Below, in pieces: positions 1 through 40,705 of a DNA stretch of 40,705 nt (position 1 is its first letter; every line of letters starts with the position of its first letter). The stretch comes from Candidatus Methylomirabilota bacterium (GTDB lineage: Bacteria > Methylomirabilota > Methylomirabilia > Rokubacteriales > CSP1-6), in assembly GCA_036001065.1 (NCBI GenBank), contig DASYUQ010000067.1:1-40705 (forward strand), in the 5' to 3' direction. The position numbers and the translations under genes are program-made. The notes below the pieces were generated by a model, which had not been told where the DNA came from, searched no databases, and saw only the letters and a program-made list of their open reading frames with translations.

Positions 1-58
1 CTAGGGCTGCCAGCGCCGGCCAGAGGAAATCGACCGCGCGTGCGGGGGGACCACCGAG

Positions 59-820
59 CTAAAACCGAACGGTCACGCCCCCGAACGGCCCGGAGAGTCG
101 CAGCCGCGCGAAGCTCTTGTCTTCCTCGCCCCGGACGTCGAAGAAGCGATAACCGCCGCTGATGGTGAGGTACTTGATAGGGCTGATCCTCACGCCGACC
201 TCGGCGTCGACGACGTGTCCCAGGTCGCCCAGAGTCAGGCCGGAGACCTCGGCAAACAGGTCGACCGCCTGGCGCAGGCTGAGATCGAGGGCCAGGCCGG
301 CGCTCGGGAGCACGATGGCGAACCACTCGGTTTCCCGCAGCGCCGGCGCGGTCGCGGGAGCCTCCAGCGTGGCGCCGACCACGAACGCTTTCGCCTCCAG
401 GACCGGACCGACCCTGAGCTTGCCGGGGATCACCGGGAGCTGCCAGATCCATCCCAGCCGGGCATAGTGCACGTCGAGCTCGGAGACGACGCGGGTCGCG
501 GCCGGATAGGTGGAACCGTTGAACTCGACGGCGCGGCCGATGATCGTGTCGCCCTCGTAGCTCGCTCGTGTGTAGGCCAAGCGCAGCCGGCTGTTCGGAC
601 CCGTGAAGACGGCCAGCCGGAGATCGACCAGGGGCTCATCGTCGATTCCCAGATCCTTCTTGAAGTCGAACGCGGTGCCGGGCAGCGGCCCGCCTTCGAT
701 CTTCGCCTCGGCGACGAGCTCGGCCGGCCAGTACCGCGTGTCCAGCTCGATGCGCTGCCCCGCGGCCGCACCGGGCAGGACGACCGCCAGCCCCACGCCG
801 ACCAGCAGCCCCTTCAGCAT
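59..820 (-). CDS. Putative outer-membrane beta-barrel protein
   Basis: This 253-residue protein starts at ATG 820. Residues 1-21 form a Sec signal peptide: a short basic start, a hydrophobic core, and an Ala-rich cleavage site before GQRIEL. The mature part alternates short strands (LRLAYTRASY, DVHYARLGWIW, ISGGYRFFDV) with turns and ends in Phe (VTVRF), the usual beta-barrel C-terminal signature. These features suggest an outer-membrane location, but I recognise no specific family or substrate. It is the last gene of the signalling/redox operon, 10 bases after the response regulator at 831-1241, so it could be an output or a sensor of that system. The barrel assignment is an inference from the signal peptide, strand pattern and final Phe. 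Confidence 0.6.
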   Translation of the reverse strand: MLKGLLVGVGLAVVLPGAAAGQRIELDTRYWPAELVAEAKIEGGPLPGTAFDFKKDLGIDDEPLVDLRLAVFTGPNSRLRLAYTRASYEGDTIIGRAVEFNGSTYPAATRVVSELDVHYARLGWIWQLPVIPGKLRVGPVLEAKAFVVGATLEAPATAPALRETEWFAIVLPSAGLALDLSLRQAVDLFAEVSGLTLGDLGHVVDAEVGVRISPIKYLTISGGYRFFDVRGEEDKSFARLRLSGPFGGVTVRF

Positions 821-830
821 GGGCCGGCTC

Positions 831-1241
831 CTACTGCGTTCCCCTGGTGTGGTCCCGGCGTGACACGGTCGCTTTGAGGAACTGAGCGACCAGGCCGGCG
901 AAGGTCTCGGGGTCGATGGGTTTCGGAATGTAGCCGAGGCCCCCGGCCCGCATCAGCTCGTGGATGTCCGGCCCGATGGCGCCACTCAGGGCGACCACCG
1001 GGATCCCCCTGGTGTCGGGATCCGCCTTGAGCCTCTGCACGGTCGTCACCCCGTCCATCCCCGGCATCGTGAAGTCGATGAGCACGAGGTGGGGCTTCTG
1101 CGCCTTGCAGAGCCTCAGCCCCTCGATCCCCGAGAGGGCCCGCAGGACGGCATAACCGTCGGCTTCGAGCAGCTCCGCGACCGTATCGAGCACGTCCGGA
1201 TCGTCGTCGACGACGAGAATCGTGAATTGCGGCACGCTCAT
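831..1241 (-). CDS. Single-domain response regulator (CheY-like receiver)
   Basis: The 136 residues form one receiver domain. It shows the acidic pair in VVDDDPD (about residues 11-17), the phospho-acceptor Asp in LIDFTMPGMDG (about 56), the Ser/Thr switch in VALSGA, and the Lys of PKP (about 107). There is no output domain, so it would relay phosphate or act by protein binding. ATG at 1241 is preferred over the adjacent GTG at 1244 because AAAGGA lies at good spacing. The gene follows the PAS hybrid kinase in the same direction but is separated from it by an 88-bp MITE. Without the insertion the gap would be about 19 bases, so the two were probably one transcript and this protein is a plausible partner of that kinase. 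Confidence 0.9.
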   Translation of the reverse strand: MSVPQFTILVVDDDPDVLDTVAELLEADGYAVLRALSGIEGLRLCKAQKPHLVLIDFTMPGMDGVTTVQRLKADPDTRGIPVVALSGAIGPDIHELMRAGGLGYIPKPIDPETFAGLVAQFLKATVSRRDHTRGTQ

Positions 1242-1260
1242 CACCGTCCTTTCGCCACCG

Positions 1261-1350
1261 CTAGTGCCGTTCCAACTTGTTGATACTAAATCTGTCCACG
1301 AACGACGTACACGGTGCCTTCCTAGGCGCGAATAGTTGGAACGGCACTAG
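1261..1350. mobile_element. MITE with perfect 17-bp terminal inverted repeats, IS630-type target
   Basis: CTAGTGCCGTTCCAACT (1261-1277) is repeated exactly in inverted orientation at 1334-1350, with 56 bp between the arms and no coding capacity. Read as TA-flanked, the element spans 1264-1347 and sits in a CTAG target with TA duplicated (1262-1263 and 1348-1349). IS630/Tc1-mariner transposons are known to insert at TA and IS630 prefers CTAG. The right end supplies the TAG stop codon of the hybrid kinase. Because the element begins with G, insertion into CTAG leaves a TAG stop intact. The family assignment is an inference; no transposase is present in the window. Confidence 0.75.
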
Positions 1351-3794
1351 GGAGCCACCGGCGGTCTCCGTCGTCCTCCCCGGCGTTGCGCACTTGCCTC
1401 CGGAGGTTCGGTATCGAGCACCTCGCGGACTTTCCGGGCCAGGACTTCCGGCGTGAAGGGCTTCTGGACGAACGGCGTGCCCGGGTCCAGAACGCCGTGG
1501 TGAACAATGGCGTCGTCGGTGTAGCCGGACATGTAGAGGACCCTCATCGCGGGACGCGAAGACGCCAGGCTCGCCGCCAGCTGGGGGCCGCTCATCTCGG
1601 GCATCACCACGTCGGTGACGAGCAGGTGAATAGGGCCCGGGTGCCGCTCGGCCATCGTGACCGCGTCCGCGGGATGACGCGCTTGCAGCACGATGTACCC
1701 GTGCCCTTCGAGGACCTCTCGCACCAGGTCTCCGAGCTCGTCCTCGTCCTCGACCAGCAGGATATGCTCCCCGCCCCGCTGCGGCGCGGCCGAAGGCTCG
1801 CTCGGCTCGAGCTCGTCGACCGCGGCCTCGACCTGCGGGAGGTAGATCTTGAACGTGGTGCCCTGCCCGGGCTCGCTGTAGACCCAGATGTTGCCGCTGC
1901 TCTGCTTGACGATCCCATAGACCGTGGCCAGGCCCAGCCCCGTTCCCTTGCCGGCCGGCTTGGTCGTGAAGAACGGCTCGAAGATGCGCGCGCGCGTCGC
2001 CGCGTCCATTCCGATCCCCGAATCGCTCACCGCGAGCATCACGTACCGGCCGGGCTGGACCCCGACGTGCTGCCGGGCATATTGCTCGTCCAGCTCGATG
2101 TCCCCTGTCTCCAGCGTGAGCCGCCCGCCCCGGGGCATCGCGTCACGGGCATTCACGGCCAGGTTCATGACGACCTGCTCGAGCTGACTAGGATCCGCCT
2201 TCACCCGGCCGAGCTTGGCACCGGAGACGAACAGCAGGTCGACGTCCTCGCCGATGAGCCGTTGCAGCATGTCCTCCATGTTCCCCACCAGGGCGTTCAG
2301 ATCGAGGACCTTGGGCTGGAGGATCTGCTTGCGGCTGAAGGCCAGGAGCTGCGCCGTCAGGACCGCGGCACGTTGCGACGTCTTCGCGATCACCTCGACC
2401 TGCTTGCGCTGCCGTTCGCTCCCCTCGACGAGACCGTGCAGGATGTGGGCCCGCCCGCGGATGATCGTGAGCAAGTTGTTGAAGTCGTGCGCGATGCCGC
2501 CGGCCAGTCGCCCCACCGCCTCCAGCTTTTGCAGCTGACGGATCTGCTCCTCGCTGTTGCGGAGGGCCGCCTCCGCCTGTCGGCGCTCGGTCACATCGAA
2601 ATACGTGCCCAGGATCGCTTGCTCGCCCCGCCAGGAGACCACGGACGCCACGACCTCGACCCGCATCGCTATGCCGTCCCTGCGCACGGCCTCAAATTCG
2701 TAGCGGGGTGGCGCGGCCTCACCGCGCAGACGGGCGTCCTTGTACGCCTCGACACGGGCGACTTCGTGGGTGGCCAACGTCGTCCTCAGGTCCAGGCCCA
2801 CCACCTCTTCGGGCGTCCCATACCCGAACATGGCGGCCCACGCGCGGTTGGCAAACAGGACGATCAGTTCTCTGTGGATCGCAATGCCCTGGATGGACCC
2901 CTCGACCAGGGCCCGGTACTGCTCTTCGCTGGCCCGAAGGGCCGCCTCTACCCGCTTTCGTTCAGCGATGTCGCGGTGGAGCTTCAGCACGATATGCGCG
3001 ACGTAGGCCAGCAAAACGACGGACACCACGTAGAGGTAGAAGCGATAGACGTACCCGCGGTGCACTTGCCGTTCGTAGTACGCGTTGTAGGCCCGGTAGA
3101 TCTCGTCAGCGCGCTGACTGCTCGGCAACGAGATGAGCTCGCCGACCAGGCCGTCCACCTCATCTTTCGTCCGCATGATCACGCGGGCATGCGCGATCAC
3201 GTTGTCGACGGCGGCAGCGGCGCGCGGGGACCGGCGACGCACGGCCTCGAGGGAATCGATCGCGACCAGGATCTTCGGCCTCAGCTCGGCGCTGGCGCTG
3301 AGGTTATAGATCAGTGTATCCAGCAACAGGCCGCTAAGAACGGCCGCGTGGCTGCTGCCGATGCGGTCCTCTCGAGCCTGGGCGATCGCCGCCGGGAAAT
3401 AGCGTAGCGAGTTCTCGAGCAGGGCATTGGCCGACTTGAACTGCTCGAGGAGCAATTCTTTTCGGCCAAGCATCTGCTCGTAGGCCTCCACGCGCCGGTC
3501 AATGTCCGCCTGCCCGCGGCGGTAAATGGCATACGGGCCGGCCTTGAGGCGGTGGTGCCCAGCTCGCAGTTCGGCCAGGCTCGCGACCAGGGGATCATAG
3601 TGGGAGAGCTGCGAAAATCGCGCCTCGAGGATCTCCTGGTCCAGGACCGCGTCCAGCCGCTTCAACTCATCGAGATTGGTGACGATCGCATTGTGTGTCT
3701 CGGGGTCGACGGTCTGCGTCTTCACGAAGAGAACGGTCAAAAGAAAGAAGATGGCGGCACCGAGCAGAGGCTTCATCGAGCGGACCAGCTTCAT
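1347..3794 (-). CDS. PAS-containing hybrid sensor histidine kinase
   Basis: The 815 residues read as: membrane segment 8-24; an all-helical extracytoplasmic region 30-248, which resembles DAHL-type double-helical sensor domains; membrane segment 251-271; PAS about 285-405; HisKA with phospho-His 436 (GGIAHDFNN); HATPase with N548, DSGIGM near 591 and GKGTGLGLA near 615; and a C-terminal receiver about 677-795 with Asp 728 ([13 protein letters not shown]). The kinase would autophosphorylate at His 436 and pass phosphate to its own receiver and perhaps to the free receiver at 831-1241. The ATG at 3794 overlaps the stop of the upstream di-heme peroxidase by 4 bp (ATGA), so a link to periplasmic redox chemistry is likely. 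The stop codon lies inside the MITE end. The DAHL assignment is less certain than the kinase core. Confidence 0.92.
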
Positions 3795-4828
3795 AGCGAT
3801 CGGCCGTCGTACTCGCCGGTCAGCGTACGAAGGAATTTGACGACGCGGTCGACGTCAGCCCGCGCCAGCGTGCGGCCCAGCTGGTACCTGGCCATGACCG
3901 TGACCGCCTGCTCCAGGGTCGTCGCCGAGCCGTCGTGGAAGTAGGGCGCCGTCCGGTCGACGTTGCGGAGGCTGGGAACCTTGAACCGGTAGCGATCCGG
4001 CTCCTGCCCGGTGACGTTGAAGCGTCCGAGGTCGGCCGCGGTCGGCCCGCCCCGATCGGCGAAATAATCGGCCATCACGCCAAACGTCTGAAACATGTTG
4101 CCGCCGACACTCACCCCCTGGTGACAGGCCACGCAGCCGAGGCTCTTGAACAGGAGATAGCCCTCACGTTCTTCCGCCGTGATGGCCGCGCCGTCGCCCC
4201 GCAAGAACTTGTCGAACCGCGAGTTGGGCGTGATCAGCGAGCGTTCGAACGTCGCGATCGCATCCTTGACGTGATCGGGCCGGATGCCGCGGCCGTACAG
4301 GGACGCGAAGGTGGCGGCGTAGCCGGGATCTTGCTCGAGCTTGCGAAGAATGTCCGGCCAATTGGATCCCATCTCCCTCGGGTTGTGGATCGGCCCATCG
4401 ATCTGCGCCTCCAGAGTGTCGGCGCGGCCATCCCAGAATTGCTTGAAGTTGAAGCCGCTGTTGAAGACCGTCGGCGCGTTGACCGTGCCCAGGCGGCCGT
4501 CGATCCCGATAGACCGAGGCAATTGATCCGTCCCCGCCTTGCCCAGATCGTGGCAGGAGGCACAGGCGGTGCTGTTGTCCCCCGAGAGACGCGTCTCGTG
4601 AAAGAGACGTTTCCCCAGCGCCACCTTCCTCGCGTCGAGCTCCATCTGTCGCGGAATGGGATAGATCGGCTCGTTGATGGTGGAGACGCCTTTCGAGGTC
4701 TTCACGTCCGGGACGGCCATCCGTCGTTCCGCGGGACTGGGCAGGAGAATCCAGGGGGCGAGGCCGAGCAGGCCGACGCTCGTGAGCGCGAGAAGGTAGA
4801 GGATCGGTCGCCGGCTAGAGAGCGACAC
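3791..4828 (-). CDS. Di-heme cytochrome c peroxidase (CcP/MauG family), Met-ligand type
   Basis: This 345-residue protein starts at GTG 4828, with GAGGAG seven bases upstream. A hydrophobic segment at about 9-29 acts as signal or anchor and exports it to the periplasm. Two CxxCH haem sites are visible: CASCH at 89-93 and CVACH at 232-236. FWDGRADTLEAQ (131-142) and APYFHDG (294-300) are family hallmarks. Met 312 (VMARYQ) sits where classical bacterial peroxidases carry the Met ligand of the high-potential haem; this is inferred from remembered family patterns. The expected reaction is H2O2 reduction using electrons from a small c-type cytochrome or cupredoxin. It overlaps the ATPase gene upstream by 14 bp and the kinase downstream by 4 bp, so translation is probably coupled. 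A second, different family member lies at 8076-9107. Confidence 0.9.
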   Translation of the reverse strand: MSLSSRRPILYLLALTSVGLLGLAPWILLPSPAERRMAVPDVKTSKGVSTINEPIYPIPRQMELDARKVALGKRLFHETRLSGDNSTACASCHDLGKAGTDQLPRSIGIDGRLGTVNAPTVFNSGFNFKQFWDGRADTLEAQIDGPIHNPREMGSNWPDILRKLEQDPGYAATFASLYGRGIRPDHVKDAIATFERSLITPNSRFDKFLRGDGAAITAEEREGYLLFKSLGCVACHQGVSVGGNMFQTFGVMADYFADRGGPTAADLGRFNVTGQEPDRYRFKVPSLRNVDRTAPYFHDGSATTLEQAVTVMARYQLGRTLARADVDRVVKFLRTLTGEYDGRSL

Positions 4829-6557
4829 GAAAGATCTCCTCGATCGTGGTTTCGCCGAGGAGCACCTTGCCGAGCCCGTCCTGGAACATCGTCTTCATTC
4901 CCCGCGCCAGCGCTTCGACTCGAAGCTCCGCGACGTCACCTCGCGCCATGATCATCCCGCGCAGGTGGTCGTCGATCTCGAACAGCTCGAAGATTCCCAG
5001 TCGCCCCCTGACTCCGCTGCCATTGCACTGCAGACACCCCTTGCCGCGGAAGAAACGGACCCCCGCGAAGGGATCGTCGGCCTGGCCCAACACCCCCTCG
5101 CCCCGGAGAATCGTCACCATCTGTTCAAAGTCCAGCCGTGACCGGAGGGCGTTGAGAACCGTGGCGTCGGGCGCGACGCTTTCCCGGCAGTTGACACAGA
5201 TCCGGCGGACCAGCCGCTGGCCGACCACCAGCGCCAGCGTCGAGGCGAGGAGGAATGGCTCCACCCCCATGTCGAGCAGCCGGGGCACGGCGCCGGTGGC
5301 GTCATTCGTGTGGAGGGTGGAGAAGAGCAGGCGCCCGACCAGGGCCGCCCGTACGGCGATCTGGGCCGTGTCCTGGTCGCGGATCTCGCCCACCATGATG
5401 ATGTCGGGGTCCTGGCGGAGCAGGGCGCGCAGGCCCGTGGCGAACTCGACCCCGGCCAGCGGGTTGACGGGGATCTGGTTGACACGGGGCAGCGTGTACT
5501 CGACCGGATCCTCGATCGTCGAGATATTGATGACGTTCTGCCGCTCGGCGCCCGCCCTCATCAGCATGGCGTACAGCGTGCTCGTCTTCCCCGAGCCGGT
5601 AGGGCCGGTGATGAGCACCATCCCGTGCGGACGGAGAATGTTCCGGAGGACGATCCGAAAATCGGCCGCCGCCAGCCCCAGGTCCTCCAGGTCGAGAACG
5701 ACGTTCTCCCTCGACAGGACGCGGATCACGACCTTTTCCCCCCAGTGGGTCGGCACCGAGGACACGCGGAGGTCCACCTTGAAGCCCCCGAAGTCGGCTT
5801 CGAAGCGGCCATCCTGAGGAGTGCGGCGCTCGTCGATCCGCATCCCGCCCTGGATCTTGATTCGCGCGATCAGTGAGGGGAGCGCGGCCGGCGGCAGGCT
5901 CAGCACCTCGCGCAGCAGGCCGTCGACCCGGTAGCGGACGAGTGTTTCCAACTCGTAGGGCTCGACGTGGATGTCGGACGCCCCCGACACCATGGCGTAC
6001 TGAAGAATCCGATCGAGCAGCTCCACGGCCGATCTATCCTCGCCGCCCGCCGGCCGCGGGCGCGCGGCTCCGGAGCCCTCGTCGGAAATGGAACGCTCGA
6101 GCATCTCGTGGAGGTCGCCCTTGTACAGCAGGTGGGCGCGCCGGATCGCCGTCTCCGGCGCCAGATAGGGGACCACCCGCAGCTTCGTCATGCGTTCGAT
6201 CTCGTCGCGCGCGCGATGGTCACGGGGATCCCACATGGCGACGCGAAGCTGGTCGTCGGCGAGATCGAACGGTATGAGGAGGCGCGCTCGGGCATACTCC
6301 TCGGTCAGCGTTCGCAGCGCCTCCGCCTTGACGTCGCTGACCTTCAAGTCGATGAAGTCGACGCCCCAGCTCCCGGCCAGCTGCTCCAGGAGCGCGCCGA
6401 AGGGAATGCGGCCCCGTTCCACGACCGCGCGCTCCAGCGGGATCTTCAGGCGCACGGCCATCCTTCGCGCCTTGTCGAACTCGGCCGCGTCAATGATTCC
6501 GAGGCGGGTCACCAGGAAGCTCCGCAGCTCCTCCTCGCTCACGCGCAGTCCGGCCAT
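4815..6557 (-). CDS. GspE/PilB-type secretion/pilus assembly ATPase (orphan)
   Basis: The 580-residue protein is a full-length type II secretion/type IV pilus ATPase. An MshEN-like N-domain (about 10-145) is followed by the N2 domain with SDIHVEP (194-200), Walker A GPTGSGKT (318-325), the Asp box around 350, Walker B IIMVGEIRD (386-394), the His box STLHTND (413-419), and a zinc-binding tetracysteine (C454, C457, C508, C511). Family members are cytoplasmic hexamers that drive pilin or pseudopilin assembly. No pilin, platform protein, secretin or prepilin peptidase gene is in this window, so it is an orphan. In the N-domain, RLKIPLERAVVERG resembles the c-di-GMP-binding MshEN motif but has Lys where Gly is usual. 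It lies 7 bases after a response regulator and overlaps the peroxidase gene, placing it in the signalling operon. Confidence 0.92.
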   Translation of the reverse strand: MAGLRVSEEELRSFLVTRLGIIDAAEFDKARRMAVRLKIPLERAVVERGRIPFGALLEQLAGSWGVDFIDLKVSDVKAEALRTLTEEYARARLLIPFDLADDQLRVAMWDPRDHRARDEIERMTKLRVVPYLAPETAIRRAHLLYKGDLHEMLERSISDEGSGAARPRPAGGEDRSAVELLDRILQYAMVSGASDIHVEPYELETLVRYRVDGLLREVLSLPPAALPSLIARIKIQGGMRIDERRTPQDGRFEADFGGFKVDLRVSSVPTHWGEKVVIRVLSRENVVLDLEDLGLAAADFRIVLRNILRPHGMVLITGPTGSGKTSTLYAMLMRAGAERQNVINISTIEDPVEYTLPRVNQIPVNPLAGVEFATGLRALLRQDPDIIMVGEIRDQDTAQIAVRAALVGRLLFSTLHTNDATGAVPRLLDMGVEPFLLASTLALVVGQRLVRRICVNCRESVAPDATVLNALRSRLDFEQMVTILRGEGVLGQADDPFAGVRFFRGKGCLQCNGSGVRGRLGIFELFEIDDHLRGMIMARGDVAELRVEALARGMKTMFQDGLGKVLLGETTIEEIFRVAL

Positions 6558-6564
6558 CGAGCCC

Positions 6565-6972
6565 TCAGTCCCCGGCCCGGGGCTGTCCGGCGCCGAGGGC
6601 TTCCTGAACTTTGCTGACCAGGGTCTGGACGGAGAGGTTGCTCTTGAGAACGTAGGAGGCCGCTCCGTGCTTCAGCGCCGCTTGGACATCGCCGTCGCCG
6701 CCCAGACTGCTCAGGATGACCACAGGGATCGCCTCGGTAGCGGGATCGGCCTTGAGGAGGCGGAGCACCTCGAAGCCCTGAAGCTTCGGCATGACCAGGT
6801 CCAGGAGGACCACGTCGGGGTGCTCGGTGCGGGCCACCCGCAGACCTTCCTCCCCATCGGCCGCGGTGAGCACGGTGAACCCGCGCTGGCGAAGCCCGAC
6901 TTCATGAACCCGGCGGAGAAACCGATCGTCCTCGACGATGAGAACCCGTGCGTTGCCCGTGTCCACCCTCAT
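6565..6972 (-). CDS. Single-domain response regulator
   Basis: This 135-residue receiver domain has the acidic pair in IVEDDRF, the acceptor Asp in LLDLVMPKLQG, the switch Ser in VILSSLG, and a conserved Lys in YVLKSNLS, where Ser replaces the usual Pro. It has no output domain. The ATG at 6972 overlaps the stop of the preceding receiver gene (TGATG); GTG at 6975 would give a 4-bp overlap instead, and the sequence does not settle which is used. It lies immediately before the GspE/PilB-type ATPase, separated by 7 bases, so it may control that ATPase or relay phosphate between the two kinases of the operon. That role is an inference from position. Confidence 0.88.
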   Translation of the reverse strand: MRVDTGNARVLIVEDDRFLRRVHEVGLRQRGFTVLTAADGEEGLRVARTEHPDVVLLDLVMPKLQGFEVLRLLKADPATEAIPVVILSSLGGDGDVQAALKHGAASYVLKSNLSVQTLVSKVQEALGAGQPRAGD

Positions 6973-7403
6973 CACCCCCTTGTTCCCTGGTCAGGAGCGT
7001 TACGGCCCGCGCCCGCCGAGGTGGAGCCCTGCACCCGCGCGCACGCCTCGGCCACGAGCGCGCCCAGCGGCCGCAGCGCGACGGGCTTGGACAGCACCGG
7101 CACCCCCAGCTTCTCGAGTCGGGCGACGATCTCGCCGGTGGCGTGCGCCGTCACCACGATGATGCAGATCGAGGGGTCGAACTTCTGGATCTGCGGGATG
7201 ACGTCGAGGCCGCCGAGGCGGGGCATGGAGAGATCCAGTACCACGACGGCACAGCGCTTGTGCTTGATGGCCCACAGCGCTTCGAGCCCGTTGGCCGCTT
7301 CGAGCACTTCGTGGCCGCACTGTTCGAGATATTCCCCGAGGACCGACCGGAACTCGTCCTCGTCGTCGGCCACCAGGACCGGTCGTCGGCCGGGGCTTTT
7401 CAT
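6972..7403 (-). CDS. Single-domain response regulator
   Basis: The 143-residue protein has one receiver domain: VADDEDE for the acidic pair, VVLDLSMPRLGG for the acceptor Asp, VVTAHA for the switch Thr, and LSKPV for the conserved Lys-Pro. After about residue 123 comes a short Gly/Ala-rich tail with no recognisable domain. The ATG at 7403 shares one base with the TGA stop of the hypothetical gene upstream, and its own stop overlaps the next receiver gene. Upstream in-frame sequence exists but would overlap the hypothetical gene, so the ATG is preferred. Two receiver genes back to back, both without outputs, suggest a phosphorelay or direct protein-binding outputs. Their kinase partners are probably the hybrid kinases of the same operon. 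Confidence 0.9.
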   Translation of the reverse strand: MKSPGRRPVLVADDEDEFRSVLGEYLEQCGHEVLEAANGLEALWAIKHKRCAVVVLDLSMPRLGGLDVIPQIQKFDPSICIIVVTAHATGEIVARLEKLGVPVLSKPVALRPLGALVAEACARVQGSTSAGAGRNAPDQGTRG

Positions 7404-7747
7404 CAGAAGAGCTGGCGCCGGACGACCTCGATCGACAGGGAGCCCGTCAGATAGCGTTCGAGCTCCGCCGAGGACCGGCCGCTCTCGGTCAGATTGAACA
7501 CGAACTCCGCGCCTTCGGGGAACCGCCGGAAGCGACAAAACGAGAACGAGCGCCCGGACTCGGTCACGTAGAGGAATACGAACGGTTGCGGGCGCTCGCT
7601 GACGAGCGATCCGTGATCCGTGTCCTCTCCGAGCGCGATCGACGCGTTGGGGAATATCGTACGGGCCAGCCTCGAAACCGCCGCTTCGATCGTGTCCCGG
7701 GATATCGATGGATTGCACCGGGCGACGACGCCGTAGGCCGTGGTCAC
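7403..7747 (-). CDS. Hypothetical protein of the redox-signalling operon
   Basis: I do not recognise this protein. From GTG 7747 it has 114 residues, and this start makes a GTGA overlap with the cupredoxin gene; an ATG at 7792 would add 15 charged residues and deepen the overlap, so I prefer the GTG. There is no signal peptide, membrane segment or metal motif. The sequence looks like a small alpha/beta domain, with a helix around ISRDTIEAAVSRLART and strands around PFVFLYVTES, SFSFCRFRRF and AEFVFNL. A cytoplasmic location is likely. Its tight position between the cupredoxin and two receiver genes argues that it is a real component of the pathway, possibly an adaptor or sensory module. Its function is unknown. 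Confidence 0.7.
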   Translation of the reverse strand: MTTAYGVVARCNPSISRDTIEAAVSRLARTIFPNASIALGEDTDHGSLVSERPQPFVFLYVTESGRSFSFCRFRRFPEGAEFVFNLTESGRSSAELERYLTGSLSIEVVRRQLF

Positions 7748-8064
7748 CGGGTCACCGTCACGCGCATCTTCATCTTCGGGTGGATCGCGCATCGCACCTC
7801 GAGCACTCCGGGCTTCGAAAAGCTGACCACGTCCGATTGCCCCGGCTGCTGGGACCGGATGTTGAACTCCAGCCCCGGCGTCGGCGAGTAGACGTTATGG
7901 GTGACCTCGTCTTCGTTGACGAACACCACGCGGTCTCCGACCCTGATCTGTATCTCATGGGGGGAGAAGGTCTTGTTCCTTTGGACGACGACGATGTCGC
8001 TCCCGGCCGCGAGGGTGGCGGCGATCATGACCGCCCCCAGGGCTCCGGCAGCGCTCCGCATCAT
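7744..8064 (-). CDS. Periplasmic cupredoxin (plastocyanin-like blue copper protein)
   Basis: The 106-residue protein starts at ATG 8064. Residues 1-20 form a signal peptide. Type 1 copper ligands are complete: His 56 in EVTHNVYS, then Cys 92, His 95 and Met 100 in RCAIHPKMKM, matching the C-x2-H-x4-M spacing of plastocyanin-like proteins. Cupredoxins shuttle single electrons in the periplasm. This gene begins 11 bases after the MauG-like peroxidase gene (8076-9107), so it is a natural candidate for the electron donor or acceptor of one or both di-heme peroxidases. Its stop overlaps the hypothetical gene downstream. The copper-protein assignment is strong; the partner is an inference from operon position. 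Confidence 0.9.
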   Translation of the reverse strand: MMRSAAGALGAVMIAATLAAGSDIVVVQRNKTFSPHEIQIRVGDRVVFVNEDEVTHNVYSPTPGLEFNIRSQQPGQSDVVSFSKPGVLEVRCAIHPKMKMRVTVTR

Positions 8065-8075
8065 GCCATTGACCT

Positions 8076-9107
8076 CTATCGCGGGAGCTCCGGGAGAGAC
8101 ACCGGCGGATCGACGCTGGTCAGGGTCTTGAGGAACGTGATGAGCGCCTCCTTCTCTTCGCGGGTCAGGCCGAGCGGCCGAATATCCGGGGAGCGGCTCG
8201 GCCGGGCCACGCCCCCCTTGTCGTAGAGGTCGATGACCTCCCTCAGCGTGGCCACCGACCCGTTGTGCATGTAGGGCGCCCGCCGATCGACGTTGCGCAG
8301 CGTCGGCGTCTTGAAGGCGTGCCGCATGCCGACCAGTTTTGGGAGGTGCTTGCCGCGCCCGAGATCCTCGGTGGGCATCCCGATATCGTGGAAGCCGGAG
8401 TCCGTGAAATTCCACCCGCGATGGCACTTGGCGCAGTTGGCCTTGGTGTTGAAGAGCACGAAGCCCCGCTTGGCCTTCTCCGAGATCGCCTGCTCGCTCC
8501 CCGCCACCCACTCGTCGAACGGCGCGATCCCGGAGACGACCGTCCTCTCGAACGTGGCCAGGGCCTTGGCCACGGTGGCGGGGACGATGCCCTCGTCGGG
8601 ATAAGCGATCCGGAAGCGTGTGACATAGCCGGGGATGGCCTTGAGCCTCTCCACCAGCTCCTTGGGGCTCAGGTTCATTTCGTCGGGCGACGTGATCGGC
8701 CCGAGGGCCTGGGCTTCCAGCGTGTCGGCGCGACCATCCCAGAAGAGTGCCTCAGCCCAGGCCATGTTGAGAATGGTGGGCGTCCGCCGGCTCAGTTCCT
8801 TCATCCCCTGACCCAGGGCCTTGGGGAGTCCGTCCCCCCACGAAAGCGCCGGGTTGTGACAGGTCGCGCAGGAGATCAGGTTCGATCCGGAGAGCCGGGG
8901 ATCGAAGAACAGGAGTTTCCCGAGCGCTGCTCGATCCTGGGTGAAGGTGTTGTCCTCCGGGAAGGGAACCGTCTGCGGGCGACGGTATCGGTCCTTGAGT
9001 TGATCGACCGACATGGATTGCGCCCAAAGCTGCTGGTGGACGCCGGTCACGACGCCAAGCAACAGGAGGGCGGTCAGGACTGATCGCAGGGGGAACCTAC
9101 TTCTCAT
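8076..9107 (-). CDS. Di-heme cytochrome c peroxidase/MauG-family protein, Tyr-ligand type
   Basis: This 343-residue protein has a Sec signal peptide ending around LWAQS (about residue 31). Haem sites are CATCH (80-84) and CAKCH (225-229). Family hallmarks include FWDGRADTLEAQ (122-133) and KTPTLRNVDRRAPYMHNG (266-283). Tyr 295, in DLYDKGG, occupies the position that holds Met in classical bacterial peroxidases and Tyr in MauG, where it ligates the six-coordinate haem. This protein is therefore predicted to be MauG-like, able to carry out oxidation of a partner rather than simple peroxide removal. That is inferred from a single alignment position. The ATG at 9107 overlaps the kinase stop by 4 bp, and the cupredoxin gene follows after 11 bases. 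Confidence 0.9.
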   Translation of the reverse strand: MRSRFPLRSVLTALLLLGVVTGVHQQLWAQSMSVDQLKDRYRRPQTVPFPEDNTFTQDRAALGKLLFFDPRLSGSNLISCATCHNPALSWGDGLPKALGQGMKELSRRTPTILNMAWAEALFWDGRADTLEAQALGPITSPDEMNLSPKELVERLKAIPGYVTRFRIAYPDEGIVPATVAKALATFERTVVSGIAPFDEWVAGSEQAISEKAKRGFVLFNTKANCAKCHRGWNFTDSGFHDIGMPTEDLGRGKHLPKLVGMRHAFKTPTLRNVDRRAPYMHNGSVATLREVIDLYDKGGVARPSRSPDIRPLGLTREEKEALITFLKTLTSVDPPVSLPELPR

Positions 9108-12100
9108 CGCGTCCCGCTGAGACCGCTGCGCCGCAGGCGGGCGTCCAGCTCGTCGCGCACCCGTCCGAACTCTGCCTCCAGGCGGCCGATGCGCTCGATA
9201 GTGTCGGCGGACGGTTCCGCGCTGGACTGCATCTCCAGTCGGTCACAGAGATCGGCCATGCCGGGCGCTCCCAGTCCGCTGCTGCTGCCCTTCAGCGCGT
9301 GCGCGGCCTTCCTGATGCCGTCCGCGTCACCGACGCTCGCCGCCTGGCGCATGGCTCCCAACCGCGCCACTGCCTCCGTGAAAAACGTCTCCACCAGCTC
9401 CTCGAGCAGCGAGACATCGGTGCCGGCCAGGCTCATGAACTCCTCGAACGCGACGGGATCCAACGCGACAGCGGGTCCATTCGTCAGGGCCGACGCGCCC
9501 GCCTTCGGGTCGGGCGCCTTGAACCACCGCCGGAGCACGGCGTCCAGATCCCGGGGCCTGACCGGCTTGCTGACGTAGTCGTCCATTCCCGCGGCCAGGC
9601 ACTTCTCGCGGTCGCCCTGCATCGCATTGGCCGTCATGGCGATGATGGGGGCGCGCCACGGCATCTCGGCCTCGCGGCGACGGATTTCCGCCGTGGCCTC
9701 GTACCCGTCCATCTCGGGCATCTGACAGTCCATGAAGACCACGTCGTAGGGAACCATCGAGAGTATCTCGATGGCCTCGCGGCCGTTGCCGGCGACGTCC
9801 ACCCGGCAGCCCAGCTTTTCGAGCATCAGGCAGCCGATTTGCTGGTTCGTGGGGTTGTCCTCGACCAGCAGGACCCGGGCGTGGATGGGCTCGCCGGCCG
9901 GCCGCGGCGTCGGCGTCACTCTCTTCGCCGCGCGGGAGGCGGCCAGGGTCTGAAGCGTCAGCAGGGCGGCCGCGCGTCCCTGGTTTCTGGCCGCCCATAT
10001 CGTGGCCAGGGCGTCCATGAGCTGCGACTGACGCACCGGCTTGACGAGGAAACCGGAGAATCCCACCTCCTGCAGGCTCGTCATGTCGTTCCGCTCGCCC
10101 AGCGAGGTCAGCATGACCAGCAGCGTGTCGTTCAGGAGCGGATCGGCCTTGATCAGACGGCCCAGCGTTTCGCCGTCCATCTCGGGCATCTGGAGATCGA
10201 CGATGGCGATCTGGTAGGGGTCGCCGGCGGCATGCGCCTCGCGCAGCTTGGCCAGGGCGGTCTTGCCCGACGCCACGCTGCCGTTGCGCATCCCCCAGTT
10301 CACGATCTGCTCGTGCAGGACCCGCCGGTTGACCTCGTTGTCGTCGACGATCAGCACGCGCACGCCGTTCAGCTCGTCGGATGGCAGGGAGGCGGCGGCC
10401 AGCGGTGCGGCCACCGGCACGGGGAGGGTGAACCGAAAGGTCGACCCCCGGCCCGGCGTGCTCTCCGCGCCGATGGTCCCGCCCATCAGCGTCACCAGCT
10501 GCTTGCAGATAGCCAGCCCGAGGCCCGTGCCCCCATACCGCCTGGTGGTCGAGGCGTCGGATTGGGTGAACTTCTCGAAGACCATCTCGAGCTTGTCGGC
10601 CGGGATGCCGATGCCGGTGTCCTGCACGGACAGCCGGAGTAGCGCCGCGCCGTCGGTGCGGCTCTCACACTCCGCGTTCATGAGCACGTGACCGGCCTCG
10701 GTGAACTTGATGGCGTTGCTGGCCAGGTTCAAAAGCACCTGACGGACACGCCCGGGGTCGCCGACGACATAGCGGGGCGTTTCGGGGGCGTAGCGCACGA
10801 TGACATCGAGCCCCTTGTCCCGAGCTCTGACGGCCAGGAGCTCGGCCACTTCCTCGATGGCCAGCCGCAGATCGAAGGGGATGGATTCCAGCGTCATCTT
10901 GCCGGCCTCCCCCTTCGAGAAGTCGAGGATGTCGTTGATGATGCTCAGCAGGGACTCGGCGCTCGACCGGGCCGTCTCGGCGAACTCTCGCTGCCGGGGC
11001 GACAGCTCGGTGTCGAGGAGAAGGCCGATCATCCCGATGACACCGTTCATGGGCGTCCGGATCTCGTGACTCATGGTGGCCAGGAAGTCCGTCTTGACGC
11101 TGGCGGCCCGCTCGGCCTCCTCGCGCGCCCGGGTGGCGGCTTCTTCCGCTCGTCGGCGCTCGCTGATCTCCGCCGACAGTTCGGAGGTGCGCTGGGCGAC
11201 GAGCCGCTCGACCCGGGCCGCGCGCCCGGCTACCGAGATCAAGTACATCGCCAGCAGGGCCGTGGCCAGCACGCTCGCTCCGAGGACTTCCCACCTCCGA
11301 GCGGCGCGATGAGAAGCGACGTGGCGGGGGGTCGGATAGAACAGCAACTCCCAGGGGCGCCCGGCCACCGTGATCGCGGTCGGGAAGTGGAGCCCGGCGC
11401 GGATATCTGGCTCGTCTTCGAGCGGGTACTCGTGCTCGCTCAGGGTGCGCGACTTGTGGAAATAGAGGGCCCGCTCAGTGCCGCTGGCGTCGCGATCGAT
11501 CACCTTGAAATTGAGTCCTTCCGGTGCCGAGCCGACCAGCGCCGCCTCGACCAATTCCCCGATGTGATAGGTGGCCCCCACGAATCCGAGCAGGTTCTCG
11601 CGATGCTCGGCCACCCCGAGAAGCGGGACACCGGTCCGGTAGACCGGGAGGAACACGAGGAATCCCGTCTGGGCGCCGGCGGCGGACATCAGGGGGACGC
11701 GTCCGCTGGCCGCCGGCGCTCCCGTGTCCCGGGCTCGCTCCAGGGCGAGCCGCGCCGAGGGATTCGAGCCCACGTCGAAGCCCAGGCCTGCCTTGGGGTT
11801 CGGGTCCTTCAGGGACTCCCGATAGTGAACGGGGAAGTACTCGTCTCGCCGACGGCTGGGGATCAGCCGGCCCTGCTGGTCGCGCTCGGTGACGGCGTAG
11901 CCGGCCCGTCCTTCACGGCGGGTCGCGGCCTCGTGGGCCGGGCGCAGGGCATCCGGCACCCGCGGCATCCATTCGAACGCTTGAATCTGCCTCTGGCGCG
12001 AGAGGGCAGGAATGACGAAGGCCCGAAACTCTCGCCGCTCCACGACGCGTAAGGCCCCGAACAGGTCGACGATGGAATTGAGCTCGTTCAGGCTGCCCTC

Positions 12101-12313
12101 GAGGGCATGCGCCAGTGCCCGCGCCCGCAGCGTGGACTTTTGTTCGAACTCGCTCCGCAATCTCAGTTCCTCGAGATTGCCGACCGTCATGAAGGCCAGG
12201 GCGGAGACCGCCAGACCGATGACGGCGGCGAGCCCGGCGGGTGTGTACTTGCGCCAGGGATTTGGCGATTCTCGAACTTCCGGGCTGGGCACGGGCCGAT
12301 CGAGGGCCAGCAC
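9104..12313 (-). CDS. CHASE-domain hybrid histidine kinase with two receivers and HPt
   Basis: The 1069-residue protein starts at GTG 12313, two bases after the activator stop. Order: membrane segment about 26-44; extracytoplasmic CHASE domain about 75-300, which in this family binds small ligands; membrane segment about 343-361; coiled coil to about 405; HisKA with His 416 (MSHEIRTPMNG); HATPase with DTGIGIP and GGTGLGLAI; receiver 1 (VLIVDDN, IVDLQMPEMDG); receiver 2 (VLLVEDN, VFMDCQMPEMDG); and a C-terminal HPt domain with AAHALKGSSSG. This is a BarA/RcsC-like multistep phosphorelay in one chain, whose HPt could phosphorylate the free receivers encoded downstream. The overlap with the MauG-like gene couples the sensor to the periplasmic redox proteins. 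The CHASE ligand is unknown. Confidence 0.93.
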   Translation of the reverse strand: MLALDRPVPSPEVRESPNPWRKYTPAGLAAVIGLAVSALAFMTVGNLEELRLRSEFEQKSTLRARALAHALEGSLNELNSIVDLFGALRVVERREFRAFVIPALSRQRQIQAFEWMPRVPDALRPAHEAATRREGRAGYAVTERDQQGRLIPSRRRDEYFPVHYRESLKDPNPKAGLGFDVGSNPSARLALERARDTGAPAASGRVPLMSAAGAQTGFLVFLPVYRTGVPLLGVAEHRENLLGFVGATYHIGELVEAALVGSAPEGLNFKVIDRDASGTERALYFHKSRTLSEHEYPLEDEPDIRAGLHFPTAITVAGRPWELLFYPTPRHVASHRAARRWEVLGASVLATALLAMYLISVAGRAARVERLVAQRTSELSAEISERRRAEEAATRAREEAERAASVKTDFLATMSHEIRTPMNGVIGMIGLLLDTELSPRQREFAETARSSAESLLSIINDILDFSKGEAGKMTLESIPFDLRLAIEEVAELLAVRARDKGLDVIVRYAPETPRYVVGDPGRVRQVLLNLASNAIKFTEAGHVLMNAECESRTDGAALLRLSVQDTGIGIPADKLEMVFEKFTQSDASTTRRYGGTGLGLAICKQLVTLMGGTIGAESTPGRGSTFRFTLPVPVAAPLAAASLPSDELNGVRVLIVDDNEVNRRVLHEQIVNWGMRNGSVASGKTALAKLREAHAAGDPYQIAIVDLQMPEMDGETLGRLIKADPLLNDTLLVMLTSLGERNDMTSLQEVGFSGFLVKPVRQSQLMDALATIWAARNQGRAAALLTLQTLAASRAAKRVTPTPRPAGEPIHARVLLVEDNPTNQQIGCLMLEKLGCRVDVAGNGREAIEILSMVPYDVVFMDCQMPEMDGYEATAEIRRREAEMPWRAPIIAMTANAMQGDREKCLAAGMDDYVSKPVRPRDLDAVLRRWFKAPDPKAGASALTNGPAVALDPVAFEEFMSLAGTDVSLLEELVETFFTEAVARLGAMRQAASVGDADGIRKAAHALKGSSSGLGAPGMADLCDRLEMQSSAEPSADTIERIGRLEAEFGRVRDELDARLRRSGLSGTR

Positions 12314-12315
12314 GC

Positions 12316-13368
12316 CTACGACACTCGCCGTGTCGGATCTTGCGGTGGCCCGACAATCCCGTAGCGGCGCAGCTTGCGGTACAGCGTGTCGCGATGGATG
12401 CCGAGAATCCGCGCCGCCTCGCTCTCGTTTCCATTCGTCACGGACAGGATGTCGCGGATGTGCCCGATCTCCATCTCCCGCAGGCTCTGCAGCCTCCCTC
12501 GGAAGCGGCGGTCGTCCGCCGGCGACTCGCTGGACAGCACCAGATCCCGGGCGGTGATCTCCGCGCCCTCGGCCACGATCAAGGCGCGCTCCAGGACGTT
12601 CTCCAGCTCGCGGACGTTGCCGGGCCAGGCGTACTCCTGAAGGCGGCCGAGCGCCTCCCCAGAGAGGCGGCGCGATGGGATCACGTCCCGCTGGCTGATG
12701 GAGGCGATGATCCGCTGGGCCAGGAGGGGAATGTCGCCCGCCCGCTCGCGAAGGGGCGGCACCCTGATCGAGACCACGTTGATGCGGTGGAAGAGGTCTT
12801 CGCGGAAGGTCTTGGCCCGCACCATCTCCCCCAGCCGACGGCTGGTGGCGGCGATGAAGCGGACATCGACCGTGATCGGCGCCGTGCCCCCGATTCTCGT
12901 GAGCTGCCGGGCTTGGAGCACGCGCAGCAACCTCACCTGGAGGTCCAGCGGCAGTTCGGCAATTTCATCGAGGAACACGGTGCCCCCGTCGGCGTCCTCG
13001 AACCTGCCGATCTGCTTCCGGAGAGCCGAAGTGAAGGAGCCGCGCTCGTGGCCGAAGAGCTCCGATTCGAGGAGGCCGGCGGGAATCGCCGCGCAATCGA
13101 TGACCATGAAGGCACGCTCGGCCCGCAGGCTCCGCGCGTGAATGGTGCGAGCCACCAGCTCCTTGCCGCTGCCCGGCTCACCCAGGATGAGCACGGTGGC
13201 GTTGGTTCGGCTCACCCGATCGATCATGGAGTAGACGTCCTGCATCAGCGGGTCGCGGCCGATCAGCTCCGCCGAATCGCGCATCAGCTCGCCCGCCACG
13301 GGCGAAGGGCTCCCCCCGCTCCGAATCCGGAGTGCCTCGCGATTGGGAAACGGATCGATCGCTCTCAT
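12316..13368 (-). CDS. Sigma54-dependent transcriptional activator without receiver domain
   Basis: From ATG 13368 (preceded by GAAGGGGG) the protein has 350 residues. A TTG at 13428 is in frame but falls inside the -12 part of a sigma54 promoter, so it is rejected. After a 33-residue N-tail comes the AAA+ domain: Walker A GEPGSGKE (63-70), the sigma54-contact loop GSFTSA (110-115) in place of GAFTGA, Walker B VFLDEI (131-136), and sensor II in WPGNVRELENV (248-258). A Fis-type helix-turn-helix closes the protein (about 300-336, with SEAARILGIHRDTLYRKL). Without a regulatory domain it resembles PspF in layout and must be controlled by another protein or by expression level. As first gene of the operon behind a sigma54-type promoter, it is likely autoregulated. 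Confidence 0.92.
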   Translation of the reverse strand: MRAIDPFPNREALRIRSGGSPSPVAGELMRDSAELIGRDPLMQDVYSMIDRVSRTNATVLILGEPGSGKELVARTIHARSLRAERAFMVIDCAAIPAGLLESELFGHERGSFTSALRKQIGRFEDADGGTVFLDEIAELPLDLQVRLLRVLQARQLTRIGGTAPITVDVRFIAATSRRLGEMVRAKTFREDLFHRINVVSIRVPPLRERAGDIPLLAQRIIASISQRDVIPSRRLSGEALGRLQEYAWPGNVRELENVLERALIVAEGAEITARDLVLSSESPADDRRFRGRLQSLREMEIGHIRDILSVTNGNESEAARILGIHRDTLYRKLRRYGIVGPPQDPTRRVS

Positions 13369-13423
13369 CGCCCCCTTCGGCCAGGACGCGAAATCCTGAA
13401 AGCGCGCCAACTGCAGCCAGCGG

Positions 13424-13439
13424 AGCAAGGGCGATGCCA
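13424..13439 (-). promoter_or_regulatory. Sigma54 (-24/-12) promoter of the redox-signalling operon
   Basis: On the minus strand the site reads TGGCATCGCCCTTGCT, against the consensus TGGCAC-N5-TTGCW. The GG and GC pairs have the required spacing, and only the sixth and seventh positions differ from consensus. Transcription would start near 13412, leaving about 45 bases before the ATG at 13368. The downstream gene is itself a sigma54 activator, which supports the call. I could not pick out a convincing upstream activator site in 13440-13558. Confidence 0.7.
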
Positions 13440-13558
13440 GACCGGTTTACATAACGCCAGTGGAATACAGGGCACGGAAAACAAGTACTTCGAGGCGGGA
13501 CGCGGGACCTTTAGTTCTCTCCGCTCCGGCGCCTTGCGCGCCTACTTGCTCCTGCGTG

Positions 13559-13657
13559 TCATCGTGACATGGGTGGTCTCCCTGTCGGCCGGCGTGAGAG
13601 GCGAAGCAGCTTCGCCGCCGTCGTGCCGAGGATTTTGGCCTGGTCGGCGGTGGGCAT
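13559..13657 (-). pseudogene. C-terminal remnant of an amidohydrolase
   Basis: The open frame from ATG 13657 encodes only 32 residues. The motif AKILGTTAAKLLRL closely resembles the C-terminal helix of amidohydrolase-2/ACMSD-like metal hydrolases (pattern ILGxNAARLL). No metal-binding HxH motif or barrel sequence remains, so this is a decayed gene end rather than a working enzyme. It follows the M20 gene by about 32 bases. The remaining 190 bases up to the activator gene hold the sigma54 promoter and no clear terminator. Confidence 0.6.
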
Positions 13658-13689
13658 CGGGCTCCCTCGCAGTCGGTTGGGTGTCGGTG

Positions 13690-14967
13690 TCAGCTCCGGT
13701 CCTGGGTGCAGAGATCGAGCGCGGTGAGGGCGTAGAGCTTGGCGCCGGTGACGAGATCGGCGACGCGCATGCCGAAGTTCCCGCCGCCCACGCTGATGCC
13801 GGGGCCGTAGGTCAGCGCCGGAATCCCCATCTCGTTGAAGACGTTGATGTCGCGCCACATGCTCGAGAACGGCGCCGCGGCGGGCTTCGGCGTGCCGCCG
13901 AGGAGGTGCTGGTGGGCGCGGGTGATGGCGCCCGCCAGGGGATCGACGTTCCGGGCTTCGTAGGCCCGGCGGTACACGTAGAGCTCCACCTCGCCGGCCA
14001 GCCCCGCGTCGGCCACGAGGCGCCGCAGCTCCTCCCGGATATCGAGCGGGTTCTGGACGGGCGTGATGCGCACGTCCACGTAGATCGCGCACTGCTGAAC
14101 GGTCTTGGTGATCTTGTACGGCACGCCCCCGCGGATGGCGCCGATGTTCACCTTGGGCACCACGACGCCGCCCGGACACTCATAGCGATTCCGCCGCTCG
14201 TAGTCGTACGCCCAGCCGTCCAGCCGCTCGATCAGGCGGGCCATGCGCACGATGGCGTTGGGGCTCTTCTCCACCGGGGTGGGGCGGACGATGTAGGGCG
14301 TGTAGATCGGCAGATCGTCGCCGAACACCGTCATCTTGAAGAAGGCCTTGCCCGCCTCGACGCCGACCAGGCCGAAATCGGTCCCCTCGGCCACCAGGGC
14401 GAAGTCGGTGACGCCCCCGTGGGTGATGGCCCAGCGCGTGCCGGCCTCCTTGGCGACGTACTGCGGCGCCTGGAACTCGTCGACGGGCTCGAGACCGATC
14501 TCGCCGACCACCGCCATGAGCATGAGGTCGCCCTGCAGGGTGACGCCGCTGTCCCGCAGCGCTTTCGCCGCGATCAGCCAGGTGGCCATCGGCCCCTTGT
14601 CGTTGCAGATCCCGTTGCCGATCAGCATGTCCCCCTCGCGCCAGGCGGAGTGGAAGACCGGGTCGGCCGCGCGCCGGGTGGTCCAGATCTCTTCCTTGGC
14701 GATCGTGGTGTCCATGTGGCTGTTGAAGACGAGGCTGCGGCCCCGGCCCTGCCCGGGCAGCGTCGCGATCACGTTGAAGCGATCGGGGAAGAGGCCCACC
14801 CTCTTTGGAGCGAAGCCCTGACCCGCGAGCCAGTCGTAGACGTACTCGCCGACGGGCCCCTCCCGGCCGGTCGGGCTGTCGATGTTCCCGAGGTCCAGGG
14901 CGACCTTCACCAGCTCGTCGACGGCGATGCGGTCCAGGACTGCCTGCGCACCGGACTCTGTCTTCAT
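13690..14967 (-). CDS. M20-family metallohydrolase (ArgE/DapE/ACY1 type)
   Basis: The 425-residue protein belongs to the M20 zinc hydrolases, which cleave acyl, carbamoyl or peptide bonds on amino-acid-like substrates. The first metal motif SHMDTT (83-88) and the bridging Asp in CNDKGP (D123) are present. The catalytic Glu region reads VVGEIGLEP (153-161) with a single Glu where EExG is usual, and the C-terminal metal-ligand His, expected near GPGISVGGGNFGM, is not visible, so the dimetal site may be altered. A dimerisation domain lies around 210-320. The ATG at 14967 overlaps the stop of the ABC ATPase gene by 4 bp, tying it to that importer. Hydrolysis of an imported amide or carbamoyl compound is a reasonable inference; the substrate is unknown. 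Confidence 0.85.
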   Translation of the reverse strand: MKTESGAQAVLDRIAVDELVKVALDLGNIDSPTGREGPVGEYVYDWLAGQGFAPKRVGLFPDRFNVIATLPGQGRGRSLVFNSHMDTTIAKEEIWTTRRAADPVFHSAWREGDMLIGNGICNDKGPMATWLIAAKALRDSGVTLQGDLMLMAVVGEIGLEPVDEFQAPQYVAKEAGTRWAITHGGVTDFALVAEGTDFGLVGVEAGKAFFKMTVFGDDLPIYTPYIVRPTPVEKSPNAIVRMARLIERLDGWAYDYERRNRYECPGGVVVPKVNIGAIRGGVPYKITKTVQQCAIYVDVRITPVQNPLDIREELRRLVADAGLAGEVELYVYRRAYEARNVDPLAGAITRAHQHLLGGTPKPAAAPFSSMWRDINVFNEMGIPALTYGPGISVGGGNFGMRVADLVTGAKLYALTALDLCTQDRS

Positions 14968-15761
14968 CGGGATGCCTCCTCCGGTGCCCCCAGTTCGGGA
15001 GCGGGTTCGTTGGCGTGGATCATGCGCTGGATGACGGTGCGAAGGCGCGGCAGCTCCCCGGGCGGCCAGCGCTCGAGGTGAATATCGGCCAGGAGCCGGG
15101 CCGGCTTGCCGAAGACCAGGATCCGATCCCCCAGCTCGATGGCCTCCTCCAGTTGATGGGTGACCAGGACGGCCGTGTTGCCTTCCTTCCGCGCCAGCTC
15201 GACGAACGTCTGCCGGAGCGAGGCGGCCGTCACCTCGTCGAGGTGGCCGAAAGCCTCGTCGGCGAGCAGGAGCCCCGGCTGGATCGCGAACGCGCGGGCC
15301 AGGGCCACGCGCTGTCGCATCCCGCCCGAGAGCTCGTGCGGGAAGGCCCCCACGAACGGTCCGAGGCCAAGCCGGTCGAGCCACCTCCTGGCGCGCTCCG
15401 CTTGCTCGGCCGGGCCGTAGCCCAGAAGCTCCAGGCCGAGCCGCACGTTGTCGAGCGCGGTCCGCCACGGAAGCAGCCTGTCTTGTTGAAAGACAGCGGC
15501 CAGGTGGCCGCGAAAATGATGGAAGTCGTCATAGGGCATCCGGCCATCGATGGCGATCCGCCCCTCGGACGGGCGATCGAGCCCGATGAGCAGATTCAGA
15601 AAGGTGGACTTGCCGCAGCCCGTCTGGCCCACGATGGCCACCATCTCGCCCCGCGCGATGCGGAAGTCCAGGCGGTCGATGGCCACCACGGCCCCTCCGG
15701 TGCCGGTTTGATGGAAGACCTTGCGGACACGCTCGACCACGATCCCGTCGGGTGGAGTCAT
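14964..15761 (-). CDS. ABC transporter ATPase (SsuB/TauB-like)
   Basis: The 265-residue protein starts at ATG 15761, overlapping the permease stop by 4 bp. Walker A GQTGCGKST (about 46), Q-loop FQQDRLLPW, signature LSGGMRQR, and Walker B LLADEAFGHLDE are present. Ala follows the Walker B Glu where Pro is usual. The switch His lies in VTHQLEEA. It energises import through the permease at 15758-16540, with the binding protein at 16551-17516. The SsuB/TauB/ThiZ subgroup takes up sulfonates, taurine, pyrimidine precursors and aromatic acids. Location is the cytoplasmic face of the membrane. The linked M20 hydrolase and molybdenum hydroxylase genes suggest an organic nitrogen or aromatic substrate, but this cannot be decided from sequence. 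Confidence 0.92.
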   Translation of the reverse strand: MTPPDGIVVERVRKVFHQTGTGGAVVAIDRLDFRIARGEMVAIVGQTGCGKSTFLNLLIGLDRPSEGRIAIDGRMPYDDFHHFRGHLAAVFQQDRLLPWRTALDNVRLGLELLGYGPAEQAERARRWLDRLGLGPFVGAFPHELSGGMRQRVALARAFAIQPGLLLADEAFGHLDEVTAASLRQTFVELARKEGNTAVLVTHQLEEAIELGDRILVFGKPARLLADIHLERWPPGELPRLRTVIQRMIHANEPAPELGAPEEASR

Positions 15762-16540
15762 GTCCGCCAGCGGAGCATCCGCTCCTCGACGCGCGTGACG
15801 ACCGCCTCGGCGGCGAACAGGATGGCCACCAGGACGAGCGTCCAGGCGAAGACGTCCGCCACCGAGAAGAGCTCCTGGGCGACGACGAGGCCGTAGCCGA
15901 TCCCCGTCACCGCTCCCACCAGCTCGGCGATGGTCACGACCCGGATGGCCAGGCTCAGGTTGATCTTCCAGCTCGTCAGGATCACCGGCAGGGTCGCCGG
16001 CAGGATCAGCTTGGTGAAGAAATGGGTGCGTGACGGGCGGAAGGACCGGAGCATGTCCCGCAGCTCCCGGGGCACCCCTCTCATCCCGTCGAGGAAATCG
16101 ATGAGAAAGACCGGGCCGCACACGACGATGAGCACGAACGCGATCCGGAATTCGACCCACTTGAACCAGAGCACGGCAAAAAGGATCCAGCACACGACGG
16201 GCACCGCCATGAGCAGCCGGACGATCGGCTTCCCATACCTCTCCACCCCCGTCGAGAGGTACATGGCGATGGCCAGGCCGAGGCCGAGCACGAACGAGAG
16301 CGCCAGGGCCACCGCCACCCTCGCCAGCGTGATGGCGATGAAGTCGGCCGGGAGGCCCAGCACACTCTTCCCGATCCGCGCCCAGCTCGGGATGACGAAC
16401 GGCGGGACGAACTTCGAGAGGATCTCCCAGGCGATCGCCAGCGCGAGGAGGGAGACGACCATCTCCCGCGGAAAACGCAAGGGGGTCCTGGCCTCCAGAG
16501 CCTCCACGGTCTCCCCCATCACCGGCTTCGATTTTTCCAT
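15758..16540 (-). CDS. ABC transporter permease (SsuC/TauC-like)
   Basis: The 260-residue integral membrane protein has about six hydrophobic segments (for example around 30-50, 83-103, 120-145 and 215-240). The EAA-type coupling loop lies in MRGVPRELRDMLRSFRPSRTHFFTKLILPATLP. This matches the BPD_transp_1 family, SsuC/TauC branch. The gene starts at ATG 16540, ten bases after the binding-protein stop, and its stop overlaps the ATPase start, giving the order SBP-permease-ATPase-M20. It forms the channel, probably as a homodimer, of the first ABC importer. Unlike the second ABC system in this window, this one has a single permease gene. Confidence 0.92.
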   Translation of the reverse strand: MEKSKPVMGETVEALEARTPLRFPREMVVSLLALAIAWEILSKFVPPFVIPSWARIGKSVLGLPADFIAITLARVAVALALSFVLGLGLAIAMYLSTGVERYGKPIVRLLMAVPVVCWILFAVLWFKWVEFRIAFVLIVVCGPVFLIDFLDGMRGVPRELRDMLRSFRPSRTHFFTKLILPATLPVILTSWKINLSLAIRVVTIAELVGAVTGIGYGLVVAQELFSVADVFAWTLVLVAILFAAEAVVTRVEERMLRWRT

Positions 16541-16550
16541 GGTCGCGCCC

Positions 16551-17516
16551 CTACGGCTGGTAGATCGCGCCCTCGTCCGGAAGCTTCGCCAGATACCCGT
16601 GATCGACCGCCACCTTGAACATGTCCCAGATCACGCGCCGCTCACCTTCCCAGACCGGCAGCACTTCGTACACGAGCCGGCCGGCGCTGACCGCCTCCTT
16701 GAACACGCCGGGCGGGAGCTTGACGGTGCCGGAGACGATGCGGTCGGCGTCGTCCAGGTTGGTCTGGATGAAGCGCTGCCCGTCCTGGAACATCCTGAGC
16801 AGGCGGAGCACGGCGTCGGGGCTGCGGCGCAGGAAGTCCTCGCGCATGGCGAGCACGAGCTGCCAGCCGTTGGTCCGGGCGATCGATCTCCAGGCCGTGT
16901 CGCCGGTGAGGATCACGCGGTACTGCGGATTGTCGCGGAGCGTGAGGGTGGCCGATGGCTCCCAGGTCATCGCCGCGTCGACCCGCTTGGCCTGCAGCTG
17001 GGTGCGCGCCAGCGGCGGCCCGGCCTGCACCACCGTGATGTCCTTACCGAAGACGAGGCCCTGCGCGCGCCCGTAGATCGAGAGGATCTGGTACTCCGAG
17101 GAGCCCATGTCGGCGGCGATCGACTTGCCCTTGAGGTCGGCGATGCTGCGCACGGCCGGGTCCGCCGTGATCACGGCCAGGGCGTTGAGCCGCGCGTACG
17201 TGAACACGGCCTTGATGGGGACTCCCTCGTTCCGCATCTTCTGGAGCACGTGCGGCCCCGCCACCGTCATATCGACCTCGCCGGTCGCCAGGGCCGCGTA
17301 AAACGCGGAGATCGCCCCGTAGGACTGCACCTCGAGGTCGATGCCATTCTTCCGATCGAGCCCCTGGTCCTTCACGACGTCCACCATCATCGTCACCAGG
17401 GAGGGGAAGGCCAGCCGGGCGATCTTGGCCCGAATCGGGGCCTCGGCCGGTGCCGGCCTCGTGATCAACGCCGAGGCCAGTGTGAGCGCGCTGAGCGCCA
17501 TCCGCACCGTCATCAT
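16551..17516 (-). CDS. ABC transporter substrate-binding protein (NMT1/SsuA-like)
   Basis: The 321-residue protein begins at ATG 17516, preceded by GAGGAGGAAACC, a strong ribosome site. Residues 1-25 are a signal peptide with cleavage near PAEA. The mature part has the periplasmic-binding fold of the NMT1/THI5-like/SsuA group: an N-terminal ARLAFPSLVTMMVDVVKDQG segment, GEVDMTVAGP, and DAAMTWEPSATL, typical of nitrate/sulfonate/taurine/thiamin-precursor binders. It captures the substrate for the importer encoded directly downstream. The start overlaps the stop of the Mo-hydroxylase subunit gene by 4 bp, so transport and oxidation are co-expressed. The ligand is unknown. Confidence 0.9.
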   Translation of the reverse strand: MMTVRMALSALTLASALITRPAPAEAPIRAKIARLAFPSLVTMMVDVVKDQGLDRKNGIDLEVQSYGAISAFYAALATGEVDMTVAGPHVLQKMRNEGVPIKAVFTYARLNALAVITADPAVRSIADLKGKSIAADMGSSEYQILSIYGRAQGLVFGKDITVVQAGPPLARTQLQAKRVDAAMTWEPSATLTLRDNPQYRVILTGDTAWRSIARTNGWQLVLAMREDFLRRSPDAVLRLLRMFQDGQRFIQTNLDDADRIVSGTVKLPPGVFKEAVSAGRLVYEVLPVWEGERRVIWDMFKVAVDHGYLAKLPDEGAIYQP

Positions 17517-19867
17517 GGTTTCCTCCTCGCCTGATGGATCAGTCGGTAGAGACGGTCGGGCGAGAGCGGCAGCTCGTGCACCTCCACGCCCAGGGGGGCC
17601 AGCGCATCGGCCACGGCGTTGGCCACCGCGGCAGTCGCGCCGATCGTCCCTCCTTCGGCCATCCCCTTGAACCCGCTCACCGTCACCGCGGGCGGCGTCT
17701 CGGTGTGGACCACTTCGATGGCGGGCAGCTCCATCGTGGTCGGCAGCAGGTAGTCCATGAAGCTGGTGGTGAGCGGCTGGCCGGCATCGTCGTACACCAC
17801 GTCCTCGTAAAGCGCGGCGCCGATCCCCTGGGCCACCGCCCCGTGGATCTGCCCCTCGACGATCATGGGATTGACCATGGTGCCGCAGTCCTCGCTCACC
17901 ACGTAGCGGACGATGGCCACCTGCCCCGTCTCGGCGTCCACGTCCACGACGGCCACGTGCGTTCCGATGGAGAACGTCGCCGGCGGCGGGTCGTAGTACT
18001 GGGTCGCCTCCAGGGCGGGATCGACGCTCGCCGGCAAGGTGCCCGAGGCCGGCCGGTAGGCCAAGCGGGCCACCTCCGCCAGCGTGACCCTGCGCGCGGC
18101 CAGGCCCCGCACGAAGACCGCGCCGTCCTCCATCACGAGATCGCCGGGCGCCGCTTCCATCATGTGGGCGGCGATGGCGATGACCTTGTCGCGGACCCGG
18201 CGCGCGGCCAGGATGAGGGCGCCGCCACTCACCACCATGCTCCGGCTGCCAAACGAGCCGCTCCCGTAGGGACACCGCTCGGTATCCCCCTCCACGATCG
18301 ACACCGCCGCCATCGGGACGCCGATCTCGTCGGCCAGCACCTGGGCCAGCGTGGTGGCGTGGCCCTGGCCCTGGGAGGCCGCGCTCACGAACCCGCGCAC
18401 CTCCCCGGTGGGCTCGACGCGGACCGTCGCTGCGTCGTGACCCGCGACCTGGCTCATCCCCCGCCGCCGGAAGGTGCCCGAGCCCATGCCGGTGAACTCG
18501 GTGTAGGAGCAGAGACCGATGCCGCGATAGGTCGTCGGCGAGCTCCGCCGCCGGTCCTTCAGCAGCGCGTCGTACCCCGCCGCCTCCAGCGCGCGCTCGA
18601 GCGACTCGGTCGGGTTGCCGCTGTCGACGACCAGCCCGGAGGCGGTGGTGAACGGGACGTCGGTGGCGGCGATGAAGTTCCGGCGCCGGACCTCGGCTGG
18701 GTCGAGCCCCGTCCGGCGCGCCACCATGTCGACCAGGCGCTCCCGGACGAAGGTGCCGAGCGCCATGCCCACGCCGCGGTAGGCCCCGGCCGGACACTTG
18801 TTGGTGGCGACCGCATAGGCGTCGTAGCTGTACCCCTGGATCCGGTAGGGCCCCGGGATGATGCCCGCTGCCGTCACCGGCTCGAGCGCCGCGGTGACGG
18901 GGTACATGGAGTAGGCGCCGACATCGCAGATGAGGATGGCTCTGAATCCCAGAATGACGCCGTCGCCTGTCGCCGCCATCTCGATGTGGTTGACGTGCTC
19001 CCGGGCCTGGGCACAGGCCAGGAGGTTCTCGCGCCGGTCCTCGATCCACTTCACCGGCCGGCCCAGCCGCCGCGCGAGCAGACACACGATGATGTCCTCG
19101 GGGTAGAGATGCATCTTGGGCCCGAAGCCTCCGCCCACTGCCGGACAGATCACGCGGAGCCTCGACTCGGGCAGATCGAGCGCCTCGGCCAGACCGCTCC
19201 GCAGCAGATGGGGTGACTGGCTGGACGCCCACAGGGTGAGGATGCCCTCGGTGGCATCGAACGAGGCGAGCGCGCCCCGATTCTCCATCGGGGCCGAGGT
19301 GCAGCGAGCGTGGCGGAAGGTGTGGTTCAGCCGGAGCTCCGCCGCCGCGAACGCGCGCTCGACGGCGCCGTTGTCGAAGCGCGTGTGGAACAGGATGTTG
19401 TCCGAGAGATCGTCGTGGATCCGTTGGGCCCCGGGCCGCATGCTGAGCTCGGCATCAGTCAGCACCGGGAGCGGGTCGTACGTCACCCGCGCCTCCTCGA
19501 GCGCGTCCTCCGCCCGATAGCGATCCCGGGCGACGACCGCCACCACCGGCTCGCCGACGAAGCGCACCTTGTCCTGCGCGAGCGCGGGCCAGCCGCTCGT
19601 CTTGTAGCCGGGGCCGCTCATCTCGGCGCGGATCGGGCGGGCCAGCCGGGCGACGTCCTCACCGGTGAGAGCGGCCTCGACGCCCGGCGCCGCCAGCGCG
19701 GATCGCACGTCCACCTCGACCAGTCGAGCGTGAGCGTGCGGGCTCCGGAGAATGGCCACGCTCAGCGTCCCCGAGAGCCGCAGGTCATCCAGGTAGCGGG
19801 CCCGGCCGGTGAGGAGCTGGGGGTCCTCGCGCCGCTTCACGCGCGTGTTGACGTATCGTCGCGCCAT
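17513..19867 (-). CDS. Molybdenum hydroxylase large subunit 1 (xanthine dehydrogenase family)
   Basis: The 784-residue protein is a Mo-molybdopterin subunit of the xanthine oxidase/aldehyde oxidoreductase/CO dehydrogenase family. Its ATG at 19867 follows the second large-subunit gene after 5 bases. The a/b hammerhead domain (about 20-130) is followed by Mo-cofactor motifs VGGGFGPKM (244-252), AYRGVGM (362-368) and the catalytic Glu in GMAEGGTIG (E738). The loop at 362 is not the AYRCSFR of form I CO dehydrogenase, so it is not a true CO dehydrogenase. Such enzymes hydroxylate N-heterocycles or aldehydes using water. The Fe-S and FAD subunits needed for electron transfer are encoded at 26012-27381. 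Substrate unknown. Confidence 0.92.
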   Translation of the reverse strand: MARRYVNTRVKRREDPQLLTGRARYLDDLRLSGTLSVAILRSPHAHARLVEVDVRSALAAPGVEAALTGEDVARLARPIRAEMSGPGYKTSGWPALAQDKVRFVGEPVVAVVARDRYRAEDALEEARVTYDPLPVLTDAELSMRPGAQRIHDDLSDNILFHTRFDNGAVERAFAAAELRLNHTFRHARCTSAPMENRGALASFDATEGILTLWASSQSPHLLRSGLAEALDLPESRLRVICPAVGGGFGPKMHLYPEDIIVCLLARRLGRPVKWIEDRRENLLACAQAREHVNHIEMAATGDGVILGFRAILICDVGAYSMYPVTAALEPVTAAGIIPGPYRIQGYSYDAYAVATNKCPAGAYRGVGMALGTFVRERLVDMVARRTGLDPAEVRRRNFIAATDVPFTTASGLVVDSGNPTESLERALEAAGYDALLKDRRRSSPTTYRGIGLCSYTEFTGMGSGTFRRRGMSQVAGHDAATVRVEPTGEVRGFVSAASQGQGHATTLAQVLADEIGVPMAAVSIVEGDTERCPYGSGSFGSRSMVVSGGALILAARRVRDKVIAIAAHMMEAAPGDLVMEDGAVFVRGLAARRVTLAEVARLAYRPASGTLPASVDPALEATQYYDPPPATFSIGTHVAVVDVDAETGQVAIVRYVVSEDCGTMVNPMIVEGQIHGAVAQGIGAALYEDVVYDDAGQPLTTSFMDYLLPTTMELPAIEVVHTETPPAVTVSGFKGMAEGGTIGATAAVANAVADALAPLGVEVHELPLSPDRLYRLIHQARRKP

Positions 19868-19872
19868 GGCCC

Positions 19873-22188
19873 TCAGCGCTTCCGGCCGGCCCGGATGAGG
19901 GCCAGCACCCGGTCGGGCGAGAGCGGCAGCGTGGTCACGGACGCCTCGAACGGCGCCAGGGCGTCGGCGACGGCATTCGCGATCGCGGCGCCGACGCCCG
20001 AGCTGCCGCCTTCGCCCGCCCCCTTCACGCCGAGGGGGTTCAGCGGCGTGGGGGTCTCCTCGAGGATCTTGACGACGGTCGCCTCGGGCATCTCCATGGC
20101 GGTGGGGAGCAGGTAGTCCATGAAGGTGGTGGTCAAGAGCTGGCCCTGCTCGTCGTAGACGAGCTCCTCCAGGAGCGCTCCGCCGATGCCCTGGGCCAGC
20201 GCCCCGACGAGCTGCCCGTCGACGATCATCGGGTTGATCGCCTTGCCCACGTCGTAGGCGATGACGTACTTGCGCAGCCGCACCTGACCGGTCTCGGCGT
20301 CGACCTCCACGACCGCCACGTGGGTGCCGTACGGGTACGTCATCTTCGGCGCCTCGAAGAAGTGCGTGGCGACGAGCCCGGGCTCCATGCCGGGCGGACC
20401 CGGCACCGCCGCACGGGCCAGCTCGCGAAAGGACACCGCGCGGTCGGGCACGCCGCGAACGTGGACCGCCCCGCCCTCGAGCACGAGGTCCTCGGTGTGG
20501 ATCTCGAGCAGGCTCGCGGCCACCCGGAGGATCTTGGCCTTGAGCTTGCGGCTCGCCTCCAGCGCCGCGGGGCCCGCCACCGAGGCGCCGCGGCTGGCGA
20601 ACCCGCCGACGCCGAAGGGGACGAGCGCGCTGTCGCCGTGGATCACGGTGATCGCTTCGGGCGGCACGCCGAGCTCCTGGGCGCAGATCTGGGCCAGCGT
20701 GGTCTCCAGCCCCTGCCCGACGGCGGCCGCTCCCGAGTAGAGGACCACGTGACCCGAGCCGTCGACCTCGACACGGCCGTATTCCCACGGGCCCAGGCCG
20801 GCCTTCTCGACGACGCACCCCACGCCGATGCCCAGATAGCGCCCGTCGCGCCGCCCGGCCGCCTGCTCGGCCCGCACCGCCTTGTAGTCGACGGCGGCGA
20901 GCGCCGTTTCGAACGCGCTGCGATAGTCGCCGCAGTCATAGACCGTCTGCTGGCCGAGGGAGGCGCCGCCCACCTCGTACGGCATCTCGTCCGGCTCGAT
21001 GAAGTTGCGCCGGCGCACCTCCACGGGGTCCACGCCCAGCGCCTTGGCCACCAGATCGACCAGACGCTCGCGCACGAACGTGCACTCGTACCGGCCCGGC
21101 CCCCGATACGTCCCGGTGGGCGTCTTGTTCGTGAGCACGCAGAGGGCCTCGCACGAGTAGTGGGGGATCCGGTACGGCCCGGGCAGCAGCGCCGCCGTCA
21201 GCTCGGGCACGATCACGCCGTGTGTTCGGATGTAGGCGCCGAGGTCCGCCAGGAAGCGGTCGGCCAGGGCCAGGATGGTGCCGTCGCGGTTGACGCCGAT
21301 CTCGATCTCGTGAAACTGCTGCCGCGAATGGTTGGTGGCCATCAGGTGTTCGCGTCGGTCCTCCACCCACTGGATGGCCCGGCCCAGACGCATCGCCGCC
21401 CACGGGATCACGAAGTCTTCGGGGTAGAACTCTCCGCGGACCCCGAAGCCGCCGCCGACCTCCAGCTCGACGAACCGGATCAGGTGCTCCGGATGACCGA
21501 GGAGATCGGCGAGGACCCGCCGATTGAAGTGCGGCACCTTGGCCACGCCCCAGATCGTGAGCACGCGGGTCCCACCGTCCCAGGCGGCCACCAGCCCGCG
21601 GGTCTCCAGCGGCACTCCCGTGTGGCGCTGCACGGCGAAGCTCTCGCGGACTCGCACCGGCGCGGCGGCGAGCGCTCGCATCGCATCGCCGGTGTGGGTG
21701 GACAGCCGGTCCACGATGTTGCCGCTGATGGCGTCGTGGAGCACGGGGGCGCCGGGCTCGACGGCGCGGCGACAGTCGGCGACCGGCGCCAGCGGCTCGT
21801 AGTCCACCCGGATCAGCTCCAGCGCGTCCTCGGCCAGGTAGCGACTCTCGGCGATGACCACGGCCACCGGCTCGCCCACGTAGCGCACCTTCTCGGTGGC
21901 GAGGGGGGGCTGCAGGCAGGCGATCAGGCTCGGACGGGGGCCGAGGCGCACGGGGATCCGTCCGACGCCGGCCAGGTCCCGTCCCGTGATGACCGCCGCC
22001 ACGCCGGCCAGGCCCCGGGCCGCCTCCGCCTGGATCGTCCCCAGCCGGGCGTGCGCATGCGGAGAGCGCAGCACGGCGGCGTGCAGCATGGCGGGGAGGC
22101 GGAAGTCGGCCGCGTACTTTCCGCGTCCGGTGAGGAGTCGGCGGTCCTCCTTTCGCCGGATCGAGGCCCCGATCATCGGAGTCGCCAT
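19873..22188 (-). CDS. Molybdenum hydroxylase large subunit 2 (xanthine dehydrogenase family)
   Basis: This 771-residue protein is a second Mo-cofactor subunit, clearly related to the first but distinct throughout. Motifs are the hammerhead start SIRRKEDRRLLTGRGKY, VGGGFGVRGEFYPEDF (244-259), TYRGPGR (360-366), and the catalytic Glu in GAGEGGSSG (E726). The TYRGPGR loop also differs from form I CO dehydrogenase. Only one pair of small subunits is present in the window, so the two large subunits probably share it as alternative catalytic chains, or one has another partner elsewhere. The ATG at 22188 follows the amidohydrolase remnant after one base. An intact paralogous pair in tandem suggests two related substrates or steps. 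Confidence 0.92.
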   Translation of the reverse strand: MATPMIGASIRRKEDRRLLTGRGKYAADFRLPAMLHAAVLRSPHAHARLGTIQAEAARGLAGVAAVITGRDLAGVGRIPVRLGPRPSLIACLQPPLATEKVRYVGEPVAVVIAESRYLAEDALELIRVDYEPLAPVADCRRAVEPGAPVLHDAISGNIVDRLSTHTGDAMRALAAAPVRVRESFAVQRHTGVPLETRGLVAAWDGGTRVLTIWGVAKVPHFNRRVLADLLGHPEHLIRFVELEVGGGFGVRGEFYPEDFVIPWAAMRLGRAIQWVEDRREHLMATNHSRQQFHEIEIGVNRDGTILALADRFLADLGAYIRTHGVIVPELTAALLPGPYRIPHYSCEALCVLTNKTPTGTYRGPGRYECTFVRERLVDLVAKALGVDPVEVRRRNFIEPDEMPYEVGGASLGQQTVYDCGDYRSAFETALAAVDYKAVRAEQAAGRRDGRYLGIGVGCVVEKAGLGPWEYGRVEVDGSGHVVLYSGAAAVGQGLETTLAQICAQELGVPPEAITVIHGDSALVPFGVGGFASRGASVAGPAALEASRKLKAKILRVAASLLEIHTEDLVLEGGAVHVRGVPDRAVSFRELARAAVPGPPGMEPGLVATHFFEAPKMTYPYGTHVAVVEVDAETGQVRLRKYVIAYDVGKAINPMIVDGQLVGALAQGIGGALLEELVYDEQGQLLTTTFMDYLLPTAMEMPEATVVKILEETPTPLNPLGVKGAGEGGSSGVGAAIANAVADALAPFEASVTTLPLSPDRVLALIRAGRKR

Positions 22189-22189
22189 G

Positions 22190-22483
22190 TCAACAGGTCG
22201 AGCTCAGGTGAAAGGCGCGCGTCGCGTTGTCGCCCAGGATCGCGGCCTGGGCCTCCATCAGCGGGCCGAAGACCCCGTGGTCGATCCCGTGCGCGCCCAG
22301 GAACCGCGTGTGGAGGTCGAGCGTGTAGAGCGCCGGGAGGAGCGGCCGGGTCGGAGCCTCGTCGCCGATCCGCAGGCTCGGCTCGGGGCCGTCGAGCACG
22401 CGGACGCCATAGCGGTCGGGATGGCGCCGGGCGGCGTCGAGGGCGTGCGGAGAGAGGTAATGGAGGTGGATGTCAACGGTCAT
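22190..22483 (-). pseudogene. Amidohydrolase with large internal deletion
   Basis: The 97-residue frame joins the two ends of an amidohydrolase-2/ACMSD-like enzyme, normally about 300-380 residues. The start, MTVDIHLHYLSPHALDA, carries the HxH metal motif, and DLHTRFLGAHGIDHGVF matches the usual N-terminal helix DxxxRLxxMDxxGIDxxV. After about residue 73 it jumps to EAQAAILGDNATRAF, which is the C-terminal helix. The barrel between them is missing, so it cannot be active. The frame stays open and keeps one-base and three-base spacing to its neighbours, as if retained for translational coupling. The original enzyme probably hydrolysed or decarboxylated an intermediate of this pathway. Confidence 0.7.
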
Positions 22484-22486
22484 GAC

Positions 22487-23245
22487 TCACTTCCAGCGGA
22501 TCAGCGCCCGGTCGAGGGCCTGGGCGAGCTGCGACGTCACCACCGCGATGAGCAGGACCGTGAGGATGACCGCGTAGAGGTGCGTGACGAGGAACGTGTT
22601 GCCGTAGTAGATCAGACGCTCCCCCAGCCCGATCAGCGAGATGAGCATCTCGCCCACGACCATCCCCTTGACCGCCTGGATGGCGCCGAGCCGAAGACCG
22701 AGCATGACCGCGGGCAGCGCGGCCGGCAGACAGATCCGCCAGAAGAGCGCCAGCTCGCCCGCGCCGAACAGGCGCGCCATGTCGATGAGCGAGCGGTCCG
22801 TTCCCCGGACCCCCGTCATCGTATTCACGACGATGACGAAGAACGAGAACATGAACACCGTGGCGGCGACCACGGTATCGCGGATGCCGAAGAGGGCGAT
22901 GAGGACCGGCACCAGCGCCGACAGCGGCGCCGACATCAGGACGTTGATCGGACCGTCGAAGAAGTAGCGCACGGCGGCGAAGCGGCCCATTGCCAGGCCG
23001 AGGGCGAGGCCGAGGACGGCCGCCGGCCCGAAGCCCCTGACCAGCGAGCGGAGGCTGGACGAGGCGGCCCCCAGCAGCGTCCCGTCGACGACCAGCCTCC
23101 ACCACACCACCGCCACCTCGGAGACGGGCGGGATGAACAGCGATACTTGAAGTCGGCCGAGAAGCTCCCAGGCGCCGAGCAGCGCGGCCACCGCGACCAG
23201 CGCGGTCCGGCTCAGATCCGAGTCGGCGGCGTCCGGCCCGCTCAC
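22487..23245 (-). CDS. ABC transporter permease (SsuC-like), second system, permease B
   Basis: I place the start at GTG 23245, where GTGA overlaps the stop of the ATPase gene, giving 252 residues. An upstream GTG at 23269 would add eight residues. The protein has about six membrane segments and the coupling loop SLIDMARLFGAGELALFWRICLPAALP, typical of the BPD_transp_1 SsuC branch. It is the second of two different permeases that flank one ATPase gene (order permease A, ATPase, permease B). The pair may form a heterodimeric channel, which is unusual for this branch, or serve two binding proteins. The gene lies three bases before the amidohydrolase remnant and is in line with the Mo-hydroxylase genes. 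Confidence 0.9.
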   Translation of the reverse strand: MSGPDAADSDLSRTALVAVAALLGAWELLGRLQVSLFIPPVSEVAVVWWRLVVDGTLLGAASSSLRSLVRGFGPAAVLGLALGLAMGRFAAVRYFFDGPINVLMSAPLSALVPVLIALFGIRDTVVAATVFMFSFFVIVVNTMTGVRGTDRSLIDMARLFGAGELALFWRICLPAALPAVMLGLRLGAIQAVKGMVVGEMLISLIGLGERLIYYGNTFLVTHLYAVILTVLLIAVVTSQLAQALDRALIRWK

Positions 23246-24045
23246 TGGAGCTTCCTCAGAATCTTCCACAGGTCATCCACCAGGCGGGTGAACTCCACGC
23301 TGGAGCGGACGTCGCTGGTCTCGCGCGGCCGGGCTAGTGGGACGTCGAGGACCTGGTGGACGCGGCCGGGCCGCGCGCTCAGGACGACGACCCGATCGGA
23401 AAGATAGATGGCCTCCTCCATGCTGTGCGTGACGAACACCACGGTCTTCCGCTCCTCCGACCACAGCGCCAGCAGGTCGTCCTGGAAGAGGCGCCGGGTC
23501 TGCTCGTCGATGGAGGCGAACGGCTCGTCCATCAGGAGCGTCTGGGGATTGACGGCCAGCGCGCGCGCCAGCCCCACCCGCTGCTGCATGCCGCCGGAGA
23601 GCTGGGCCGGATAGGCCTGGCCGAAACCGGCCAGGCCGACCTTGTCGACGTACCGGAGGGCGATCAGTTCGCGCTCCGCCCGGGGCACCCCGTGCAGCAG
23701 CAGCCCGAACTCGACGTTCCGCTGGACCGTCGCCCACGGCAGCAGGGCGAAGTCCTGGAAGACCATGCTGCTCTCCCGGCCCGGGCGCTCGACGGGCCGG
23801 TTCCCGATGAGGACCCGGCCCCCGTCGGCGCGCACGAGCCCTCCGATGATCTTCAGAAGCGTCGTCTTGCCGCATCCGCTCGGTCCGATCAGGGTGACGA
23901 ACTCGCCGGCGCCGATCCGGAGGCGGACCTCGGCGAGGGCCGACACGTCGCCGAACCGCTTCGAGACGCCGTCGACGACGATCTCGACGGGCGCGGGGGC
24001 CGGGGCACCGACGCCGGCGGCCGCAGTCGCTCCTGACGAAGCCAC
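23242..24045 (-). CDS. ABC transporter ATPase (SsuB/TauB-like), second system
   Basis: The probable start is GTG 24045, two bases after the stop of permease A; a TTG at 24051 is possible. The protein has 267 residues with an Ala/Pro-rich lead of about 20. Walker A GPSGCGKTT, Q-loop FQDFALLPW, signature LSGGMQQRVGLARAL, Walker B LLMDEPFASIDE and switch VTHSMEEA are all canonical. It powers the second SsuABC/TauABC-like importer together with the permeases at 24048-24803 and 22487-23245 and the binding protein at 25011-26012. Its last 28 bases overlap the upstream alternative start of permease B. It acts on the cytoplasmic side of the membrane. Confidence 0.92.
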   Translation of the reverse strand: MASSGATAAAGVGAPAPAPVEIVVDGVSKRFGDVSALAEVRLRIGAGEFVTLIGPSGCGKTTLLKIIGGLVRADGGRVLIGNRPVERPGRESSMVFQDFALLPWATVQRNVEFGLLLHGVPRAERELIALRYVDKVGLAGFGQAYPAQLSGGMQQRVGLARALAVNPQTLLMDEPFASIDEQTRRLFQDDLLALWSEERKTVVFVTHSMEEAIYLSDRVVVLSARPGRVHQVLDVPLARPRETSDVRSSVEFTRLVDDLWKILRKLQ

Positions 24046-24047
24046 CC

Positions 24048-24803
24048 TCAAGCCCGCCAGCGGAGGAGCCGCGCCTCGAGCCGTCCGAGCAGCGTCAGCG
24101 CTCCGACCGCGAGGATCAGGGTCCACAGGACCGTGGCGAACATCCGGTCGTGCTCGAACATGGAGCGGGAGGCCATGATGAGGCGACCGAGGCCGAACGG
24201 CGACAGCAGCAGCTCGGCGATGATGAGGCCGACGAATGCGCGCGAGAGGCCATAGCGGAGGCCGGCCAGGATCATGGGCAGCGCGCTGGGCAGCACGATG
24301 CGGGTGAAGAGCTGGGCCCCGGAAGCGTCGAACGACCGGGCCATCTCCACCAGGCGCGGCTGGACGTCCCGCACCCCGCCGTACGCGTTCATGGCCATGA
24401 ACGGCACGCTGAACACGAACACGATGACCGCCGAGGAGACGATGTTGATACCGAACGTGAGGATGACGAGCGGAATGAGGGCGGCCGTCGGCAGGGCGAT
24501 GAGGAGGTCGAAGTAGACGCGGGCGACCCGCCCGATCGGTCGCGCCACCCCCATGAGGAGGCCGAACGGCACGCCGAACAGCGTCGCCGCGCCCAATCCG
24601 AGCAGCAGCGACTGCGCGCTGGTCAGCGTAGCGGTCGGGAGCGCTCCGGAGCCGAGCAGCTCCCCCAGCGCTCCCAGTGTGGCCAGCGGGGAGGGAAAGT
24701 TGAAGCTGATCCGGACGCGGGCCGCCCACTCCCAGAGCGCCAGGAAGGCCACCAGCGAGGCGGCCCTGAGCACCAGCAGGAGCACGCGGCTCTCGCGACT
24801 CAC
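24048..24803 (-). CDS. ABC transporter permease (SsuC-like), second system, permease A
   Basis: The 251-residue protein starts at GTG 24803. It has about six hydrophobic segments, with the coupling loop VEMARSFDASGAQLFTRIVLPSALP typical of the SsuC/TauC permeases. It lies downstream of repeat B1, which separates it from the binding-protein gene by 207 bases, so its translation is not coupled to that gene, unlike most neighbours. The ATPase gene follows after two bases. Together with permease B it should form the channel of the second ABC importer. The repeat upstream may tune expression of everything downstream of the binding protein. Confidence 0.9.
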   Translation of the reverse strand: MSRESRVLLLVLRAASLVAFLALWEWAARVRISFNFPSPLATLGALGELLGSGALPTATLTSAQSLLLGLGAATLFGVPFGLLMGVARPIGRVARVYFDLLIALPTAALIPLVILTFGINIVSSAVIVFVFSVPFMAMNAYGGVRDVQPRLVEMARSFDASGAQLFTRIVLPSALPMILAGLRYGLSRAFVGLIIAELLLSPFGLGRLIMASRSMFEHDRMFATVLWTLILAVGALTLLGRLEARLLRWRA

Positions 24804-24820
24804 CAGGGCGCCATCTGGGA

Positions 24821-25013
24821 AGTCATGTCAACGATCGTCGCGGTCGCGGGGCCGACGGGCTGGTGCGGCAGGGGTCGGCGGGACCCGTTCCCGCACGCTG
24901 GCCACGGGCCCCGCGTGCCGAGGTGGAGCCCAGCCGCAACGGGGCTGCGGACGCGTGCCGCGTGGTCCCGCGATCCCTGCCGCACCAGCCCGTCGGCCCC
25001 GCCGCCAACACTA
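24821..25013. repeat. Long palindromic repeat, family B copy 1
   Basis: The arms (about 24849-24882 and 24965-25001) pair over GGGGCCGACGGGCTGGTGCGG and its complement, with a GC-rich centre of about 80 bp. A copy with the same layout is at 35989-36244. The right edge, ACACTA, supplies the TAG stop codon of the binding-protein gene. The left edge approaches the permease start and lacks a clear CTAG, so this copy may be eroded. Both strands contain short open frames, but these are mirror images caused by the palindrome and I do not treat them as genes. Confidence 0.75.
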
Positions 25014-26012
25014 CGGCCTGCCGAGCTCCCTGAGCACCGCTTCCAGGGGCGCGATGTCGAAGAAGGCCTCCGGCTTCCACTTGGCGACGGGCCCGCTCAG
25101 ATTGCCGGTGGCGACCTGGAAGCTCAGGTTCTCGAGGACCCCGGGGCCCCGCATGCGACCGATGCCGCCGTTGACGTCGAAGATCTTCACCAGCGCTCGG
25201 AGCTGGGCCTCGAGCTTGGCGTCGTCGATCTCCTTCAAGGCCTGGCCGCGCTCCCGAACCCAGAAGCGGGGATCCCGGACGCCCTGGCGGTACGACTCCA
25301 GAATCCGCCGCACGAGCTTCCGGACGACCTCCGGCTCGCGCTTGGCGAAGTCGGCGTGAATGACCAGCAAGCTCGACGAGACCGGCTGATCGGTGAAGTC
25401 CACCAGGACGTGGAACTTGCCGGGCGCGCGCTCGTTCACGACCTGGGCGGCCGACAGGTCGAAGGCGGCGGCGGCCACCGCCCCTCGGAGGAGGGCCTCC
25501 GCGCGCGCGGGCGAGCCTTCGGGAATGAAGACGAAGTCGGGCTGGACCCCGGGCTGGGTCTGGAGATAGAACTCGAGGAGCGACTGCACCGTGGATTTCG
25601 GCGAGTGGGAGGCCAGGCGCACGCCGCTCAGGGCCCTGACGGAGGCAAGCTCCTTCTTGGCCATCACCACGAACTCCGGCCGCGACAGCTCCATCACGCC
25701 GCGGACCGGGGCGCCCTTCTCCACGGCCGGATAGAACGGGGCGAAGCCCGTGCCCACCTGGCCCTGGCCCTCGATGACGGCGAGCATGGCCGCCTCGGGG
25801 GAGCGCAGGTCCTTGACCGTGACCGCGATGTTGTCCTCCCGCTCGAGGAGCCGGAGCCCGACGATCATCGGAAGGTTCACCACCCGGGTGACGGTGGTGA
25901 TCAGCGTGAGCTGCCCGCGTTCCGCGGCGGCGCCGAGGGTCGCCGGCTGGCTCCCGAGGAAAGCCGCCAGCGCGGCCGCGGCGACGACGACCATCCGTTT
26001 CACCTGTCCCAT
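25011..26012 (-). CDS. ABC transporter substrate-binding protein (NMT1-like), second system
   Basis: The 333-residue protein starts at ATG 26012, preceded by GAAGGAGG. Residues 1-30 form a signal peptide ending near LGAAA. The mature chain (TLITTVTRVVNLPMIVGLRLLERE at its start, then EGQGQVGTGFAPFYPAV) has the layout of periplasmic binding proteins of the NMT1/THI5-like group. The start shares one base with the stop of the Fe-S subunit gene, so the binding protein is translated together with the molybdenum hydroxylase. Its stop codon is provided by the edge of repeat B1. The ligand is unknown; context suggests the hydroxylase substrate. Confidence 0.85.
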   Translation of the reverse strand: MGQVKRMVVVAAAALAAFLGSQPATLGAAAERGQLTLITTVTRVVNLPMIVGLRLLEREDNIAVTVKDLRSPEAAMLAVIEGQGQVGTGFAPFYPAVEKGAPVRGVMELSRPEFVVMAKKELASVRALSGVRLASHSPKSTVQSLLEFYLQTQPGVQPDFVFIPEGSPARAEALLRGAVAAAAFDLSAAQVVNERAPGKFHVLVDFTDQPVSSSLLVIHADFAKREPEVVRKLVRRILESYRQGVRDPRFWVRERGQALKEIDDAKLEAQLRALVKIFDVNGGIGRMRGPGVLENLSFQVATGNLSGPVAKWKPEAFFDIAPLEAVLRELGRP

Positions 26013-26506
26013 CACGTCCTCCTTCCCGCGGGAGCCGACGCGAGCTTCTCGGCCGCCGCCCGGGCCGCGATCACGATGTTGTGGTAGCCGGTGCAGCGGC
26101 ACAGATTGCCCGAGATCGCCTCGCGGATCTCGGCCTCCGACGGCCGGGGCGTTTCCTTGAGAAAGCAGTAGAGGGTCAACAGGAAGCCCGGCGTGCAGAA
26201 GCCGCACTGGAGCCCGTGGTGCTCCCAGAAGGCCTCCTGGATCGGATGGAGATTGTCGCCGTCCGCCAGCCCTTCCACGGTGAGAATGCTGGCGCCCTCG
26301 AGCTGCACGGCGAAGAGCAGACACGATCGCACCGCCTCGCCGTTCACCACCACGGTGCAGGCCCCGCACACACCGTGCTCGCACCCCAGATGGGTGCCGG
26401 TGAGATCCAGGTCTTCCCGCAAGAAGTCGGCCAGCGTCTTGCGGACCTCCACGGTCCTCTCGTAGGGCTGGTCGTTGACGCTCAGGCGGATGGTCCGCTC
26501 CTTCAT
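26012..26506 (-). CDS. Molybdenum hydroxylase small subunit, 2 x [2Fe-2S]
   Basis: The 164 residues match the iron-sulfur subunit of xanthine dehydrogenase/CO dehydrogenase-type enzymes in length and motifs. The plant-ferredoxin-type cluster is bound by C42, C47, C50 and C62 (GCEHGVCGACTVVVNG), and the second cluster by C101, C104, C136 and C138 (CGFC and CRCTG). It moves electrons from the Mo site to FAD. The ATG at 26506 overlaps the stop of the FAD-subunit gene by 4 bp. It is the only such subunit in the window, although two large subunits are encoded downstream. No chaperone gene (CoxD/XdhC-like) was seen here. Confidence 0.96.
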   Translation of the reverse strand: MKERTIRLSVNDQPYERTVEVRKTLADFLREDLDLTGTHLGCEHGVCGACTVVVNGEAVRSCLLFAVQLEGASILTVEGLADGDNLHPIQEAFWEHHGLQCGFCTPGFLLTLYCFLKETPRPSEAEIREAISGNLCRCTGYHNIVIAARAAAEKLASAPAGRRT

Positions 26507-27381
26507 CCCTCCCCCCCTCTCGCCCGCTCGGCGGCGCGCGTCAGCGCGCGCCGGGTCAGGACGCCCGCCAGGTGCTTGCGGTACTCGCTGGATGCATGCA
26601 GATCGCTGTCGGGTTCGAGAGTCTCCGACACGCGCCGGCCGACCTCCTGGAACGCCTCCGTCGAGGGCCTCTGGCCCACGAGCACGCGCGTCGCCGCGGC
26701 CGCCACCACCGGCGTCGGCCCCACCCCGGTCAGGGCGATGACGGCGTCCGTGCAGGCGCCGGCCCCGTCCAGCGTGAGCGCGGCCGCCACGCCGACGAGG
26801 GCGAAGTCTCCGTGCCGGCGGCTGACCTCGACGAACGCGTGCCCCGTGCGCGAGCGCCGGGCCGGCAGACGGACGCCGACCAGCAGCTCGAACGGCTGGA
26901 GAGCCGTGGTGAGATACCCCACGAAGAAACGCTCGGGGGCCATGACGCGCTCGCCGTCGGGACCCCGCACCACGAGCTGGCCACCGAGCGCCGCCACGAT
27001 GGCGGGCAGCTCCGCGGCCGGGTCGGCGTGGGCCAGGCTTCCGCCGATGGTGCCGCGATTGCGGATCTGGACGTGGCCGACCTGCGGCATGGCCTCGGCC
27101 AGGAGCGGGCAACGGTCGCGGACGAGCGCCGAGCGCTCGACGGCGCGCTGTCGCGTCATGGCCCCGATGGCCAGCCAGCCGTCCTCCTCGCGGATCCCGA
27201 CCAGCTCCGGGATTCCGTTCAGATCGATGAGATAGCGCGGGCGGGCCAGGCGAAAGTTCATGAGGGGGACCAGGCTCTGCCCCCCGGCCAGGACCTTGGC
27301 CTGCTCGCGGTGCTCGCCGAGCAGGGTGAGCGCTTCCTCCACTGACGCGGGCACGAAATACTCGAACGGCGGCGGCTTCAT
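26503..27381 (-). CDS. Molybdenum hydroxylase FAD-binding subunit (CoxM/XdhB-like)
   Basis: The 292-residue protein is the FAD-binding medium subunit. The FAD-binding motifs AGGQSLVP (about 32-39) and TIGGSLAHADPAAELP (about 114-129) are the family hallmarks, followed by the C-terminal CO dehydrogenase flavoprotein domain (about 180-285). It accepts electrons from the Fe-S subunit and passes them to an external acceptor. The gene starts at ATG 27381, seven bases after the UbiD stop, and overlaps the Fe-S gene by 4 bp. The medium-small order here, with the large subunits displaced behind an ABC importer, is a rearranged version of the usual compact hydroxylase operon. Confidence 0.95.
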   Translation of the reverse strand: MKPPPFEYFVPASVEEALTLLGEHREQAKVLAGGQSLVPLMNFRLARPRYLIDLNGIPELVGIREEDGWLAIGAMTRQRAVERSALVRDRCPLLAEAMPQVGHVQIRNRGTIGGSLAHADPAAELPAIVAALGGQLVVRGPDGERVMAPERFFVGYLTTALQPFELLVGVRLPARRSRTGHAFVEVSRRHGDFALVGVAAALTLDGAGACTDAVIALTGVGPTPVVAAAATRVLVGQRPSTEAFQEVGRRVSETLEPDSDLHASSEYRKHLAGVLTRRALTRAAERARGGEG

Positions 27382-27388
27382 GATCTCC

Positions 27389-28795
27389 TCAGGCCATCGC
27401 CGCCAGCCGCTCGAGCAGCGCCTGGAGCGCGGGATCGCCGGCGCCCTGGGGCTTGACCCGCTCGAACTCGGCGCGCTCCTTCTTGCGCCAGAGCGGGGGC
27501 CGGGTGGCGTCGATGGCCATCTTCCCGCCCACCCGCATGACCGTGACCTCCGAGCGGTCCACGTTGGGAGCGGAGATGTCCAGAGGGTGGATCCGCTCGT
27601 GCGGGATGACGATGACGTCGCGCTCGGGATTCACCCGGGTCGAGATCGCCCAGAACACCTCGCGGGGGTCGTAGATGTCGACGTCCTCGTCGACGGCGAT
27701 GGCGATCTTGGGATGCAGGTAGGGGCTGGAGAGCACGCCGAGCAGGATGTCGCGGGCCTGGCCGTCCCAGCGCGGCGTCATCTGCACGAACACCGTGAAC
27801 ATGGTGACCCAGGGCGGGATGTAGACGTCGTGAACCTCGGAGTGCCCGTGGATCTCGCGGAGCCTCCGATACAGGCTCGCCTCCATGGGCACCGAGACGA
27901 GCGGCTGGTGGTCGGTGAACACCGTCGCCTGCATGTGCCGGTAGATGGCGTCCCGGCGCCGGGTGACGGCGGTCACCTCGAAGACCGGCGCCGGGCCCTC
28001 GGCGCCCTTGCTGTAGCCGGTGAACTCGCCGAACGGGCCTTCGGGCTCCCGCACCCCCGGCGGCACGATGCCCTCGATGACGATCTCGGCCTGCGCGGGG
28101 ACCTCGAGGTCGATGGTCTCGCACTTGACCAGCTCGAGCGTCTCGCCCAGGACGCCCGCCCCCATCTCGAATTCGTCGTAGCCCTCGTGACGGCCGCTGA
28201 AGTTGGCCAGGATCTCGTAGCCGGGATGCAGGCCGATGGCGAAGGCCATGGGGGCCGCCTCGCCGCGCTCCTGGTACTTCATGAGGTGGGCCCAGTTGTG
28301 GCGGGCCGCCATCCAGAAGCCCATCTTCCGCGGACCCTTCACCAGCGCGCGGATGATGGCTTCGTTCCGGATCCCGGTCTCGGGGTCCTTGGTGATGGTG
28401 ATACCCGAGCCGAGGTAGCGGCCGGCGTCGCCTTCGGAATGGATGGGGATCGGCAGCTTGGTGATGTCGGCGGCGTCGCCGATCAGCTTGACCTCCTTGC
28501 ACGGCCCGTCGGCGACGATCTTCGACTGCCCGGGCACGCGACTGAACATCCGATCGGACAGATCCCGGACCACGTTCTTCGGGGTGGTGCCCAGGGCCAG
28601 CGCCTGCCGCGCGCGGTCCTTGACCAGAATGTCGCAGAGCTTCCAGCCCGGGAATCCCTTGAGGCGGTTCAACACGAGGGGACGGGGGCTGGCGGAGCAC
28701 AGCGCCCCCGCCTGGGTGATGGGGTCGACCTCGTCATCGATCTGGATGAGATCTTTCCCGAGGGCCTCGAGGAAGTCTCGGAGGTTCAGGGGCAT
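27389..28795 (-). CDS. UbiD-family prenylated-FMN-dependent decarboxylase
   Basis: The 468-residue protein belongs to the UbiD/Fdc family, which reversibly decarboxylates aromatic, heteroaromatic or alpha,beta-unsaturated acids with prenylated FMN. Visible signatures include SKIVADGPCKEV near the N-terminus, IPIHSEGDAGRYLGSGITITKD, MAARHNWAHLMKY, and the acid cluster in EIVIEGIVPP and EGPFGEFTGY, which holds the conserved glutamates of the active site. Length is normal. No UbiX-type flavin prenyltransferase gene lies in the window, so the cofactor must come from elsewhere. The gene follows tctA by 33 bases and precedes the molybdenum hydroxylase FAD gene by 7, which suggests that decarboxylation and ring hydroxylation belong to one pathway. 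Confidence 0.94.
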   Translation of the reverse strand: MPLNLRDFLEALGKDLIQIDDEVDPITQAGALCSASPRPLVLNRLKGFPGWKLCDILVKDRARQALALGTTPKNVVRDLSDRMFSRVPGQSKIVADGPCKEVKLIGDAADITKLPIPIHSEGDAGRYLGSGITITKDPETGIRNEAIIRALVKGPRKMGFWMAARHNWAHLMKYQERGEAAPMAFAIGLHPGYEILANFSGRHEGYDEFEMGAGVLGETLELVKCETIDLEVPAQAEIVIEGIVPPGVREPEGPFGEFTGYSKGAEGPAPVFEVTAVTRRRDAIYRHMQATVFTDHQPLVSVPMEASLYRRLREIHGHSEVHDVYIPPWVTMFTVFVQMTPRWDGQARDILLGVLSSPYLHPKIAIAVDEDVDIYDPREVFWAISTRVNPERDVIVIPHERIHPLDISAPNVDRSEVTVMRVGGKMAIDATRPPLWRKKERAEFERVKPQGAGDPALQALLERLAAMA

Positions 28796-28828
28796 GGGTT
28801 ATCTCCTTTTGCGTACCGAGATCGTGGA

Positions 28829-30343
28829 TCAGGTCCCGCCCAGCGCTCCCGCCAGCCGCAAGGCCGTCCGCAGGCGCGGGGCCACCAGGGGCAGGAGAAC
28901 CACCACGAGCGCCGCCCCCAGGAAGCCGGCGGCGATGGGATGCGTGAGGAAGATCGTCAGGCTGCCGCGCGAGAGCAGCAGCGATTGTCTGATGGATTCC
29001 TCCGCCATGCGGCCCAGCACGAAGGCGAGCACGAGCGGCATCGGCTCGTACCCGAATTTCTTCAGGAGGTAGCCGAGACCCCCGAAGGCCAGCATGACGA
29101 TGACGTCCCAGACGTTGGCTGACACGGTGTAGACCCCGATTATGCAGAAGAGCAGGATCAGGGGAAAGAGCACGCCGTAGGGAATTTTTAGTAGCTGGAC
29201 CCACAGCCCGATCAGCGGAAGGTTCAGCACCAGCAGCATGACGTTGCCCACGTACATGCTGGCGATGACGCCCCAGAAGATCTCCGGATGCTCCCTGATC
29301 AGCAGCGGACCGGGCTGGATGCCGTGGACGAGCAAGGCGCCCAGCAGCACCGCCATGACCACGTTCGGCGGGATGCCCAGCGTGAGGAGGGGAATCATCG
29401 ACCCGCCGGCGGCGGCGTTGTTGGCCGATTCGGGGGCCGCCACGCCCGCGATGGCACCGGCGCCGAACCTTTCGGGGTGCCGGGAGATCCGCTTCTCCAG
29501 CGCATAGGAGAGGAAGGGGGGGATGATCGCGCCGATGCCCGGCAGGATGCCGAGGAAGAAGCCCAGGAGGCTGCCGCGCGCGATGGGAGCGGCGGACTCC
29601 TTCCACTGCTGTCGGCTGGGCAGCAGGCCCTTGATCTGGGCCTTGAAGACCTCCTGGCGCACCCCCTTCTCGACATTGAGCAGCACCTCGGCAATGCCGA
29701 ACAGCCCCATGATCATCGGCACCAGCCCCAGACCATCCATCAGGGTGATGCTCCCGTAGGTGAACCGCGGCGTGGCCGTGACGGGGTCGAGCCCGACCGT
29801 CCCCAGACAGAGGCCCAGCAGGGCCATGGCCGCGGCCTTGAGCTTCGACGCCCCGGCGAGATACGTGACCATCGTGAAGCCCAGCGCCAGCAGGCCGAAG
29901 ATCTCCGGGGGCCCGAAACGCAACGCCACCGAGGCCAGAGGCGGTCCCAGAAGCATGATGCCGAGGACGCTGGCGGTGCCGGCGATGAACGAGCCGAAGG
30001 CGGCGATCCCCAGGGCCGGACCCGCCAGCCCTTGACGCGCCATCTGGTGTCCGTCCAGGCACGTCACCACGGAGGCCGCCTCACCGGGAATGTTCGCGAG
30101 AATCGAGGTGGTGGAGCCTCCGTACATGGCGCCGTAGTAGATCCCGGCCATCATGATGATCGAGGCCGTGGGGCTCATCCCGTAGGTGATCGGAAACAGG
30201 ATGGACATCGTGGCCACCGGGCCGATGCCCGGCAGGACACCGATGAGGGTCCCGATGAAGACGCCCCCGAAGCAGGCCAGCAGATTGTGCGGGTGCAGGC
30301 TGACCGAGAAGCCGTAGAGGACGCTCGGGAGGATGGGCTCCAC
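28829..30343 (-). CDS. tctA: TctA large permease of a tripartite tricarboxylate transporter
   Basis: The 504-residue protein starts at GTG 30343. It has about 10-12 membrane segments and the TctA hallmark region GVLPGIGPVATMSILFPITYG near residues 36-56, with a second related repeat GILPGIGAIIPPFLSYALEKR around 270. TctA forms the ion-coupled channel of the TTT family, working with TctB and a periplasmic TctC. The gene follows tctB after seven bases. The TTT family carries citrate and many aromatic or dicarboxylic acids. Position next to UbiD points to an aromatic acid, which is an inference. Confidence 0.95.
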   Translation of the reverse strand: MEPILPSVLYGFSVSLHPHNLLACFGGVFIGTLIGVLPGIGPVATMSILFPITYGMSPTASIIMMAGIYYGAMYGGSTTSILANIPGEAASVVTCLDGHQMARQGLAGPALGIAAFGSFIAGTASVLGIMLLGPPLASVALRFGPPEIFGLLALGFTMVTYLAGASKLKAAAMALLGLCLGTVGLDPVTATPRFTYGSITLMDGLGLVPMIMGLFGIAEVLLNVEKGVRQEVFKAQIKGLLPSRQQWKESAAPIARGSLLGFFLGILPGIGAIIPPFLSYALEKRISRHPERFGAGAIAGVAAPESANNAAAGGSMIPLLTLGIPPNVVMAVLLGALLVHGIQPGPLLIREHPEIFWGVIASMYVGNVMLLVLNLPLIGLWVQLLKIPYGVLFPLILLFCIIGVYTVSANVWDVIVMLAFGGLGYLLKKFGYEPMPLVLAFVLGRMAEESIRQSLLLSRGSLTIFLTHPIAAGFLGAALVVVLLPLVAPRLRTALRLAGALGGT

Positions 30344-30350
30344 GGAGCCC

Positions 30351-30803
30351 TCAGAATCCCCACGGGCCCGACGGCAGCTGGACGCCCAGCCACATCTTGA
30401 ACACCACGTAGGTCAGGACCGCGGTCGTGACCGATAGGGCGACCGAGACCACCCAGGGCTGCGGCTCGGCGGCCCGAAACAGGAAGGCGAGAAACAGGAA
30501 CGTCGTCGCCAGGAACCCCAGCGGCTCCAGCGCGAAGGCGTAGGCCACCCCCGCCAGCAGCGTCCCTACGGCCCTGGCCCGGTGCGCCGGTTCCAGGGTC
30601 GTCGGGGCGGTCGTCGGCCTCCCTCGCGGCGGCAGCGCCAGGAGCGCGAGGGAGACCAGACACAGAGCCACCGCCAGCCAGAAGGGGAAAAACCCAGGCC
30701 CCGGGCGGCTCGGCTCGCCGACCGTCAGCCTGGCCGCCTCGACGGCGCCGGCGAGGCCGAAGAGCAGGAGGACCGCCGCGGCCACCCGCTCCCGCGTCGG
30801 CAT
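30351..30803 (-). CDS. tctB: TctB small membrane subunit
   Basis: The 150-residue protein has four hydrophobic segments (about 8-25, 40-55, 80-110 and 118-138), the layout of TctB, which is poorly conserved in sequence. I choose ATG 30803, sharing one base with the tctC stop; GTG at 30806 would give a 4-bp overlap. It lies between tctC and tctA in the standard TctCBA gene order, which is the main support for the assignment. Confidence 0.85.
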   Translation of the reverse strand: MPTRERVAAAVLLLFGLAGAVEAARLTVGEPSRPGPGFFPFWLAVALCLVSLALLALPPRGRPTTAPTTLEPAHRARAVGTLLAGVAYAFALEPLGFLATTFLFLAFLFRAAEPQPWVVSVALSVTTAVLTYVVFKMWLGVQLPSGPWGF

Positions 30804-31783
30804 CACTTCTTGCCGATCCCCAGCCGGGCCACGACCTTCTTCACCGCCTCGTGCTCGCTCTCCACGAGCTTGCGGGTCGCCTCGGGGTCACGGTGATCCA
30901 CGAGCATCCCGGCCTTCTCGACCGCCGCGACCACGGCGGGGTCCTTCATGGTCTTGTCGAGCGCACGAGCGAGCTTGTCGACGATCTCCCGGGAGGTCTT
31001 GGCCGGGACGTAGAGGCCCATCCAGATGTTCAGCGACGCCTCGGGGAACCCCTTCTCGGCCATCGTCGGCACGTCGGGAAATGCCGGCACCCGCTTGGGC
31101 GCGGTGATGACCAGCGGCACCAGATCGCCCGACCTGATCAGCGGCGCCAGCGAGCTCAGGCCGCTGGAGGCCACGGTGACGTGTCCGCCCATGATGGCGT
31201 TCTTGACCGGTCCGGTGCCCTGGAACGGAACGTGGGTGATGTCGAGGCCGTAGGCGAGCTTGAAGAGCTCCATGGTGAAGAACGACACGGTCCCCAGGCC
31301 CGCCGAGCCGTAGCTCAGCTTGCCCGGGTTCTTCTTCGCGTACTCGACGAACTCCTCGAGCGTCTTCCAGGAGCCGCCGGCCCTGGCGGTGATGACCCCG
31401 ATATCGGACATGTAGCTGCCGACCGGGGCGAAGTCGGACGGCCGGTAGGGCAGGTCGGGCTGGATGGCGGTGATGATCGTCAGCGTCGAGTTCGTCGTCG
31501 CGTACACCGTGTAGCCGTCCAGCCTGCCCTTCGCGACATGGTCCGCGCCGAGCGCGCCGCCGCCGCCGGGCTTGTTCACGAGCACCACGGGCACGCCGAG
31601 GTTCGCCGAGAGCTGGGGCTGGACGATGCGGGCCGCGGTGTCGGCGGGACCGCCGGGCGGGAACGGGATGATGAACTCGAGGGGGCGGCTGGGGTAGTCC
31701 GACTCCGCGCCGAGCCGGCCCCCGCCGAGTGCCGTCAGCGCCAGGGTCAGCAGGGCCACGGGGACAACGGGATTTCTCCGCAT
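30803..31783 (-). CDS. tctC: TctC periplasmic binding protein (Bug family)
   Basis: The 326-residue protein starts at ATG 31783, with GGAGGAG six bases upstream. Residues 1-26 form a signal peptide (LGAES cleavage region). The mature start YPSRPLEFIIPFPPGGPADTAARIV and the motif VVLVNKPGGGGALGADHVAK are diagnostic of Bug/TctC receptors. It binds a carboxylate in the periplasm and hands it to TctAB. Its leader contains structured repeat A1, whose hairpin ends 17 bases before the start codon; a CCTCC segment of that hairpin could pair with the GGAGG ribosome site. That gives a possible translational switch (inference). Confidence 0.93.
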   Translation of the reverse strand: MRRNPVVPVALLTLALTALGGGRLGAESDYPSRPLEFIIPFPPGGPADTAARIVQPQLSANLGVPVVLVNKPGGGGALGADHVAKGRLDGYTVYATTNSTLTIITAIQPDLPYRPSDFAPVGSYMSDIGVITARAGGSWKTLEEFVEYAKKNPGKLSYGSAGLGTVSFFTMELFKLAYGLDITHVPFQGTGPVKNAIMGGHVTVASSGLSSLAPLIRSGDLVPLVITAPKRVPAFPDVPTMAEKGFPEASLNIWMGLYVPAKTSREIVDKLARALDKTMKDPAVVAAVEKAGMLVDHRDPEATRKLVESEHEAVKKVVARLGIGKK

Positions 31784-31800
31784 GGTGCTCCTCCTTTTAT

Positions 31801-31898
31801 CGGAGGGGGCGACGTCACAGGCGCGCCCACAGGGCGCGACGGCCCCCTCCGAAGCCTCCCCCAAGAGGGGATTGCGCCGGCAAAGCCGGCGCTCGAAC
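31801..31898 (-). repeat. Structured leader repeat, family A copy 1 (upstream of tctC)
   Basis: Read on the minus strand, a small hairpin (GCGCCGGC-TTT-GCCGGCGC, 31873-31891) is followed by a large one with an outer stem CGGAGGGGGC/GCCCCCTCCG (31801-31851) enclosing GGGCGCGCC/GCGCGCCC-type pairs. The copy at 35870-35967 is ungapped and differs, by my count, at 13 of 98 positions. Four of those differences form two compensated base pairs in the small hairpin. Both copies have the same orientation and sit 17-19 bases before a start codon. The 62 bases between 31899 and 31960 show nothing further. Confidence 0.75.
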
Positions 31899-31960
31899 AC
31901 GCGCCGTCTTTGCGCCACGATCGCCCGCGTACCGTCGTCCGTCGGTCGTCGACTCATGTG

Positions 31961-32662
31961 TCACACCCCGAGGTAGGACACTCTCACGTGGGGATTCTGC
32001 AGGAGCGCCGCGCCCGTGTCGGCGAGGACGATCCGCCCCTGCTCCAGCACGTAGGCGCGGTGGCTGATGGGGAGCGAGAAGTGGACGTTCTGCTCGATCA
32101 GGAACACCGTGATCCCCCGCTCGTTGATCCGGTGGATGGTCTCGATGATCAGCTTGACCAGCGTCGGCTGGAGCCCGAGCGACGGCTCGTCGAGCAGGAG
32201 CAGCTCGGGGCAAGCCATGAGGGCCCGCCCGATCGCCAGCATCTGGCGCTCGCCGCCCGAGAGCGTCCGGGCGAGCTGCGGCGTCCGCTCCTCGAGCCTC
32301 GGGAACAGGGCGAAGACGTCGGCGAGGGTCTCGGCCTGCCGCGCGCGCGCCCGGGGTACCACGGCGCCGATTCTAAGGTTGTCGAGGACGGTCATTTCGG
32401 GAAACACACGCGCGCCCTCGGGGACGACCGCGATCCCCTGGCGGACGATCTCCTCCGGCGCGAGGCGGTCGATCCGGCGGCCGCGGAAGAAGATGCCGCC
32501 GCCGGATCGGACCAGCCCCACGATGGCTTTGATCAGCGTGGTTTTGCCAGCCCCGTTCGGCCCGATGAGGCTCACGACCTCGCCCTCACCGACCTCGAGC
32601 GAGACTCCCCATAACACTTGCAGCGTGCCGTAGCCCGCGTCGAGCGCCTCCAGCCTAAGCAT
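31961..32662 (-). CDS. livF: LivF-type branched-chain amino acid ABC ATPase
   Basis: The 233-residue protein starts at ATG 32662, overlapping the LivG stop by 8 bp. It has Walker A GPNGAGKTT (about 33-41), the LivF-like segment GIAVVPEGARVFPEMTVLDNL, signature TLSGGERQMLAIGRAL, Walker B LLLDEPSLGLQP, and a switch region ending in FLIEQNVHFSL. It is one of two ATPases of a HAAT-type importer, on the cytoplasmic face of the membrane. Members of this family carry branched-chain amino acids, amides, urea or aromatic acids. The sequence is fully canonical, unlike its LivG partner. It is the last gene before the repeat A1 leader of tctC. Confidence 0.95.
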   Translation of the reverse strand: MLRLEALDAGYGTLQVLWGVSLEVGEGEVVSLIGPNGAGKTTLIKAIVGLVRSGGGIFFRGRRIDRLAPEEIVRQGIAVVPEGARVFPEMTVLDNLRIGAVVPRARARQAETLADVFALFPRLEERTPQLARTLSGGERQMLAIGRALMACPELLLLDEPSLGLQPTLVKLIIETIHRINERGITVFLIEQNVHFSLPISHRAYVLEQGRIVLADTGAALLQNPHVRVSYLGV

Positions 32663-33377
32663 AGGCTTCGCCGAGATAGGCCTTGATGACGGCGGGATCG
32701 CGCATCACCTCCCGGGGACGTCCCTCCGCGATCTTCTCGCCGTAGTTGAGCACCAGCACCCGATCCGCCAGGTCCACGATCGCCCGCATGATGTGCTCGA
32801 TCACCATCAGGCTCCGGCCCTGGTCGCGCACCAGGCGCAGGAGCGCGACCGACGCCGCCACCTCCCGCTGATTCAGCCCCGCCATGTTTTCGTCGAGCAG
32901 CAGGACGCGGGCGTCGGTGGCCAGGACCCGGGCCAGGTCGAGACGGCGGCGCTCGGGGAGGGAGAGCGTCTCGGCGGCGGCCGCCGCCTTCCCGGCGAGG
33001 CCGACGAACTCCAGCCACGCCTCGGCCTCGCCGTGCGCGTCGCGGAGGGACACGCCTTTGCCGTAGAGGCCGGCCACGAAGACGTTTTCCAGCACGCTCA
33101 TCCGCGGAAAGAGCTGGGGGATCTGAAAGGTCTTGGCGATTCCCAGTCGGCAGACCGCGTCGGTGGTGAGCCCGGAGATCGCCGCGCCGCGGTAATAGAC
33201 GGCTCCCCGGCTCGGCCGCTCGAGGCCGGCGATCACGTTGAAGAGCGTGCTCTTGCCGGCGCCGTTCGGCCCGATGATCCCCAGGATCTCGCCCTCCTCC
33301 AATTTCAGGTCCACGCGGTCGAGGGCCACCAGTGACCCGAAGCTCTTCGTCAGCGCGCGCAGCTCGAGGATGCTCAC
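32655..33377 (-). CDS. livG: LivG-type ABC ATPase with divergent signature
   Basis: The 240-residue protein starts at GTG 33377, where GTGA overlaps the LivM stop. Walker A GPNGAGKST (36-44) and the LivG-specific LGIAKTFQIPQLFP and ALIKAYLGEAY-like end are present. Two catalytic motifs are unusual: the signature LSGGQ position reads LSLPERRRLDLAR (138-150), and Walker B reads LLLDENMAGLN (159-169), with Asn after the catalytic Glu instead of Pro. The catalytic Glu itself is kept, and the switch His lies in VIEHIMRA. Similar deviations occur in a subset of LivG proteins. It should work as a heterodimer with the canonical LivF. Confidence 0.92.
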   Translation of the reverse strand: MSILELRALTKSFGSLVALDRVDLKLEEGEILGIIGPNGAGKSTLFNVIAGLERPSRGAVYYRGAAISGLTTDAVCRLGIAKTFQIPQLFPRMSVLENVFVAGLYGKGVSLRDAHGEAEAWLEFVGLAGKAAAAAETLSLPERRRLDLARVLATDARVLLLDENMAGLNQREVAASVALLRLVRDQGRSLMVIEHIMRAIVDLADRVLVLNYGEKIAEGRPREVMRDPAVIKAYLGEAYA

Positions 33378-34327
33378 GGCGGCAGCCCCGCCCGGCGGGG
33401 GCGCAGGAGCCGGCCGACCCCGACCAGCCCCGCGGGCATGAACAGCGAGATGGCCACGATGAGGACGCCGATCGCGATCAGGTAGTGATACACGAACCGG
33501 GTCCCGAGGATCTCGGCGGCCAGCGTGAGAAAGAGGGCTCCGAGCAGCGGGCCGAAGGGGGTGCCGAGCCCGCCCAGCAAGACCATCACGACCATCTGGA
33601 ACGTGAGCCCGGCCCCGAAGAAGTCGGTGGCGTTGATGTAGGAGAGCCAGTAGCCGGCGGTCCCGCCGGTGCAGGCGATCAGGAGCGCGCTGCCCGCGTA
33701 GACGCGCCGCTTGAGCCGGTGAATGTTCACGCCGGAGGCCTCGGCCAGTCGATCGTTCTCGCCGATCGCCCGCAGCCCGTAACCGAATTTGGAGCGGCCC
33801 AGCCAGAAGGCCGCCGTCGTCACCAGCGACGCCAGCGCCAGCATCACGTAATAGAAGAGGAGGTAGCCCGAGCTCAACGGCAGCGAGACGCCGGCGCTCC
33901 CGCCCGTGAGCGGAATGCCGGTGAGCCGGTCCCACGCCAGCGCGAGCTGCTTGGCGGACTCGGCCAGCGCCAGCGTCCCGATGGCGAAGTAGGCGCCGCG
34001 CAGCCTGAGGGTCGGGGTGCCGACGGCGTAGGCGATGACCATCGCCACACCGCCCGCCAGGACCAGGCTCACCAGGAACGGGAGCTGGGCCCGAAGCATC
34101 AAGGCCGCCGTCGCGAAGGCGCCGAGGCCGTAGTAGACCACGGGACCGAGGTCCACCGCGCCCGCGTAGCCGGCCAGGAGATTCCAGCTCCCGGCCAGCG
34201 CCGCCCACATGAAGATCACCGTCGCCAGCCGGATCTGGTAGGCGCCGGCCGCCGCCGGGAGCAGGACAAGGAGCACGAGCAGCAGGAGTGCGGCGACCTC
34301 GTCCGGCCTCAGCGTTGGGAATCGCAA
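33374..34327 (-). CDS. livM: LivM-type permease
   Basis: The 317-residue membrane protein has about nine hydrophobic segments and the LivM-type coupling region SKFGYGLRAIGENDRLAEASGVNIHRLKRRVYAGSA. Start is TTG 34327, directly after the LivH TAA stop with no gap; no ATG or GTG gives a better coupled start. LivM and LivH together form the channel of the importer. Length and motifs are normal for the family. The TTG start in a tightly coupled position probably relies on ribosomes terminating on livH. Confidence 0.92.
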   Translation of the reverse strand: MRFPTLRPDEVAALLLLVLLVLLPAAAGAYQIRLATVIFMWAALAGSWNLLAGYAGAVDLGPVVYYGLGAFATAALMLRAQLPFLVSLVLAGGVAMVIAYAVGTPTLRLRGAYFAIGTLALAESAKQLALAWDRLTGIPLTGGSAGVSLPLSSGYLLFYYVMLALASLVTTAAFWLGRSKFGYGLRAIGENDRLAEASGVNIHRLKRRVYAGSALLIACTGGTAGYWLSYINATDFFGAGLTFQMVVMVLLGGLGTPFGPLLGALFLTLAAEILGTRFVYHYLIAIGVLIVAISLFMPAGLVGVGRLLRPRRAGLPP

Positions 34328-35206
34328 TTACTCCAGGCGGCCTTTCCCCATGATCCCGGCCGGCATGAAGCGCAAGATCAGGTAGAGGAGGAAGAACGCC
34401 ACCAGCAGCGACAGCCCGGATTCCAGATAAGTCTCGGTCAGGGCCTGGGCGATGCCGAGCGCGAGGCCGCCCCAGACCACCCCGGGAATGTAGCCGAGCC
34501 CTCCCAGGACGACCACGGAGAAGGCGAACAGCGTGTAGGTGAGCCCCATATAGGGCTCCACCGGCGCGTAGAAGGCGATGAGGGAGCCGGCCACGCCCGA
34601 GATGCCGGCTCCCAGCCCGAAGGTCACCGCGTAGATCATTCGATGATCGACGCCCATGAGGCGCGCCATCTCCCAGTCCTGGGCGGTGGCGCGGATCATC
34701 CGGCCCAGATGCGTCTTCTGGAGCAGCCAGGTGAGCCCGCCGACCATGCCGACGCCGACGAGGCAGGCGACCAGACGCGAGAGCGGGACGATGAATGGTC
34801 CCAGGACGAGGCTGTGGTCGAAGTATGCGGTCCTCAGCAGCCGGTAATCGGCGCTCCACAGCCGCAGCGCGGTGTTGACGAGGATCAGCGAGATGCCGAA
34901 CGTCACCAGCAGCGAGAGGAGCAGGGGGCTTCCCAGCGTCCGGTTCAGGACGAAATATTGTAGGAGGTAGCCGAGGGCGAAGAGCAGCGCGAAGGAGATC
35001 GGCAACGTCAGGAACGCGTCCACCCCCCCGGCGCTGACCAGCCAGTAGGTCGCGAAGGCGCCCAGCATGACCAGCTCGCCGTGGGCGGCGTTGAGGATGC
35101 CGCTCACGCCGAAGATCAGCGAGAGGCCGACCGCCGCCGCCGCGTACACCCCGGCTTGTAAGATACCGTTGATGAGGGTCTGGACGAGGTCGGTGAGGAA
35201 CGTCAC
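34328..35206 (-). CDS. livH: LivH-type permease
   Basis: From GTG 35206 the protein has 292 residues and about eight membrane segments. The LivH hallmark GLSLIFGVSGILNAAHGELVMLGAF lies near the N-terminus, and the coupling loop TAQDWEMARLMGVDHRMIYAVTFG near 190-213. The start is eight bases after the DUF1989 stop. It pairs with LivM. The position of a metabolic gene (DUF1989) between the binding-protein gene and livH is uncommon and hints at the importer's substrate class. Confidence 0.93.
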   Translation of the reverse strand: MTFLTDLVQTLINGILQAGVYAAAAVGLSLIFGVSGILNAAHGELVMLGAFATYWLVSAGGVDAFLTLPISFALLFALGYLLQYFVLNRTLGSPLLLSLLVTFGISLILVNTALRLWSADYRLLRTAYFDHSLVLGPFIVPLSRLVACLVGVGMVGGLTWLLQKTHLGRMIRATAQDWEMARLMGVDHRMIYAVTFGLGAGISGVAGSLIAFYAPVEPYMGLTYTLFAFSVVVLGGLGYIPGVVWGGLALGIAQALTETYLESGLSLLVAFFLLYLILRFMPAGIMGKGRLE

Positions 35207-35214
35207 GGGAGGGG

Positions 35215-35850
35215 CTACTCGAAGATCTCCACCTTGACGGGCGTGCAGTGGTACGCGTTGCACGGGGCCAGTACGTCGAGCGGACAGTTGGAGAACCCCA
35301 CCAGGCAGTCCCTCTCCGCGCGAAACTCGATGTAGTCTCCGGGCTTCGACACCGGCTCGCCGATGACCCAGCGTCCCCGCGCGCAGTCGTGGTGGTAGTT
35401 CATGAACAGATCCATCGTGTCCGGGATGTCCTCGGGCAGGATCCCGTACGGCGCCACCGCGTTCGCGATGTTCTCGTGGCAGCCGTCGCGCGGACCGAGC
35501 CCGTACGATTCGTAGAGGAACCGGTTGCACATGCGGTTGTGCGTGTCGTGGACACCCTTGGGCTCCGGCGTCTCCTTGACGATCGTCATCAGGGGCCGGC
35601 AGATCGTCGACATGAGGGTGTCGCCTTCCGTCAGCTTGTCGCGCGGCACGTACTCGGCGCCCGGCGGGGGGACGTACCTCGTGCGGGAGTACGAGGTCGA
35701 CAGCTTCTCGCGGGGGTTGTTGGCGTTGAACACCGCCATGTCGACGACCTGCTGGCCCTCGAGGTCCGTCACTCGCAGGTGCTGGCCCCGGCGCACCGTC
35801 ACCGCGAGCCCGCGCTTGGGCGGAATCACCTGCTCGAACACGACCCGCAT
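35215..35850 (-). CDS. DUF1989/urea carboxylase-associated family protein
   Basis: The 211-residue protein matches the DUF1989 family, named for its association with urea carboxylase and urea amidolyase genes. Signatures are GQQVVDMAVFNANNPREKLSTS, the Cys/His-containing DGCHENIANAVAPYGI, and a late CPLDVLAPCNAY. The conserved Cys and His residues suggest a metal site. Proteins of this family act in degradation of urea-like or guanidine-derived compounds (carboxyguanidine deiminase activity is known for relatives); whether that holds here is uncertain. It starts at ATG 35850 with GGGAG upstream, behind repeat A2, and precedes livH by eight bases, so it may process what this importer brings in. 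Confidence 0.85.
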   Translation of the reverse strand: MRVVFEQVIPPKRGLAVTVRRGQHLRVTDLEGQQVVDMAVFNANNPREKLSTSYSRTRYVPPPGAEYVPRDKLTEGDTLMSTICRPLMTIVKETPEPKGVHDTHNRMCNRFLYESYGLGPRDGCHENIANAVAPYGILPEDIPDTMDLFMNYHHDCARGRWVIGEPVSKPGDYIEFRAERDCLVGFSNCPLDVLAPCNAYHCTPVKVEIFE

Positions 35851-35869
35851 GCCGCGCTCCCTAGTTCGT

Positions 35870-35967
35870 CGGCGGGGGCGATTCCACAGGCGCGCCCACA
35901 GGGCGCGACGGCCCCCTCCGAAACCTCCCCCAGGATTCGATTACGGCGGCAAAGCCGCCGTTCGAAC
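35870..35967 (-). repeat. Structured leader repeat, family A copy 2 (upstream of DUF1989 gene)
   Basis: Aligns without gaps to 31801-31898. The small hairpin reads ACGGCGGC-AAA-GCCGCCGT on the plus strand; compared with copy 1, a G-C pair has become A-T and a C-G pair has become G-C, so pairing is preserved. The outer stem has one C-T mismatch. The copy ends 19 bases before the DUF1989 ATG. With repeat B2 it fills the 390-base gap between the DUF1989 gene and the binding-protein gene; the 21 bases between the two repeats show nothing. Confidence 0.75.
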
Positions 35968-35988
35968 GGAGGCTACTCGGACGCGCTC

Positions 35989-36244
35989 CTAGTGTCCCGT
36001 CCTCGAAGTCATGTGAAGCACCGGCCAGCGCGCGGCCCCGGGGCCGACGGGCGCGCACGGCAGGGGTCCGCGGGACCCGTTCCCGCCCCCCCGGCAACGG
36101 ACCCCGCGTGCCCAGGTGGAGCCCAGCCGCAACCGGGCAGCGGACGCGTGCCTCGTGGTCCCGCGATCCCTGCCGCGCACGCCCGTCGGCCCCGCCGGCG
36201 CGAGCGCGGCGATCGTGAACATGACCTCCCAGACGGAACACTAG
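35989..36244. mobile_element. Palindromic MITE-like repeat, family B copy 2, in CTAG target
   Basis: CTAGTGTCCCGTC at 35989-36001 is matched in inverted orientation by 36232-36244 with one mismatch, and imperfect pairing continues through TCATGT. Inner arms (about 36029-36076 and 36158-36200) pair almost completely around GGGGCCGACGGGC. Both ends are CTAG with TA internal, the target known for IS630-type elements, and both begin GTG after the TA like the MITE at 1261-1350. The right end forms the TAG stop of the binding-protein gene. It has no transposase. A related copy lies at 24821-25013. Confidence 0.75.
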
Positions 36245-37521
36245 CGTGATCGCCAGGGCGTCAGCGGATACCCGAGCTTCGCGGCCTGGACGCCGCCCAC
36301 TTGCTTGGGGTAGACGAGCGCGAACTTGCCGCCCTGGATCTGCACGGCGATGGGCGGCTTCTGGACGATGCCACCGTCGGGGCCGAACTTCACCTGCCCG
36401 TAGAGGGTCTGGATGTCCTGCTTGTGGAGCTGCTCCATGAGGGCCTCGCGGTCCTTCTCGGCGAGCGGCGGCGTGAGCCCGAGCGTCTCGATGGCCTTCT
36501 GCTGGGCGACCAGACCACCGGCCGCCGCCGCCTGAACGTAATCGGCGGCATGCCCATACTTCTTCTCGATGGCGTCCGCGAAGGCCTGGGCGGAGCCGAA
36601 CACGGGGTCCTTGAACGGGAAAGACGGCAGCCACTCGGAGGCGGCGATGACGCCTTCGGCGTCTTTGCCGAACTCCTTCAGGAACTCGGGCACGGTGGGG
36701 CCGTAACTGAAGGCCAGGCCCTTGGGCGTGAAGTCCACCTCCTTGGTCGCCTTCATCACGCGCAGCGCGTGGGAGAAGAGCCCGCCGACCAGGAGCAGGT
36801 CCGGGTTCTGCCGCTTCACTTTCAGGAGAAGCGAGTTGTAGTCGGTGAGGTCGAGGGGGAAGATCTCGAAGTGCACGACCTCGATCCCCATCTCCCCCAG
36901 GAACTTCTTGAAGCCTTCCGCCGAGAGCTTGCCGAAGAGGTGATCGGACCCGATGACGGCGGCCCTGGTCGGCCTGGGCTGAGCGACGGAGAAGACCTTG
37001 GCCGCCCCCTCCACCTCGTCGAACGTCTTGTTGAGCGTGGCGAACACGTACTTGAAGCCACGCTCGAAGATGGGATTGGCGCTGGCCGCCCCCGAGATGT
37101 AGGGGTACTTGTACTTCTCGGTCACCGCGCTGGCGGCGAAGACGATGCTGGAGCCGAAGCCGCCCAGGATGAGATCGACCTTGTCCGACGCCGCCAGCCG
37201 CTCGACGAGCTGGGCGCTCTTCTGGGGGCTCGACTCGTCGTCATAGTAGGTGATGCGGACGGGGTAGCCGGTCCCCTTCACCTTGATGCCGCCCGCGCGG
37301 TTCACCGTCTCCGCCCAGAGGTCGTAGGTCTCCTTGAACAGCGCGGCGTCGCGGCTGAAGATGCCGCTCAGCGAGAGGGCCACGCCGACCCGGAACTCCT
37401 TGGGCTGCGCGTCGGCGGTGCCCCACCCCCGCCCCGCGCTTCCCGGCGCCGCCAGCGCCACCCCGGCCAGGAGCAAGACCGCCAGCCACTGCGCACCGCG
37501 AGATCTCCGTGTCGTCGCCAT
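36241..37521 (-). CDS. Branched-chain-amino-acid-type ABC substrate-binding protein
   Basis: The 426-residue protein has a signal peptide (about 1-38, ending near TADAQ) and the type I periplasmic-binding fold of LivJ/LivK-like receptors: FRVGVALSLSGIFSRDAALFKETYDLWAE at the N-terminus, VRITYYDDESSPQKSAQLVERLAASDKVDLILGGFGSS in parts, and a C-terminal VQIQGGKFALVYPKQ segment. It delivers ligand to LivHMGF, although repeat B2, repeat A2 and the DUF1989 gene lie between. Gene position just after the SDR gene (22-base gap) makes it the first transport gene of the operon. The TAG stop is part of repeat B2. Confidence 0.92.
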   Translation of the reverse strand: MATTRRSRGAQWLAVLLLAGVALAAPGSAGRGWGTADAQPKEFRVGVALSLSGIFSRDAALFKETYDLWAETVNRAGGIKVKGTGYPVRITYYDDESSPQKSAQLVERLAASDKVDLILGGFGSSIVFAASAVTEKYKYPYISGAASANPIFERGFKYVFATLNKTFDEVEGAAKVFSVAQPRPTRAAVIGSDHLFGKLSAEGFKKFLGEMGIEVVHFEIFPLDLTDYNSLLLKVKRQNPDLLLVGGLFSHALRVMKATKEVDFTPKGLAFSYGPTVPEFLKEFGKDAEGVIAASEWLPSFPFKDPVFGSAQAFADAIEKKYGHAADYVQAAAAGGLVAQQKAIETLGLTPPLAEKDREALMEQLHKQDIQTLYGQVKFGPDGGIVQKPPIAVQIQGGKFALVYPKQVGGVQAAKLGYPLTPWRSR

Positions 37522-37543
37522 GCCCGGACCTCCCGTCCGCGAA

Positions 37544-38338
37544 TCAGTCGAGTAAGGCCTTGCGCTGCCCGCCGTCCAGCGTGATCACGGCGCCGTTCAT
37601 GAAGCTGGCCCGGCCGGAGGCGATGAAGACGGCGACGTTGGCCACCTCCTCGGGCGTGCAGATGCGGCCCAGCGGAATGCTGCGCTCGGCCCGCTTCTGC
37701 GCCTCCTCGACGCTGATCTTCCGGAGCCGGGCAATGCCGCCGATGAGCTGGTCCCAGCGCTCGGTGGCCACCGGCCCCGGATTGAGAGCATTCACACAGA
37801 TGTTGCGCCGGCCGTACTGCTCGGCCAGCGCGACGGTCATCGCCAGGTCCGCCGCGTTGGCCGCGCTGGGACTGAGCTCGATGCCGATGGGCTTGACGCC
37901 GTCGTTGCCGACGATGTTCACGATCCGCCCGCCGCCCTGCTTCAGCATGTGCGGGATGACGGCTTTGGTGCAGCGGACGTAACCCATGAACTTGAGCTGG
38001 AGCGCCTTCTGCCAGTCCTCCTCCGTCAGATCGAGGATTTCCCCGCCGGGCGCGGCGCCGGCGTTGTTCACGAGGATGTCGATCCGGCCGAACCGGACCA
38101 CGGTGGCGTCGACGATGTGCTGGACGTCCGCGGGCCGGGTGAGGTCGCCGGCCACCACGAACACCTCGGACCCCGTCGCTTTGGCGATGTCCTGGGCCGC
38201 CGCTTCCAGCGTGGCCTTGTCCCGCGCGCAGACCGCGACCTTGGCGCCTTCCTCCGCCAGGCCCCGGGCCACCGCCTTGCCGATGCCCTTGCTCCCGCCC
38301 GTGACCAGCGCCACCTTGCCCTTCAAGCCGAGATCCAT
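37544..38338 (-). CDS. SDR-fold protein lacking the catalytic tetrad
   Basis: The 264-residue protein has the full short-chain dehydrogenase/reductase fold: the NAD(P)-binding motif TGGSKGIG (13-20), DLT near 65, and NNAG (91-94). The usual catalytic residues are replaced: Lys 116 for Asn, Gly 144 for Ser, Pro 157 for Tyr and Asn 161 for Lys (P-S-A-A-N instead of YxxxK). Standard SDR oxidoreductase chemistry is therefore unlikely; a divergent catalytic mode or a cofactor-binding regulatory role is possible. The start at ATG 38338 has AAAGGAG upstream. It is the first gene of the leftward operon and is expressed from a promoter overlapping the operator shared with the GntR gene. Confidence 0.88.
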   Translation of the reverse strand: MDLGLKGKVALVTGGSKGIGKAVARGLAEEGAKVAVCARDKATLEAAAQDIAKATGSEVFVVAGDLTRPADVQHIVDATVVRFGRIDILVNNAGAAPGGEILDLTEEDWQKALQLKFMGYVRCTKAVIPHMLKQGGGRIVNIVGNDGVKPIGIELSPSAANAADLAMTVALAEQYGRRNICVNALNPGPVATERWDQLIGGIARLRKISVEEAQKRAERSIPLGRICTPEEVANVAVFIASGRASFMNGAVITLDGGQRKALLD

Positions 38339-38437
38339 GCCACGCACTCCTTTGTGGGTGTCGACCTCTGCAGCGCACAACTCCCGGACGCGGGTCTGCG
38401 TAGCTGGCGCCGGAGCGGGGAATCCGCGTCGGTCGGG

Positions 38438-38466
38438 AAACTAAACAATCGACAATCGATTGTCAA
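38438..38466 (-). promoter_or_regulatory. Sigma70-type promoter of the SDR/transporter operon
   Basis: On the minus strand a perfect -35 TTGACA (38461-38466) is followed by a 17-base spacer and TAGTTT (38438-38443), a weak -10 with three matches to TATAAT. The palindrome 38451-38464 overlaps the -35 and spacer, so a bound repressor would block this promoter. Transcription would start near 38431, about 93 bases before the SDR ATG. Confidence 0.55.
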
Positions 38467-38477
38467 CGCCTTATCAT
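38449..38477 (+). promoter_or_regulatory. Divergent sigma70-type promoter of the gntR-cyclase operon
   Basis: TCGACA (38449-38454), a 17-base spacer and TATCAT (38472-38477) each match the consensus at five of six positions. It overlaps the leftward promoter almost completely and shares the palindromic operator, so both directions should respond to one regulator. The start codon at 38513 lies about 30 bases downstream of the expected transcription start. Confidence 0.6.
38451..38464. promoter_or_regulatory. Palindromic operator, probably for the adjacent GntR regulator
   Basis: GACAATCGATTGTC is a perfect 14-bp dyad, with an extra ACAATC half-site immediately to the left (38445-38450). It is AT-richer than its surroundings and lies between two divergent promoters. 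FCD-type GntR regulators often bind short ATTGTC/GACAAT-like dyads near their own gene. That this GntR protein binds here is an inference. Confidence 0.7.
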
Positions 38478-38512
38478 GCCGCCCGCTGGAGCCATGCCAT
38501 GAAGGCGCGACC

Positions 38513-39181
38513 GTGACCCGCGGCAGCCGATTCCAGAAGCCGACGACGCTGGCGATCGAGATTGCCCGCCACCTCCGGGAAGCCATCATCAAGGGCGAGC
38601 TCGCTCCCGGCCAGCGGGTGAACGAGGCGAAGCTGACCCGGGAGCTCGCGCTCAGCCGCTCGCCCGTCCGCGAGGCGATCCGGATCCTCGAGGCGGAAGG
38701 CCTCCTGACCATCGAGCCGCACCGGGGCGCCCACGTCCGCCCGGTGTCCGAACAGGATCTCGAGGAGATCTTCGACGTCCGGCTCATGATCGAGAGCCAC
38801 GGGCTCCGACGGGGCCCGCATCGGCTGACGCTCGACGTGATGGCCCCGCTGCGCTCGGCGGTCGACGAGGCGCGTTCGGCGCTGGCCGAGGAGGCTTTCG
38901 AGCGGTGGCACCGGGTCTCGCTCCGCTTCCACGACGGTCTCGTCGCGCTGGCCGCCAACCGCCACCTCACCCGGCTCCACGAGGAGCTGAAGATCTCGCT
39001 ACGCCGCTACCAGATCTCCCTCATCGGGCTGCCCGGCCAGCCCGAGCGCTGGCAGGCCGAGCACGAAGCCATCCTCGCCGCCCTCCAGCAGGACGAAGTG
39101 GAGCGGGGCGTCGATCTGGTCGCCACCCACATCACGAATCTGAAGGAGGCCCTCCTCAAAGCCATGGTGGGGACCGTATGA
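38513..39181 (+). CDS. GntR-family transcriptional regulator, FCD (FadR) subfamily
   Basis: The 222-residue protein starts at GTG 38513 with GAAGG upstream. The winged helix-turn-helix at about 12-78 (LREAIIKGELAPGQRVNEAKL, ELALSRSPVREAIRILEAEG in parts) is typical GntR. The FCD ligand domain (about 85-210) keeps the Asp/His residues expected for metal-assisted carboxylate binding (RFHDGL, EHEAIL, THITNL). FCD regulators usually repress until an organic acid binds. Targets are probably its own promoter and the divergent SDR/transporter operon through the operator at 38451-38464. The stop overlaps the cyclase start by 4 bp (ATGA), which ties the regulator to that hydrolase. Confidence 0.93.
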   Translation: MTRGSRFQKPTTLAIEIARHLREAIIKGELAPGQRVNEAKLTRELALSRSPVREAIRILEAEGLLTIEPHRGAHVRPVSEQDLEEIFDVRLMIESHGLRRGPHRLTLDVMAPLRSAVDEARSALAEEAFERWHRVSLRFHDGLVALAANRHLTRLHEELKISLRRYQISLIGLPGQPERWQAEHEAILAALQQDEVERGVDLVATHITNLKEALLKAMVGTV

Positions 39182-39990
39182 AGCTGGTCGATCTCTCGCA
39201 CCCGTGGAACATGCACACGCCGGGCTGGGTCGGCTACCCGGGCTCGAAGATCTACTACACGCAGACGTTGCAGACGAACCGCATCGTCTCCCAGCGCATC
39301 GAGACCTCGCTGCACGTGGGCACGCATCTCGATGGGCCGATGCACGCGGCCGACGGCGCCGGCGACATCGCGTCGCTGCCTCTGACCAAGCTCGTCCACG
39401 AGGGGGTGATCGTCGACGTGTCCGACGTGGTGGGTGACTGGGACATCATCACGCCGAAGCACATCACCGACAAGATGCGGGTCAAGAAGGGCGATATCCT
39501 CATCCTCCACACCGGCTACCACCGGTACTTCGTGGACAAACCCCGGCAGGACCTCACGCGGTACTTCTGCCTGCATCCCGGCGGCACCCAGGAACTGGCG
39601 GCCTGGATGCACGACATGCAGATCTCCTGGTGGGGCATCGACGCCGGCTCCGGCGATCACCCCATGAACACGACGATTCGCTACATGCGCCCCGATCTCA
39701 CGCGACGGTTCGAGGAGAAGGTGGGGATGCCGGTGGGGCAGTTTTTCGGCGAGTACGAGTACCGGCATCACAAGAGCGGCCGCCTGGTGAAGGAGGAGAT
39801 CTTCCCGATGCACTACCTGGCCTTCCCGGAAGGGTGCATCCACGCCGAAAACGTGGGCGGCGACATCGAGCAAGTGCTCAACCAGCGCTGCATCATCGGC
39901 GCCTTCCCCTGGAAGTTCGAGGGCGGGGAGGCCTGCCCCTGCCGCATCATCGCGTTCTTCGACGTGGGGCCGCTCTCCGTCGAGGCCTGA
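39178..39990 (+). CDS. Cyclase/kynurenine formamidase-family hydrolase
   Basis: The 270-residue protein has the metal-binding motif HVGTHLDGPMH (46-56) of the cyclase family (HxGTHxDxPxH), shared by kynurenine formamidase and isatin hydrolase. These enzymes hydrolyse amide or lactam bonds with Mn or Zn. The N-terminus KLVDLSHPWNMHTPGWVG is typical of this family, and PEGCIHAENVGG near the end corresponds to the second active-site region. The substrate cannot be read from sequence. Its coupling to a GntR regulator, divergent from importer genes, suggests it opens an imported ring or amide. The stop lies seven bases from the convergent kelch gene stop. Confidence 0.9.
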   Translation: MKLVDLSHPWNMHTPGWVGYPGSKIYYTQTLQTNRIVSQRIETSLHVGTHLDGPMHAADGAGDIASLPLTKLVHEGVIVDVSDVVGDWDIITPKHITDKMRVKKGDILILHTGYHRYFVDKPRQDLTRYFCLHPGGTQELAAWMHDMQISWWGIDAGSGDHPMNTTIRYMRPDLTRRFEEKVGMPVGQFFGEYEYRHHKSGRLVKEEIFPMHYLAFPEGCIHAENVGGDIEQVLNQRCIIGAFPWKFEGGEACPCRIIAFFDVGPLSVEA

Positions 39991-39997
39991 CCAGCGC

Positions 39998-40705
39998 TTA
40001 CTTGGGGTCGTACACCTCGTTCACGACGAGGCCCTCGTGCGGCCCGCCCCCGCCCGCCACGTTGGCGCCGCTCACCGCGTAGATCTTGCCGTCGATCTCG
40101 GCGACGGCCAGCCCGTGCCGGGGCGTGGGCATCGGCGGCAACCGCTCCCAGCTGTTGGTCTTGGGGTCGTAGGCTTCGTGCGTGCGATAGGTGCCCACCA
40201 GGTCGTTCAGGTAGGCCTCGCCGCCCAGCACGTGCATTCGTCCGTTGAGCACCGCGACGCCCACCCCGCTGCGCGCCGTCGGCACGCCGAGCACGGACGA
40301 CCAGGTGTCCCTGGCCACGTCGTAGACCTCGTGGGTGTTGACGTTGGTGGAGAGACCGATGATGAAGGTCGAGCCGACGCGCCCGCCCACGACGTAGATC
40401 TTGCCGTCGATCAGGGCGGCGCCGTGGTGATTGCGCGCGGTCAGCATCGGCCGCGCCGAGGACCAGGTGCTGGTCGTGGTGTCGAAGACCTCGTTCGTCG
40501 CGAGGTTCTCGACCGGCACCGTCGGCCGCAGCTCGGGGGTGGAGTAGCTGGGATTGCGGGCGCCGCCGATGGCGTAGATCTTGGTCCCGACCGCGGTGGC
40601 CGTGAGCGCCCCCCGCGCCGTCGGCAGAGCGGGGCCTTTCGACCACGCGTTCGTGGTGACGTCGAAGATCCAGACCGAGTTCGTGGGGACCCAGGCGGGC
40701 AGCCC
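39998..40705 (-). CDS. Kelch-repeat protein, 5' end beyond the window
   Basis: The frame is open from the window edge at 40705 to the stop at 39998, giving 235 residues of an incomplete protein. At least four kelch blades are visible, each with a pattern like GKIYVVGG or TKIYAIGG followed by NEVFDTTTSTWSSA or HEAYDPKTNSWERLPPMPTPRHG. The repeats form a beta-propeller, usually a binding scaffold. No signal peptide can be assessed because the N-terminus is missing. A GTG at about 40519 is internal to a blade and is not the real start. The gene runs against the cyclase gene and probably belongs to another unit. Confidence 0.85.
   Translation of the reverse strand, partial: GLPAWVPTNSVWIFDVTTNAWSKGPALPTARGALTATAVGTKIYAIGGARNPSYSTPELRPTVPVENLATNEVFDTTTSTWSSARPMLTARNHHGAALIDGKIYVVGGRVGSTFIIGLSTNVNTHEVYDVARDTWSSVLGVPTARSGVGVAVLNGRMHVLGGEAYLNDLVGTYRTHEAYDPKTNSWERLPPMPTPRHGLAVAEIDGKIYAVSGANVAGGGGPHEGLVVNEVYDPK

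Follow-up and report, generated by a model that had tools for sequence, protein, structure and literature searches.

The two-hairpin leader of tctC is very probably a copy of a mobile palindromic repeat dispersed in Candidatus Rokubacteria

The two-hairpin leader located upstream of tctC in the window (the whole stretch of 40,705 nucleotides that was analyzed here) is one copy of a dispersed repeat of about 97 nt, and we consider it very probable that this repeat is a non-autonomous, mobile and palindromic element of Candidatus Rokubacteria, which are uncultured bacteria frequently found in soil and groundwater. The genome from which the window comes measures 4.46 Mb; it holds 81 exact occurrences of the core GGGGGAGGYYTCGGAGGGGGCC plus at least 19 that differ from it by one mismatch, and the repeat has at least 100 copies in this genome. 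The sequence patterns used to detect copies favor well-kept ones, and the copies were read from retrieved genome stretches; the genomes used are draft assemblies, and many copies are related to one another. The range of the repeat was examined among 39 relatives of the same class. Core matches were present in all 26 relatives belonging to the same order, and in 0 of the 13 relatives elsewhere in the class. When the GTDB collection was scanned, all 80 of 80 loci among the matches listed were assigned to Candidatus Rokubacteria or Rokuibacteriota, and the phage and plasmid sequences searched gave no match to the element. No Rfam family matched it above the gathering score, and no published description of the family was found for Rokubacteria combined with palindromic repeats.

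The window contains two copies of the repeat that are 83% alike over 112 nt (Table 1). An initial annotation had described a leader with two hairpins before tctC and a second copy at a similar distance from the start of a DUF1989 gene, and both points were borne out: the two copies end 16-18 nt upstream of the tctC and DUF1989 gene starts, and the folding of copy 1 is stronger than that of its shuffled versions (z = -4.3, with 0/200 shuffles as strong). The general layout of the core is TCGAGCGCCGGC-TTY-GCCGGCGC…GGGGGAGG-YYT-CGGAGGGGGC-loop-GCCCCCTCCGA. The loop of the large hairpin exists in short, mid and long forms, which swap at orthologous sites, and the left parts of the copies are variable and modular while the right end is fixed. 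A mini-hairpin seen in the window copy, CCCCTC-TTG-GGGGGA, was not conserved among the other copies. Tandem or nested copies, together with a sister sub-family (TGGGGAGGYATCGGAGGGGGCG..; CGGAAGGGGGGCGAAGCCCCCCTCCGA), were observed beside the main one (L123 5131-5303, L086, L067 and L094). Two other dispersed sequences are also present in the window. The first is a longer palindrome found at 24838-25006 and 35989-36244 (88% alike over 167 nt) and at other G000 and G001 loci, its second copy in the window lying right against the CTAG on the left side of repeat copy 2. The second is a separate 90-nt MITE at 1261-1350, CTAGTGCCGTTCCAAC...GTTGGAACGGCACTAG, which is identical at many loci of the genome and shows CTAG target duplications in filled and empty pairs with G001, as in a recent burst.

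Table 1. Coordinates of the two repeat copies, their parts and the neighboring genes in the window
Feature	Position	Strand	Remark
Repeat copy 1 core (long-loop form)	31800..31896	(-)	97 nt, between livF-like stop (31961) and tctC start (31783)
Hairpin H1, GCGCCGGC-TTT-GCCGGCGC	31874..31892	(-)	stem holds both covarying pairs
Conserved GGGGGAGG	31855..31862	(-)	end of linker, just 5' of large hairpin
Large hairpin, CGGAGGGGGC-[31-nt loop with inner stem]-GCCCCCTCCG	31801..31851	(-)	
tctC Shine-Dalgarno GGAGGAG	31788..31794	(-)	kept in G001, where this junction lacks the element; predicted mostly unpaired
tctC (PF03401)	30803..31783	(-)	downstream of copy 1
ABC transporter ATPase, LivF-like (PF00005)	31961..32662	(-)	upstream of copy 1
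Repeat copy 2 core (long loop, stem variant ACGGCGGC/GCCGCCGT)	35869..35965	(-)	upstream of DUF1989 gene
CTAG, right side of copy 2	35861..35864	(-)	candidate target duplication
CTAG, left side of copy 2	35989..35992	(-)	before module-ii left part GAGCGCGTCCGAGTAGCCTCCG
DUF1989 gene (PF09347)	35215..35850	(-)	downstream of copy 2

We looked for traces of insertion in the sequences flanking the copies. The copies are flanked by direct repeats that vary in length (7-45 nt), the right-hand one beginning 3-4 nt past the right end of the element. Those of at least 8 nt at an offset of 2-6 were found for 27 copies when 3.1 were expected, and those of at least 12 nt for 12 copies when 0.2 were expected, the longest reaching 34-45 nt. 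A smaller excess was seen at the control offsets, which are contaminated by long duplications extending that far. Filled and empty states of a same site were also observed. At one site that is filled in G001 and empty in G000, the element stands directly before an ATG with ATGAGCCG on both sides, and the original upstream sequence has been shifted away by about 145 nt. At another, L051 is filled and carries a 41-nt duplicate, of which G001 has a single copy. The tctC junction itself is empty in G006 and G043, where the livF stop is followed by 25 or about 12 nt and then by the ATG; in G001, which belongs to the same genus, other DNA lies upstream of tctC, yet the Shine-Dalgarno (SD) sequence GGAGGAGCACC is retained. 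For copy 1 of the window, no target duplication was visible, and the 63 nt on its left match no other copy. The G001 regions compared were those picked for holding the element, and the fraction of shared sites is therefore not an estimate of turnover. Altogether, the dispersed copies, the target duplications and the filled and empty sites support the mobile hairpin that the initial annotation had proposed as an alternative to a structured RNA.

To describe the position of the repeat relative to genes, about 250-295 copies, drawn from the own genome, from G001 and from other genomes, were annotated with genes called by a home-made, simple codon-based caller trained on the retrieved DNA rather than taken from a curated annotation. 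Among 252 copies, 98 were found between tandem genes in the sense orientation, 86 between tandem genes in the antisense orientation, 66 at convergent junctions and only 2 at divergent ones, where promoters lie, as compared with 8.4% of divergent junctions among those that are element-free (p = 1.5e-7). The right edge was located at most 6 nt from an opposite-strand stop codon for 109 of 153 copies (71%) versus 10.4% of the allowed intergenic positions (p about 4e-71), although these gene-context p-values overstate certainty because the copies are not all independent. It was located at most 6 nt from a start codon for 33 of 100 copies, with 9.2% expected, and the most frequent distance to the ATG among the start-adjacent copies is exactly 3 nt. 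The left edge showed no comparable anchoring to gene ends. The same pattern was obtained when the own genome, G001 and the other genomes were taken separately. Stop codons adjoining the element were TAG in 42 cases, TAA in 24 and TGA in 21, versus 971 TGA, 493 TAG and 161 TAA in the genomes, and CTAG is frequent. As for the left parts, module i is enriched before starts (9/17, p = 0.0003), an association that we only note because many of these copies are related. The family thus sits at gene ends in both orientations and does not, as initially supposed, lie before starts as a rule; of the opposite picture, copies scattered in both orientations, the two orientations are found and the scattering is not, as the copies are tied to gene ends.

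Such a position right behind stop codons, together with the strong GC hairpin and the near absence from divergent junctions, could also be that of a bidirectional transcription terminator or of an mRNA 3'-end stabilizer, spread and retained for its effect behind stops. We find this function quite improbable: more than one third of the copies lie in the sense orientation between tandem genes, some of them directly before an ATG, and orthologous junctions may be without the element. Moreover, the element is not a canonical intrinsic terminator, since its base profile shows no T-run after the right hairpin.

The copies placed directly before an ATG raise another possible function, that of a portable ribosome site, in which GGGGGAGG would act as an SD across the hairpin and restart the translation of a gene whose upstream region was displaced. 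The layout in these copies is GGGGGAGG-3 nt-[hairpin]-A-3 nt-ATG, so that bridging the hairpin would leave 7 nt between the SD and the start. In agreement with this, 28 copies are located 0-6 nt before a start, too close for a second SD to fit in, and the most frequent GGAGG-to-start spacing once the hairpin is collapsed is 7 nt (14/38). Of the 19 copies more than 15 nt from a start, 12 have an SD of their own, and at the filled G001 site described above the native upstream sequence has been displaced. There is a precedent in the T4 genes 38 and 25, in which a hairpin reduces the distance between SD and AUG to 5 nt for gene 38 and to 11 nt for gene 25 (PMC3014915), as compared with 7 nt here for copies 3 nt before the ATG. 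The resemblance is only geometric, however. GGGGGAGG is exact in 88% of the start-adjacent copies and equally in 88% of the stop-adjacent ones, so that its conservation is not tied to starts; stricter conservation was looked for in the start-adjacent copies and was not found. In addition, the predicted folds leave GGGGGAGG only partly open, target preference alone could yield the 3-nt offset, and the same test finds an SD in only 47% of all called genes. Nor can this function apply to the two window copies, both of which have an SD after the hairpin. Altogether, we regard a portable ribosome site as unlikely.

The initial annotation had proposed a structured leader RNA controlling tctC and the DUF1989 gene, in which CCTCC, at the hairpin edge, could pair either with its own G-run or with the GGAGG of the ribosome site. 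The two motifs are indeed located where they had been placed and are complementary in the tctC leader, and the two compensated base pairs reported in the small hairpin are genuine and hold over 215 copies. Nevertheless, neither folding nor the element-free tctC orthologues lend support to such a switch, which we consider highly improbable. According to the predicted fold of this leader, the probability that the CCTCC arm pairs is 1.0 for its own G-run and 0.0003 for the ribosome site, the SD is mostly free, and forcing the switch fold costs 5.7 kcal/mol. Relatives have tctC without the element upstream, copies stand beside unrelated genes in both orientations, and there is no Rfam match. Because in many start-adjacent copies the stretch behind the hairpin is too short to hold an SD, the switch cannot be a general property of the family. 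A riboswitch or another cis-regulatory leader RNA was likewise rejected, the copies being neither linked to a conserved single gene class nor only in the sense orientation.

The compensatory changes count in favor of a structured leader RNA, but they are accounted for by an exchange of stem versions at orthologous sites. Over the 215 copies, pair 5 of H1 is C-G in 156 and G-C in 54, pair 4 is C-G in 200 and G-C in 10, and 98.4% of the cells pair versus 92.1% after shuffling. For 38 diverse copies, the covariation score was above all 500 shuffles and all slid versions. When orthologous sites of G000 and G001 were compared by hand count, the whole stem version was replaced at about three of them (counted from alignments), and the loop class (short, mid or long) differed at about 10 of 18. 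At one orthologous site, the long loop was inverted inside fixed arms; an inverted large-hairpin loop between fixed arms was seen in L053 compared with L113 (about 17990-18087), and also in L095. Such an inverted loop points to recombination or template switching at the palindrome. The simplest reading is that the compensatory pairs arise from stem versions overwriting each other between copies. On this reading, the compensations show that a hairpin is kept and are no proof of selection on an RNA. An asymmetry of wobble pairs between the arms was dropped as a sign of RNA selection because the 3' arm is more variable whatever the type of change, and because a sub-family dominates one position.

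A mobilizing enzyme was searched for. No transposase or reverse transcriptase linked to the copies was found, and most relatives lack both a Y1 transposase and a reverse transcriptase. A RAYT was rejected as the mover: the genome has a single Y1 gene, which encodes an IS200/IS605-type TnpA, lies next to a TnpB-like gene and is accompanied by no copy of the repeat (L101, G000:C22). Y1 genes of any type occur in 11 of 56 genomes, with no core copy at the loci checked. A reverse transcriptase was rejected as well, the RVT_1 of the own genome being a partial group II type enzyme with no repeat beside it; RVT_1 of any type occurs in 19 of 56 genomes. A truncated group II intron reverse transcriptase gene was observed beside an IS3-like transposase pair at L286 (G000:C186), and the apparent core matches beside an intron reverse transcriptase at L296 and L298 were put down to chance similarity. 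Finally, capture through Ku and NHEJ was considered and set aside. Within the order, Ku (PF02735) was found in 15 of 18 genomes, and among others of the class in 0 of 6, but this is one split on the tree and says nothing about the mechanism.

For the mobile repeat that we favor, the insertion of new copies would proceed through nicking or a staggered cut, with a preference for AT- or CTAG-like targets, which in a GC-rich genome would land on stop and start codons. Both neighboring genes would stay whole because the target is duplicated at insertion, and the copies would later be overwritten by gene conversion. The tctC leader would then be a passive insertion upstream of the own ribosome site of tctC, where the element may perhaps stabilize or end the upstream transcript. 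An ordinary DDE transposase does not account for duplications that vary in length. A more elaborate version, of low probability in our view, is an element that accommodates itself by inserting at tight stop/start junctions, duplicating the junction and supplying a ribosome site across its hairpin before the ATG, so that the downstream gene stays translated. If this were true, the variable duplications and the one fixed end would need a nick-primed mechanism of a new kind.

We compared the repeat with known families of bacterial repeats. By the usual definition, a MITE carries terminal inverted repeats and makes target duplications of fixed length. Here, only TCGGAG is common to the two ends of module-ii copies, and the duplications range over 7-45 nt. 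The repeat resembles MITEs such as Correia/NEMIS, ERIC and RUP in being non-autonomous, shorter than 200 nt, flanked by target duplications and possibly active on neighboring transcripts, and differs from them by its GC-richness, the variable length of its duplications and the lack of clear terminal inverted repeats (PMC2229807). Like REP/BIME sequences, it is a short extragenic palindrome with about 100 or more copies per genome, mostly behind genes. REPs, however, mostly carry a GTAG-type start, and IS200/IS605-type movement makes no larger target duplication (PMC2817692), whereas the Rokubacteria repeat has no linked RAYT, no GTAG-type start and duplications of up to 45 nt. The best reading is that its behavior is closest to that of YPAL (RU-2) of Yersinia, an intergenic palindromic repeat of 100-200 nt with internal inverted repeats that is not AT-rich, has no TA ends and shows filled and empty sites with variable target duplications of 3-26 bp (PMC2229807). 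An intergenic position, variable-length target duplications at insertion, internal palindromes, a base composition that is not AT-rich, ends without TA, and filled and empty sites are found here too, a likeness of behavior between different phyla. The Rokubacteria repeat differs in its right end pinned to stop and start codons, its duplications of up to 45 nt, its modular left parts and its loop swaps. As there is no linked RAYT and the definition of a MITE does not apply, membership in a named family is not claimed; by analogy, the repeat appears to work like YPAL, and its family is best read as new.

These results have consequences for the study of Rokubacteria. The repeat fills many operon junctions and thereby affects gene annotation in this group, and exchange between its copies mimics covariation, which may mislead comparative searches for structured RNAs. 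The combination of a fixed end, variable duplications and an anchoring at the level of codons is unusual for a bacterial repeat and points to a possibly new insertion mechanism.
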